A stretch of 51,155 nt of DNA, taken from NCBI GenBank assembly GCA_945861465.1, contig CAMAVB010000020.1, positions 1-51,155 of the forward strand, written 5' to 3'. The translations under genes and the position numbers were made by a program. This document shows, in pieces, positions 1-51,155 of the stretch. Origin of the DNA: Candidatus Kuenenia stuttgartensis (GTDB lineage: Bacteria; Planctomycetota; Planctomycetia; Planctomycetales; Planctomycetaceae). Below the pieces are notes generated by a model that did no database searches, was not told the DNA's origin, and saw only the letters and a program-made list of their open reading frames with translations. How positions within the stretch are numbered: the first letter of the stretch is position 1; every line of letters starts with the position of its first letter.

Positions 1-123
1 CTAAGCCATGACTGGCTCCGTTTCCGTATATTCTGTACTACTAACGATTGAAGTCTTGTCTTACCGCGAAGATTTCCGCACTGCGGTTGCTCAAGTTGTT
101 TGATACCCATCTGTTGTGCGATG

Positions 124-240
124 GATGGATTGCCACAAAAAACACAAAGGCACACAAGAAGTAGAGCTCAACAATAAAAGTCAGCGACCGACACAAACGA
201 CTGAAACGTTTTGTGCCTTTTTGCGTTTTTCGTGGCCATC
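124..240. repeat. Imperfect inverted repeat, TGCCAC...GTGGCCA type
   Basis: The left arm (about 130-160) reads TTGCCACAAAAAACACAAAG and the right arm (about 205-238) is its imperfect complement, ending in GCGTTTTTCGTGGCCA. The centre is unrelated AT-rich sequence. I see no convincing gene in positions 1-362; the open frame on the minus strand here is just this repeat read through. No second copy of this family was found in the window. Confidence 0.6.
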
Positions 241-271
241 CGCTTTGGGTTGCGGGCGAAGCTCGCAACAC
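241..271. repeat. Short dispersed hairpin, GGGTTGCGGGCGAAGC family (copy 1 of 4)
   Basis: The unit TTTGGGTTGCGGGCGAAGC continues as CCGCGCCAAG in the better copies and forms a GCGGGC/GCCCGC hairpin. Other copies lie at 24031-24058 (inverted), 30057-30085 and 45784-45812. This first copy is degraded at its right end. Confidence 0.6.
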
Positions 272-362
272 ATTGTGAGGTGATAGTCAGTACTCAGTTT
301 GTCATTCACAGTGCGGAAGACTAGGAGGGCTGACGCCCTGCCGCTCGCCGTGGGGTCAATGG

Positions 363-1988
363 TCAGTCACGGAACTGAAACGAAAACACATCTGCATCGT
401 GCAGCACAAATCGCAGCCGCACGGTCTGGCCGATGATCGTTGACAGATCCGGATTTGTTTTCCAGACGACGTTCCGGTCAAGCGTATCGCCGAAGAGTTC
501 TTCGCAGTCGTCGATTGAATAGCCAGGCAACGGCTTGCCTTCCTGATCCTGCAGTTCGACCCGAACGCTGCCGGCGGCGGATGTCGAGAAGTTGAGCGAC
601 AACTGATTCCCGGTAAAGGTGATTGGCCGAGTGATCAGTTCGCCGCCACTCATCGGAGCATTAACGGAAACGAATCCGTCTAGTCTCAACGTATAGCGTC
701 GCAGCAGGTCGCTGGTGTCGGTCCAGTAACTCTCAACAGCGAAGAAGGAAAGTTCGTTGGGAGCACCTTCGAGCGCTCCTTTCGTCTCGACGGGATGCCA
801 GGCGATCGACTGATGTCCGTAGTTCCATGTCCCGTTGCGTTCGATGCCGGGGCGCAGGAAACCTTCGTTCCAGCGTTTGAACGTGACTCCATCGCGGCTC
901 GCCATCAGCAACCCTTCGGTCAAAGCTCGACCGTAACGTTCGCTGGCTTTCGCGCGCCATTGGCGGTTTTCAAATTCCGGCAGAGCCCGCAGCGACGCGG
1001 ACCACTCGCGAATTCGTTCCGGGCTGGCTCCGGCCCGCGCTTCATGATCCGGCCCGTCGTTGTGGCCGCGTTCCACATAACGCATGGGAAAGCCAATCAA
1101 CACATGCGGCGCGCGATCGTACAGTGCGACCACGTTTGTGTACAGTTGTTCTGACGGTGAATCGACATAAAGCAGATCCGCCTGATCGGTCCAGGTCAGA
1201 AAATCCTTTGACGTGGCTGTACGGATGGCCCGGTGCCCCTGCGGATCCCAGACCTTTTCATCGTAGCCACCCTTTGTAAAATAGCGCCAATAGGCCCGGT
1301 AGTGGCCGTGGGCCGAATCCCAAAACGCCAGATTCTGCGAGTCAAACGCGCCGTCGTTGATGATCGGTTTGTCGCTCATCGGTGACCAGTGCAGGCCGTC
1401 GGGTGACTTGAACGCCAGCAGTCCGCGTCGATGATCTTTGGGTAATCGGCTGGCTGGCAACAGTGCCTTGTAACGTGCATCTGCCGGAGCGTCCGGATTT
1501 TCGTCTTTGAAGACAGCGGGCTCACCGGGTTCTGAAATCGCGTCGCCGACCTGCTGACGCACCATCACAATGTTGTTGGACTTGCTCCCGTTGAACTCGT
1601 GCAGTCCCAGAGACGGCTTCTGCCAGTGAATCCCGTCTTCGCTCTCGGCATAACAGCAGAACAGGCCATGCGTGCTGGCATTCACGCCTTTCGGAGTCAC
1701 CTCGAGATGCCCGGCGGCATAGTACATGCGATACCGGTCCCCGTCCTTGAAGACACTGTGATACACGCAGCCGCTTCCTTCCCATGGCTCATTGTGTTCC
1801 AGCACGATTTCCTGAGCGACAGGGTGCTGCAATCGGAGCTCGGCCTTGCCCGCCAGGCGTTCAATGAGCGTGCCCTCGACGAACAATTCTCGTCGCGACC
1901 CGATTTCGTGAACTGCGACCGGCGGCTGAGCGACGGCCAGAGAACAGGCAGAGTGCATCAGCAGAGCCAACGTGAAACATCGTGTCAT
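363..1988 (-). CDS. Secreted beta-propeller, glycosyl-hydrolase-like protein
   Basis: A protein of about 541 residues with an N-terminal signal peptide (MTRCFTLALLMHSACSLAVAQ). The body has repeated blade-like segments typical of five-bladed propellers of the GH32/GH43 superfamily, for example YRMYYAAGH, CCYAESEDGIHWQKP, LLAFKSPDGLHWSP and LLMASRDGVTFKRW. Planctomycetes carry many such proteins, usually annotated as glycosyl hydrolase-like or hypothetical. A role on polysaccharides outside the cytoplasm is inferred from the fold; no specific catalytic triad was identified. The ATG at 1988 is chosen over an upstream TTG because GGGAA sits about 9 nt before it. The gene stands alone, followed by a repeat-rich spacer. 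Confidence 0.75.
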   Translation of the reverse strand: MTRCFTLALLMHSACSLAVAQPPVAVHEIGSRRELFVEGTLIERLAGKAELRLQHPVAQEIVLEHNEPWEGSGCVYHSVFKDGDRYRMYYAAGHLEVTPKGVNASTHGLFCCYAESEDGIHWQKPSLGLHEFNGSKSNNIVMVRQQVGDAISEPGEPAVFKDENPDAPADARYKALLPASRLPKDHRRGLLAFKSPDGLHWSPMSDKPIINDGAFDSQNLAFWDSAHGHYRAYWRYFTKGGYDEKVWDPQGHRAIRTATSKDFLTWTDQADLLYVDSPSEQLYTNVVALYDRAPHVLIGFPMRYVERGHNDGPDHEARAGASPERIREWSASLRALPEFENRQWRAKASERYGRALTEGLLMASRDGVTFKRWNEGFLRPGIERNGTWNYGHQSIAWHPVETKGALEGAPNELSFFAVESYWTDTSDLLRRYTLRLDGFVSVNAPMSGGELITRPITFTGNQLSLNFSTSAAGSVRVELQDQEGKPLPGYSIDDCEELFGDTLDRNVVWKTNPDLSTIIGQTVRLRFVLHDADVFSFQFRD

Positions 1989-2051
1989 AGTTTTCAATTC
2001 CCATGCGTGTTCATTCCGGACTGAATTCGTACGTTTTCGAGCGAGGGAGTG

Positions 2052-2091
2052 TGATTTGGGATTTGGGATCTAAAATCCAAAATCCAAAATG
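2052..2091. repeat. GATTTGGGATTTGGGAT / ATCCAAAATCCAAAAT palindrome
   Basis: A short inverted repeat in which GGGATTTGGGAT faces ATCCAAAATCC across a few bases. A related simple motif (TGAAATC three times in tandem) occurs at 7788-7817. The rest of 1989-2127 holds nothing recognisable beyond the upstream region of the propeller gene. Confidence 0.5.
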
Positions 2092-2127
2092 CCAGGATTG
2101 TATCCCTCGCTGACGCTTCCGATTAAG

Positions 2128-2275
2128 GTAACCGTTCACGACTCAGAATGAAACCTGTACCACCAACCACAGATAAGCACAAATTTACACAGATAGAAAT
2201 CAACAATCAATCTGTGTTCATCCGCGTCCATCTGTGGTTTATACTGTCATTCTCGAAATGTCGCGAACGGTTACG
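2128..2275. repeat. MITE-like element with GTAACCGTTCACGAC ends (copy 1 of 2)
   Basis: An element of about 148 bp. Its ends are inverted (GTAACCGTTCACGAC at the left, the complement of CGTAACCGTTCGCGAC at the right). It has an internal inverted pair ACCACAGAT / ATCTGTGGT around ACACAAATTTACACAGATAG. The second copy is at 49984-50130 in the same orientation and closely similar throughout. The internal ACCACAGAT motif resembles a repeat seen in many unrelated bacterial genomes (from memory). It has no coding capacity. Confidence 0.75.
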
Positions 2276-2397
2276 TGGAAACAACGTACATTCTGGACCT
2301 GTCATTCGACCAGCGGTGCGCGCAGCTTCCGGTCAAACCGGTTCCATGGAGTCGCTTCACCAGCGAACTGAAGGAACTGAACCTTGAGAAATCCTGA
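2275..2397 (+). pseudogene. Possible 3' fragment of a lost gene
   Basis: Immediately right of the MITE-like element, one frame reads 40 codons to a TGA with a protein-like composition (includes YILDLSFDQRCAQLP and FTSELKELNLEKS). It has no start codon of its own except the GTG at the element boundary. It could be the end of a gene broken by the element, but no matching 5' part is visible on the other side, so this may be chance. I recognise no family. Confidence 0.2.
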
Positions 2398-2560
2398 CCG
2401 GATTTCGCTCATCGAAAAATCACTGCACAGGGCGCACAAGCCGGAGGCAGCACTCGTCTGATGTCTGCCACAGCATGATGGTTCGTCTGTTACGCCTCAC
2501 TGATGCAGGGATTCGGGCTTTGTCGTTACTCCCATGTTACTTGAAGAATTGGCATTTTTC

Positions 2561-2625
2561 GTTTAACCCGAGCCAACGGCGAGGATTCCATCAACCCAGC
2601 GCCTCGCCGTTGGCTCGGGTTAAAC
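2561..2625. repeat. GTTTAACCCGAGCC palindrome (copy 1 of 2)
   Basis: A near-perfect 65 bp palindrome. The arm GTTTAACCCGAGCCAACGGC is followed by GAGG, a short loop, and the exact complement ending GGCTCGGGTTAAAC. A more diverged copy is at 6191-6254, and a half copy is near 19981-20010. The terminal GTTTAAC...GGCGAG resembles the ends of the family at 6013, 40543 and 44324. The rest of 2398-2773 shows no gene. Confidence 0.8.
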
Positions 2626-2773
2626 ATTCAGCATCCGGTGCTTGCCGAATGGAGTCCGGCTGTCGCGAATGGTAGACTCCTGAATCGACGGAGCGTTATG
2701 CAGTGGCAGGCGTGATCCTCGCCTGGTTCAGTTCCAATTCTTTACACCTATTGAATCCGCGTTAGACACCGCC

Positions 2774-5700
2774 ATGCCGAATGACTCGTTCTCCTGGCTG
2801 CACTTGACCGATTTCCATTACGGGCTGAAGGGGCAGCATTGCCTGTGGCCGAATTTACGAGCGCCGTTTCTGGAGAGTCTCGCGGCACTGTACGAGCGGT
2901 GTGGTCCGTGGGACGCCGTGCTGCTTACGGGCGACTTGGCGCAAGAGGGCAAGTCGGAAGAGTTCACCAAGATGCAGGCCGAGGTGATCGAACCTCTATG
3001 GCAGAAGCTGACAGAACTCGGATCGGGCGACGCCGTGTTGCTGGCGGTGCCGGGCAATCACGATCTCTACCGCCCAAAGCCGGAGCTACCGGATTTCGAT
3101 GACCCTGCCATGGAGACATTGCTAAAACCCGATGGCTTCAAAACAATTGAATCCAGATTCTGGAGCCAGCCAGCTGGCGCGTATCGTCGCACCATCAAGG
3201 ACACTTTTGCTGCCTACAGCGAGTGGTGGGAAAAGGCTCCGCACCGGCCCACCAAAGTGAAGTCCGGTGCCTTACCCGGCGACTTCTCGGTAACCCTCGA
3301 ACGCGGTACGCGACGGATCGGGATCGTTGGACTGAACACGACGTTTCTCCAACTTGGTAAAGGGGATTACGAAGGGCGGTTGGTGTGGAATGCGGAACAG
3401 CTTCACGCCGTGTGTGAGGGAGGCGCGGATGCCTGGGAGAAGCAACATGATGTCTGCTTGCTGCTGACCCATCAAGGTCCGAACTGGCTGACGCCCGAAG
3501 CGCGAAAGCACGGCGAATCCGAGGTTGCGCCAGCGGGGAGGTTCGCGGTGCAACTCTTTGGGCACCAGCATGAGCTTGAGATGAAATATGTTCGCACCGG
3601 TGGCGGCACGAATGCGGTGCGGCTCTGCCAGGGCTGTTCGGTCTTCGGCATGGACAAGTACGGCGAGCCACCAACGACGCAGAGGTCGCATGGCTATTCA
3701 GCCGGACGGATCGAATTCGGCGACGGGCAAACGGTGCTGCGGATCTGGCCTCGCGTGGCGACGAACAAGACGGGCCCGTGGCGTTTCGTGCCGGATCATG
3801 ACCATGCCGAATTGACCGGCGACGAAGGGACGGCGGCGGAGTCGGTTGCGGCTCAGAAAAAAACGTGGAGCACGATTCCATCGTGCTCGAAGACCGGCGA
3901 GGGCGGGCACGTTGGAAACGTGCCCCACGGTTTGGAATCGAGCGTTGCGACAAAATCCGCACCGCATTCCACGCTCCCATCGCGGCGGTCGTTCTTCGGT
4001 CGCAAGCCGGACCTCGCCAAGATCGCACAATATCTGTTGCCGGAGGATCGCAGTTGGGGCGTGGTCCTGGACGGTCCCGGTGGCGTGGGAAAGACCTCGT
4101 TGGCATTGGAGGCCGCTCATTGCGCACCAGCGGAGCATTTTCCGCTGAAGCTCTGGATCACGGCGAAGAATCGTGAACTGCGGCCCGAGGGCCAACAGGA
4201 GCTGACCGATCACCGCGTCGATGATTACTACGAACTGCTCAACGAACTTGGTCGGGCACTCGGTCGCGACGACATTCCGCGAGCCATACCGGAAGAGCGA
4301 CCAGGTCTGATCCGCCATGCATTGGCGAACCATCGAGCGTTGCTCGTGTTGGACAACCTGGAGGCGTTCCGGCCCGAGGAGCAAAGGCGGTTATTTGAAC
4401 TACTAGGGAACCTGCCGTCCGGCTGTCGTGCCATTGTGACGAGTCGGCGTCGCATCGACTCTGCTGCTCATGCAATTCGCTTGGACAAACTGGAGCGCGA
4501 CGCGGCGGACGAACTGTTAGCCGAGTTGGGGCAGCGCTGGGAACCGGTCGCACCGCTGTCGGCAGCGGAGCGCGATCAGCTGTATGCCGAGACCGGTGGC
4601 AATCCGCTGCTCTTGACCTGGACGGCGGGCCAACTGGGTCGCACCACCGGTCGCTGCCGCACAGTGGCGGAAGCGGTAGAGCGACTACAGGAGGCGCACC
4701 GGCTCCAATCCATCAATGATAAAAACGATCCGCTCGACTTCGTCTTTGGCGACCTGCTGGAGACCTTCACGCCGGACGAGACGACCGTGCTGGCCGCTCT
4801 GGTCCACTTCACGCAGCCAGCAAAACTGGAGTGGCTGCTCCCCATGACCGAGCTGAGCCGAAAGGCCGCGGAGACGGCGCTGGACGGCCTCCGAGATCGT
4901 TCGCTGCTGGTGGAAGACGACATAGCTGCGACATGGCTGCTCCCGCCACTGGCCGCCCGATTCCTCCGTCGCGCCCGTCCCGAAGCGGTCGGAACCAGCG
5001 GCGAGCGTCTGGCCGACTGGGCTTACGCCATTGCAGTCGAAAACGGCTACGACAACCACACCAGCTTTCCCACACTGGACGCCGCCTGGCCACAGCTAGC
5101 CGCTGCCCTGCCAGTGCTGCTCGCGGGGGACAACCCTCGTCGGCAGTCCGTATGCACGGCATTGTTCAAATTCCTCAATTTCTCCGGTCGCTGGGATAAT
5201 TTGATCACGCTCAATACCGCAGCGGAAACCAAAGCTGTGCGGGCCAATGATTTTTTGAGCGGCGGTCGGACAGCCTATCAGGCAGGCTGGTGCCATTACC
5301 TGCGTAGCCAGTCCACCGAAGTGTTGGCCTGTGCCGACCGCGCCGCGGCCCACTGGGAAACAGCCCGCGCCGGCCCACACGCACAGGCTACCGCCATCCG
5401 CCTTCGCGGCCTCGGTAACATGTTGACCAAGGACCACCTTGCCGCCATCGCCGACATGCGCAAAGCAGTTGACCTCTGGCGCAATTTGTCGCCCAAAAGC
5501 AATGGCGTAGCGAGCGGTTTGGACAGTCTTGCCGAAGCGCTTCGACAGTCCGGACAGTTTGACGAAGCGGAAACACATTGCCGCGAAGCCCTTGCCCTTG
5601 TCAAGGCGCTGCCTTATCCAGAAGGAGTCGCTTCTATCACCGGCAATCTCGCCGAGTTGGCGCTGGACCGCGAGCAGTGGCCGGAAGCGGAACGCCTCGC

Positions 5701-5905
5701 CCGCGAGGCCCTAAAGCTGTCCGAAGAACTCGGTCGCAAGGAACACATCGCGCGCGACTGTCGGCGGTTGGCAATAGCCTTGGCTCGCCAGAGCCGTGGC
5801 GGCGAAGGCCGCGGACACGCCGAACGCGCGGTGGCGATCTTCACGGAACTTCGCTCGCCGAAATTTGCCGACGCCCAGGCAGTGTTGGCCGAGTGTCAGG
5901 GATGA
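2774..5905 (+). CDS. Metallophosphoesterase / NB-ARC ATPase / TPR protein (STAND architecture)
   Basis: A cytoplasmic protein of 1043 residues in three parts. Residues 1 to about 330 are a calcineurin-like phosphoesterase with the metal-binding set visible: D13-x-H15, D54 (GDL), N95-H96-D97, H233 and H264-x-H266. Residues from about 400 are a STAND NTPase: FFGRKPDL entry motif, Walker A GPGGVGKT at 434-441, Walker B LLVLDNLE with D527, an arginine-rich sensor (VTSRRR), and GNPLLL. From about residue 800 there are TPR-like helical repeats (DEAETHCREALAL, PEAERLAREALKL). STAND proteins of this kind hold an N-terminal effector inactive until the C-terminal repeats sense a ligand. Many act in signalling or antiviral defence, so a nuclease or phosphodiesterase effector is inferred, not shown. 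No partner gene adjoins it. A dispersed hairpin repeat lies in the phosphoesterase-NTPase linker. There is no clear ribosome binding site before the ATG. Confidence 0.85.
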   Translation: MPNDSFSWLHLTDFHYGLKGQHCLWPNLRAPFLESLAALYERCGPWDAVLLTGDLAQEGKSEEFTKMQAEVIEPLWQKLTELGSGDAVLLAVPGNHDLYRPKPELPDFDDPAMETLLKPDGFKTIESRFWSQPAGAYRRTIKDTFAAYSEWWEKAPHRPTKVKSGALPGDFSVTLERGTRRIGIVGLNTTFLQLGKGDYEGRLVWNAEQLHAVCEGGADAWEKQHDVCLLLTHQGPNWLTPEARKHGESEVAPAGRFAVQLFGHQHELEMKYVRTGGGTNAVRLCQGCSVFGMDKYGEPPTTQRSHGYSAGRIEFGDGQTVLRIWPRVATNKTGPWRFVPDHDHAELTGDEGTAAESVAAQKKTWSTIPSCSKTGEGGHVGNVPHGLESSVATKSAPHSTLPSRRSFFGRKPDLAKIAQYLLPEDRSWGVVLDGPGGVGKTSLALEAAHCAPAEHFPLKLWITAKNRELRPEGQQELTDHRVDDYYELLNELGRALGRDDIPRAIPEERPGLIRHALANHRALLVLDNLEAFRPEEQRRLFELLGNLPSGCRAIVTSRRRIDSAAHAIRLDKLERDAADELLAELGQRWEPVAPLSAAERDQLYAETGGNPLLLTWTAGQLGRTTGRCRTVAEAVERLQEAHRLQSINDKNDPLDFVFGDLLETFTPDETTVLAALVHFTQPAKLEWLLPMTELSRKAAETALDGLRDRSLLVEDDIAATWLLPPLAARFLRRARPEAVGTSGERLADWAYAIAVENGYDNHTSFPTLDAAWPQLAAALPVLLAGDNPRRQSVCTALFKFLNFSGRWDNLITLNTAAETKAVRANDFLSGGRTAYQAGWCHYLRSQSTEVLACADRAAAHWETARAGPHAQATAIRLRGLGNMLTKDHLAAIADMRKAVDLWRNLSPKSNGVASGLDSLAEALRQSGQFDEAETHCREALALVKALPYPEGVASITGNLAELALDREQWPEAERLAREALKLSEELGRKEHIARDCRRLAIALARQSRGGEGRGHAERAVAIFTELRSPKFADAQAVLAECQG
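3864..3929 (+). repeat. Dispersed double-hairpin repeat inside the STAND gene, in frame
   Basis: Two hairpins in series, GAGCACG/CGTGCTC and GGCACGT/ACGTGCC, between outer arms CGTGG and CCACG. Intergenic copies of the family are at 19866-19948, 20390-20490 and 50191-50290, all with GGGCACG, ATTCCATCGTGC and ACGTGCCCCAC modules. Here it is translated without a stop, giving about 22 linker residues (around 364-386: STIPSCSK, GGHVGNVPHG) that belong to neither flanking domain. Confidence 0.8.
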
Positions 5906-6012
5906 CGGCGATGCGGCTGTGTCGGCGCGAGTCTCAACCGCGTCCGCAGACGGTGCTATACTTCGCGCGGCCAGAAATGAGTCCGGCGAGCGGAGTGGCG
6001 TGAGATCTCCGG

Positions 6013-6142
6013 TAAGCACTGGAGCAGAAGATTTTTAGTTTAACGGCGAGCCGCAGGCGTAGGCGGAAGCAAGCAGCATTTGCCTACGCCTACGGCTCGC
6101 CGTTAAACGATTTGTGCAAACTTACTTATGCACCAGTGCTTA
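6013..6142. repeat. TAAGCACTGG...CCAGTGCTTA palindrome (copy 1 of 3)
   Basis: An element of about 130 bp with outer ends TAAGCACTGG / CCAGTGCTTA. The inner arms are GTTTAACGGCGAGCCGCAGG and CGTAGGCGG and their complements, so each arm iterates GTAGGCGTAGGCG. Closely similar copies are at 40543-40670 (same orientation) and 44324-44453 (inverted). The rest of 5906-6339 shows no gene. Confidence 0.85.
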
Positions 6143-6190
6143 CCTCGTTTCTGTACCGGCAAGCTGACGCATGCCGCTCGCCAATTTGTC

Positions 6191-6254
6191 GTTTAACCCG
6201 ACCCGAAGGGGAGGATTTGCACGAAATTGCCTCGCCTTTGGCATCGGGTTAAAC
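6191..6254. repeat. GTTTAACCCGA palindrome (copy 2 of 2, diverged)
   Basis: The ends GTTTAACCCGA and TCGGGTTAAAC are intact, but the inner arms have drifted and no longer pair well (GAAGGGGAGGATT against CTCGCCTTTGG). Compare the near-perfect copy at 2561-2625. It lies about 90 bp beyond the stop of the dipeptidase gene. Confidence 0.65.
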
Positions 6255-6339
6255 GAATTCGACGCCCTCAATGACGAAATCAACACCCCGCTAGCGCGTG
6301 GCGGCTGATGAGAGAAAATCCCGGGCCATGACGGACGAT

Positions 6340-7185
6340 TCAACGGCGGCGGTTCATCGCGGCGGCGATTTCAATTTCGATGGCGGGCAGAGGATTCAAG
6401 GGATTCAGCGGATCTGTGACTGCAGTGACTGTATTGTGCAACGAACCCCAGTTGACCGCGCCATAGCGGGCTGGAGCGGGATTGCCGGTCAGGATGTGGG
6501 CTCCGGCGTCGCCTTTGTTGTAGTGCCAGAACTCATACGGGAAATGCATGAAGCCGTGAGACTCCATCACTTCGGTGATTTCCAACCGGTTCCGCAACTC
6601 GGTTTCGCTGATGTACGGCGAACGCATCGGTGTTCGTTCACTCATTTCCAGATAAGGCCCGCCACGCCAGACTTCGCGACCGTCACGCTGAAAGACTGAA
6701 ATGTCAATCGCCGAAGCCGACATATGCGTGCCGACCTTCGGGATGTTCGCGACCATCACCATTGCCCGGCGAAACACAAACTCGACCGACGGAATTTCAC
6801 CACCCGATTCCCAGATGCACTTCTGCAGAATGGAGTCAAAGACTTCCGGCTTCCGCACCAGTGAACTTTGCATCTGCAGCGAACGAAATCCGTCTTCAAT
6901 CTTTATCACCCAGCCGCGGCGATTCATTTCAGCACCGATGGCAATCACGTCAGCGACCAGCGATTCGCGGATGGAGTAGACTCGATCGAGGTTCCCGGCG
7001 ATTTTTGATGTGGAGAACAGCATCTCCACACCGGCTGCCTTGGCGGCTTCTGGAATGGAAGCAAATCGCTCGTTGCATTCCGAGACCGGAAAGGCCAGCA
7101 ACTGCTGGACCATATTGAAGCCCAGCTCAAGCTGTTGAGTCCAATAACTCCGGCGGGATTCTTCGTCGGTGGATGTCGCGGTCAT
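6340..7185 (-). CDS. VanX-like D-alanyl-D-alanine dipeptidase (peptidase M15D)
   Basis: A zinc peptidase of 281 residues. The M15 signature is complete: H154 and D161 in THMSASAIDISVF, E218 and H221 in YEFWHY, and R101 in DGFRS at the position of the substrate arginine of VanX. By family knowledge it hydrolyses D-Ala-D-Ala, either to reuse cell wall dipeptide or in peptidoglycan recycling. No signal peptide is visible, so it should be cytoplasmic. No vanHA-type resistance genes or two-component regulators are near, so a housekeeping role is more likely than glycopeptide resistance. The C-terminal 30 residues (DPLNPLNPLPAIEIEI) are a low-complexity tail. No strong ribosome binding site precedes the ATG. 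It is divergent from the esterase gene across a 714 bp repeat-bearing gap. Confidence 0.8.
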   Translation of the reverse strand: MTATSTDEESRRSYWTQQLELGFNMVQQLLAFPVSECNERFASIPEAAKAAGVEMLFSTSKIAGNLDRVYSIRESLVADVIAIGAEMNRRGWVIKIEDGFRSLQMQSSLVRKPEVFDSILQKCIWESGGEIPSVEFVFRRAMVMVANIPKVGTHMSASAIDISVFQRDGREVWRGGPYLEMSERTPMRSPYISETELRNRLEITEVMESHGFMHFPYEFWHYNKGDAGAHILTGNPAPARYGAVNWGSLHNTVTAVTDPLNPLNPLPAIEIEIAAAMNRRR

Positions 7186-7377
7186 AGTGTGGCTTTCGGC
7201 AGGCGCGGTTGTAATGGCAAATTTATTAGCGCATTGTCACCAAATCCGGAGTGACTGGAAGTGGAGACAGGCAGAGTTTTTATAGTTCGATCCAACGCTG
7301 CGATTCCTGTAGCTTGGACATTCTTGCATTGTCGAACGGCTGTCAAGCCACAACAACCTTCGCTTTGACAGCGCTTC

Positions 7378-7412
7378 ATGGCAACACGACGGACATGAAT
7401 GTCCATCCTACT
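7378..7412. repeat. Short GGACATGAATGTCC hairpin repeat (copy 1)
   Basis: The core is ACGGACATGAATGTCCATCC followed by TAC. Related copies are at 26113-26178 (two arms), 38245-38281 and, inverted, 44291-44313. The rest of 7186-7489 shows no gene. Confidence 0.6.
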
Positions 7413-7489
7413 TACGCGAATCGTGGCACGGAACACAAATACGTTCGAGTTGGGTTGCACGTTCGGCCAGTTTGTGGATTCACGAGGAT

Positions 7490-7568
7490 GTAGGGTGGGA
7501 CAAGCGACAGCGCCGGCCCACCATGTTGTCTGATGTGGTGGGCCTGCGCTCCGCTGGTCCCACCCTAC
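7490..7568. repeat. Double-hairpin palindrome, GTGGG stem subfamily
   Basis: The whole element is an inverted repeat bounded by GTAGGGTGGGAC and its complement GTCCCACCCTAC. Each arm is also a hairpin: GGTGGG, loop ACAAGCGACAGCGCCGG, CCCACC. The flanks (GGCCAGTTTGTG left, CACACTGGCC right) extend the inverted symmetry. Relatives with other stems are at 9486, 37066, 38107, 42005, 45491 and 47154. The remainder of the gap up to 7899 holds a TGAAATC triplet repeat and no supported gene. Confidence 0.85.
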
Positions 7569-7899
7569 GGATTTGCACACTGGCCAGCCGTGCTTTGGGC
7601 TGATGTGTGGAACGCCTTGATCCTGCTTGAATCATCGGACCACATTTTTTGCCCGCCTCACTGGTGTTTTCTCATGCGTTCAAGGAGCATTCAGCCATGC
7701 CAGCCTGGTGATCGCGGCTGGATCTGCCTTACGCGGTTGGCAATGGCCCGTTTAACCGCGTGCCCAGCGCGCCGCGATAGTTCGATTTGAAATCTGAAAT
7801 CTGAAATCTGAAATACAAAGCGCGGGGCGTTGCCCACGCGGTTACACGGATGTGCCAGGCTCAACTACGTTTTTTCTAACTTCGTGAGAACCCATCATC

Positions 7900-9489
7900 A
7901 TGAATTCAAGACTATTCAGCTCATCTGTTTTCAGGATCGGCTTCGGCATTGCACTCCTTGCCATGCCGTTGGACGTTCTGGGGGAATTGAAGCTCCCGGC
8001 CATCATCAGTGATCACATGGTGCTGCAGCGAATGCAGGCCAATCCGATTTGGGGCTGGGACGACCCCGGCACTGAAGTCACAGTGACGTTCGGTGCCGAT
8101 GAGCAGGTGAAAAAAGCGAAGGCGGGTGACGATGGGAAATGGACGGTGAAACTGGACCCGCTCGACGCGAATTTTGCGCCGGCGACGATCGTGATCGAAG
8201 GTACCTCACGCCGTGAAATCACGGACGTGCTCGTCGGTGAAGTCTGGATGTGCTCCGGGCAATCAAACATGGGGATGACTCTGGCCGGTGATTGGAAGGC
8301 GGAAGTGGAATCTCTGAGTTCCAATCATCCCAACCTGCGGCTGATCAGCGTGCCGCGCGTGGGCACTCAGGAACTACAAACGGACTTCAAAGGCCAGTGG
8401 GAATCGGCAAATTCCAGCAACTGCCAGAGCTTCAGCGCCGTAGGATTCTTCTACGGACGCTATTTGCACGAAATCCTCGGTGTCCCGGTCGGCCTGATCA
8501 ACAATGCTTGGGGTGGCTCAGCCGCCGAAGCCTGGATTCGTCGTGATTCGTTGGAAAAAGATCCACGTTTCACGACTCTGATGGAAGGCTGGAAGCAGCG
8601 CGAGACGGAACTGCAGTCGGACGAAGCGAAAGCCAAATACGAAGTGGCCCTCGCCGCATGGAAGGAGAAGGCAGCGGAAGCCAAAGCGGCTGGCAAGCCT
8701 GCACCGCGTGCTCCCAGTTCGCCCGACAGTGTTCTTACCGGCAATCAACGGCCCGGCAATATCTTCGCCGGAGTCGTGCATCCGACTCTTGGATATGGAA
8801 TGAAGGGAGTGATCTGGTATCAGGGAGAAAGCAACGCCGGTCGTGCGTGGGAATACGCCCGACTGTTTCCTTACATGATTGAACAATGGCGCGCCGAATG
8901 GGGACAGGGTGACTTTCCGTTTTACTGGGTTCAGTTGGCGGATTATCAGGCGGAAGTCGATCAGCCCGGCGAAAGCGATTGGGCCGAATTACGTGAGTCT
9001 CAGACAAAGACGCTTTCGCTTTCAAACACGGGCGAAGCCGTCATTATAGATCTGGGAGAAGCGAACGACATCCATCCCAAAAACAAGTACGACGTTGCCG
9101 CTCGCCTTGTGCGCTGGGCGCTGGCGAAAGATTACGGCATGAAGAATATCGAACCGCAGAGTCCGACGTATCGGGAAATTCAGATCGCCGACAACAAGGT
9201 AACTCTGACGTTCGACCACGTCGCGGGAGGCTTGCGGACGGTCGATGTGAACGACGTGCGAGGCTTTGCCATTTGCGGTGAAGATCACAAATGGGTCCTG
9301 GCCGATGCGAAAATCACGGGCGGCGATACGATCGAGGTCTGGAGTGATGCGATATCCGCCCCCGTCGCAGTCCGCTACGCCTGGGCCAGCAATCCCGTCT
9401 GCAACGTCTGTTCAAAAGTCGGCCTGCCCCTGACTCCGTTCCGCACTGACGATTTTCCGATGACGACCAAGCCAGCGGAAGCCAGGTAG
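7900..9489 (+). CDS. Sialate O-acetylesterase-type carbohydrate esterase, exported
   Basis: A protein of 529 residues with a signal peptide (first ~28 residues). The order is that of the sialate O-acetylesterase (SASA, SGNH-like) family: an N-terminal strand-rich domain (LPAIISDHMVLQR, NPIWGWDDPG), then SGQSNM with the likely nucleophile S122, NNAWGGSAAEAW, GVIWYQGESNAGRA, and DIHPKNK supplying the catalytic histidine. It should remove acetyl groups from sialic acid or other polysaccharide sugars in the periplasm. A lysine/alanine-rich insert (about residues 230-280, EKAAEAKAAGKPAPRAP) separates the blocks. The TAG stop falls inside the GTAGGG start of the downstream repeat. The next gene, an oxidoreductase, follows 190 bp later on the same strand and may act on released sugars. 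Confidence 0.85.
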   Translation: MNSRLFSSSVFRIGFGIALLAMPLDVLGELKLPAIISDHMVLQRMQANPIWGWDDPGTEVTVTFGADEQVKKAKAGDDGKWTVKLDPLDANFAPATIVIEGTSRREITDVLVGEVWMCSGQSNMGMTLAGDWKAEVESLSSNHPNLRLISVPRVGTQELQTDFKGQWESANSSNCQSFSAVGFFYGRYLHEILGVPVGLINNAWGGSAAEAWIRRDSLEKDPRFTTLMEGWKQRETELQSDEAKAKYEVALAAWKEKAAEAKAAGKPAPRAPSSPDSVLTGNQRPGNIFAGVVHPTLGYGMKGVIWYQGESNAGRAWEYARLFPYMIEQWRAEWGQGDFPFYWVQLADYQAEVDQPGESDWAELRESQTKTLSLSNTGEAVIIDLGEANDIHPKNKYDVAARLVRWALAKDYGMKNIEPQSPTYREIQIADNKVTLTFDHVAGGLRTVDVNDVRGFAICGEDHKWVLADAKITGGDTIEVWSDAISAPVAVRYAWASNPVCNVCSKVGLPLTPFRTDDFPMTTKPAEAR

Positions 9490-9563
9490 GGTGTGACAAG
9501 CAACGCGCAGGCACACCGAATCACAAACATGGTGTGCCTGCGCTGGCGCTCGTCACACCCTAC
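9486..9563. repeat. Double-hairpin palindrome, GTGTG stem subfamily, overlapping a stop codon
   Basis: It has the same design as 7490-7568, but the stem is GGTGTG/CACACC in both arms (loop ACAAGCAACGCGCAGG). The terminal GTAGGG contributes the TAG stop codon of the esterase (9487-9489). The right flank AAATTCACAAACTGGCC matches the flank of the 7490 element, and in part the right end of the 37066 element. Confidence 0.85.
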
Positions 9564-9679
9564 AAATTCACAAACTGGCCAACCGTGCCTGGCGCTGTCC
9601 GTCAGTTGACCTGTGGTCGTGCAATCGTCAGTATTGATCTTCACGAGACGTAAATCCCACCCATTAACGGAAGAATCGT

Positions 9680-11032
9680 ATGGTAAGCAAAGCCACAAAC
9701 CGACGTAACTTTCTTCGAACCGCAGGAGCGACGGCTGCGACGTTTACGATCCTGAAGGCCGGGTCGGCGCGCACGTACGCGGCGAACGAGACTCTGAACA
9801 TCGCATCGATCGGAGCTGGAGGACAGGCGGCGGGCGATATTCAGGCAGTGGCGTCCCAGAACATCGTCGCCTTGTGCGATGTCGATCAGGATCGCGCTGC
9901 GGGCATGTTCAATAGATTTCCGAAAGCCAGACAGTTTAAAGACTACCGGGTGATGCTGCAGGAGATGGAATCGCAGATTGATGCGGTGATTGTCGGCACG
10001 CCCGATCATCATCACTTTCATGCGTCGATGGCCGCCATTCGACTGGGAAAGCATGTGTACTGCGAAAAGCCGCTGACACATTCCGTGTGGGAAGCCAGAG
10101 AAGTCACGCTGGCAGCCCGCAAAGCCGGTGTGGCGACGCAGATGGGTAACCAGGCTCAGGCGACTGAGCAGACACGCATTGTCCAGGAATTCGTGATGGA
10201 CAATGCCATCGGACAGATCCGTGAAGCGCATATCTGGACCGATCGTCCTTCGCGAGGACTGTTCGAAGAATACTGGCCGCAGGGCGTTTCGCGTCCCGCC
10301 GACACACCGGAAGTCCCCGGCACACTGTCATGGGACCTGTGGCTTGGTCCGGCCCCGGAACGGCCGTATCATTCGGCCTACCTGCCTGCAAAGTGGCGTG
10401 GCTGGTGGGATTTTGGAACGGGGGCACTCGGCGATATCGCCTGTCACTACTTCGATCCGGTTTTCCGAGCACTCAAGCTGGGGGCGCCGACCAGTGTTGA
10501 GGCTTCTTCAACGCGCGTGAACACGGAATCCTATCCCGTCGGTTCGATGATTACCTTTCAATTTCCAGCGCGGGGCAACATGGTGCCCGTGAGACTTGTC
10601 TGGTACGACGGTGGCCTTCGACCGCCACGACCGGTGGCCATTAAAGACGGTGATGTCATGGGCACGAATGGACTGTTGTTGATCGGCGAGGACGATGCGG
10701 TGCTGATGTCCGACTGGAACAACTGGCGGATGTATCCCGATGAGCGCGCGAAGCAATACGGCACACCACCAGTCAAGCTGCCTCGATCTGCGGGCCATCA
10801 TCAGGAATGGATCGACGCCTGCAAGGGCGGACCGGCAGCTGGTTCAAATTTCGACTGGGCTGGCCCGATGACCGAAACGATCCTGCTGGGAAATGTGGCT
10901 CTGCGTTCACAGCTTCGCGAAGATCTGACGCAAACGAAACTGGAATGGGATGCCGCAAAGCTGGGGTTCACAAACCATGATGCAGCGAATCAGTTTCTGC
11001 GGAGGGAATATCGCAAAGGCTGGGGCGTTTGA
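9680..11032 (+). CDS. Gfo/Idh/MocA-family oxidoreductase with Tat signal
   Basis: A protein of 450 residues. A twin-arginine signal (RRNFLRTAG, residues 8-16) is followed by an NAD(P)-binding Rossmann fold (IASIGAGGQAAGD, about 41-53), CDVD, VGTPDHHH and the family EKP motif at 129-131. The C-terminal half (GTLSWDLWLGPAPERPYH, KWRGWWDFGTGALGDIACH) matches the large planctomycete subfamily of exported Gfo/Idh/MocA proteins. These oxidise or reduce sugar derivatives; the substrate cannot be told from sequence. GGAAG sits 6 nt before the ATG. It lies downstream of the esterase and converges on the next gene with 7 bp between stops. Confidence 0.88.
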   Translation: MVSKATNRRNFLRTAGATAATFTILKAGSARTYAANETLNIASIGAGGQAAGDIQAVASQNIVALCDVDQDRAAGMFNRFPKARQFKDYRVMLQEMESQIDAVIVGTPDHHHFHASMAAIRLGKHVYCEKPLTHSVWEAREVTLAARKAGVATQMGNQAQATEQTRIVQEFVMDNAIGQIREAHIWTDRPSRGLFEEYWPQGVSRPADTPEVPGTLSWDLWLGPAPERPYHSAYLPAKWRGWWDFGTGALGDIACHYFDPVFRALKLGAPTSVEASSTRVNTESYPVGSMITFQFPARGNMVPVRLVWYDGGLRPPRPVAIKDGDVMGTNGLLLIGEDDAVLMSDWNNWRMYPDERAKQYGTPPVKLPRSAGHHQEWIDACKGGPAAGSNFDWAGPMTETILLGNVALRSQLREDLTQTKLEWDAAKLGFTNHDAANQFLRREYRKGWGV

Positions 11033-11039
11033 CGGGCAT

Positions 11040-12431
11040 TCACTTCGACAGCCGGTCCAGCACGTTCCGCGTGATTTTCACGACTGCTGGATCGTTGCCG
11101 CGCAGGCCATGAGCCCAGTCGGTGGTGCCAGCAGTGACCACAGTGCCTCCCTGAGTGTAAATCCCAAGCACGGCGGCACCGACGCGGTCGCTGGGAAAAC
11201 GGTCGTACCATAAGCAGTCATCGGGTGCCCATTGCGCAGGGCAGGAACCGAGGATCGTGAACGATTTGGGTGTACCGTCCTTATGGGTTGGAGACGGCAC
11301 TCCGTCCTGCCACGTCATTTCGCAGCCGTCGCATTCGTAGCCTACAATTGTGTCAATGCCGCCGAAGCGGTCGTCGCGCTTGAGATTTGTTCCCTCGAAG
11401 AGCCAATGGTCAGGGCGATGCACGATGAACGAAGCAGGGCCATCCATGAACTGTCCGTGGCTGCGATGGTAGCCGCCCCACAGGAATCCGACGCCCGTCA
11501 GCTGGTTTTCCGGTCGCTCGACCAGATGATGGCTCCAGATCGTGCTGAGTAGTTTATGATCGCCTTTCCGATACAGCGGATCAACGTTATTCCACTGTTT
11601 CCAGCACGTCAGCGAACGTCCGTTGTCCTCGCTGCGGACCTGCCAGCAGCAGGTGTTGCCGCTGAAGAACGCGACATTGCCGCCGTCTGCAATGTACTTT
11701 TCAAGATGGTCACGCATTGGCGATGACCAGTATTCGTCGTGGCCGACACTCAGCACAAGGCGGTATTGTTTCAGGATCTCCGGATGGAATTCAAGGTCGC
11801 TGTTGACGGCGTAGTCGATGACATATCCGTTAGTCTCGGCCCATTTGACAAAGGGCAATTCCCAGTTCGAGTATTGAGACTGCAGCGGACGATCGAACGA
11901 AACGCGATGTCCCTGCAAACCGTCGCGGTCGTGATACGCATACAGGCTATGACCACCCCAGTTCGTGTAAGCGTTGTAAGTATTGGTTGACAGCTGCAGC
12001 AGGATCTTTGTGTTCTTGCCCGGCTCAGCCGAGCGCACGACAAACTGCACAGCACTGCGCGTCTCGTTCTCGCCGTGCTTCAGAATCAGCGTGGCTGCGT
12101 AGCATCCGCTTTTCCAGTCGTTGGGGATCGTCATCGTGAATGTCACTGGCCAGTTGCAGCCATGTGACGATGCGCGATCGGGAATCGGATGAGTGGCACA
12201 GGCAATTTCGTGTCTTTCGAACACGGTCTCGTTGATTCCGCCCAGCCGCTCGATGAGCATTCGCACACTGGCTCCACTGCTCGACAAGTGAAACGAGATT
12301 TCCTCCCCCGGCACACAACTCAGCCGATTGGCATAGCCGAGCACAAATGGAGCGGCGGGCTGTTGCTGATCTGCAACAGTCGGGGCACCCGCCAGCAGCC
12401 CGAGCAGGATCCAGCAGTATGTCGTTCGCAT
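11040..12431 (-). CDS. Exported N,N-dimethylformamidase beta-subunit-like protein
   Basis: A protein of about 463 residues with a signal peptide (MRTTYCWILLGLLAGAPTVA). An early beta-sandwich region (about 30-130) precedes a domain resembling the C-terminal part of the N,N-dimethylformamidase large subunit: SGCYAATLILKHGENE, LQLSTNTYNAYTNWGGHSLY, YRLVLSVGHDEYWSSPMRDHLEKY and GGNVAFFSGNTCCWQ. In that family the GHDEYWS segment is part of an amidohydrolase-like fold, but the real substrate of this planctomycete branch is unknown. The ATG at 12431 is chosen because GGAAGAA lies just before it; an upstream in-frame start would add 19 poorly fitting residues. A dispersed element separates it from the upstream phosphoesterase gene. 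Confidence 0.75.
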   Translation of the reverse strand: MRTTYCWILLGLLAGAPTVADQQQPAAPFVLGYANRLSCVPGEEISFHLSSSGASVRMLIERLGGINETVFERHEIACATHPIPDRASSHGCNWPVTFTMTIPNDWKSGCYAATLILKHGENETRSAVQFVVRSAEPGKNTKILLQLSTNTYNAYTNWGGHSLYAYHDRDGLQGHRVSFDRPLQSQYSNWELPFVKWAETNGYVIDYAVNSDLEFHPEILKQYRLVLSVGHDEYWSSPMRDHLEKYIADGGNVAFFSGNTCCWQVRSEDNGRSLTCWKQWNNVDPLYRKGDHKLLSTIWSHHLVERPENQLTGVGFLWGGYHRSHGQFMDGPASFIVHRPDHWLFEGTNLKRDDRFGGIDTIVGYECDGCEMTWQDGVPSPTHKDGTPKSFTILGSCPAQWAPDDCLWYDRFPSDRVGAAVLGIYTQGGTVVTAGTTDWAHGLRGNDPAVVKITRNVLDRLSK

Positions 12432-12457
12432 GTGATTCTTCCTTCGAAGCGATTGAG

Positions 12458-12563
12458 TTAGGACCGCTCTAGAAATAATTGACCGCATCCTCCTCTCCCC
12501 CGGAAGGGGAGAGGGCAGAGTGAGGGGTATAAAAAGAGACAGTTATTTCTCGAGCGGTCCTTA
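12458..12563. repeat. MITE-like element with AGGACCGCTCnAGAAATAA termini
   Basis: The termini are inverted: TAGGACCGCTCTAGAAATAA on the left, and the complement of AAGGACCGCTCGAGAAATAA on the right. The core contains CTCCCCCGGAAGGGGAG. The right end supplies the TAA stop of the phosphoesterase gene (12561-12563, complement strand). A half copy is at 20491-20560. The termini match those of the GGCACG double-hairpin family. Confidence 0.8.
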
Positions 12564-13457
12564 CTGACCGGACCCCGCAATTCGACGATCAAACACAAAG
12601 GGTTCGGTCGGATGATCTGTCACCGTGACTTTGAGTGGTGGCGCAATACCGCCCTGGTCCACTTGCACGCGCAGAATATTTTTCGCGGCAAACGGGCGAT
12701 CGTGAATCCAGCGATGACCGTCGCCGTGCAGGTAAAGAACAGGCTTGCCGAACTTCTGAGCGTCGACACTGAGCGGATCGAAGAAATCTGCGTGCATCGC
12801 GGTCGGCTTCGCATGTCCAAAGATCACCAGGCTGCTGGCCTCATCGCCAAACTGACTCAGGTTACGTCGAACCCAGTCCAGGCACGCGCCATGGCGTTGC
12901 TTCCATTCGGCTGCGTCGTGAATGCGACCGCCAACAATATTGATTCCGACAAACAGCACACCGTTCTTTGCAAACGAAAAATTCTCTTCGCGTTCCAGTT
13001 GTCGAAATACGTGAAGGTGATGCTGCCAGCGTTGATCGAACCGCATGAAGTGTTTTCTCCAGTGCGACCAGGCCTGAATCGGGTCAGGATCAACACAGTC
13101 GTTCCACTCGTTGTCGCCGGGAATAATAAAAACCGGGGCGGCGGCCTTGCTGAGCATGTCTGCGACCTTCACATACACAGCTTCATGGCACGGTGATCCG
13201 CCGCCTTTGATGTCACCGACATGGACCACGAATTCCGCGTCGTGTGGGAGTTCGGAAATTTGCTGCGGAAGCAGAACATCGTCTGCCGGGGTGTAGGGAA
13301 CGTCTCCCATCACATAGATTGTGAGTCGATTCTGAACCTCCTTCACAGAGGGTTCATCAGCGAGTCCATTCGAGCCTGAGCCTTGGCAGTCCCTGATCCT
13401 GCAGTTCGTAGCTGCGATCAAAACCACCAGCACCAGACATGTAAAGAAAAGTCTCAT
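12561..13457 (-). CDS. Exported calcineurin-like metallophosphoesterase
   Basis: A protein of 298 residues with a hydrophobic N-terminal segment (LFFTCLVLVVLIAATNC) that may be a signal peptide or lipoprotein signal. The phosphoesterase motifs are in order: YVMGDVPY, HVGDIKGGG, IPGDNEWND (the GDNE variant of GNHD), FGHAKPT and LHGDGH. By family it should hydrolyse phosphoesters in the periplasm using two metal ions; the substrate is unknown. Its ATG overlaps the TGA of the upstream ferritin-like gene (ATGA), so the two are translationally coupled. The stop codon lies in the terminus of a dispersed repeat. Confidence 0.8.
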   Translation of the reverse strand: MRLFFTCLVLVVLIAATNCRIRDCQGSGSNGLADEPSVKEVQNRLTIYVMGDVPYTPADDVLLPQQISELPHDAEFVVHVGDIKGGGSPCHEAVYVKVADMLSKAAAPVFIIPGDNEWNDCVDPDPIQAWSHWRKHFMRFDQRWQHHLHVFRQLEREENFSFAKNGVLFVGINIVGGRIHDAAEWKQRHGACLDWVRRNLSQFGDEASSLVIFGHAKPTAMHADFFDPLSVDAQKFGKPVLYLHGDGHRWIHDRPFAAKNILRVQVDQGGIAPPLKVTVTDHPTEPFVFDRRIAGSGQ

Positions 13458-13915
13458 CCTTCGTACTCAGAGAGAAAGCCCATAAACTCGCGACGGTGTT
13501 CTTCTTCGTCACCCAGTGCTGTGATGCAAAGATCCTGCGTCACATAGTCAAAGCCATCGCACAGTTGAATGATTTTCGAATACTGAGCAATCGCGGCGTC
13601 TTCGGCGATGATGACGCCCTTGATGATGGCAACAACGTCCGTCATCTTCTTCGGAGGCTGCAGGCTGTCCTGTCGTGCCACAAACGACGCACTGCCAGGA
13701 ACGATTCCCCCGACCGTCTTGATGCGTTTCGCCAGCAACTGAGCATGCATCATTTCGGCCGCGATGTCGGCCTGCAGCGACGACTTGATCTCTTCCGCCC
13801 GGACGCCGTCCAGATTGATGGAGCAGGCGATGTAGTTCATCACCGTTTCCATCTCCATCCAGTACGCGATACAAAGTTCCGAGATGATCGTGTTTCGTTT
13901 TTCCTGATCGGACAT
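13454..13915 (-). CDS. Ferritin-like diiron protein
   Basis: A protein of about 153 residues predicted as a four-helix bundle. Candidate diiron ligands are E and H in the ferritin spacing: ELCIAYWMEMETVMNY (helix A), AAEMMHAQLLAKRI (helix B, ExxH-like), IAEDAAIAQYSKII (helix C) and GDEEEHRREFMGFL (helix D, ExxH). It resembles bacterioferritin/Dps-like or ferritin-like DUF proteins and could bind iron or protect against oxidants; neither is proven. An in-frame GTG lies 9 nt upstream (13924), but the ATG at 13915 with GAGAG before it is preferred. First gene of a two-gene unit with the exported phosphoesterase. Confidence 0.75.
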   Translation of the reverse strand: MSDQEKRNTIISELCIAYWMEMETVMNYIACSINLDGVRAEEIKSSLQADIAAEMMHAQLLAKRIKTVGGIVPGSASFVARQDSLQPPKKMTDVVAIIKGVIIAEDAAIAQYSKIIQLCDGFDYVTQDLCITALGDEEEHRREFMGFLSEYEG

Positions 13916-14002
13916 GACTCTCACTTTCGATTTCTGATTCTACATAGACAATGGACGCGGGACGTCAATCACGTTTGCGTTAATGCACCATCAACGGTGC
14001 CT

Positions 14003-14083
14003 CGATGTGTGCCACTGGCTCTGCCAGTGTTCTTCATCGGCATGAAACACTGGCAGAGCCAGTGGCACACAACCCATCAATGA
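14003..14083. repeat. TGTGCCACTGGCTCTGCCAG palindrome (copy 1 of 3)
   Basis: The left arm GTGTGCCACTGGCTCTGCCA and its complement flank a short variable centre. Each arm folds on itself as CACTGGC/GCCAGTG. Other copies are at 27561-27667 and 31891-32001, where outer ends TGTCA...TTGATG and CATCAAT...TGACA extend the symmetry. Confidence 0.85.
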
Positions 14084-14135
14084 CAATGCACTGGCCGAGA
14101 TGTTTGAAATCCAGCATCAGCATTATAGTCATCAT

Positions 14136-14290
14136 CCCTCCCTTAAACCACTGGCGTGGACTTAAGGCGAGCGGGGGATGTCAATCCCCTGATTTGTCGC
14201 GGATGATGCGGAAATCAGGGCACTTACGTACCCCGGTCGCCTTTGGAATTCCTTAAGTCCACGCCATCCCCCCTTAAACCACTGGCGTTG
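14136..14290. repeat. Nested inverted repeat around TGGCGTGGACTTAAGG
   Basis: TGGCGTGGACTTAAGGCGA on the left pairs with the complement of CGCC...CCTTAAGTCCACGCCA on the right. Inside is AATCCCCTGATTT facing AAATCAGGG. CTTAAACCACTGGCG occurs directly at both ends as a direct repeat. No coding potential was seen in 13925-14296. Confidence 0.7.
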
Positions 14291-14296
14291 GCGCAT

Positions 14297-14339
14297 AAAA
14301 AAAGGCCGATCGGATTGAATTGAATCCGATGGCCTTTTT
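14297..14339 (-). terminator. Intrinsic terminator of the hairpin RNA
   Basis: GGCCGATCGGATT and AATCCGATGGCC form a 12 bp stem with one bulge and a six-base loop, flanked by seven A on one side and five T on the other. On the minus strand the stem is followed by TTTTTTT, so it best ends leftward transcription; it is weaker for the plus strand. Confidence 0.85.
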
Positions 14340-14557
14340 CAAGGAGCGAGGTTTCTCAGGCACTCGCTCAAATACACGGGCTCGTTTCTCAGGCGAGCCA
14401 TCGTCTCTCACAATACTGCGTTCTCAGGGCAGTACGCTGCTTCATCAGGGCAGCTGTTGGGCTCAAGGATCTCACTCCGAGCCCGGTCTCTCTCTCGAAA
14501 GAAGAGTTAAGCAAGGTCCGTGCCATTCGAGCTTCAAAGACTGTGGGAGACCGACTC
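14297..14557 (-). ncRNA. Candidate structured RNA: serial hairpins with repeated CCTGAGAAA loops
   Basis: Read on the minus strand, five hairpins precede the terminator: 14484-14459 (GGGCTC/GAGCCC), 14454-14436 (GCTGC/GCAGC), 14434-14414 (TACTGC/GCAGTA), 14399-14379 (GGCTCG/CGAGCC) and 14369-14344 (GAGCGAG/CTCGCTC). The last four carry loops CCTGATGAA, CCTGAGAAC, CCTGAGAAA and tgCCTGAGAAAc. Stem sequences differ while the loop is kept, as expected for a repeated binding site in an RNA. A longer-range pairing (CGGTCTC near 14550 with GAGACCG near 14486) may close the 5' domain. No reading frame fits and no Rfam class I know matches. The 5' end and promoter are not resolved. It is back to back with tadA. 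Confidence 0.7.
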
Positions 14558-14752
14558 CGACATGTTCTGGAAATCACGAAAACGCCTGAATTTCATGGGA
14601 TTTACGGCATATCCAGAATTTTCGAGCCGCATTCCGGAAGTGTTCCATAACCATGATTCGTCGAACGGTTTTGAATTTCTTACAATACTTCGTCGTTGCA
14701 ATGTTTACAAAATTGCAATTTTTCAGTTCTGTTTTTACCAGGATCGCTGCCA

Positions 14753-15244
14753 GTGTCCGACGCTCTGCTGTCTCATCCCTTTACGCCTCACGAATTCTGG
14801 ATGAGGAAAGCGTTGGATCAGGCCATCGTGGCGTTTGATCAGGGGGAAGTTCCGGTTGGTGCGATTATCGTGCATGACGAGAAAATCATAGCCGAAGCCT
14901 GCAACCAGCGCGAGATGCTGAATGATCCGACGGCCCATGCGGAAATGATCGCGATCACGCAGGCAGCCGAAGTACTGCAGACCTGGAGATTGCTTGATTG
15001 CACGCTGTATGTCACGCTTGAACCGTGTCCGATGTGTGCCGGGGCGATCGTGCAAGCCAGAATTCCGCGCGTGATTTATGGGGCAACCGATCCCAAGGCA
15101 GGTGCCTGCCATACGTTGTTCAGTCTGACGTCCGACATTCGACTCAACCATCAGGCGGCAGTGCTGGGTGGCGTCATGCAGGAGGACTGCCGCGCAATTC
15201 TTCAGGAATTTTTTCGGCAACAGCGCGCACTCGGAAAGAAATAG
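14753..15244 (+). CDS. tadA: tRNA adenosine(34) deaminase
   Basis: A protein of 163 residues, the usual TadA length, when started at the GTG at 14753, which has AGGA 9 nt upstream. The longer frame from 14696 would add 19 unrelated residues. The deaminase zinc site is complete: H62-A-E64 and P-C92-P-M-C95, with E64 as proton shuttle. The family signatures [35 protein letters not shown] and [17 protein letters not shown] are clear. It converts A34 of tRNA-Arg(ACG) to inosine. No cotranscribed neighbour; the hairpin RNA is divergent. Confidence 0.95.
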
Positions 15245-15738
15245 ATGTCCGTCTTTGCCGCTACCTGAATTATGCGGCGAGCGAAACCGCGTTGAGACAC
15301 GTCAGACATGCCGATCGCCATGCCTGATCGGCGAAAACTGCCGATCCTGAGCCCTGTTTTGCAGTGCTTCGTGCCCCGCCCTGCAGAGCTGTCGAATAAT
15401 TGCAATCAAAACTTTAAGAGGTATTGACCCAAAATTTGAGTTGGGATAAATCTCCCCTCGCACGCAACGGGTTTCCCGGCAGATTCAGCCAAACCGATGC
15501 GACTCCCTTCCAAATCCTCCTGTTCATCACGCACTGTCTGTTGATCTGCTTCCTTGCAGAAAATCAAACAAGCGTCCTGTCTTACCTCAGTGGTTTCAGA
15601 CGCACCGCAATCCCGCTTCAGCCGCACTGAAGCAGACTGCATTGCAAAACTGACACCAGAACCCGTCTCATCCGCCGGCTGGCAGTTTATTGTCAAACTG
15701 TGTGCAGGCTCGTGATCCTTTCTTCAGGGAAGAAGCTC
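15245..15738. other. Non-coding gap upstream of the Val/Thr-rich surface protein gene
   Basis: A 494 bp gap with no convincing gene on either strand and no member of the repeat families noted elsewhere, which makes it unusual for this window. It presumably holds the promoter and a long leader for the next gene. Confidence 0.5.
15424..15452 (+). promoter_or_regulatory. Possible sigma-70-type promoter
   Basis: TTGACC, a 17-base spacer, then TAAATC. The -35 box matches five of six consensus bases; the -10 is weak. It would give a leader of about 280 nt before the gene at 15739. Weak evidence. Confidence 0.25.
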
Positions 15739-16896
15739 ATGCTGTCCAGAAGAATCGTCCTTGGTGCCGCGCTCGGAGCGTTGGCTGTCTCATTGCAATG
15801 CAGTGCTGCAAGGGCTCAATACTATGGTGCTGGATGCTCCAGTTGTGGAACATCCATGGCCGCGCCGATTACTGCTGCAAGTTTCTGCACACCGATTCAA
15901 CCGCCGCAGACGACTTGTTATCAGACGGTTCCTGTGACGACCTACGCACAGGTCAAACAGACCGTTGAAGTGCCGCGTTACGAAACCGCGATGGAAGAAC
16001 GTGAATTTACGGTCTACCGTCCGGAGACGACAAGTCGTGAAGTTGACGTGCCGACGGTTTCATATCAGAACGTCGTCGAGAATCGCACGGTCAACCGCGA
16101 TATGGGCCGGTGGGTTACCAACTACCACGCTGTTTCCAAATGTGCTCCGTGTCAGGTCGATCCTCGACCGGGCGTGATGGGATGGATGAATCGCACGGGC
16201 TACTCGATGCGGACGGCCTTCGTGCCGAACTACACGACATCCCGCCAATATGTACCGAGCATGGTGACGTGCAACGTGCCTTCGGTACGTCAGGTGGCAG
16301 TTCAGGGAACACGTCGCGTCACCGTTCAGGAGACCAAAATGGTGGCCGAACGCAAGACGGAAAAAGTGTCCGTGCAGAAGCTGGTCATGCGGAAAGAAGA
16401 AGTGACTGTATTACGTCCGCAGACAGCGTATCGCACCGTTCCAATCGGGTCTTCAATGGCTTACGGCGGATATTACGGCGGCACACAAATGGCCTTCGGC
16501 TACCCGATCATCGACAGCACAACCCAGTCCGTACAGCGACCCTCTCCTGATAATGTCGGCGGCGGGCCATCACGCACTGCGACCAAGGAAAACTTCGAAG
16601 AAGACAAGCCGTACCCACGCAAAGAATCGGAAACCCCAGCGGATGGTACTTCATACGAACCCCCTGCCCGCGACGATGAACCGACAATTTTTCCTCCGTC
16701 AGTTCGCCGTGAATCCAGCAAAGAAGTTGTCCCGACAGTTCACCGCCGCTCGTCTTCAACTGCGACCGCCGATCAAACCGTCGATAGTAAGTCGTCCGGG
16801 TGGCGCGCCACACGGAAGTCCAGCGAACGAAGCATCTCACAGAATGATCTGACAAAGCCGTCCATCTCGATGGCCGACTCTGTCCGTGAACGGTAG
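15739..16896 (+). CDS. Exported Val/Tyr/Thr-rich surface protein of planctomycete type
   Basis: A protein of about 385 residues with a signal peptide (SRRIVLGAALGALAVSLQ...ARAQ). A Cys-containing stretch (GAGCSSCGTS, CAPC) is followed by repeated strand-like segments rich in V, T, Y, R and E: TVPVTTYAQVKQTVEVPRYE, REFTVYRPETTSREV, RRVTVQETKMVAERKTEKV and VTVLRPQTAYRTVP. These resemble the short extended repeats of planctomycete cell-surface proteins, though I cannot assign it firmly to the YTV family. The C-terminal third is polar, Ser/Pro/Arg-rich and probably disordered. GGGAAGAAG lies just before the chosen ATG. A strong intrinsic terminator follows 120 bp after the stop, so it is transcribed alone. 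Confidence 0.7.
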   Translation: MLSRRIVLGAALGALAVSLQCSAARAQYYGAGCSSCGTSMAAPITAASFCTPIQPPQTTCYQTVPVTTYAQVKQTVEVPRYETAMEEREFTVYRPETTSREVDVPTVSYQNVVENRTVNRDMGRWVTNYHAVSKCAPCQVDPRPGVMGWMNRTGYSMRTAFVPNYTTSRQYVPSMVTCNVPSVRQVAVQGTRRVTVQETKMVAERKTEKVSVQKLVMRKEEVTVLRPQTAYRTVPIGSSMAYGGYYGGTQMAFGYPIIDSTTQSVQRPSPDNVGGGPSRTATKENFEEDKPYPRKESETPADGTSYEPPARDDEPTIFPPSVRRESSKEVVPTVHRRSSSTATADQTVDSKSSGWRATRKSSERSISQNDLTKPSISMADSVRER

Positions 16897-17015
16897 TCGC
16901 CATCGCGGCGACGAATTGAAACCGGTGCTGTCTCCCCGGCTGCACTCATTGAATCCTTTCCCCTTCTCTCCCCTCCTCCCCCTCCTTTCTGGTTTAAGTT
17001 GATGCGTCCCCTCGC

Positions 17016-17047
17016 GGCACCGGTCTCATACCGGTGCCCTTTTTTTT
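17016..17047 (+). terminator. Intrinsic terminator after the surface protein gene
   Basis: GGCACCGG, loop TCTCATA, CCGGTGCC, then C and eight T. A classic Rho-independent terminator for rightward transcription. Confidence 0.9.
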
Positions 17048-17079
17048 GCGCTCAGAGTTGATGGTTCCCGCATTTTCTC

Positions 17080-17331
17080 GTGCTCGTGCTCAGTGAAACG
17101 GTACTCGTACTCCTACTCGAATCGATAATGATGCACGAACCGATTTTCGAATACGAACGACGTGACGCTTTTCGCCTATCTTTCGATTACGTCCCTTCAT
17201 CGTGCCGTTTCAATGCTCACTCGGCTGATCCAGAGGACGGACAGCGTGGCGGAGGGTTCATTCGAGCTCGAGTACCGCAAAGCTGAGTACGAGTACCGCA
17301 AAGCTGAGTACGAGTCCGAGTACGAAGAACT
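17080..17331. repeat. Inverted arrays of GAGTAC-type hexamers
   Basis: The left arm (about 17080-17126) holds CTCGTGCTCGTGCTCAGTGA and CGGTACTCGTACTC. The right arm (about 17265-17331) holds two direct copies of GAGTACCGCAAAGCTGAGTAC (21 bp), then GAGTCCGAGTACGAA, which is the complement of the left arm with one extra unit. About 140 bp separate them, with a smaller TTCGAATACGAACG motif in the loop. No gene is supported in 16897-17365. Confidence 0.75.
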
Positions 17332-17365
17332 CCCGAACGCCATGATGGACATGAACGTCATTCGG

Positions 17366-19561
17366 CTACGGCCTAGGCGACCCTATTCCCGGCGCACCTG
17401 GTGCCGCTGGCCCTCCCGGAACTCCTGGTCCACCAGGCACTCCTGGTCCGCCCGGGAATCCTGGTCCGCCTGGCACTCCAGGTCCGCCTGGCCCCATCGG
17501 CATTGCTCCCTGGAGGATTGCCGGGTTGTCCTTCAGAATACTGACGAGCTGGCCGGGAATCGTGAGAGAGATGGTGGCGACTGATCCGCTGTGTGATGCC
17601 GCAAGACTGCTGACCATTCGGTTCACTGGTGCCTGCAGCGGCTGGGGAACCATCTGAGCACCGGCCAACGGATACATTTGTTTGGCCATCCCCAGCCCTT
17701 GATCGAGCGGTCCCTGAACTTGGACGGCTGCCTCAGGTTCTGTCAGATTCACCACGACTTTCAGATCTAGATTGCTGGCGAGATTCATGGTGATCGCCGC
17801 ACCGGCGATTTTCCCCCTTACCGCCTGCACAATTTGATTTAACACCGGCGGTGCCTCGGCCGGAGCGTCCGGAATGGATCCACTCATGCCGGCCAGCAGC
17901 GGGCCGGAGAACGCCATTACAAATGGATTGCCGTTTGAAACAAAGCTGAACTGTTCATTCGTCGCTTCGCCGACACCGTTTGTGATCGCCGTCTGAATCG
18001 CTTTTTCCACCCCAAATACATAGGTTCGCGCATCGACTGGGTACATCGCAACCTGCGGCTGGTTTGGTTGCTGACTGTCGATCAGGTAATACGGCTTTCC
18101 TTCGAAAGTCGACTCCACGCCTTTACTCGTTGCGATCATCGTCGCCAGCTCAATATCCTTGTTCGTTCGCAACACACTGATTGCATTTCCACCACCGAAC
18201 AAATTCTGCGCCATTGCCGTTGGATCCTGACCACTCGCCGCCAGCAATCCGACTTGCATCATTCCGGCCATGAAATTGCTGATGCCGGATGTCACTGATT
18301 CGATATCGTTTACGTCGAAGCCTGCCTGAGCCGACATATCGCTCATGGCTTTTTGAAACTCCGGCGTGTCCTTGACTGGTGCCAGGAAACCGCTGGCGAG
18401 GATATCGGCAGGTCGGGCGTACAAGACAAAATCCGCATCCGCTGGAAGGTATGAGGTGTCGATCGGCCCGCCGGTGGCACGAGAAGAGGCAGAACCGGGC
18501 ACGCCGGGCTTACCGCCGAGAAACGGGTTGCGCGACGCCGGGGCTGCAGGAGCTTCAGCCGTCGGAGTGACATCGGTCGTTGGTGCCGCCGCTGCAATAT
18601 CCGCCGCCGTTGGCGCATCGGCTGATGTCACCAGATCTGCGACTGGAGTCTTCGGAGCGTTCACACGCGCTGCGGCGTCTGCCTTGGCCTTGTTTTCCGC
18701 GATGATGGCCTCAGCCGCTTTCTGCTGGCGCGCCTCAGCTGCGGCTTGTTCGCGTTCTGCTGTCTCAGCCGCCGCCGCACTGGAGTCCGCGAGACGTTCT
18801 GCCTGTGACATGGAATCCAGGCGTTGAATGATCCGATGCGCAGCCTGACGGGAAACGACGTTTCCATTGATCTCGACCGTCGTCTGCTCTTCAATCATCT
18901 GCCGAATGCCGCCCTGCACATCGATCAATGCCAGATTGGCAAGTTGAATATCCTTTGCCGTTTTTTCGTGTGTCAGACCAACTTCAAACGCGAGTTTTGC
19001 GTCGTCCATCCGGCCCTGTTCCGCCAGCACGACTCCCCGCAGATAATACACGCGAGGATCTGTGCCGCCGTCATTGATGACGGCGTCAAATTTGGAAAGT
19101 GCGGTCTCCGCATCATGAGCCTTCCAGGCTGCGATGCCCTCACGGTACAACGCCTTGTTCGCTTCGGCTTTTGGATCCGACTTGAGTTTCGCACGAGCTT
19201 CCGCGCGGTACTTTTCAATCTTCGCCCGAGTTGCACCCTGAACATTTTCGAGTGCTCGATTGACCAGCCGCGTCGATGTCGTCTCGGATTCAAGTTTGGC
19301 GGCCTCCAGCAGATCCTGTTCGGAGTCGCTTCCCAACTGCTCAGAAATCAACGCGCGGTAATAGTACACGCGAGGGTCACGAGTGCCCGCTTCGATCATG
19401 TTCGTCAACTGACCCTGCGCCCCGTCGAGATCACCGGTTCGCCACGACTCCACGACCGCCGCCATCTGATCTGTGTTTGAGGGTTCAGCCGCTGACGCAG
19501 CCGACCACATGACGGCGCACAACAACAACACAAACCAACTCGGTCTAAAGTTTGATCTCAT
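17366..19561 (-). CDS. Exported TPR-containing protein with a collagen-like C-terminal tail
   Basis: A protein of about 731 residues with a signal peptide (SWFVLLLCAVMWSAASAA). Residues about 30-230 contain TPR-like units in two similar halves (DPRVYYYRALISEQLG and DPRVYYLRGVVLAEQG). A helical Glu/Ala-rich segment follows (AETAEREQAAAEARQQKAAE), then an Ala/Pro/Thr linker, a large domain (about 360-680; YLPADADFVLYARPADIL onward) of the kind that planctomycete exported proteins use repeatedly but whose role is unknown, and a tail of G-x-P triplets (GPGGPGVPGGPGFPGG). The ATG at 19561 is preferred to one 18 nt upstream because GGGAG sits before it. The tail resembles bacterial collagen-like repeats but is short. 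It ends in the hexamer repeat region. Confidence 0.7.
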   Translation of the reverse strand: MRSNFRPSWFVLLLCAVMWSAASAAEPSNTDQMAAVVESWRTGDLDGAQGQLTNMIEAGTRDPRVYYYRALISEQLGSDSEQDLLEAAKLESETTSTRLVNRALENVQGATRAKIEKYRAEARAKLKSDPKAEANKALYREGIAAWKAHDAETALSKFDAVINDGGTDPRVYYLRGVVLAEQGRMDDAKLAFEVGLTHEKTAKDIQLANLALIDVQGGIRQMIEEQTTVEINGNVVSRQAAHRIIQRLDSMSQAERLADSSAAAAETAEREQAAAEARQQKAAEAIIAENKAKADAAARVNAPKTPVADLVTSADAPTAADIAAAAPTTDVTPTAEAPAAPASRNPFLGGKPGVPGSASSRATGGPIDTSYLPADADFVLYARPADILASGFLAPVKDTPEFQKAMSDMSAQAGFDVNDIESVTSGISNFMAGMMQVGLLAASGQDPTAMAQNLFGGGNAISVLRTNKDIELATMIATSKGVESTFEGKPYYLIDSQQPNQPQVAMYPVDARTYVFGVEKAIQTAITNGVGEATNEQFSFVSNGNPFVMAFSGPLLAGMSGSIPDAPAEAPPVLNQIVQAVRGKIAGAAITMNLASNLDLKVVVNLTEPEAAVQVQGPLDQGLGMAKQMYPLAGAQMVPQPLQAPVNRMVSSLAASHSGSVATISLTIPGQLVSILKDNPAILQGAMPMGPGGPGVPGGPGFPGGPGVPGGPGVPGGPAAPGAPGIGSPRP

Positions 19562-19865
19562 GAAATCACTCCCACCCATCAGTTACGCAAACACGATCCG
19601 GCTGACATCATTTCACAGCATAACACAGGCTCTGACAATCTTTTGTCGATCATTTCGCCAAATTGCGAGGTTATTTCCGATCCGAAAACTGGCGTCGTTA
19701 CCTTACCGTCGAACGCCAAAAGCAGCGCAATGAGCAAGGTTTTACCAGACCGGCCAGTCCCCTTGGCGCGGCGATCCGTTGGGCGTGGACTGAAGACACT
19801 CAAACGGCGAGCTGAGTACGTCAGTGCCCGGATTCTTCCTGCAATCGCCACAAATCAGGGGATTT

Positions 19866-19948
19866 AGGACCGGCGGAGAAATTACTGACGTCTTCCGGAC
19901 GTGGGGCACGTTTGTAACGTGCCCGCACTTATTTCTGTCTCAGTCCTT
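19866..19948. repeat. GGCACG double-hairpin element, shortened copy
   Basis: The end AGGACCGGCGGAGAAATTAC and the other end (complement AAGGACTGAGACAGAAATAA) are present, but only one hairpin (GGGGCACGT/ACGTGCCC) remains in the middle. The rest of 19562-19865 has open frames on both strands but no recognisable protein; I do not call a gene. Confidence 0.7.
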
Positions 19949-20059
19949 CCTCATTTCGATTCACGAATCGACCGTCGTTCGTTTGACCCAAGCCAACGGC
20001 GAGATTTTCTCAACTGTTTCGACGCATGGGTGATATTCGGAGAACGAAGGATTCTGCTT

Positions 20060-20096
20060 AGCAAACGTTAAGGGTATTGTATTTCTGAGAAGAATT
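20060..20096. repeat. AGCAAACGTT...TTCTGAGAAGA conserved 37-mer (copy 1 of 3)
   Basis: The unit is AGCAAACGTT, ten variable bases, then TTGTNTTTCTGAGAAGATT. Other copies are at 29886-29921 and 45575-45610. Unlike the other families it is not a palindrome overall, though TTCTGAGAA is a small dyad. Confidence 0.6.
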
Positions 20097-20120
20097 CATG
20101 AGATCGCGCAACTGCGTTTT

Positions 20121-20292
20121 CGGCCCAACGGGCCATCCGTTCCAATAGCCTGGCCCAGCGGGCCAGGTCCAGGAACAGCACAAATCTCTTCAGGCCCAAC
20201 GGGCCGGACATTCGAAGCACTCCGGCGGCGAACTGCCGGCCCGTTGTGCCTCAGCGGTCGTTTGGGGCATTTTTCCTGGCCCGTTGGGGTTC
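20121..20292. repeat. GGCCCAACGGGCC cluster
   Basis: Short palindromic words based on GGCCCAACGGGCC recur at about 20122, 20150 (CTGGCCCAGCGGGCCAGG), 20192 and, inverted, 20237 and 20276 (GGCCCGTTG). Together they make several alternative hairpins. No gene is supported in this stretch. Confidence 0.6.
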
Positions 20293-20389
20293 AACGGATT
20301 TTGGATGGTTTTTCCTGAGGTGCGGCGGTGACCTGCGGTTTCACCGCAGGCCATCGCTCGCCGCTGCGCCGAGGCGATCGCAAGTCGGT

Positions 20390-20490
20390 AAGGACTGAGA
20401 CAGAAATAAGTGGGGCACGATTCCATCGTGCCGGGCACGTTAAAAACGTGCCCCACGTCCAAAAGACGACAGTTATTTCTGCGCCGGACC
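20390..20490. repeat. GGCACG double-hairpin element, full copy
   Basis: Ends: AAGGACTGAGACAGAAATAA on the left, and the complement of AGGTCCGGCGCAGAAATAAC on the right. Between them are hairpins GGCACGAT/ATCGTGCC and GGCACGTT/AACGTGCC inside outer arms GTGGGGCACG/CGTGCCCCAC. It is directly followed by a half copy of the related 12458-type element. Confidence 0.85.
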
Positions 20491-20560
20491 TAAGGACCGT
20501 TCGAGAAACAATTGACCGCATCCTCCTCTTCCCTGCGAAGGGGAGAGGGCGGGGTGATCA
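20491..20560. repeat. Half copy of the AGGACCG...AGAAA element, ending at a gene
   Basis: TAAGGACCGTTCGAGAAACA and the CCTCCTCTTCC...GGGGAGAGGGC core match 12458-12563. The right half is missing, and similarity stops at the 3' end of the 20558-20968 gene, whose TGA lies at the junction. Confidence 0.75.
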
Positions 20561-20968
20561 GTTCATCTGCAAAGCAGCGATCTGTTTGATTGCCTGGGCG
20601 GCCACCGCAGCGTCACCATGGCAGTGCTGAAGCAGTTCTTTTGCCGCCTGGAGCAGACTGATATTGATCGAACTTTCTGCCATTGGGGCAGACGCGACCG
20701 CAGTCGCTGGACGCCAGCCGAGAGGTCGACCAGCCTTCTTCTTTGCCGTACCGGGCTTCTTCTTCAATGTACGCGACAGGCCCATGCTTTTCCGGATGTT
20801 GGCATAGGAAACCTGACAGCTCTTATCATTGAATGTCTCTTTGGGAAACTTTTCCTTCAGCAATGTCATGACTTCCGGGCCCTTGATGCTGCTATTCGCT
20901 TCAATCATGGCTCGGATTTCCTGGGCTACAACAATTCCACTTTTCCCGGTGCCGCTTCGTTTCGCCAT
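20558..20968 (-). CDS. Small basic protein with HTH-like and AT-hook-like segments
   Basis: A protein of 136 residues. The N-terminal 60 residues look like a short helical DNA-binding domain (IRAMIEANSSIKGPEVMTLL, SCQVSYANIRKSMG), of a kind I have seen in several planctomycete small proteins. A basic linker KKKPGTAKKKAGRPLGW contains a GRP core like an AT-hook. The C-terminus is a helix (AAKELLQHCHGDAAVAAQAI). A nucleoid or regulatory role is inferred only from these segments. There are two possible starts, 20974 and 20968; AGGA lies 9 nt before the second, which is used here. It is divergent from the PSCyt1 gene across a 200 bp gap with a palindrome. Confidence 0.6.
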   Translation of the reverse strand: MAKRSGTGKSGIVVAQEIRAMIEANSSIKGPEVMTLLKEKFPKETFNDKSCQVSYANIRKSMGLSRTLKKKPGTAKKKAGRPLGWRPATAVASAPMAESSINISLLQAAKELLQHCHGDAAVAAQAIKQIAALQMN

Positions 20969-21006
20969 TGTCATTTATCCTTTACACTTAAAAGATTGTC
21001 CACTCC

Positions 21007-21051
21007 GTCGTTCCAAAACAATGCCTGACTCGCGCAGGCATTCGGAACGAC
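21007..21051. promoter_or_regulatory. Palindrome between two divergent genes, possible operator
   Basis: GTCGTTCC on the left and GGAACGAC on the right enclose a second pair ATGCCTG/CAGGCAT with a six-base loop. No second copy was seen in the window, so it may be a site for a regulator rather than a dispersed repeat. It lies 39 bp upstream of the 20968 start and 125 bp before the PSCyt1 gene. Confidence 0.4.
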
Positions 21052-21175
21052 TTGCAATTAGGATGTTCAGTAGCATTGCGATCTGCGGCTTTCAATCACC
21101 AGGCCCTGTATTTCCTGATAACTTCTCGCGGTTGCAAACATTTATCGCTCGTGTATTGACAAATGGAAGTTCCTA

Positions 21176-23998
21176 ATGCGATCTCAGACTTTCTACTTAC
21201 GACTTGTCTATGTCTTGTCATTTGTGCTGCATGTGGCGCATCAGGCGGAGGCTGATGAAAAGATTTCCTATCGCCGCCAGGTAGCACCCGTGCTGCAAAC
21301 GTATTGTCTTGGCTGCCATAATCGGACTGATGCAGAACAGGGACTGTCGCTGCAGTCCGCTGACGATATTCTGAAAGGCAGCGAACATGGGAAAATTCTG
21401 AATGCGGAAACGCCCGATGCTTCGCGGTTATGGAAAGTCCTGATTTCGAAAGACGACGACCATATGCCGCCTGCCGATCAGCCGCAACTGACGACGGGAG
21501 ATCTGAAAACCCTGCAGACGTGGCTTGCGGAAGGTGCCGCATTTGACAGCCGAGCGGCTGTCATGGCGGAATTACCGGACGTAAAAGTGTCGGCCGATGT
21601 CGTGCGAAACCCCGTACTTTCAATGGCAATTTCAAGAGACGGTTCCATGCTCGCCTTCGGACGATACAGGTCCGTTGAGATTCAATCAACTGGCACCAAC
21701 GTAATGTCTGGGCAGAACACGGTGGATGACGGGAAGGTCAACGACGTGCAGTTTTCTGCAGACGGGAAACGCATCCTGCTGGCCACAGGAGTTGCTGGAC
21801 TTTCGGGCCGCGCGATCGTGGTCGATCTTGCTCAACAAATGATCGTGCAGGAATTTGCCGGACACAATGATGTGGCTTACGCGGCCGTCTGGTCTCCGGA
21901 CCAGAAGATTGTAGCGACTGCGGGTTACGACCGACGTATTCTGCTGCACGATGCTGTTTCAGGAGCGCTCATCCGAGAATTGAATGGGCATAATGGAGCA
22001 ATCTTTGATCTGCAATTCAGCCCGGACGGGACGCTCCTCGCAAGTGCCAGTGCCGACGGGACAATCAAGGTCTGGCATGTGGCGACTGGCCAGCGTCTGG
22101 ATACGCTCAGTCAGCCGCAGGCCGAACAGTATTCTGTCCGTTTCAGCCCGGACGGAAACTCCATCTACGCCACTGGTGCTGACAATCGAATCCGCAAATG
22201 GAAACTGGTTTCCAGTGCGACACCGGTCATCAACCCGTTGCTCATTTCCCGCTTCGCTCATGAAGGTGTCATCACATCGCTGACGATGTCGGATGATGGA
22301 CGATTTCTGGCGACTGCTGAAGACAGCGGCATTCTGAAAATCTGGGATGCCAGTCGTGTGCTTGAAATCGATGCCCTCGATTTCAGCCATGACCGCGCCA
22401 CCTGTTTTGTATTTACTCCGGATGCCAGTGAACTGATCGTGGCGACCGTGAGTGGATCGCTGCGTCGAGTGCCGGTCCCCGACATTCCACCGGCAACTCC
22501 GGAATCTGCCGAAACCTCGCTGACAACTGCGCACGCAGACGATGTGCCGACTGAATCGGTGGCTGTCACCGAGACTGAACCGAACGAAATAGCGACACCG
22601 CAAATGGTGTCGATTCCGACGACAATCTCGGGCACAATACATTCTGAAGCGGTGACGCCCGATCAGGATGTGTTTAAGTTTCCGGCAGAAAAAGGCAGAT
22701 CGGTGATGTTCGAAGTGAAAGCCGCACGAGACAAATCGCCCTTGGATTCCTTTGTCGAAATCCTGCACGCAGATGGCACTTCCGTATGCCAGGTGCGACT
22801 GCAGGCCGTGCGTGATTCATACTTTACTTTTCGAGGCAAAGACTCTGACACGAGCGATGATTTTCGCATGTTCAACTGGCAGGAAATGGAACTGAACGAG
22901 TATCTGTATTCCGATGGTGAAGTTGTCAAGCTGTGGTTGTATCCGCGCGGCCCTGATTCGGGATATAAAGTCTATCCCGGCCTGGGAAATCGATTTACAT
23001 ATTTCGGAACAACGCCGACAGCACATGCCCTGCAGGCTCCCGCGTTTATTGTCGAAGCTCATCCCCCGGATGAAGTGCTGACGGCGACCGGTTTGCCGGA
23101 GTTTCCGATCTACTTTGAAAACGATGACGACCCGCTGCGACAGTGGGGCAGCGATTCGCGGCTGATGTTTGATCCCCCGGCTGATGGCAATTATCTGGTA
23201 CGAATTCGCGACGCGCGGGATTTTCAAGGGGCCGACTTCAAGTATCAATTGATGATCCGATCTCCGCAGCCTGATTTTTCGGTCGAGACCGGCGGAACGG
23301 ACGTTACCTTGTTTCCAGGCGTCGGACAGGAATTGAGTTTCAAAGCAACTCGCCTGGACGGCTATGACGGCCCGATTGAGATCATCGCGGAGAATCTGCC
23401 GGCAGGATTTTCATTCTCCGGGCCGATTGAAATCCAGGCTGAACAACTCCAGGCATTCGGGACGCTCATCGCGGAAAAAGACGCCGTCGTGCCAACGGAA
23501 GACGCCCTGAAGCAGATTCGATTTACCGCGAAAGCGAAGATTTCAGGACGCGATGTGACTCACGAAGCGGGCGGATTGAAGTCGTTATCAGTGGGTGCGC
23601 CCCCGAAAGTGATCGTGCGAATTCTGTCGTCGGAACAGCAGGCCGCAGGCACAGTCGAACAGACTCCGGAACTGACCGTCTGGGCAGGCGAAACGGTGCG
23701 TGCATTTCTGCGAGTGGAACGGCAAAATCACGACGGCCTGATCGAACTGGGCAAGGAAGACTCCGGACGCAACATGCCGCACGGGGTGTTTGTGGACAAC
23801 ATCGGACTCAACGGCCTGATGCTGCTCAGCGGTCAGACCGAACGCGAATTTTTCATCACGACGGCCGACTGGGTGCCCGAAACCAGCCGACTGTTCCATC
23901 TGAAATCCAACGTCGACGGAATTACCTCACTCCCCGTCATGCTGCACGTCCGCCATCGAACGGTACCAGGAGGCAGTCCCGATACTCCAGGACCGTGA
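21176..23998 (+). CDS. Planctomycete cytochrome (PSCyt1) fused to WD40 repeats
   Basis: A protein of 940 residues. A signal peptide (first ~27 residues) precedes a PSCyt1 domain with one c-type haem motif CLGCH (about residues 44-48) and the typical HMPPADQPQL tail. From about residue 140 to 430 come WD40 repeats (GHNDVAYAAVWSPDQ, HNGAIFDLQFSPDG, IKVWHVATGQ, ILKIWDASR) forming a beta-propeller. The remaining ~500 residues include a pre-peptidase-like C-terminal domain (TISGTIHSEAVTPDQDVFKF) and more beta-rich modules. In planctomycetes such proteins occur beside DUF1501 genes, as here, and are thought to be exported redox-linked proteins of unknown reaction. GGAAG precedes the ATG. Confidence 0.85.
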   Translation: MRSQTFYLRLVYVLSFVLHVAHQAEADEKISYRRQVAPVLQTYCLGCHNRTDAEQGLSLQSADDILKGSEHGKILNAETPDASRLWKVLISKDDDHMPPADQPQLTTGDLKTLQTWLAEGAAFDSRAAVMAELPDVKVSADVVRNPVLSMAISRDGSMLAFGRYRSVEIQSTGTNVMSGQNTVDDGKVNDVQFSADGKRILLATGVAGLSGRAIVVDLAQQMIVQEFAGHNDVAYAAVWSPDQKIVATAGYDRRILLHDAVSGALIRELNGHNGAIFDLQFSPDGTLLASASADGTIKVWHVATGQRLDTLSQPQAEQYSVRFSPDGNSIYATGADNRIRKWKLVSSATPVINPLLISRFAHEGVITSLTMSDDGRFLATAEDSGILKIWDASRVLEIDALDFSHDRATCFVFTPDASELIVATVSGSLRRVPVPDIPPATPESAETSLTTAHADDVPTESVAVTETEPNEIATPQMVSIPTTISGTIHSEAVTPDQDVFKFPAEKGRSVMFEVKAARDKSPLDSFVEILHADGTSVCQVRLQAVRDSYFTFRGKDSDTSDDFRMFNWQEMELNEYLYSDGEVVKLWLYPRGPDSGYKVYPGLGNRFTYFGTTPTAHALQAPAFIVEAHPPDEVLTATGLPEFPIYFENDDDPLRQWGSDSRLMFDPPADGNYLVRIRDARDFQGADFKYQLMIRSPQPDFSVETGGTDVTLFPGVGQELSFKATRLDGYDGPIEIIAENLPAGFSFSGPIEIQAEQLQAFGTLIAEKDAVVPTEDALKQIRFTAKAKISGRDVTHEAGGLKSLSVGAPPKVIVRILSSEQQAAGTVEQTPELTVWAGETVRAFLRVERQNHDGLIELGKEDSGRNMPHGVFVDNIGLNGLMLLSGQTEREFFITTADWVPETSRLFHLKSNVDGITSLPVMLHVRHRTVPGGSPDTPGP

Positions 23999-24030
23999 GC
24001 CGACAGACCCTAAATGACTATTGATTTAAT

Positions 24031-24120
24031 CTTGGCGCGGGCTTCGCCTGCAACCCAATTAGCCGCAGGGCGCTAGCCCCGGTTTGTGGTGCAAGAACCG
24101 GGGGCTAGCGCCCGGCGGCT
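24031..24120. repeat. Two short palindromes in the gap before DUF1501
   Basis: 24031-24058 is an inverted copy of the GGGTTGCGGGCGAAGC family. 24062-24120 has arms GGGCGCTAGCCCCGGTT and AACCGGGGGCTAGCGCCC, a near-perfect stem with a short loop; GGCTAGCGCC words recur at about 24140-24155. The rest of 23999-24525 shows no gene. Confidence 0.65.
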
Positions 24121-24525
24121 GATGAACCGACTAAATCAACATCCGGCTAGCGCCTTGCCGCTCACGAAAGTGGCGCTGTTCAATTACGTACGCCTTAAGA
24201 ATAAACGTCGGTTCACTCATCGGGAATCGAATCGCGGATAAAACAGTGTGCGACTTCGAAAACGAACGTAGGAGCGTGCATCTGAGGAAAATCGTGGGAT
24301 TCAACCCGGAACGGGTTTCACAACAGAGCCTGGGGTGCCGCGTTGCGACGCACCCCCGGTCCAGACTTTGTTTCCAAAACCTGACTCATCGGCAACACCC
24401 ATTGAAAAGTCTGCTCAGGGAATTCACCTCGAACACTTTCCATAGGTCTTGCTTCAGGGTAAGGTGACGACGGAAATTCATTGGTTCGGCAGGAATGAAG
24501 TCAGGGCACAACTCGGAAACACCGT

Positions 24526-25989
24526 ATGAATCCGCTCGCGGCACACGCACTTCTACAAACACGTCGCTATTTCTTTGGGCAGACGGCAGCCGGGATCGGC
24601 ACGGCGGCACTCGCATCCGTGCTGAATCCGGATTTGCTGAACGCTGGCGATGCAGCGTCATCAGGAGTCGGGCCGCAGCATCATGCGGCCACGGCGAAAC
24701 GCGTCATCTGGCTGTTCATGGCAGACGCTCCTTCACAACTGGACCTGTACGACTACAAGCCCGGACTCGCGGACTACTTCGATAAAGATCTCCCCGAAAG
24801 TATCCGCGCGGGCCAGCGGATCACCACGATGACCTCCGGACAGACTCGACTGCCATGTGCGCCGTCGGTCTTCAATTTCGCGCGGCATGGAGAACACGGT
24901 GCATGGATCAGTGAGCTGTTGCCAAATATTGCGTCAATCGTCGATGACATCTGCATCGTAAAGACGATGAATACCGAAGCCATCAATCACGACCCGGCGA
25001 TCACATACATTCAGACGGGCAGTCAGCTTCCAGGTCGACCCAGCATGGGCGCGTGGGTTTCCTATGGTCTTGGCAGCCCGAATAAGGATCTTCCGGCATT
25101 TGTCGTACTCCATTCGCGAATTCCCGGCGGGGCTCAGACGCAGGCGTTGTTCTCACGGTTGTGGGGCAGCGGGTTCATGTCAACCCGGCACGCCGGAGTG
25201 GCCCTGCGATCTGTCGGTGACCCGGTATTGTACCTGTCAAATCCGGATGGAGTTGATGCGGGAACGCGGCGTAGAATGCTGGATGGACTTGCGGAGCTGA
25301 ATCAGGATCGCCTGAGCAAAGTCGGTGATCCTGAAATCTCATCGCGAATTTCACAGTATGAGATGGCATTTCGCATGCAGACGTCGGTGCCCGAACTGAC
25401 CGATATTTCGGATGAACCGCAAAGCGTGCTGGATATGTACGGCCCCGAAGTGAAAGAGCCAGGGACGTTTGCGTACAACTGTCTTCTGGCGCGGCGGATG
25501 GCGGAACGCGGTGTTCCGTTCACTCAGGTCTTTCTGCGAGGCTGGGACCATCACGGCGGTCTGCCCGGAGCGATTCGAGGAATGGCTCCTGCCTGCGACA
25601 GGCCGAGTGCTGCACTGGTCAAGGATCTGAAGCAACGGGGAATGCTGGATGATACGCTCGTGATTTGGGGCGGAGAATTTGGCCGCACGGTCTACAGTCA
25701 GGGGACGCTGACAAAAGACAACTACGGTCGCGACCATCATCCTCGCAACTTCACAATGTGGATGGCAGGCGGCGGCATCAAGGGCGGGCAGGTCTATGGC
25801 GAAACTGACGACTTCAGTTACAACGTCGTCGATAAACCCGTCCATATTCACGATCTGAACGCGACGATCCTGCACGCCCTTGGCATCAACCACGAACAAC
25901 TCACTTTCCGCTTCCAGGGCCGCGATTTCCGACTGACGGATGTGCATGGCCACGTCGTGAAAGATATTCTTAGGCGAGCGGCAGGATAG
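24526..25989 (+). CDS. DUF1501 protein (alkaline-phosphatase/sulfatase-like fold), Tat-type signal
   Basis: A protein of 487 residues. The N-terminus [19 protein letters not shown] is a twin-arginine-like signal. The body follows the DUF1501 pattern: [94 protein letters not shown] and [10 protein letters not shown]. The fold is that of the alkaline phosphatase superfamily, but the family's substrate is unknown. It follows the PSCyt1-WD40 gene after 527 bp, a common planctomycete pairing. It is about 30% longer-gapped from its partner than usual, the space being filled by repeats. Confidence 0.88.
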
Positions 25990-26008
25990 AACTTACCATT
26001 CGCAATTT

Positions 26009-26068
26009 GTACGACGGACTTCCAGTCCGTCGAGTAGCACCATGCGACGGACTGGAAGTCCGTCGTAC
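26009..26068. repeat. GTACGACGGACTTCCAGTCC double-hairpin palindrome
   Basis: The arm GACGGACTTCCAGTCCGTC is itself a hairpin and recurs inverted as GACGGACTGGAAGTCCGTC, with outer ends GTAC/GTAC. The design matches the 7490 and 27561 families though the sequence is unrelated. It lies 20 bp after the DUF1501 stop. Confidence 0.8.
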
Positions 26069-26112
26069 CGGTAAATTCATTTCTGCCGCTCGCCTTAGCG
26101 CAAGCTGACTTC

Positions 26113-26178
26113 AATGTCGGATGGACATCCATGTCCGTCGCATGGCCAGGATCTCGGACATGAATGTCCAAGCTACGG
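26113..26178. repeat. GGACATGAATGTCC two-armed repeat
   Basis: GGATGGACATCCATGTCCGT on the left and CGGACATGAATGTCCAAGC on the right, separated by GCATGGCCAGGATCT. This is the two-armed form of the short hairpin seen at 7378, 38245 and 44291. Confidence 0.65.
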
Positions 26179-26247
26179 GAATCGCAGATACAACTCATTT
26201 GCCGCGGCGTGCAGCTCGACATCGTCCCAAATAGGGGAGAACCAATC

Positions 26248-27549
26248 ATGAGAGGTCGATCGACGATATTCACAATGTTCGCGCTGCTGTTGCTGCCAAC
26301 ATCCGGTTTGTTGCAGGCTGACGATCTGCGAGAGCGACTCAATGACGCCAACGGTATCCAGACAGATCTCTGGGTCTACAACGATATTCCTTCCGCGATG
26401 GAAGAAGCCCGGCGACTGAACAAACCGCTGTTTGTGACGTTTCGCTGTGTTCCGTGCAAAGACTGTGCTGCGTTTGATGCGGACGTGGCGAACGGCAACG
26501 ATCGAGTCAAAGCACTGGCAAAGAAGAAATTTGTTTCCGTGCGGCAGGTGGAGATGAAAGGCGTCGATCTGTCTTTGTTTCAATTTGACCACGACCTGAA
26601 CTGGGCCGGAATGTTTATCAATGCAGACGGCGTTGTCTATGCCCGTTACGGAACACAAAGCGCTGAAGGTTCTGATGCCTACAACTCAATCGATGGCCTG
26701 ATCAACACCATGAACCGCGTGCTGGAGCTGCACGCAGACTACCCGAATAACAAGCAGGAGCTTGCAGGCAAGCATGGCACGAAGCCACCGAGCACGGCAT
26801 TGGAAATGCCGGGACTCAAAAACCCGGCGAAGTACGCGCAGGAGACGACTCGCAGCAACTGCATTCACTGTCACAATATCCACGACGCCGAACACCAGCA
26901 CGCACTGGACACGGGAACTTATTCGCCCGAATTGCTCTGGAAGTATCCTCTGCCTGATAACATCGGTCTCAAGATTGATCGCACGAGCGGAGTTCAGGTT
27001 TCAGAGGTCGTTGCGGATTCGGCGGTCGCAGCGTCAGGCATCAAAGTCGGCGAAGACATAGTTCGCATGAACGGCCAGAGGATGACGTCGATTGCCGACA
27101 TGCAGTGGGTCCTGCATCATCTGCCGAACACCGAGACGCATGTCACAATTGAATGCAGCGAGTCCGGCACACACGAAGTCGCGCTAACCGCCGGGTGGAA
27201 GAAGAACGATTTTTCATGGCGAGGCTCGATGTGGAACGCTCCACCGCGCTTGCAGGTCTGGTTGCCAGAAATCACAGGTGACGCACTGACGAAGCTCGGC
27301 CTGCCGAAAACAGACTCGGCATTGGAAGCGCGCTGGATCAACAAAGAAGGTCGCGGCGGACAGCAGGCCTTCGCAGACGGACTGCGCGAAAAGGATATTA
27401 TTATCGCCGCAGCGGGAGAACCCATTCGCATGGACTCCCGCCAGTTTGCGTCGCACCTGAAGCTGAAGTACAAAGTCGGCGAACAACTGCCGTTGACGAT
27501 ACTGCGCGACGGTAAGAAGATAGAACTCAAAATCACGTTCGTGGAGTAG
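26248..27549 (+). CDS. Exported thioredoxin-like / PDZ protein with a c-type haem-like motif
   Basis: A protein of 433 residues. The signal peptide (STIFTMFALLLLPTSGLLQ) is followed by a thioredoxin-like domain with C67-V-P-C70-K-D-C73, then CxxCH at 205-209 (NCIHCHNIHDAEHQH). Two PDZ domains follow (VQVSEVVADSAVAASGIKVG, about 250-310; and the last ~100 residues, QQAFADGLREKDIIIAAAGE). It resembles the planctomycete family I know as Trx7/PDZ domain-containing (seleno)protein; this copy uses cysteine throughout. A periplasmic redox or substrate-presenting role is likely but unproven. The ATG at 26248 is chosen over the frame start at 26164 because GGGGAGA lies before it and the signal peptide begins there. 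Confidence 0.75.
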   Translation: MRGRSTIFTMFALLLLPTSGLLQADDLRERLNDANGIQTDLWVYNDIPSAMEEARRLNKPLFVTFRCVPCKDCAAFDADVANGNDRVKALAKKKFVSVRQVEMKGVDLSLFQFDHDLNWAGMFINADGVVYARYGTQSAEGSDAYNSIDGLINTMNRVLELHADYPNNKQELAGKHGTKPPSTALEMPGLKNPAKYAQETTRSNCIHCHNIHDAEHQHALDTGTYSPELLWKYPLPDNIGLKIDRTSGVQVSEVVADSAVAASGIKVGEDIVRMNGQRMTSIADMQWVLHHLPNTETHVTIECSESGTHEVALTAGWKKNDFSWRGSMWNAPPRLQVWLPEITGDALTKLGLPKTDSALEARWINKEGRGGQQAFADGLREKDIIIAAAGEPIRMDSRQFASHLKLKYKVGEQLPLTILRDGKKIELKITFVE

Positions 27550-27560
27550 GAGTTGATGCT

Positions 27561-27667
27561 CTGTCATTCGTGTATTGATGTGTGCCACTGGCTCTGCCAG
27601 TGCTTTCTGAAAATTGGGAGCACTGGCAAAGCCAGTGGCACACAACCCATCAATGAATGCGTGACAG
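27561..27667. repeat. TGTGCCACTGGCTCTGCCAG palindrome (copy 2 of 3)
   Basis: A full copy including the outer ends CTGTCA...TATTGATG and CATCAATG...TGACAG. It starts 12 bp after the stop of the Trx/PDZ gene. Confidence 0.85.
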
Positions 27668-27749
27668 ACCACTGGAACTCCACAGGCATATCGTCGCAAT
27701 TCCTCAGCCGATCCCTCTTTCCTAACACACTATTCTTGCAGAGAAACAG

Positions 27750-28277
27750 ATGAAATACGCACTCCTGCCGTTGTTCACCACGATGATGCTGTTACCCGTC
27801 ACTTTGCTTGCTGACGTTCAGACAGCAGCGGAACAGAACATGTCCGTGCAGGCCACGGTGACTGTCAAAGCAACGCCGGAAGCGGCATGGGAACATCTGC
27901 TGAAGATCGGTACCTGGTGGAGTGGAGATCATACATGGTCGGGAGACGCGAAGAATCTGACTTTGAATGCAGTGCCTGGCGGCGGTTTCGATGAATCGCT
28001 TCCTGGCAACGGTTTTGTGCGTCACATGCAGGTGATCTACTCGGCCCCTGGAAAGAAACTCAGAATGACGGGCTTGCTCGGACCACTCCAGGAACACGCC
28101 CTCCAGGGCACCATGACGATTTCACTCAAGTCCGAAGGCGATAAAACGACGATCTTGACGACGTACAATGTCGCCGGACACTTCCCAGGTGGACTTGAAA
28201 AGCTCGCGCCTCTCGTCGATCAGGTGATCACAGAGCAATTTACACGGCTCGAAAAACGGATAGACGGAACGCCGTGA
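27750..28277 (+). CDS. Exported SRPBCC-fold protein
   Basis: A protein of 175 residues. A signal peptide (MKYALLPLFTTMMLLPVTLLA) precedes a START/SRPBCC-like helix-grip domain: VQATVTVKATPEAAWEHLLK, TWWSGDHTWSG, GGGFDESLPGNGFVRHMQV, GKKLRMTGLLGPLQEHAL and a C-terminal helix (LAPLVDQVITEQFTRLEKRI). Such domains bind lipids or aromatic ligands in a deep pocket. The ligand is not predictable here, and export is unusual for the fold. It stands alone between repeats, converging on the DUF1559-like gene 90 bp away. Confidence 0.8.
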   Translation: MKYALLPLFTTMMLLPVTLLADVQTAAEQNMSVQATVTVKATPEAAWEHLLKIGTWWSGDHTWSGDAKNLTLNAVPGGGFDESLPGNGFVRHMQVIYSAPGKKLRMTGLLGPLQEHALQGTMTISLKSEGDKTTILTTYNVAGHFPGGLEKLAPLVDQVITEQFTRLEKRIDGTP

Positions 28278-28367
28278 AACTGTCTCCTCTGCCGTAACAC
28301 GTGCTTTGCCCGTCACTGACGCTGAACCCTGATCGCTTACGAAATGCACAACGCATCAATGCCGATG

Positions 28368-29870
28368 CTACTTCACGGCATTGGAATCAATGATCTCACC
28401 ACCATCAATTGAGAACAAACTCATCAATGTGGTGGCATCATTGTCTCGAGACAGGAATCGGACTGACCCGTCTGCAAGACTCACCGCGAAGCGTTTTGTT
28501 TCCGGTCCGATCATCGATCCGATCGGATTTTTTTCGTCGATGACCAGATCATCAGGCTTTGTCCAGATCACAGCGTGCGATTCGTCAGCTTGTACCAGCC
28601 AAATCGTGTTGCTCGTGCCATCCTTGATATCCTGAATCCTGACGGCCGGTCCGACGCGGCCCATGGTACTGCGATCCGTCAGCGGAGCGACAAATCGCGT
28701 TGTGCCGGACTTCGAGTTGCCTCCGGCTGATCGAAAAACGGCAGGCATCTTTTCAATCAGCTTTCGATTGTGTTCGCTGTCCCACGGCTCATCCAGATGA
28801 AACTCCTGGTACAGAGCCGCCTGATCGAGATAAGGCAACACCATCACGCGCCAGCTCAGCAGTCGTTTTCCCTGCTGATCGACCAGGGACTGCGCTGGAA
28901 ATGCGTCCATGGAATCATGGAAGTTATGCATCGCCAGAGCCAGGTTTCTCATTGAGTTGGGAGCATCGCTGCCTGGCTCGGCCCCGAGCAGTTTTCTGAG
29001 CGTTTCCAGCTTTTTGAGCGTGTCATCAATCGATGTCGTGGTCAACAGTGCGGATTTATCAACAGCCGTGACCTTCAATGGCGTCGCGTCAATCTCAGGA
29101 TGAGAGCTGCTGAGTTTGTTGACGGATTCCACGAACTGAATCGCAGCGTCCGCAGACTTCATTTCAATTTGGAGCCGACCGGATGTCGGAGGAAGTTCGA
29201 TCGACATAGCCACCCATCGAATGGACGATACATGCGCAGCCATTTCCACGGCGATCTTCGTATAAGCTTCACCTTGAGTACTTGCAAACGCCAGCATCAT
29301 GCCAGCCATACTTGCGGCAAGATTGTCAGGACCAGCCAGGACGATTCCATGAGGCCCGTCAATGGCCGCCATTGCCTCCAAAAGCTGAGGCACAACATCT
29401 CCCGTCTTGTCTCGCAGATTGCTGACCGCCTGCTTCGTCGTCCCGATCAGAAAGTCGCCGTCCACTTCAAATACATTGTCTGGAGCCGATGTCGGATTGA
29501 TTGCCTGCAACAGTACTGCGACGGCCGATGGATTGGGAGTTGGAATGACGATCGACTCTGGACCTTTCATCAGGCCAGCCAGATCGCTGATCCAGTAGAT
29601 TCGGTTCACCTTCAGTTGCACCAGCGCGTCGCGCGTGGCCTTGACTTCTGCCATATTTGTCTGCGGCGGCTGCCCGAGTTTCTCCTGAAATGCGTTAAAT
29701 TCGTAGAGATCGATTTTGGAAATATCGATCCATCCGACAACGATCGATTGCGAATCAAGGTACTTCGCGATGGCAGTATTTGCCATCGACTCCTGCGCTC
29801 GAACGCCGGGAAACATCAGACAACCGATCGCCACTGCGGCGAACAACGAACGAAAATCAAAGTGGTTCAT
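28368..29870 (-). CDS. Exported protein with DUF1559-like C-terminal domain, no pilin N-terminus
   Basis: A protein of 500 residues. The signal peptide is FRSLFAAVAIGCLMFPGVRA. The last ~190 residues follow DUF1559 closely: NSMRNLALAMHNFHDSMDAF, LLSWRVMVLPYLDQAALYQE, DEPWDSEHNRKLIEKMP, IQDIKDGTSNTIWLVQADES and WTKPDDLVID. Typical DUF1559 proteins begin with a type IV pilin-like prepilin segment; here it is replaced by a cleavable signal and a ~280 residue upstream domain (residue-level similarity to the 17366 protein: SMANTAIAKYLDSQSIVVGW). The ATG at 29870 has GGAGA before it. The conserved 37-mer repeat lies 16-51 nt upstream of the start. Function unknown. Confidence 0.75.
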   Translation of the reverse strand: MNHFDFRSLFAAVAIGCLMFPGVRAQESMANTAIAKYLDSQSIVVGWIDISKIDLYEFNAFQEKLGQPPQTNMAEVKATRDALVQLKVNRIYWISDLAGLMKGPESIVIPTPNPSAVAVLLQAINPTSAPDNVFEVDGDFLIGTTKQAVSNLRDKTGDVVPQLLEAMAAIDGPHGIVLAGPDNLAASMAGMMLAFASTQGEAYTKIAVEMAAHVSSIRWVAMSIELPPTSGRLQIEMKSADAAIQFVESVNKLSSSHPEIDATPLKVTAVDKSALLTTTSIDDTLKKLETLRKLLGAEPGSDAPNSMRNLALAMHNFHDSMDAFPAQSLVDQQGKRLLSWRVMVLPYLDQAALYQEFHLDEPWDSEHNRKLIEKMPAVFRSAGGNSKSGTTRFVAPLTDRSTMGRVGPAVRIQDIKDGTSNTIWLVQADESHAVIWTKPDDLVIDEKNPIGSMIGPETKRFAVSLADGSVRFLSRDNDATTLMSLFSIDGGEIIDSNAVK

Positions 29871-29885
29871 AGGTTTCTCCTGTTG

Positions 29886-29921
29886 AGCAAACGTTGAGAA
29901 TGTTGTTTTTCTGAGAAGATT
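29886..29921. repeat. AGCAAACGTT...TTCTGAGAAGATT conserved element (copy 2 of 3)
   Basis: It sits directly upstream of the DUF1559-like gene start, oriented so that the complement AATCTTCTCAGAAAAACAAC leads toward the ATG. See 20060 and 45575. The short hairpin at 30057-30085 (GGGTTGCGGGCGATGCCCGC) occupies the rest of this gap. Confidence 0.6.
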
Positions 29922-30128
29922 TTTAACCGCGGATATCACGGATGGTACGGATGATTCACATTGTGCTTATCCGCGAAATCCGCGGTCAAAAACTCGTTCA
30001 CGCTTCTGCCTGAATCTTCGGAGATCAGCGTAAGCTAAGTCGCATGTGTTTGTCACTTTGGGTTGCGGGCGATGCCCGCGCCAAGAGTAAATGATGCTGT
30101 CCCGCCGCGGAGCATTGGGGCACATTGC

Positions 30129-31673
30129 TTATCGGTCGATCTGAATGCGGTATTCCCGCAGCATTTCGGCACTTGCCGGGACGTCTGCCGTGAGGATCAC
30201 GATGGCTCGCCCGTCGATCGATTCAACTCGATAACCAAAGGGCTTTCCGGTGTACGGATCCGGCATGGCAGGAACCGGATCCAACTGGTCGAGTGATTCG
30301 GGCAGTTTTCCTTCGTGCGTCGCCGCGTGCATCCGGAGTGCTTCGACCGTCATCAGCCGCTGCTGCGTCATCAGTTTTCGCACCTCCGCCTCATGGACCT
30401 GCGAAATGGCGGGAAAGAAGACCGAGGCGACCATCGCTCCGCCGGACGACCAGCGTTCCTCCTGAACCCATTGCTGAAATCGCCTGTCCCGGGCAACCAT
30501 CAGAGGTTTGCGCATTTCGATCGGCAACAGGTAAGCCTTGACGGACTCATCCGACAATCGGCGAAGCTCACGCGCTGTGTCGATGATGACGATCTGAGTC
30601 GGTGGCATGTTTTCCAGCTTCTCCGCAGAAAAACCAGATCCAAGGAGTCGCTGCCGTGCGGGTTCCACAAAACCGACAGTCGCCATGGCAAGCGCCAGTG
30701 AAACCTTGTTCGAAGAATCCCCCGTCAGTTTTCCGAGCGGCTCAAGCGAATCGACCCATCTTTTTCTCCAGACTTCCTCAGGATAATTCGCATGCTCGGC
30801 ATCGGCAAGCAGAGGAAAGAGTCTCGTCAGGAAGTGCATTTCAAACTGAACCGAATCACGGATTTTCGAAATCGGACGAGGCAGACTGGCAAGTGCCCAG
30901 TAAAGGTTCGGACAACCGGGAGTTTGAATCGCCCGATCCACGGTGTCCTCCATGATCGAGGCGATGGCAATCGCGACAAGCTGTTCAATCAGCGTTTCCC
31001 CGGTCGCAATCAGCGACGACAATCGGTACCCGTCGGAGATTGTGGAAACAGCTCCTTCGAAATCGCGGCGATCAAGTTGTTCAAGGGCTCGCAGTCGCAG
31101 CAGCCGTGCCAGTGTTCGTGCCTGCTGGACATCAGGAAGCAGGAAGCTGTACAACTCAATTCCGCTGAGGTCACGGATGTGGTGGTCCATATCGACCACT
31201 TCTGACAGAGCCATCGTATGCAGTTCATTGAGTACGGCGGTCTGCGTATCAATAAAGCTTCGGACTGTTGCCATGTCCGGATCGTCGCCGTCTGGACTCG
31301 AGAGCGCTTCAAGCTGCTTGTGATACACTGGGGTCTGACTGGGCAGAAGCGTCAAGGCCCGAAAGAAATGCTGCTGAGCTGAGCCAGGTTTCAAGGCAGA
31401 TCGAGCTGGCCAGAATTGGTATTTCAATGCGGGCACAGGTTCACCAGCTGGCATCGTGATTCGCAGTTTCGTCGCCTTTTCTTCGCGCTGCTTCATCGGA
31501 GCTTTCTGCTGCTCCAGAGTCATGGTGGATCCCAATCCACCATCCGCCGCAGGCACAAACGGAGGTTGCTTCGACGGTGTCGCCGGGGACACCGACGAAT
31601 CTGTTTGCTGCGCGGAAGCAACTGGAATTGCCCCCAGCCAGATCACGAAGACAATGACAAGTCTGAAGTTCAT
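30129..31673 (-). CDS. Exported protein of unknown function
   Basis: A protein of about 514 residues with a signal peptide (FRLVIVFVIWLGAIPVASAQ) and a Ser/Pro/Gln-rich linker. The body is mostly helical (about 100-480) and reads like an exported helical repeat protein (HFFRALTLLPSQTPVYHKQL, LARLLRLRALEQLDRRDFEG). The C-terminal LPESLDQLDPVPAMPDPYTG and KPFGYRVESIDG resemble the tail often found in planctomycete exported proteins that follow a pattern of stating a formatted ratio or property. I recognise no enzyme motif. The ATG at 31673 is chosen for the signal peptide; an earlier in-frame start gives an unlikely leader. It is downstream of the anti-sigma and sigma genes on the same strand, 385 bp after them. 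Confidence 0.6.
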   Translation of the reverse strand: MNFRLVIVFVIWLGAIPVASAQQTDSSVSPATPSKQPPFVPAADGGLGSTMTLEQQKAPMKQREEKATKLRITMPAGEPVPALKYQFWPARSALKPGSAQQHFFRALTLLPSQTPVYHKQLEALSSPDGDDPDMATVRSFIDTQTAVLNELHTMALSEVVDMDHHIRDLSGIELYSFLLPDVQQARTLARLLRLRALEQLDRRDFEGAVSTISDGYRLSSLIATGETLIEQLVAIAIASIMEDTVDRAIQTPGCPNLYWALASLPRPISKIRDSVQFEMHFLTRLFPLLADAEHANYPEEVWRKRWVDSLEPLGKLTGDSSNKVSLALAMATVGFVEPARQRLLGSGFSAEKLENMPPTQIVIIDTARELRRLSDESVKAYLLPIEMRKPLMVARDRRFQQWVQEERWSSGGAMVASVFFPAISQVHEAEVRKLMTQQRLMTVEALRMHAATHEGKLPESLDQLDPVPAMPDPYTGKPFGYRVESIDGRAIVILTADVPASAEMLREYRIQIDR

Positions 31674-31890
31674 AACACACCTCAAGAGATGATGAATGGA
31701 GAGGGTAATTGTCCTGGCGAGCGGCATGCGTCAGCTTGCCGGTATTTTGCGATTTGTGAACAGTTTGGCGCTGGCCTGATCGCACCTGATTTACATCTGG
31801 ACGCCGTCGAGTGTCGCCTTTCGCTCTGCGAAAGCAGCGTGTCTTTCGCGGAGCGAAAGACGACAATTTTAAACCAAGTGCCACCAGGGC

Positions 31891-32001
31891 AGTGTCAATC
31901 GTGTATTAATGTGTGCCACTGGCTCTGCCAGTGTTTCCTGCAAATGCGGCGCACTGGCAGAGCCAGTGGCGCACAATCCATCAATCCATTGCTGACAGAG
32001 C
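31891..32001. repeat. TGTGCCACTGGCTCTGCCAG palindrome (copy 3 of 3)
   Basis: A full copy with outer ends GTGTCAATCGTGTATTAATG and CCATCAAT...TGACAG. The gap 31674-32058 otherwise shows two CTTTCGCTCTGCGAAAG hairpins (about 31820-31860) and no gene. Confidence 0.8.
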
Positions 32002-32058
32002 ACTCGTCGCTCGCCACCGGGAAGTGACGGATTGTTCGTTCTAAGCACCCGATTCAAA

Positions 32059-32736
32059 CTACAGAAACAACTCCCGCAGGAGATCTGCGCTCAACGCTGA
32101 TGACCGCGCTGACAAGGGCTCACGTGAATCAACCGACAGGATGGCATCGTTTGCTGTTGTCGGAAAATTCGACGAAGGTGACGCTCCCTGATCGATGTTT
32201 GCCAGATCCATCGCAGCATTCGTCAAAGGCCTGAAGCGCAGGACGGATGTGGAATTGGAAGTCATCAATGATTCGCCGATCTGCAATCGCGGAAACCAGG
32301 ACTGAAGCATCAGCGATTCCGCAAACACATTGATGGCAGATGGCGTCCTGGCCTCAATCGGCGATGTACGCACGGATCCGTCCGCATCACCGCTGGTCGC
32401 CACTTCGACGTGATTCGCGGCCTCATCGCGATGTTGCACCAGCGGAGCCGACGCCACATCTGATTTCGAAACACCTGCCTCGCTTCCCGCTTGACCATTC
32501 GTGAGTAGGATCAGCATCGGCAACAGTCCACAGGCGGCACCGCACAGAAACGTCGTCCACGTGCGTCGTGCGGATTTCTTCCCCGATGATTTGTTCAAGG
32601 CGACTGCCGCCAGCCAGCCAGCCTGGTAAAACGTCTCGGCAATCGACGCAGATGTTTCAACAGGGCGAAATCTCTTCAGGTAATTCTCGACGTCCGTATG
32701 ACCATTGTCCGCGCCATTTAAGTCTGGTTCATTCAT
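32059..32736 (-). CDS. Probable anti-sigma factor, single-pass membrane protein
   Basis: A protein of 225 residues. An N-terminal cytoplasmic segment of about 60 residues (DVENYLKRFRPVETSAS) precedes one membrane helix (FLCGAACGLLPMLILLTNG) and a low-complexity exported tail. There is no zinc anti-sigma signature (HxxxCxxC). The call rests on its position: its ATG (32736) overlaps the last 8 bases of the sigma factor gene (ATGAATGA), so the two are translated together. AAGGAG lies 8 nt before that ATG and decides it over an upstream in-frame GTG. Sequence alone would not identify it. Confidence 0.6.
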   Translation of the reverse strand: MNEPDLNGADNGHTDVENYLKRFRPVETSASIAETFYQAGWLAAVALNKSSGKKSARRTWTTFLCGAACGLLPMLILLTNGQAGSEAGVSKSDVASAPLVQHRDEAANHVEVATSGDADGSVRTSPIEARTPSAINVFAESLMLQSWFPRLQIGESLMTSNSTSVLRFRPLTNAAMDLANIDQGASPSSNFPTTANDAILSVDSREPLSARSSALSADLLRELFL

Positions 32737-33247
32737 ATTGTTTCTCCTTGACACCTGCGCCGAGCGGCGACACGCCTAATTGATCGCGCAATTGTGAAAG
32801 CGCGCCATGATATTGACGGTGGACCGCCGAGGAGGATATTCCGAAAGCCTCAGCAATCTGCCTGAAGGAAAGTCCAGTCCAGAGATGCGCGATAATGATT
32901 TCCCGACTCTCGGCATCAAGACGCAACAGCCCCTGCTGAATCTCGTCTGCTGCAATCAGATCGTCATTTAGTGAATCCGAAGGCTGGAGCCAGGGACTGC
33001 GGTCGTGAACAAAGACATCTTCTCTCCGACGCCGTCGCTGATCTTTCCGAAATTGACTGATGGCTTCATTCCGAACCACTCGTGCCAGCCAGGCGACGGC
33101 ATCCTCCGGTGCCGGATCCACTGTCGCTAGTCTCGCAAATGCTTCCTGGACACAATCTTCCGCCACATTGCACCGCGCTCGCGCCAGCAACTGCAATGCT
33201 GCAGCATGCTGATTCCACAAGTCGGCGATCTGTGACGATGACAACAC
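32729..33247 (-). CDS. ECF-type sigma-70 family RNA polymerase sigma factor
   Basis: A protein of 172 residues. Region 2 (NVAEDCVQEAFARLATVD, AWLARVVRNEAISQFRKDQR) is followed by an arginine-rich linker (RRRRRED) and region 4 with the helix-turn-helix (LSFRQIAEAFGISSSAVHRQ). No region 3 is present, as in ECF sigma factors. It starts at a GTG with AAGGA 12 nt before. It directs transcription of its own operon and unlinked targets; the coupled downstream membrane protein is its likely anti-sigma factor. No target promoter could be read with confidence. It is divergent from a DUF1501 gene 200 bp away. Confidence 0.88.
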   Translation of the reverse strand: MLSSSQIADLWNQHAAALQLLARARCNVAEDCVQEAFARLATVDPAPEDAVAWLARVVRNEAISQFRKDQRRRRREDVFVHDRSPWLQPSDSLNDDLIAADEIQQGLLRLDAESREIIIAHLWTGLSFRQIAEAFGISSSAVHRQYHGALSQLRDQLGVSPLGAGVKEKQYE

Positions 33248-33447
33248 AGGTTCTGATTTTCCTTGTCAGCGTTGTTCCACAACGGTGTTGGCAGAAAGTA
33301 CATAATATTGACGCCGCCAGTCGATGATTGTCCCACGCTTTTCATGAATTGCTTCGATTTGCCGGCTATACTCCGCTCGGAACTGAGGCCGCTCCCGAAT
33401 TCTCACGAATCCGGCTACACCTCATTGCTGCCCGCGCGAGGTATATC

Positions 33448-34875
33448 ATGCGTCCTGCTCAACCAATTTCCAGACGTCACCTGCTGCATGTGGGTGGCAT
33501 TGGCGCTTTGAGTACGTCGGGGGCCGGATGGCTGAGTTTGCCCGAATTGCTCGCGGCGGATCAGGATCGTGATCAGGATTCGCATCAACCGGCGGCGAAG
33601 TCCTGCATTTTCATCTATCAATATGGCGGACTGAGTCAACTGGATTCATGGGATCCCAAGCCGAACTCGGCGGATGGGATTCGAGGTCCGTACAAACCCA
33701 TCTCCACCCGTACGCCTGGATTTCAAGTCGGCGAGCTGATGCCGCGTCTGGCGGAGATTTCAGATAAGTACTGCGTGATTCGTTCGATGAGTCATGGAGT
33801 GCCGGTACATAACGTCGCGAACGAAATGCTGCTGGCCGGTCGCTCTGATCCGCGCAAAGATTCGCCGTCGTTGGGATCGATTGTCACGAAACTGAGACCC
33901 TCAGAATCCAATATGCCGTCGCACGTCTGGCTGCAGAAATTCGGTGGCGGAGCGGCACCTGCGGACAATGCCTATCTGACCGGTGGGTATCTGGGAGCGG
34001 GCCATGCGCCGTTGTTGCTCGGAGAACGACACGATGACAATCCGGGTACTCCCGGATTTCAGGTGCGGGCGTTTCAGACCGCTGATGATGTCTCGTTGTC
34101 TCGCCTGGAATCTCGCTGGCAGCTGCTGCAACAGATTGACCCGCCCTTGAATACTGCGAACCCGATTGCTGTGCACCCGGCCGCAGCATCGAAAAAATCT
34201 GCGACGCTGCATAGTCTTCAGAAACGAGCCTTTGACCTGCTGCACGGAACGGAAGCGCGACACGCTTTTGATGTCGAACAGGAATCGGCATTGATGCGTG
34301 ACCGATACGGACGACATCCGTTTGGTCAGAATCTGCTGCTGGCTCGCAGGCTGATTGAAGCAGGCGTGCGACTGGTCAATGTCGTGGCCTGGATGGGACT
34401 CGCTCCGAATGATAAGTTTGCCAGCTTGGAAACGTGGGATATGCATGGCAATGCGGGGATCGGTATTTTCGATAACGGCTGGAACGGACTCGGCTGGGCA
34501 CTGCCTCGCGCAGACGCATCTGTGGCAACGTTGCTGGAAGACCTCAGCGATCGCGGTCTGCTGGATTCAACGCTGGTGGTCATGGTCGGTGAATTCGGAC
34601 GCACGCCGAAGATCAGCAATGGAGCCTCAGCGATCGGCCGTGACCACTGGCCTCACTGCTATTCCGCCATGCTTGCCGGAGCCGGCATCCAAGGCGGAAC
34701 TGTGTTCGGGGCTTCCGACGACACGGCAGCCTGGGTAAAAGACCACCCCGTCAGTCCTGAAGATTTCAGTGCCACGCTGCTGCACGCATTGAACATCGAC
34801 CCTGCGACTCGGTTGAGTCCCGACGGCTTCACGCTTCCTGCGAGTACAGGTCAGCCGTTGCGGGAATTATTTTGA
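33448..34875 (+). CDS. DUF1501 protein, second copy, Tat signal
   Basis: A protein of 475 residues. A Tat-type signal (SRRHLLHVGGIGALSTSGAG) is followed by the DUF1501 pattern: SCIFIYQYGGLSQLDSWDPK, YCVIRSMSHGVPVHNVANE, GAPGFQVRAF-like segments, LLLARRLIEAGVRLVNVVAW, ETWDMHGNAGIGIF, LLDSTLVVMVGEFGRTPKIS, GRDHWPHCYSAMLAGAGIQG and FSATLLHALNIDP. This is the larger DUF1501 subfamily, with the HGVPVHNVANE insert, that usually sits beside PSCyt1/PSD1 proteins; here no such partner is present. The ATG at 33448 has GAGG before it and begins the signal; an earlier in-frame start would add 40 residues. Substrate unknown. Confidence 0.88.
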   Translation: MRPAQPISRRHLLHVGGIGALSTSGAGWLSLPELLAADQDRDQDSHQPAAKSCIFIYQYGGLSQLDSWDPKPNSADGIRGPYKPISTRTPGFQVGELMPRLAEISDKYCVIRSMSHGVPVHNVANEMLLAGRSDPRKDSPSLGSIVTKLRPSESNMPSHVWLQKFGGGAAPADNAYLTGGYLGAGHAPLLLGERHDDNPGTPGFQVRAFQTADDVSLSRLESRWQLLQQIDPPLNTANPIAVHPAAASKKSATLHSLQKRAFDLLHGTEARHAFDVEQESALMRDRYGRHPFGQNLLLARRLIEAGVRLVNVVAWMGLAPNDKFASLETWDMHGNAGIGIFDNGWNGLGWALPRADASVATLLEDLSDRGLLDSTLVVMVGEFGRTPKISNGASAIGRDHWPHCYSAMLAGAGIQGGTVFGASDDTAAWVKDHPVSPEDFSATLLHALNIDPATRLSPDGFTLPASTGQPLRELF

Positions 34876-34883
34876 GTTCGCCC

Positions 34884-35021
34884 ATGAAACTGTTTCATAC
34901 CGACCTGTTCGTCCTGCCACTTCCGGACTGTCAAGATTTCCGATGGCGAGATATCGTCTGTTGTGCAGACGTTCTCCCGGCACGCGAAGAAGGCGTTTCC
35001 AGTCCGCAAGATGCAAAGTGA
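34884..35021 (+). other. Possible small gene or gene remnant, 45 codons
   Basis: A frame beginning ATGAAACTGTTTCATACCGA (MKLFHTDLFVLPLPDCQDF) runs 45 codons and ends TGA. The first residues resemble the start of acetoin-utilisation/histone-deacetylase-like proteins (F-x-TD-x-FVLPLP), but the rest does not. A second frame (34963-35208) with an Ala/Glu/Lys-rich stretch overlaps it. It starts 9 bp after the DUF1501 stop. It could be a broken gene; evidence is weak. Confidence 0.2.
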
Positions 35022-35159
35022 CGTCAATCTGGAATTGTCGCCCGGCGCGAACGACGATGAATACTTGTCGGTGAACCACATTTTGTGCAACATCGCACGC
35101 AAGGCTGACAAGGCTGAAAAGGTAGCAGCCTCCACGGCAGAACGCCTTGAGAAGCAGGT

Positions 35160-36977
35160 TCAACGTGCTAAGGAAAATTCAATCCAGCCAAATCGCTCCG
35201 GAGTATGAAAGCTGCCCTTCAGAGGCGGAGAAAATGCGAGAAACGCATGGTCGGAACGATCGTGTCGGAAAAGGTTGATCTTCCATCGCGTGCCTGGCTG
35301 GGGCTTCGTTTCGCTCAGAGCTGCCAGCGGAATCCGAACTTCGACGCGCCAGATTTTTGCAGCTTCATCGATCACGACTGCAGATTCCGCGTGCGCGGTC
35401 CATTCAAAATCTTTCTGCGGCAGGTCGAGTTTCAGGTCCAGCGATTCACCGGAAGGAGCCCATTCAAATTCCGTGTAGCGATTGATTTGATCCGGTTCCG
35501 ATCCGATAAATGCTTCAACCACGTCATAGTCCCAAAGGCCGAGTCGTTCCTGTTGCGAAGGCGGTGACCAGATACCGAGTTCCCGGTACGGGCATTCATA
35601 GCTCAGATACAGAAACGTGTCAGACCACAGCAGTCGCACGGGTGTGCTGAGTTCGGGTCTGGCAATGCTGTCGATTGACTGATACTCAAGCCGCACCGGG
35701 ACAGCTTCCGTCCATTCAGGTTCGTCAAGTTTTCCGTTGGGCACAAAGTCGTGATCGATATGCTTTGCCAAAACTGTCGGTAATGGAATCGATCTGGCAA
35801 ACAGGCGGTGAGCGTTGTCAAAGTAGATTTTGCGACAGGCCTCCGGTGAAAGTCGGATGCTGTTGATGAGCCAGTTTCCCTGGATCGGCGTCATATGTGC
35901 CCAGTCGCGGTCGTCCGTTTCCATCCAGCGCCAGCATTTCATGAAGAACCCAACGCCGTCGTCGTCGGTTGGATTCTCCGAATCGCCACCCGAGCCCAGG
36001 ATCAGTTTGTTGTAGACCATGAAGTCTGTCGCAAACAGAATTCGGTCCTGGTATTTTTCGAACAACTGGCGCACGCGTGCCGAATCATGGCGTCCCAGTT
36101 CCGGAATCCTGGCGGCCATATCAGCGTACATGTTGGGAAAGCGTTCCATTGATTGCCCAACCCAATCCAGATCTTCCGGGTTGTTGGCAAAATGCACGCA
36201 GATAAACGAGGTCTTTGGGTGTCGTTCGATGACCCGATTGAGTGCGTCCAGAAGTTCCATCCGAGGCGGGTGTTTCTCGGGGTCTCCAAACCACCAACTG
36301 CGGTGGTCCTTGAGTTCTGTCCATCGTTCGTTCGAATCATCGTACGGCAGCCAAAACGCCTTCGGATCACCGACGTGAATCGAAACCGGCATTCCCAGTT
36401 CCCCGCAGCGCTGCCAGACGGGATCGAGTTTTTCGTCGTCGATGCGGATAAGTTTGCCGCTGCCGTCCTTCAGAAACAGCCCGAGCCGTTTGAATTCCTT
36501 AAGCCCAGCAGCACCCAGGCGATGCCCCTCATTGATCTGCTCAACCGCACGGTCGCTCCAGTCGGCATCATCCCAGCCGTTGTAGTCCAACAGCATGTGA
36601 TTCATGAATCGACCCGGGTAAAGCGAGTCCGCCATCGACTTTGCTTTTTCAAAATCCGAGGTCTGCCCATCCTTCGCCGTCACAGTGCCCGCGCCAAGAA
36701 TCACGCCGATCCCGACTCCGGATCGATCCAGGATCCCGATGGCTCGCTGAAATCGTTCCGGAGCCGCTTCGATGTGCTGATGCAGATCAATAATCCGGCG
36801 CTCTTTCCGCCAGACATCAAATGACATTGCATCGACCCGCGGATCGCCCAACGCCGCTGCTAGTCCAGCGGTCTGTTGCGCAACGCTTAAGCGTACATTG
36901 CAAAGCAAAGCAGCGGAAAATATCACTACGGCGAAGGCATTGGACGCAGATTGATACGCCAGGCATTGGAATTTCAT
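35160..36977 (-). CDS. Exported amidohydrolase with CBM9-like C-terminal domain
   Basis: A protein of 605 residues. A signal peptide (about 1-33) precedes an Amidohydro_2-type TIM barrel with metal ligands H66-Q-H68 (IIDLHQHIE), a histidine in MPVSIHVGDP, one in FICVHFANNPEDL, and an aspartate in ILFATDFMVY. Residues from about 410 form a beta-sandwich that begins VPNGKLDEPEWTEAVPVRL and continues DTFLYLSYECPYRE and YTEFEWAPSGESLDLKL, the pattern of carbohydrate-binding family 9-like domains. An amide or lactone in a polysaccharide-derived compound is a plausible substrate, unproven. The gene stands alone; both flanks are repeat-rich. Confidence 0.82.
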   Translation of the reverse strand: MKFQCLAYQSASNAFAVVIFSAALLCNVRLSVAQQTAGLAAALGDPRVDAMSFDVWRKERRIIDLHQHIEAAPERFQRAIGILDRSGVGIGVILGAGTVTAKDGQTSDFEKAKSMADSLYPGRFMNHMLLDYNGWDDADWSDRAVEQINEGHRLGAAGLKEFKRLGLFLKDGSGKLIRIDDEKLDPVWQRCGELGMPVSIHVGDPKAFWLPYDDSNERWTELKDHRSWWFGDPEKHPPRMELLDALNRVIERHPKTSFICVHFANNPEDLDWVGQSMERFPNMYADMAARIPELGRHDSARVRQLFEKYQDRILFATDFMVYNKLILGSGGDSENPTDDDGVGFFMKCWRWMETDDRDWAHMTPIQGNWLINSIRLSPEACRKIYFDNAHRLFARSIPLPTVLAKHIDHDFVPNGKLDEPEWTEAVPVRLEYQSIDSIARPELSTPVRLLWSDTFLYLSYECPYRELGIWSPPSQQERLGLWDYDVVEAFIGSEPDQINRYTEFEWAPSGESLDLKLDLPQKDFEWTAHAESAVVIDEAAKIWRVEVRIPLAALSETKPQPGTRWKINLFRHDRSDHAFLAFSPPLKGSFHTPERFGWIEFSLAR

Positions 36978-37065
36978 TTTCGCGGCACCCCTGAAAAGCT
37001 TTAATGATTACAATGTATCCGCAGGACACTCTCGTGACGAGTGTTCACGGCCTACTACGCCGTAT

Positions 37066-37387
37066 GTAGGGTGGGACAAGCGACAACGCCGGCCCACCAT
37101 TCATTGGATTTGGTGGGACAAGCGACAGCGCCGGCCCACCATTCATTGGATTTGGTGGGACAAGCGACAGCGCCGGCCCACCTTGGGCTGCGCCAAAAGA
37201 AGCATTCGGCATGTTCATCTCTGGCCAGGATTTGTTCCATCTGGAACGACCACAACGTGTCCCCTCTCCCCCAATTTCGGGGGAGAAGGAACTTCGCGAA
37301 ACGGTTTTGTTCAAACGTGGAAGAAAACCCGGATAAATCAACCGGCTCAAATACCACGACTTCTGCGCAGCCCAGTCCCACCCTACA
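37066..37387. repeat. Double-hairpin palindrome, GTGGG subfamily, with amplified arm
   Basis: The left arm is present three times in tandem as a 42 bp unit (GGTGGGACAAGCGACAGCGC plus CGGCCCACC and ATTCATTGGATTT). The right end GTCCCACCCTAC lies at 37376-37387 with the flank AAATTCACAAA, so the two ends are now separated by about 190 bp that include a GGGCTGCGC/GCGCAGCCC pair and a CTCCCCCAATTTCGGGGGAG hairpin. Not a CRISPR array: spacing, unit number and unit structure do not fit. The gap 36978-37518 shows no gene. Confidence 0.8.
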
Positions 37388-37518
37388 AATTCACAAATTC
37401 GCGTGGGCATCAAAATTCTGTCGTTTCATAGCCAAAGCGTTGTTCGGAAAGCGACGGACACTGTTATCATGGCAGTCTGGCTGTTTGCACCGATCTGAAA
37501 AACGTGGAAGGCCCGAGA

Positions 37519-38034
37519 ATGCGTCCCGATCCAACTGAATGTGCTTTGTTTTACAGGGGATACATCGACCAGATTCCCGAAACGGATATCTTGGGCGTAT
37601 TGCAGTCGCAACTCAGCGACGTCTGTCAATTCTGGCGAACGATTCCAGAGGAATTGGCGGCGAGCGTCCAGGTGCCTTACACATGGAAGGTACGACAGGT
37701 GCTTGACCATCTGGTCGATGGCGAACGAATCTTTGGCTATCGACTGCATCGAATCGCGCGCGGTGATGCCACGCCACTGCCGGGTTTTGACGAGCAGCAT
37801 TACGCCGTTGCATCAGAAGAACATCCTGCACCCCTGACAGATATCATCCAGACTTTTGAATCGCTTCGCATCGCCAACCTGCTCCTGATCCGGAACCTCG
37901 CGGATGGCGCATGGGACCGCGCCGGGACGACAAATGGATCTCATATCACGGCGCGAGCATTGATTTACATCCTTGCCGGACATGTCCGCCACCACGATGC
38001 CATTTTGCGAAAGCGGCTGGCAAATCCTGAATGA
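37519..38034 (+). CDS. DinB-family protein
   Basis: A protein of 171 residues predicted as a four-helix bundle with the DinB-like metal triad: H in VLDHLVDGERIF and H-x-x-x-H in ILAGHVRHHDAIL. Segments typical of the family are DILGVLQSQLSDVCQFWRTI, YTWKVRQVLDHLVDGERIFG and FDEQHYA. DinB-like enzymes include thiol-dependent transferases and many uncharacterised members. The ATG at 37519 with GGAAGG 7 nt upstream is preferred to an in-frame GTG at 37504. It is isolated between repeats. Confidence 0.8.
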   Translation: MRPDPTECALFYRGYIDQIPETDILGVLQSQLSDVCQFWRTIPEELAASVQVPYTWKVRQVLDHLVDGERIFGYRLHRIARGDATPLPGFDEQHYAVASEEHPAPLTDIIQTFESLRIANLLLIRNLADGAWDRAGTTNGSHITARALIYILAGHVRHHDAILRKRLANPE

Positions 38035-38106
38035 TCATGAAGTCCAGTCGGGCAGACAACACTTTCTTATACTTCACGCGGTCGAGTTTGAGGCAATCGA
38101 ATTCCC

Positions 38107-38224
38107 GTAGCGTGTGACCTGCGGAGCGCCGGCACACCAAGGGCATGACATGGTGTGCCGGCGCTCCGCTTGTCACACCAAGGGCGTGACATGGTGTGCC
38201 GGCGCTCCGCTTGTCACACCCTAC
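38107..38224. repeat. Double-hairpin palindrome, GTGTG subfamily, with duplicated arm
   Basis: GTAGCGTGTGAC on the left and GTCACACCCTAC on the right. The right half (41 bp, AAGGGCATGACATGGTGTGC onward) is repeated in tandem with one base change. Stem CGTGTG/CACACC. Confidence 0.85.
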
Positions 38225-38244
38225 AAAATCAAACCGACCGTGTT

Positions 38245-38281
38245 TCATGGCCATGCGACGGACATGAATGTCCATCCTACA
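38245..38281. repeat. GGACATGAATGTCC hairpin repeat
   Basis: CATGGCCATGCGACGGACAT followed by GAATGTCCATCCTAC. See 7378 and 26113. Confidence 0.6.
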
Positions 38282-38348
38282 TTCGATCAGTCCGCCATCG
38301 CACCCAGAACTTGACTCATCTGCAGCATGATTTGAAAAGTAAGCGTAG

Positions 38349-40262
38349 CTACAGTACGATCATTCCCGGGTAGCTCGGATCCATGATATCGTCCAGTGAA
38401 GAGCTTCGGCCGGCAGAGTGACTTTGCGGTCGGCAGTTGCCGGAGGCGATCGCCAGGTCTTTCACGGTCTTGCCTTGAGCGATTTGTATCGCCTCAGTGA
38501 GTACCTCATCACCATTCAGGATTCCATCGGGATCGTCAACGCCGACATCCGGGATCACGCCATTCCCGGACATCGTGCGACCATTCGGCGAATAGAACCT
38601 AGCCGTCGTCAGTCGAAGATCACCTTGAATGGAACTCAGGGGAAAGTGCGTCTGAACGGTCCCTTTCCCGTACGAACGAGCACCGACAACCAGGCCTCGT
38701 TTGTTTTCCTGAATCGCCGCCGCAAAAATCTCACTGGCGGAAGCGCTGTTACCATCAATCAGAACTACCATTGGGACGCTCCATGTATTGGCGTACGTCG
38801 CTTCCTGAAGCATGTCGTCGGACCTCAATCGACCTTTCGTGGAGACGATGATTCCGCAGGGCACAAATTGATCACTGATGTCCACGCATGTCGTCAGCAG
38901 TCCGCCAGGATTTCCGCGCAGATCAACGATCAGTGATTTCATGCCTGTACTGTGCAGGGTGTTCAGCACCTGTTCGACTTCTGCCGTCGAATTCTGAGAG
39001 AACCGGCTGAGACTGAAATACCCGGTGTCGGTTCCGCTCAGGATCCGGGCATCATTCACGGTCCACACTCGGACGATCCGACGTGTCAGCACGTATTCAC
39101 GCGATTCGCTTCCATCGCGGTCGATGCGCATCTCCATCCGGCTGCCACTGGAGCCCTTGAGAAGATCCATACTGCTGACGATTTTCATTCCGCGAATGTC
39201 CTGGCCATCAATGCTCCGGATGATGTCACCTGGTCTGATGTCGGCCTCTGCTGCCGGCCCGCCGCGCACAGGCTTGACGACGATCAGGCCATCGGCGTGT
39301 TCGCGAACCTCAAGGCCGATCCCTACAATTTCCTCCTGCAGAATGTCACTCGACTGATCGTCTTTCCCGGCTCGAATTCGCAGTCCAGGGTCGGCTGGTT
39401 CGAGCCCCGAGAACTTATCCAGAGTGTCGATGCTGGCACTTGTGAATTCGAAACCCAACACGCCGGGAGTCAACCCGTTCATCGCCGGAGCCTGCATCAT
39501 CGCCGTGTTCAGGATATGGAGAGCCTCCTGAAAATTCTGAACTCGGACGGAATTCGTCAGACGCCCCAGCGAGTTTCGGAATCCATCCAGCTGGAACGAA
39601 TCCGCTGAGAGCCCAAGACCGTCCAGAAATGCCTCATTGTTCAGAGCAATTGTCAGATTACGCACTGCTCGACGCACGCGGACATCGTAGCTGGATGGCT
39701 CAAGTGACCGCTCATCAATTTTCTGAGACACCTCGGAGAAGAGTTGAACTGCCTGACTGCGGCTGATCGCACGGATCGCTCGAACCGTAGCAGGGTTCTG
39801 GTACCGGATCGTAATGACCTCATCGATCGCAGAGCTTTCTTTGTCCTGCTCACTCACCGGAAGAGGAGCCGGGATGAAAGGATCCTGGCCTTTCCAGGGT
39901 AACTCTTCGCGGTCGTCACTTCCGTGCCCCGGCTTTTGTTCATCGGTGCGGTCAGGCCGTTTGGGACGAAACGGATCTGCGATCGTGCGATCCGAAGCTT
40001 TTCCGGAGGGAAATTCCGACAGGCTCGCGGGAAGCCCCGGAAAATCGTCGGTGGCCTGGCCTGTCAGAGGGCGTGACAGACTCAAAAGTCTGCTCTGTGC
40101 TGGCATTTCACCAAAAAAACGTGCGGATCGATAATTGGATTGCACGATACCCGCGCGTCCATTGGTGCCGCCATCAGCCGGCGGCGACTGTCCAAACGCA
40201 GAAGTTGCTGTGATTGCCGTCAGAACAGCCAGCGTCAGCTTGAGTAGATTCGACGTCGTCAT
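38349..40262 (-). CDS. Exported S41-family C-terminal processing protease with PDZ domain
   Basis: A protein of 637 residues. A signal peptide (NLLKLTLAVLTAITATSAFG) is followed by a long variable N-terminal part, then a PDZ domain (about residues 310-380: GIGLEVREHADGLIVVKPV, IRPGDIIRSIDGQDIRGM), and a peptidase domain with LIVDLRGNPGGLLTT, VPMVVLIDGNSASASEIFAA carrying the catalytic serine, GARSYGKGTVQ carrying the lysine, and LTTARFYSPNGRTMSGNGV. It cleaves periplasmic proteins near their C-termini; the substrate is unknown. The ATG at 40262 has AGGAAG 8 nt before it. It converges on the DinB-like gene and is divergent from the PLP-binding gene across a repeat-filled gap. Confidence 0.9.
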   Translation of the reverse strand: MTTSNLLKLTLAVLTAITATSAFGQSPPADGGTNGRAGIVQSNYRSARFFGEMPAQSRLLSLSRPLTGQATDDFPGLPASLSEFPSGKASDRTIADPFRPKRPDRTDEQKPGHGSDDREELPWKGQDPFIPAPLPVSEQDKESSAIDEVITIRYQNPATVRAIRAISRSQAVQLFSEVSQKIDERSLEPSSYDVRVRRAVRNLTIALNNEAFLDGLGLSADSFQLDGFRNSLGRLTNSVRVQNFQEALHILNTAMMQAPAMNGLTPGVLGFEFTSASIDTLDKFSGLEPADPGLRIRAGKDDQSSDILQEEIVGIGLEVREHADGLIVVKPVRGGPAAEADIRPGDIIRSIDGQDIRGMKIVSSMDLLKGSSGSRMEMRIDRDGSESREYVLTRRIVRVWTVNDARILSGTDTGYFSLSRFSQNSTAEVEQVLNTLHSTGMKSLIVDLRGNPGGLLTTCVDISDQFVPCGIIVSTKGRLRSDDMLQEATYANTWSVPMVVLIDGNSASASEIFAAAIQENKRGLVVGARSYGKGTVQTHFPLSSIQGDLRLTTARFYSPNGRTMSGNGVIPDVGVDDPDGILNGDEVLTEAIQIAQGKTVKDLAIASGNCRPQSHSAGRSSSLDDIMDPSYPGMIVL

Positions 40263-40341
40263 CGTACTTACTTCCTGATCCTCTATCGATTCGTCCGCAG
40301 GATAACGGGAAGTCGTTTTTGTGGTCAATGCGGATCCTGAC

Positions 40342-40470
40342 AGTGCCTTGTCAAGGCTTGAAATTGGGGTTGTCTGTCATTCCCGCGCAGGCGGGAATCC
40401 AGATCGCGGCACTGGATTCCCGCCTTCGCGGGAATGACGAACCCGAAAACCAGGAGTTGACAAGGCACTA
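40342..40470. repeat. Nested palindrome around GTCATTCCCGCGCAGGCGGG
   Basis: The inner element (40376-40438) pairs ATTCCCGCGCAGGCGGGAAT with its inverted copy around TCCAGATCGCGGCACTGGA. The outer pair AGTGCCTTGTCAA / TTGACAAGGCACT encloses it. The inner motif resembles a repeat seen in many bacterial genomes (from memory). Confidence 0.75.
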
Positions 40471-40542
40471 GTTCCTCTCTCAGCAGCTGTCGTGATTCTT
40501 TCAGAGGCATTACAATCATCAACGACAGGCAAGCAGCTTTGT

Positions 40543-40670
40543 ATGCACCAGTGCAGAAGTTTTTTAGTTTAACGGCGAGCCGTAGGCGTAGGCGGAAGCA
40601 CGCTGGTTCGCCTACGCCTACGGCTCGCCGTTAAACGATTTGTGCCAACTTACTTATGCACCAGTGCTTA
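40543..40670. repeat. TAAGCACTGGTGCA palindrome (copy 2 of 3)
   Basis: Almost the same as 44324-44453 in inverted orientation: AGTTTAACGGCGAGCCGTAG...CTACGGCTCGCCGTTAAACG with the right flank ATTTGTGCCAACTTACTTAT and CCAGTGCTTA. The gap 40263-40695 shows no gene. Confidence 0.85.
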
Positions 40671-40695
40671 TGTTTCGCGCGGTTGAGGATGGCAA

Positions 40696-41397
40696 ATGAC
40701 GACGCACGATCAACTGACTCAGAATCTGAATGACATTCACGATCAAATGCGCGCCGCGTGTGGTCGTGCGGGGAGGTCGCCGGATGACGTGCGGCTGATT
40801 GCCGTGACCAAGTATGCGGAATGGTCGTGGGTGGAAGCACTGAGTTCGCTGCATCAGACGTTTGGCGAAAATCGTCCGCAGCAACTGGCCGAACGACAGG
40901 TATTACTGCCGGGGGTCGAGTGGCATTTGATCGGACAGCTTCAGCGGAACAAAGTGAAACTCGCGCTGCAGCATGCACGCATGATTCATTCCATCGATTC
41001 ACTGCGACTGCTGGAGCGCGTGGCTCAGGTGGCGACGGAACTGCAGATTCGCCCGAGGGTCCTGCTTGAGGCGAATATGTCTCAGGAAACCGCGAAGTCA
41101 GGTTTCACTGCCGAAGAACTTCGCCGCGACTGGCCGCAGATTGCGGGCTTTTCTGGATCCTGCCAGATCGACGGCTTCATGACGATGGCGGCGGAGTCGG
41201 ACGATCCTGAGAATGCGCGACCGACATTTCGATCCTTACGTATGCTGCGCGACGAATTGCAACAGACCGACGCCAGTCAGAAAGCAGGCCTGGATCTTCG
41301 TCAGTTATCGATGGGTATGAGCGGCGACTTTGTGCCTGCCATTGAAGAAGGTGCAACGATGGTGCGAATCGGTAGCCGGATCTTTGCGGGATTGTGA
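40696..41397 (+). CDS. PLP-binding protein, YggS/PROSC family
   Basis: A protein of 233 residues, the usual length of the family, which has a single alanine-racemase-like TIM barrel and no second domain. The lysine that binds pyridoxal phosphate is K39 (LIAVTKYAEW). Later family segments are GENRPQQLAER, WHLIGQLQRNKVKLAL, IHSIDSLRLLERV, LLEANMSQETAKSGF, LSMGMSGDFVPAIEEGATMV and RIGSRIFAGL. It maintains PLP and amino acid balance in many bacteria; no enzyme activity is established for the family. GAGGA lies before the ATG. The next gene starts one base after its TGA, so they probably share a transcript. Confidence 0.93.
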   Translation: MTTHDQLTQNLNDIHDQMRAACGRAGRSPDDVRLIAVTKYAEWSWVEALSSLHQTFGENRPQQLAERQVLLPGVEWHLIGQLQRNKVKLALQHARMIHSIDSLRLLERVAQVATELQIRPRVLLEANMSQETAKSGFTAEELRRDWPQIAGFSGSCQIDGFMTMAAESDDPENARPTFRSLRMLRDELQQTDASQKAGLDLRQLSMGMSGDFVPAIEEGATMVRIGSRIFAGL

Positions 41398-41398
41398 C

Positions 41399-41917
41399 GT
41401 GGAAAACCCCTACGAAGCTCCAGCAACCCAGCAACAGGCGAAAGAGACGTTGCGATCTCTGTGGAGTCGGCGACTGCAATGTCCGCATTGCCAACAACCG
41501 GGAGTCTCCGTCGGTCGTGCATTTTTGGCACATCCGCATTTCAGAGTCCGCTGCGATCATTGCAGGACGCCGTCTCGCGTAAAGATGTCGGCGACTGCCG
41601 TGAAACGTGAGGTCGCTTTTTATTTTGTCCTTGCTGCTCTCATAATCATCGTCTTCTTCTGGTTGCTGTTTCTTGATCCGTTTAATGAAATGCATGGATT
41701 TCTCGAACGATTCCTTCCTGGTTTTCGCGGAGCCAATTTTTCGATCTTTGGGAAAGACGGACAGCTGTGCATTGTGGCCGCAGTCATCTTACTCATTGCG
41801 ATCCCACCATTTCCGGTTTGGCTGGTGATTTACATGCGTAGAAACCTCGAACACCATGCCTTTCATTCGCATCTGATTCCTGTTCGTTCGCAGCGGTCAC
41901 CCGGGAACAACGAATGA
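41399..41917 (+). CDS. Zinc-ribbon membrane protein with NPYxxP start
   Basis: A protein of 172 residues starting at a GTG one base after the YggS gene stop. The longer frame would overlap that gene by 68 bases and lose the VENPYEAPATQQ start, a typical N-terminal motif of small planctomycete membrane proteins. A zinc ribbon (CPHC ... CDHC, about 25-55) is followed by two membrane helices (FYFVLAALIIIVFFWLLFL and IVAAVILLIAIPPFPVWLVI). Function unknown. Probably transcribed with the YggS gene. Confidence 0.75.
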   Translation: MENPYEAPATQQQAKETLRSLWSRRLQCPHCQQPGVSVGRAFLAHPHFRVRCDHCRTPSRVKMSATAVKREVAFYFVLAALIIIVFFWLLFLDPFNEMHGFLERFLPGFRGANFSIFGKDGQLCIVAAVILLIAIPPFPVWLVIYMRRNLEHHAFHSHLIPVRSQRSPGNNE

Positions 41918-42004
41918 GGGGTAGACTGAAAACTGATTCACCATTCAGCATAGACCTTGTGCTCTTCCGATGAATCTGGTGCTATGTCAAGTGTCGGTTT
42001 TGGG

Positions 42005-42083
42005 GTAGGCCGGACCAAGCGCAGCGCCGTTCCGGCAGGTGTCTGGCGATTGCCGGAACGGCGCTGCGCTTGGTCCGGCCTAC
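42005..42083. repeat. Double-hairpin palindrome, CCGGA stem subfamily
   Basis: GTAGGCCGGACC at the left and GGTCCGGCCTAC at the right; each arm folds as GCCGGA, loop CCAAGCGCAGCGCCGT, TCCGGC. The loop core AAGCGCAGCGCCG is shared with the GTGGG and GTGTG subfamilies. It follows the zinc-ribbon gene by 88 bp. Confidence 0.85.
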
Positions 42084-42167
42084 AGAGCCGACTCGCATTC
42101 CTGTCGCGAGATCTACGCGGAACCATGATTTGTCCCCGACGCACTTGTCGCCTATCCTTCACTCATC

Positions 42168-44267
42168 ATGACTGATCCCGCGACATCCGATATTCCCGAA
42201 TTTCTGCGATCGCTGAATCCACAACAGCGATCCGCCGTCATGCATGGCAATGCACCGTTATTGATCATTGCGGGAGCTGGCACGGGAAAGACCACCACGC
42301 TGGCCCATCGAGTCGCGTGGCAGATCGTGTCCGGGACCGACCCGTCGCGGTTGCTCCTGCTCACCTTTACGCGGCGAGCTGCCGCAGAAATGTTGCGGCG
42401 AGTCGAACAGATTCTCGTGCAGCTCGATCCTTCAACCGTCAAGGATCCAAAGGTTTGTCAGCGATCTTCGATTCGACGTATCGCGGGAGGCACGTTTCAC
42501 TCCGTCGCCACGAACGTGCTGCGCAGGTACGGAAACCTGATTGGGCTGCATCCGGATTTTACGATCCTGGATCGCAGCGATTCCGAAGACCTGATGAACG
42601 TGGTGCGGTCGAAGCTCAATCTGCCGAAATCAGACAGCCGCTTTCCTTTGAAATCGACCTGCCTCGACATCTACAGCCGCTGCGTGAACACTCAGAAGTC
42701 GCTGGAGATTGTGCTGAAGAAGTATTTCCCGTGGTGCCTGGAACATCAGGAGCGTCTGGGCGAACTCTTTACGGATTACACGACCACCAAAGAGCAACAG
42801 CGCGTGCTGGACTTTGACGACCTGCTGTTGTTCTGGAATGCGCTCGCCGAGAACGCCGATGGCGGGCAGATGCTGCGGCAGCAGTTTCAGAACGTCATGG
42901 TCGATGAGTATCAGGACACCAACATCCTGCAGGCTCAGATTCTGAAAAACATCTGCCCCGATGGAAAAGGGCTGACTGCAGTCGGCGACGATGCGCAGTC
43001 GATTTACTCCTTTCGCGCGGCGACCGTGCGCAATATCCTGGACTTTCCCGACGAGTATCCTGGCACGGTCCTGATTCCGCTCGAACAGAATTATCGCAGC
43101 ACGCAGAAAATTCTGGATGCCACCAATCGAGTGATCGGAGAAGCGGAAGAGCGGCACTCCAAGGAACTCTGGTCATCGCGTGGCGACGGTGCCATGCCGG
43201 TGCTGGTCACGTGCAGTGATGAGGACGCTCAGACGACATACGTGATTGATCAGATTCTGGACCGGCGGGAGAAGGGAATCCCCTTGAAGCAGCAGGCCGT
43301 GCTGTTTCGAGCGTCGCATCACAGCATGGCTCTGGAAGCGGAACTGGGACGTCGCAATGTGCCGTTTGTGAAATACGGTGGTCTGCGGTTTCTGGAGACG
43401 GCACATGTGCGTGATCTGATGTCGTTTCTGCGGCTGGCGGAAAATCCCCTGGATTCCGTCGCCGGTTTTCGAGTCCTCGTGCTGTTGCCTGGCATTGGTC
43501 ATGTGAAAGCCGCGACGTTGCTGGATTCACTCCGCGACGCCGGCGGCCACTTTGACACGTGGTCATCCTGGACGCCTCCGACAGCGCTGCGAGACGACTG
43601 GCCGAAGCTCATTCGACTGTTGCAGGACATGGAACAGCGGGCTGAATCTGACGCAGGAGTTGCCACGGACATTCATGCGACCCGATTATTTTATGCGCCC
43701 TTGCTGGAAACGAAGTACGACAACGTGAAGGCTCGACTGAATGACCTGATCCAGCTCGAAGCCATCGCCGCACGATATCAAAACCGGACAGATTTTCTGG
43801 CGGAGATGACTTTAGATCCGCCGAGTTCCACACAGGAACTTCCTGCCGATCCGTTTCTGGACGAGGATTACCTGATTCTCAGCACGATCCATTCGGCAAA
43901 GGGCCTGGAATGGGATTCGGTATTCGTGATCCATGCGGCTGACGGCAATATCCCGTCCGACATGGCCACCGGCAGTCCGGAAGAAATCGAAGAGGAACGC
44001 CGCCTGTTTTACGTCGCGATGACACGGGCAAAGAATCATCTGAGCGTCGTGCGGCCCGAGCGATATTACTTCCACAACCGTCGCAAGAGCGACCAGCATT
44101 CGCTCAGCAAAATCACCCGATTTCTGCCAACGCACATCCAGGCATTGTTTGATCGCCAGTCCCAGGGCATGACGTACGGTTCCGGTTATGGGGGCACTGG
44201 CCAAAGCGGCCTGATCCAGAGTGATACTTCGGAGATCCGGAAGAGAATCTCGAAGCTATGGGGATAA
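42168..44267 (+). CDS. UvrD/Rep-family superfamily 1 DNA helicase
   Basis: A protein of 699 residues with the SF1A motifs: Q-motif SLNPQQRSAVMHG, Walker A GAGTGKTT with K41, motif Ia TFTRRAAAEM, motif II VDEYQDTN with D246 and E247, motif III VGDDAQSIYSFRAA, motif IV LEQNYRSTQKIL, motif V STIHSAKGLEWDSVFV and motif VI RRLFYVAMTRAKNHL. It unwinds DNA 3' to 5' using ATP, in repair or replication restart. It is near the usual UvrD/PcrA length. The extra segment between Ia and the GTFHSV motif is somewhat long. It is not obviously linked to its neighbours. A close specific name (uvrD, pcrA, rep) cannot be chosen. Confidence 0.93.
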   Translation: MTDPATSDIPEFLRSLNPQQRSAVMHGNAPLLIIAGAGTGKTTTLAHRVAWQIVSGTDPSRLLLLTFTRRAAAEMLRRVEQILVQLDPSTVKDPKVCQRSSIRRIAGGTFHSVATNVLRRYGNLIGLHPDFTILDRSDSEDLMNVVRSKLNLPKSDSRFPLKSTCLDIYSRCVNTQKSLEIVLKKYFPWCLEHQERLGELFTDYTTTKEQQRVLDFDDLLLFWNALAENADGGQMLRQQFQNVMVDEYQDTNILQAQILKNICPDGKGLTAVGDDAQSIYSFRAATVRNILDFPDEYPGTVLIPLEQNYRSTQKILDATNRVIGEAEERHSKELWSSRGDGAMPVLVTCSDEDAQTTYVIDQILDRREKGIPLKQQAVLFRASHHSMALEAELGRRNVPFVKYGGLRFLETAHVRDLMSFLRLAENPLDSVAGFRVLVLLPGIGHVKAATLLDSLRDAGGHFDTWSSWTPPTALRDDWPKLIRLLQDMEQRAESDAGVATDIHATRLFYAPLLETKYDNVKARLNDLIQLEAIAARYQNRTDFLAEMTLDPPSSTQELPADPFLDEDYLILSTIHSAKGLEWDSVFVIHAADGNIPSDMATGSPEEIEEERRLFYVAMTRAKNHLSVVRPERYYFHNRRKSDQHSLSKITRFLPTHIQALFDRQSQGMTYGSGYGGTGQSGLIQSDTSEIRKRISKLWG

Positions 44268-44290
44268 ATCGACATACGTTGAGTTCCGCG

Positions 44291-44313
44291 TAGGATGGAC
44301 ATTCTTGTCCGTC
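44291..44313. repeat. GGATGGACATTCTTGTCC hairpin
   Basis: GTAGGATGGACATTCTTGTC followed by CGTC, an inverted relative of the 7378 repeat. It starts 24 bp after the helicase stop. Confidence 0.5.
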
Positions 44314-44323
44314 TCTAAACCGG

Positions 44324-44453
44324 TAAGCACTGGTGCATAAGTAAGTTGGCACAAATCGTTTAACGGCGAGCCGTAGGCGTAGGCGAATCCAGCGTGCTTC
44401 CGCCTACGCCTACGGCTCGCCGTTAAACTAAAAAACTTCTGCACCAATGCTTA
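44324..44453. repeat. TAAGCACTGGTGCA palindrome (copy 3 of 3, inverted)
   Basis: The same element as 6013 and 40543 in the opposite orientation: TAAGCACTGGTGCATAAGTA ... AAAAAACTTCTGCACCAATG. Its central arms are nearly perfect. Confidence 0.85.
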
Positions 44454-44553
44454 TTTCCTTGTTTCAAGCCCGTATTGACTCATTTGTCAGAACTGCGGGA
44501 TACTACGCCAGTCAGAGCTCGCCGACTCCGCAGGTGCGAATCAAGGACCGAAT

Positions 44554-45459
44554 ATGTCTGCCGTCTTGTCACCCGTGAAAACCACAGCCACACTTCAGGC
44601 GGAAATCTGTCCGGCGTGCGGCGCATCATCGACTCAGGCTGGTCACGCCTGGAAATTCGTCAATGCGCGTGGCGAGACCGAATGGCTGCGTTGCAACTGC
44701 TGCCGGTCCTACTTCATGGACCGCGGTTACAGTCTGGAAAACGAAGTCAGCCATACTCAGACGATGACATGGGGCGACACAGAACACGGCGCGCAGCTGA
44801 ACACGTTTAAGCAGCGGATGTACAAGTCGATTCTCGGACAACTGCAGAAGCACGTGCAGCCGGAGGGAAAATCACTGCTGGATGTCGGCTGTTCCTACGG
44901 CGGTTTCATGGAAGCCGCGAAGGATACTGGTTTCAGCGTCTGCGGTTTCGATATTGTTCCGCAGGCGGTCGACTTCGTAAAAGCGCACGGCCTGTCGGCG
45001 GAATGCTGCGGACAGATTCGCGATTTTCGAGGATCCACCAGGACGTTTGACGTTATTACCGTGCTGGATGCCAATATCTACTGGCCGGATCAGGCCTCAG
45101 AACTGAGCGACATTCGCAATCGCCTGAACGACGGCGGTTTGCTCGTGATGCGTGTCGTGGACAAGTCATGGCTGGCAACGGTTGGAGCGGGATTGCAGAG
45201 AATATCGCCTGAACGAGGCCGAAAAGTGCTGCAGCGTGCGGTCAACGATCACCGATTTTCGATGCCGATCGGCAGTCTGCTGGGACTTCTCAGGAAGACG
45301 GGCTTCCACGTCATCAGTGCGTCACCGAAAGGGGCCGTCCACAGCGACGATACCAGTCTGACGGTCAAAATGGCGTTTGGATTCGGCATTGCACTCTGGC
45401 AGACGATGGGCGTGTTCCTTGCACCTGGCGCGGTGGTGATTGCGGAGAGATCCTCGTGA
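44554..45459 (+). CDS. Class I SAM-dependent methyltransferase with N-terminal zinc-binding segment
   Basis: A protein of 301 residues. The first 60 residues carry a zinc-ribbon-like pair (CPACGAS ... LRCNCCRSYF). Then comes a Rossmann methyltransferase: LLDVGCSYGGFMEAAKDTGF (motif I), VCGFDIVPQAVDFV, FDVITVLDANIYWPDQASEL and LNDGGLLVMRVVDKSW. The pattern resembles methyltransferases of sugar or natural-product methylation with a C-terminal extension. The substrate is unknown. AAGGA lies before the ATG. It stands alone; the next repeat begins 32 bp after the stop. Confidence 0.85.
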   Translation: MSAVLSPVKTTATLQAEICPACGASSTQAGHAWKFVNARGETEWLRCNCCRSYFMDRGYSLENEVSHTQTMTWGDTEHGAQLNTFKQRMYKSILGQLQKHVQPEGKSLLDVGCSYGGFMEAAKDTGFSVCGFDIVPQAVDFVKAHGLSAECCGQIRDFRGSTRTFDVITVLDANIYWPDQASELSDIRNRLNDGGLLVMRVVDKSWLATVGAGLQRISPERGRKVLQRAVNDHRFSMPIGSLLGLLRKTGFHVISASPKGAVHSDDTSLTVKMAFGFGIALWQTMGVFLAPGAVVIAERSS

Positions 45460-45490
45460 TTTGTCAAGCCAACAAATTGTGGTTGAGTCC

Positions 45491-45567
45491 GTAGGCCGGA
45501 CCAAGCGCAGCGCCGTTCCGGCAGGCTGGCCTGGTGCCGGAACGGCGCTCCGCCTGGTCCGGCCTAC
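45491..45567. repeat. Double-hairpin palindrome, CCGGA stem subfamily
   Basis: GTAGGCCGGACCAAGCGCAG through GGTCCGGCCTAC, as at 42005; the spacer differs. It is followed at once by the conserved 37-mer at 45575. Confidence 0.85.
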
Positions 45568-45574
45568 CCTGTTC

Positions 45575-45610
45575 AGCAAACGTTGCGATTGTTGTTATTC
45601 TGAGAAGATT
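45575..45610. repeat. AGCAAACGTT...TTCTGAGAAGATT conserved element (copy 3 of 3)
   Basis: AGCAAACGTTGCGATTGTTG then TTATTCTGAGAAGATT. Like the 29886 copy, it is preceded by CTGTTC/CTGTTG on the left. Confidence 0.6.
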
Positions 45611-45648
45611 GATCCTGACGAGGAGGAGAGCACCTGGTTGAGCACAAA

Positions 45649-45812
45649 GTAGCCATCACTCTCTGAGTGATGAATTGCGATTGATTGGGAAAAGGCGGAT
45701 CAACCAGAACGCGACTGCCTCAGTGACGCTTGTCTGAACGGGCGAAATGAATCGCATTGCGTCACTCAGAGAGTGACGACTACTTTGGGTTGCGGGCGAA
45801 GCCCGCGCCAAG
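45649..45812. repeat. Large imperfect palindrome plus short hairpin
   Basis: GTAGCCATCACTCTCTGAGT and GATGAATTGCGATT pair with the inverted AATCGCATTGCGTCACTCAG and AGAGTGACGACTAC at 45649-45783. This is followed at 45784 by the GGGTTGCGGGCGAAGCCCGC hairpin. The remaining gap to 45975 shows no gene. Confidence 0.7.
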
Positions 45813-45975
45813 CACAATGCAGGATAGCGGTCGGAAATCCGGCAATTTGTGCCTTTGCGGTGTGAAGTCCGGCAGAAAATGGCGGTGAGACCGGAATTGG
45901 GTTCTCGAAGTGAGAGCCATCTCTCGTAGAGCGATGCAGCATGTACAGCCCGCCAGTCAACGGTACAATTCCAGC

Positions 45976-47133
45976 ATGACTACTGAAACAAAACTCAACA
46001 TCGTCCGCAATCCGACGCGATCCGTTGCGATCGGTGATCGATTTATCGGTGGCGAATCGCCGATTGCCGTACAGAGCATGACCGCCACAAAGACGACGGA
46101 TATTGACGCCACCGTGCGGCAAATTAACGATCTGGTCAGTGCCGGTGCCGATATCGTGCGCGTTGCAATCGACAGCCAGAAAGATGCCGAGGCGCTGATC
46201 GAAATTCGGCGACAGGTGACAGGCAATCTGTCCGTGGACCTGCAGGAGAATTATCGTCTGGCAGAAGTCATCGCGCCGTACATCGACAAGATCCGATACA
46301 ACCCCGGGCACTTGTATCACCACGAAAAGTCCAAGCCGTGGCAGGAAAAGGTGAAGTATCTTGTCCAGGTGGCGCGCGACAATGACTGTGCGATGCGCGT
46401 GGGTGTCAACTGCGGGTCAGTCGATCCCGACGTGAAGTCAAAGTTTGACGAACATGATTCGATCTCGCCCATGCTCGAAAGCGCCTGGGACCACTGTGCG
46501 CTGCTGGATGAACTCGGGTATGAACGGTATTGTGTGTCGCTGAAGGATTCAGATCCTCAGAAAGTGATTGAAGTCAATCGCCGGTTCGCGGAGAAGCGTC
46601 CCGATGTGCCGCTGCATCTGGGAGTCACCGAAGCGGGAATGCCGCCGGACGGCATCATTAAGACCCGAATTGCGTTTGAGCAGCTCATCAGTCGTGGCAT
46701 CGGCGATACGATTCGGGTGTCGCTCACAGTGGCGAATAATCGCAAGGCTGAAGAAATCGTTGCGGGGCGGAAGATTCTTGAGGACATCGCCGCAGGTCGT
46801 GTTCGCAGTTTCGTCGATTACGGTTTGAAGACGCTGAACATCATCAGTTGTCCGAGCTGTTCTCGAGTCGAAAACGAAGCCTTTGTGGACCTCGCCGAAC
46901 AGGTTCGCGAGATGACACGGTACGCCGAAGAGCACAAAATCACGATTGCCGTGATGGGCTGCCGCGTCAACGGGCCTGGCGAAACCGACGACGCCGATCT
47001 CGGCCTGTGGTGCGGCCCGACGCATGTGAACCTCAAACGCGGCAAAGAATCCATCGGCGCATTTCTGTACGACGAGATTCTGCCGAAACTCCGGATTGAA
47101 CTCGATGCGCTGATCGCCAGACAGCGGGTGTAA
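45976..47133 (+). CDS. ispG: 4-hydroxy-3-methylbut-2-en-1-yl diphosphate synthase
   Basis: A protein of 385 residues, the usual length for the single-domain bacterial form. It is an iron-sulfur enzyme of the MEP isoprenoid pathway that reductively converts ME-cPP to HMBPP. Cluster ligands are C292-P-S-C295 and C329 (GCRVNGPGE), with E336 as the fourth ligand. Family segments include [50 protein letters not shown] and [10 protein letters not shown]. The ATG at 45976 is chosen for fit to the family; the frame opens 66 bases earlier without support. Upstream sequence has no clear ribosome binding site. A palindrome follows 20 bp after the stop. Confidence 0.97.
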
Positions 47134-47153
47134 ATCGAATTGGGAACCTCAGC

Positions 47154-47232
47154 GTAGGCCGGACCAAGCGAAGTGCCGTTCCGGCACGTGTCTGGCAATT
47201 GCCGGAACGGCGCTTCGCTTGGTCCGGCCTAC
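47154..47232. repeat. Double-hairpin palindrome, CCGGA stem subfamily, after ispG
   Basis: GTAGGCCGGACCAAGCGAAG through GGTCCGGCCTAC, with the same stem and loop as 42005 and 45491. It lies 20 bp downstream of the ispG stop. Confidence 0.85.
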
Positions 47233-47328
47233 GGTTTAAACCCCAAGTCGCTGGCTTGACAGGCCTTCGCCGCACCCTCAGCAGCGACCATAGTCAATGA
47301 CATCGCGAGGTCGCATGGGGCCATCCCG

Positions 47329-49911
47329 CTAATCGCGCATCGACGACTTGCGGCGTTCTTTTGCTTCTCGCAGCATCGTCTGCACCGTTCCAGTTGGTGT
47401 CGTCTGCAACAAACGATCAATTGCCTCGTCAGCAGCTGGCGTATCCAGGTCCGTCAGTAACGCAACCACTCGGCGTGTGGGGACAGCGATATCGTCCAGC
47501 ACATCTTTGACATGGATTTTCTTTACGCCGACTAACCTGCCAGTTGCGACCTCCGCGAGCAATAATTCGTGAATCGCCATCCCCCCGGCAACCAGATTTT
47601 TCTTTGCGTCGTTCACAATTTCATCGTCTCTGGCACCGAGTGCCACAATCCAGTGACGTACCTGAGCGTCATCGATTTTGGTGACGGAGATCTCTGCCAG
47701 CCAAGTGCCGATCAATTTCGTCGAGTCTTCAGGTGTTTCGGCCAGGCGTCGGAAAGCGGAATACGCCGCAGCCGCGTCAGAACCCATCAGATTTTTGAAA
47801 AGGACTGCTGGTGTATCGTGTGTTGGTTCAATTCCGGCCCGCAGATCCCAGAGATAGCAGACTCCGTCATCGGCACCGCTCAGGATCGTCCGATCACGAG
47901 CGCCGAAATCGACTGTGTAGACGCCTTTTTCGTGGTTGTCTGTGCTCCACACCTTCTCTCCAGTGGTAACCTCGAAAACTTTGACGCTGGCCCTGCTGCT
48001 TCCGATGCCAACCCATAAATCGTTGTGGGAAATCTGCAGAGCTCCATAGGAGAACTGGCCGACATCGTTGATCACAGAAATCTGATTCAGATCGCGATCA
48101 AAAAAACGGATCGAACTCGTCATATCAACTGTCGCGATGAACGACTCGTCATGTGACAATTTGACTCCGTACATTCGCGTGTCATCTCTGCCAAGTTTTT
48201 CGCCCTTCATCGCCTCTACCAGATGAGACTTCGTTTCGAGACCTGTATCGCAGTTCCAGACCCGAATGTGCTTGTCCCACCCTGCCGTGATCAGCGTCGT
48301 GCCTGTAGCATCGATATCCATCCCGTAGACTTCAGGATGTTTGACCTGGGTCACTTGTTCGTTCGTTGACAGGTCCCAGACAAAGGCCGCACTTTGTCGA
48401 AATACGGCAGCTGCGATTCTGTTTCCGTTGGAAGAAAAACTCAATGCTTCTACATTCGAATGTGGGTCTTTTCCTTTTAGCCACTTCCAGTTGTGTCGTA
48501 CCTCCGCACTCGCGACATCCCACACGATGACGTGAACGTGATCGTCACTGGCGGCACCGCCTGCCAGAAGGGTGCCGTCATCTGAGAAGACGACTTGCCC
48601 CCAGGTTGCTCCGTCCAGGTGCAGTTTGGTTGTCGTTTCACCGGACGGAAGGTCCACCAGATGAATTTGCTCTTCGTCGTCCGCAAATGCCAGATGTTTA
48701 CCGTCTCCCGACATTGCACAAATCGAACTCGCGCGAACACCGCCCGGGCGCGGTAGCTGCTGGTTGGTGTTCAGATCCCAGCGGCGGACGGTTCCATCCC
48801 AACCTGACCCAAACAACATTCGACTGTCGTCGGTGTATTGAAACGTCCATGGTTTCCAGTCGCTGCCGGTCAGACGAGCGGTCTCCTCCCCGGTCTTTGG
48901 ATCCAGCAACCGAATAGTATTGTCCGGACCAATGGGTGCTCCCACTGCGATCTGATTTCCGTCAGGGCGAAACGCGACGGCCGATGTGTAGCTCTCGGCA
49001 CCGTCAGCCGGAGGAATCACAAATTCCCATTGTTGTTCGCCGGAAGAGACATCGTAGAGTCGCGCAGCGATATCCCGTTCTGTCGCAACGATGTGATGGC
49101 TGTCCGGTGAAAAATCCATCCGAACGATCCGATCTTTACCGGTGATTTCGAGAATCGGAACTCCGGTAGCAGCTTCAAACATCTGAATCGTGTTCGGCTT
49201 TTCACTGTTTACCAACGCAAGAAGCTTGCCGTCTGGTGAGAACTGACCATAGCTGAAGTCACCGCCGAATTTCAGCCGGTCTCTGTCATCGCCGCCGAAA
49301 ACCATTTGGGCTGCTGGCTGGTTCGCTTTTGCATAGATCTCCTGGCCTTCCCGATTGCAGACAATCAATTGTTTGGCGTCGCCCAACGCGATGAGTTTGC
49401 TGTCCGGACTGACGGCGACAGACTTTGACGTCATTCCGTGATCCACGAAGATCTTTTGAGAGTCCCCTATGGCCGGATTCCAGAATGCGATCTGGCCTGG
49501 TCCGGCGCCCGTCACAAATTCGCCTGTTTCGGGAATGATGCCGAGCGGCTGAACGCCGTAGCCAGCGGCCCCAATTCTCACACCGCCATCCTGCAACGCA
49601 GGATTCTTCCGCCAGAGTTCTTTGCCGGTGGCAGCATCCCAGGCAATCAGGCCTTCTGTAGCAAGCAATACGACGGACTTTTCGTCTTTGGAAAGCAGAA
49701 TCTGCGCTGGACTGGAGGGATGTTGAAACCGTTTTGTCCCGAACCGCAACAGTGCTTTCTCAGGCAGCGGATCGCCGAGTGCATCGACTCGAACATCGGA
49801 CGAGGTCTGGGATTTCGCAGACTGCTCTGGCGGCTGAGAAACCGCTGTCACCTGGATGATCGCAAATGAAGCAATGAAAAACGGTGTCCGAAGTGTTTCT
49901 ATGATTTGCAT
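47329..49911 (-). CDS. Exported WD40-repeat protein
   Basis: A protein of 860 residues. A signal-like N-terminus (TPFFIASFAIIQVTAV) is followed by many WD40 repeats (TSKSVAVSPDSKLIALGDAK, SYGQFSPDGKLLALVNSE, EALSFSSNGNRIAAAVF, TTLITAGWDKHIRVWN, YTVDFGARDRTILSGADDG) that fill residues about 60-720. The last ~130 residues are helical (AYSAFRRLAETPEDSTKLIG onward), as in other planctomycete WD40 proteins, and may bind a partner. No catalytic motif was seen. The ATG at 49911 is used; an in-frame TTG 21 nt upstream lacks support. Function unknown. It has no operon partner; the nearest gene on the same strand is the transporter, upstream. Confidence 0.8.
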   Translation of the reverse strand: MQIIETLRTPFFIASFAIIQVTAVSQPPEQSAKSQTSSDVRVDALGDPLPEKALLRFGTKRFQHPSSPAQILLSKDEKSVVLLATEGLIAWDAATGKELWRKNPALQDGGVRIGAAGYGVQPLGIIPETGEFVTGAGPGQIAFWNPAIGDSQKIFVDHGMTSKSVAVSPDSKLIALGDAKQLIVCNREGQEIYAKANQPAAQMVFGGDDRDRLKFGGDFSYGQFSPDGKLLALVNSEKPNTIQMFEAATGVPILEITGKDRIVRMDFSPDSHHIVATERDIAARLYDVSSGEQQWEFVIPPADGAESYTSAVAFRPDGNQIAVGAPIGPDNTIRLLDPKTGEETARLTGSDWKPWTFQYTDDSRMLFGSGWDGTVRRWDLNTNQQLPRPGGVRASSICAMSGDGKHLAFADDEEQIHLVDLPSGETTTKLHLDGATWGQVVFSDDGTLLAGGAASDDHVHVIVWDVASAEVRHNWKWLKGKDPHSNVEALSFSSNGNRIAAAVFRQSAAFVWDLSTNEQVTQVKHPEVYGMDIDATGTTLITAGWDKHIRVWNCDTGLETKSHLVEAMKGEKLGRDDTRMYGVKLSHDESFIATVDMTSSIRFFDRDLNQISVINDVGQFSYGALQISHNDLWVGIGSSRASVKVFEVTTGEKVWSTDNHEKGVYTVDFGARDRTILSGADDGVCYLWDLRAGIEPTHDTPAVLFKNLMGSDAAAAYSAFRRLAETPEDSTKLIGTWLAEISVTKIDDAQVRHWIVALGARDDEIVNDAKKNLVAGGMAIHELLLAEVATGRLVGVKKIHVKDVLDDIAVPTRRVVALLTDLDTPAADEAIDRLLQTTPTGTVQTMLREAKERRKSSMRD

Positions 49912-49983
49912 GTTGGCCGCAAAAACTCGCAAGAGTCACAAAAACAAGAACAGGGTGGAGGGCGGAAACTCGCTACGTGTCGC

Positions 49984-50130
49984 GTAAACGTTCACGCCTC
50001 AGAACGAAACCTGCGCAAGCAACCACAGATAAACACAAATTTACACAGATAGAAATCAACAATCACTCTGTGTTCGTCCGAGTTCATCTGTGGTTTAAAC
50101 TGCCATTCTCGAAATGTCGTGAACGATTAC
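49984..50130. repeat. MITE-like element with GTAAACGTTCACG ends (copy 2 of 2)
   Basis: The same as 2128-2275 with about 85-90% identity by eye, including AGAAATCAACAATCA and CGAAATGTCGTGAACG. The flank 49912-49983 shows nothing else. Confidence 0.75.
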
Positions 50131-50190
50131 CCTTGTAACCTGCGGCTGGCATCTTTTCAACTGTCATTGCGGGCGAATCCTGCGCACTTC

Positions 50191-50290
50191 CGACCGGCGC
50201 AGAAATCACTGTCGTCTGCTGGACGTGGGGCACGTTTTTAACGTGCCGGGCACGATGGAATCGTGCCCCACGGATTTCTGTCTCAGTCCT
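50191..50290. repeat. GGCACG double-hairpin element, full copy ending at a stop codon
   Basis: The 20390-20490 element in inverted orientation: CGACCGGCGCAGAAATCACT at the left, and GGATTTCTGTCTCAGTCCTT at the right. The right end abuts the TGA of the EamA gene (50291-50293, complement strand). Confidence 0.85.
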
Positions 50291-51155
50291 TCATTTGGCG
50301 CTGATCACCTTTTGTGTCGATCTTCGGCGGATGCTGTTCGCTGTGCCAGAGCCATTTGACGGCACAATGACCATCGCAATTCCACCGAGGATCGCAGCGG
50401 AGGCAAGTGCTAACCGCAGGGTCACTGGTTCACCAAGGAAAGCGATGCCGCCCAGAGCGGCAATGACCGGGACGCAGAGTTGTACAGTTGCAGCATTCAC
50501 CGCTTTCAACGCGGGTAAGGCTGTGTACCAAATGACATAGCCTATTCCGGAAGCCAGTGCGCCGGAGGAAACGGCATACCACGATCCTGTGTGATCCACT
50601 GTGGTGCTGCGAAACATCAAGACACTCAGCGCTCCGGCCAAAGGTCCAGCCCGCATGAAGTTCCCTGCCGTGACTCTCGAAGGATCGCCCGCCCCTTTTC
50701 CTCGCAGAGAATACACGCCCCATGCGACACCGGCACCCAGCATCAGCATGGAACCGGACAGCGGAGGTGCCGAGATGCCGGGCAACAGCAGACCAACAAG
50801 TCCTGCTAAAGCAAGCACAAGACCAACCGGCTGCAAACTCTTCAGGCGTTCTCCCGTCCAGATGCCATAACCAATCATCGTTGTCTGAACTGCGCCAAAC
50901 AACAGAAGCGCACCTGTCGCCGTGGGCAGGCTCGCATAGGCAAAAGAAAAACCGGCGGCATACGCAAACAATGCAAACGCGGACAGCCAGTTACCTCCAC
51001 CAGTTCCTGTGCCGTGACGAACATGCACGATCAGCCAGAGCATTAACGCGCCTGAAATCAGGCGAATCGTGGTGAAGCTCGCTGCGTCGATGCTGGTCTG
51101 CCGGAGTGCGATGCGGCAGAGGAGTGAATTGCTCGCAAATGCGACCATGGCCAGC
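50291..51155 (-). CDS. EamA-family (DMT) transporter, 5' end beyond the window
   Basis: 288 codons are visible on the minus strand, reading off the window end. There are about nine to ten membrane helices, in the two-fold EamA repeat: IRLISGALMLWLIVHVRH, SAFALFAYAAGFSFAYASLP, GALLLFGAVQTTMIGYGIW, VGLVLALAGLVGLLLPGI, LMLGAGVAWGVYSLRGKG, ALASGIGYVIWYTALPALK, VQLCVPVIAALGGIAFLGEP and LALASAAILGGIAMVIV. By family it is an inner-membrane exporter or importer of small metabolites. Codons upstream of the first visible ATG (LA before MVAFASNSLLCR) suggest the true start lies just past the window edge. It is followed by a dispersed element that touches its stop codon. Confidence 0.85.
   Translation of the reverse strand, partial: LAMVAFASNSLLCRIALRQTSIDAASFTTIRLISGALMLWLIVHVRHGTGTGGGNWLSAFALFAYAAGFSFAYASLPTATGALLLFGAVQTTMIGYGIWTGERLKSLQPVGLVLALAGLVGLLLPGISAPPLSGSMLMLGAGVAWGVYSLRGKGAGDPSRVTAGNFMRAGPLAGALSVLMFRSTTVDHTGSWYAVSSGALASGIGYVIWYTALPALKAVNAATVQLCVPVIAALGGIAFLGEPVTLRLALASAAILGGIAMVIVPSNGSGTANSIRRRSTQKVISAK

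Follow-up and report, generated by a model that had tools for sequence, protein, structure and literature searches.

The minus strand at 14499-14297 of the window (the whole 51,155-nt stretch of DNA analyzed here) looks like a stand-alone small-RNA gene, with a sigma-54 promoter, a GAGAGAG-type start, serial hairpins, and an intrinsic terminator (Table 1). Known from sequence comparison are the promoter element, the terminator, the covarying hairpins, their near-constant loop, and the recurrence of that hairpin in the leader of a pilin-like surface-protein gene. We propose that the RNA may be a sigma-54-dependent, trans-acting, multivalent decoy that titrates an RNA-binding regulator, a reading to which we give about an even chance of being correct.

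Table 1. Positions of the small RNA, its parts, and a related site elsewhere in the genome of the window (G000).
Feature	Coordinates	Strand	Remarks
Sigma-54 (-24/-12) promoter-like element	14511..14525	-	TGGCACGGACCTTGC; one of two strict matches in the window
Small RNA, predicted length about 203 nt	14297..14499	-	Covariance-model match of 195.6 bits (own sequence in the model) and covariation
Hairpin 1	14459..14484	-	UGAGA in loop, which reads GTGAGA or AGTGAGATCC according to how the inner pairs are drawn
Hairpin 2	14436..14454	-	GCTGC stem, loop CCTGATGAA, then GCAGC
Hairpin 2b	14413..14435	-	TACTGC, loop CCTGAGAAC, GCAGTA
Hairpin 3	14379..14399	-	GGCTCG, loop CCTGAGAAA, CGAGCC
Hairpin 4	14344..14369	-	GAGCGAG / CTCGCTC stem, covarying; CCTGAGAAA within the loop
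Intrinsic terminator	14297..14339	-	Stem covaries
Stop-codon hairpin in G000	G000:C9:36240-36260		Only other hairpin site accepted in G000

An earlier note on this DNA had described five minus-strand hairpins before a terminator, with different stems (GCTGC, TACTGC, GGCTCG, and GAGCGAG) around a nearly identical loop; the hairpins and terminator were found where it had placed them, and the sequence bears out the stem-loop pattern. Its extent of 14297-14557 stands at the terminator end, 14297, but the RNA is probably shorter, with a 5' end near 14499 that is predicted from the sigma-54 element at 14525-14511. Hairpin 1 carries CCTGAGAAC as its loop in three congeners (G006, G007, and G010), and hairpin 2b is present in only part of the homologues. 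The loop of hairpin 2 in the window is a departure from the C[CT]TGAGA found at the same place in the other 13 aligned rows, and hairpin 4, drawn with a loop of 12 nt, takes on the same 9-nt loop when a further G-C pair is closed past a bulged T. A 311-nt segment containing the RNA folded with a z score of -2.98, and 0 of 100 shuffles were as good. Hairpins with a UGAGA-centered 9-nt loop and at least 5 bp occurred twice in all across both strands of the window, both times in this RNA, with three more elsewhere in the window when at least 4 bp were accepted; among 5,000 dinucleotide shuffles of the RNA, one had two UGAGA hairpins with 9-nt loops. Inverted repeats (CACTGGCTCTGCCAGTG ... CACTGGCAGAGCCAGTG) and CCACTGGCGT/TTAAG repeats, possibly REP- or MITE-like, were seen by eye in the intergenic DNA directly downstream, at 14006-14071 and 14140-14290.

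The decisive evidence that the hairpin RNA is real is comparative and comes from its homologues. BLAST against 59 relatives returned long matches in nine congeners, at 70 to 90% identity, and shorter ones in G006, G007, G010, and G022. A covariance model built from 14 RNAs aligned with MAFFT matched strongly in 15 of the 18 genomes in the genus (E of 1.1e-22 or better); in the other three (G001, G004, and G015) the small RNA was not detected, and the best model matches were other elements. The RNA was also found in 12 genomes of four other genera (G022; G106, G203, G258, G268, G270, and G276; G118 and G246; and G236, G249, and G260), all at 72 bits or more, which makes five genera in all, and 14 rows of the resulting 27-row score table are those that built the model. 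Two further matches, at 36.4 bits in G170 and 24.7 bits in G021, appear to be divergent copies. Strict hairpins number one to four per RNA across the 27.

Selection on an RNA structure had been proposed from the differing stems of the window, and the suggested covariance-model search of planctomycete genomes did recover homologues whose stems covary, in five genera. Double changes affected 18 of 43 pairs in the 14-row MAFFT alignment, in 48 cells where shuffles gave 16.9 (0 of 500); in this alignment, further pair types did not exceed the shuffles (36 against 36.2; 310 of 500). In the 27-row alignment, which was made by the model and so is fitted to it, double changes affected 37 of the 43 pairs, in 156 cells where shuffles gave 38.6 (0 of 500), further pair types numbered 96 against 61.3, and 92.8% of cells were paired, against at most 44.8% when partners were slid. 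Stems vary and loops hardly do, the nine-base loop being near-constant and mostly CCUGAGAAA. Within a set of 71 nine-base loops chosen for a UGAGA center and at least 4 bp, position 1 was C in 56, position 2 was C in 44, and position 8 was A in 55. Looser loops occur as well, such as the 12-base loop with which hairpin 4 is often drawn and the CCTGATGAA of hairpin 2 in the window.

The element TGGYAY-N5-NTGC, which we take to be the sigma-54 -24/-12 consensus, lies upstream of all 27 homologous RNAs, with its GG 21 to 27 nt before the start used; since the starts of the first 14 RNAs were set from the element itself, this distance is independent only for the other 13, and the presence of the element in the first 14 is not independent either. 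The strict pattern matched twice across both strands of the window, and the second match (TGGCACGGCTGCTGC) is at 31111 on the minus strand. Of 29 genomes searched for a sigma-54 DNA-binding domain, 27 gave a match, the window's own among them; the two that did not, G012 and G276, are fragmented assemblies. The earlier note had held that the RNA is not part of a gene and lies divergent from tadA; the deaminase gene to which it gave that name was within the fetched flank at 4 of 14 loci, with different neighbors at the rest. Because gene setting varies in this way among loci, the RNA is not tied to a neighbor and appears to be a free-standing gene.

Weaker matches were treated strictly. A search of the class (198 genomes, strict filters) gave 21 genomes at E up to 0.01, of which four belong to the genus and four others were kept (G106, G203, G118, and the divergent G170); the remaining 13, including all 8 outside the family, were set aside by eye. 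Twelve of these lacked a sigma-54-like site where one was sought and had no more than one CYTGAGA string, and G151 (L158), with one hairpin 68 nt after a sigma-54-like site, was also set aside. Four loci (L155, L157, L158, and L164, from G241, G259, G151, and G219) have a sigma-54-like site 68 to 144 nt upstream of one hairpin with a GGCCCG or GACCCG stem and the loop CCTGAGAAA, and may represent a one-hairpin relative of the small RNA. Single-hairpin matches were put down to chance if no sigma-54-like site lay in the 400 nt upstream of them, which removed 4 of 20 loci (L167-L170) and 11 of the 13 loci of a further set, the other two of which (L159 and L275) are the small RNA; G000:C131 was checked and dropped. 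Planctomycete MAGs accounted for 7 of 11 stretches in a scan of genome contigs, with lone hairpins in two Vibrio, one Atribacteria, and one Elusimicrobia stretch set aside by eye, and a scan of viral sequences gave no matches. A resemblance of CUGAGA to the TPP riboswitch was rejected, there being no Rfam match, and so was one to C/D boxes, which scored low; for TRAP (NAG) sites, the G/A-rich resemblance was simply tallied.

A single-hairpin model, whose input also included the hairpins of L052, L067, L068, and L070, located two further kinds of site in most congeners, namely, the leader of a pilin-like gene and the stop codon of an HTH_17-response-regulator gene. The pilin-like protein combines a short DExGxIxSxE segment at its N terminus with a hydrophobic stretch and a fast-changing tail that is often Cys- or Pro-rich. 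Its likeness to pilins is our reading of the sequence and not database derived; Pfam gave no match above threshold for the three members scanned. In a gene-first search, the top pilin-like match reached E of 3.6e-33 or better in 15 genomes of the genus. The hairpin lay upstream of the best-scoring gene in 14 of 14 parsed congeners, 134 to 569 nt before the start codon, and G016, in which the leader hairpin was located by coordinates, brings this to 15 of 15 congeners with the best-scoring form of the gene; the profile used (A4) was made from genes beside hairpins, with 7 of its 9 rows from the genus, and the ranking is not independent of the hairpin. The leaders read were those of the best-scoring loci and some lower copies, from a gene search that revealed many more copies, and the hairpin was absent from the 10 lower-scoring loci that could be parsed among 15 taken, two of the 10 having short upstream sequence. 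UGAGA-in-loop hairpins numbered 19 in the 14 leaders, where none of seven control cores gave more than 1, and a sigma-54-like site was present within 600 nt in 7 of the 14.

Beyond the genus, the leader hairpin was seen at 5 of 29 pilin-like loci (G170, G236, G262, G059, and G128), and a sigma-54-like site was seen at 11 of 29, with or without the hairpin. Ten small-RNA genomes were searched for the pilin-like gene (G022, G106, G118, G203, G236, G246, G258, G268, G270, and G276); among the loci examined, RNA and leader hairpin occurred together only in G236, and G106 and G270 had no match to the gene at all. G170 combines the leader hairpin with a divergent RNA copy. Conversely, G001, G004, and G015 in the genus and G059 and G262 outside it have the leader hairpin, and the small RNA was not detected there. 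The window's own genome had no match to the pilin-like family in the gene-first search; its 17 congeners had two to eight each. The link between RNA and pilin-like gene thus appears firm within the genus and thin beyond it. Because G000 is without the pilin-like gene and RNA and leader hairpin rarely coincide in other genera, other targets must exist.

The second site places the stop codon of the HTH_17-response-regulator gene inside the hairpin loop in 14 of 18 congeners, with one stem pair being C-G, T-A, or A-T depending on the genome. By eye, this hairpin was absent in G006, G007, and G010, in a reading that covered the congeners other than G011, and in 17 genomes of other genera with a readable gene end (4 of 25 loci could not be parsed). 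The regulator is 78 to 93% identical in 25 of 26 genomes searched, and its gene (L149, 10250-10837, minus strand; also L150) adjoins an SMC-looking gene. The regulator is one candidate partner of the RNA because its own message carries the site in part of the genus, yet a weak one because it also exists where no RNA was found.

A shared motif in a small RNA and a message leader indicates a common binding partner. The earlier note had seen the repeated loop as a multivalent site, a suggestion strengthened by the same hairpin in mRNA leaders, and the bound factor would be a protein. Such a protein would recognize the UGAGA-centered loop, perhaps together with neighboring single-stranded GAGAGAG, and would act posttranscriptionally on the pilin-like leader; when sigma-54 and its activator are on, the small RNA would rise and draw the protein from the leader. 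That this relieves repression is a guess, made by analogy, as to the direction of control. Counting against a decoy, the distance between leader hairpin and start codon means that the ribosome site would not simply be covered. The motif on candidate targets, an expectation for decoys, was present in all 14 parsed leaders of the genus, absent in G000, and present in 1 of the 10 small-RNA genomes outside the genus. Because of this last figure, we rate lower both the decoy and a more specific version, to which we give slightly less than an even chance, in which Planctomycetes would have a switch of their own: a dedicated UGAGA-hairpin regulator with a sigma-54-driven decoy, controlling a pilin-like surface protein that evolves fast and, possibly, the HTH_17-response-regulator with the stop-codon hairpin as well.

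Three other explanations were weighed. The RNA might act by base pairing, with its loops (CCUGAGAA) or single-stranded GAGAGAG as seeds for UUCUCAGG- or UCUCUC-type mRNA sites; the loops and the 5'-terminal GAGAGAG are nearly invariant among the RNAs, as expected of seeds, and TCTCA is present in 5 of 14 pilin-like leaders, at the same place in three close relatives. However, the linked leaders hold the motif itself and not its complement, and TCTCA is absent downstream of the hairpin in 9 of 14. Pairing between RNA and leader is disfavored because it needs a complement that is not conserved, and we consider a base-pairing RNA unlikely. Alternatively, the hairpins may be docking or protection sites for a ribonuclease or RNA chaperone, with the small RNA and the leader as parallel clients and the RNA acting through another part. 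The same module on transcripts with a common sigma-54-like promoter would fit, a stop-codon hairpin would suit a 3'-end element, and RNA and leader hairpin would not need to co-occur; yet several copies persist within a single small RNA (one to four strict hairpins per RNA), suggestive of valency rather than a single docking site, and this explanation seems to us quite improbable. That the transcript is coding is very improbable indeed. A short frame runs through hairpins 3 and 4 and in the window has 20 codons (MARLRNEP..LAP). In L001-L007 it begins with ATG or GTG; L008-L010, L013, and L014 also have an open frame through the same hairpin, one that differs in start, end, and length. Nothing similar exists in L011 and L012, however, and the peptide reading was rejected because neither start nor stop is conserved among the 14 loci, the stems covary, and the copy number varies.

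The earlier note did not recognize a known family, and Rfam 15 agrees: nowhere in the 51-kb window did a family reach its gathering score, and a search relaxed to E of 5 brought up just three low-scoring matches on this stretch, the best at 20.1 bits against 45. CrcZ of Pseudomonas is an RpoN/CbrB-dependent decoy of Hfq, 407 nt long with six A-rich stretches, and is likened to the CsrB/RsmZ decoys (PMC4063720). Alike are the sigma-54 promoter (27 of 27 here), the stand-alone RNA, the repeated binding motifs, and a bound factor that would also act on messages; unlike CrcZ, the planctomycete RNA presents a UGAGA hairpin loop on about 200 nt, and the repeated A-rich motifs of CrcZ/CrcY are scarce, (ARN)4 occurring once and AANAANAA twice in the 27 RNAs. 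CsrB and RsmZ are decoys of CsrA, with serial hairpins that carry GGA in their loops. Serial hairpins with one common loop motif are found here too, but the motif is UGAGA and not GGA, which occurs in none of the 71 loops, themselves defined by UGAGA, and 64 times in all in the 27 RNAs. EutX and Rli55 are decoys of the ANTAR protein EutV, and ANTAR sites are paired (tandem) hairpins with six-base loops; there, as here, decoy RNA and mRNA leaders have hairpins in common, but the loops here are of nine bases, except in hairpin 1, which can be drawn with six. As a decoy, the planctomycete RNA would work like CrcZ or CsrB, yet be a member of neither. The Rhodopirellula-1 candidate motif, a structured RNA candidate from Planctomycetes that is listed for Proteobacteria too (PMC2864571), has a 'y' in what reads as the cis-regulatory column of the table, and is set apart by that description and not by comparison of sequences. 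Titles and abstract openings among the literature matches listed held no description of this RNA, with subscription journals and preprints outside the scope.

In sum, small-RNA control in Planctomycetes is nearly blank; a 2022 survey lists 8 distinct annotated small RNAs for the entire PVC group (PMC9029176). Against this background, the result is an RNA family that is supported by covariance and comes with a promoter class, recognition module, and candidate target, and its RNA-binding partner can be hunted with a single bait. If the Planctomycete switch is true, it would be a posttranscriptional system as yet undescribed.
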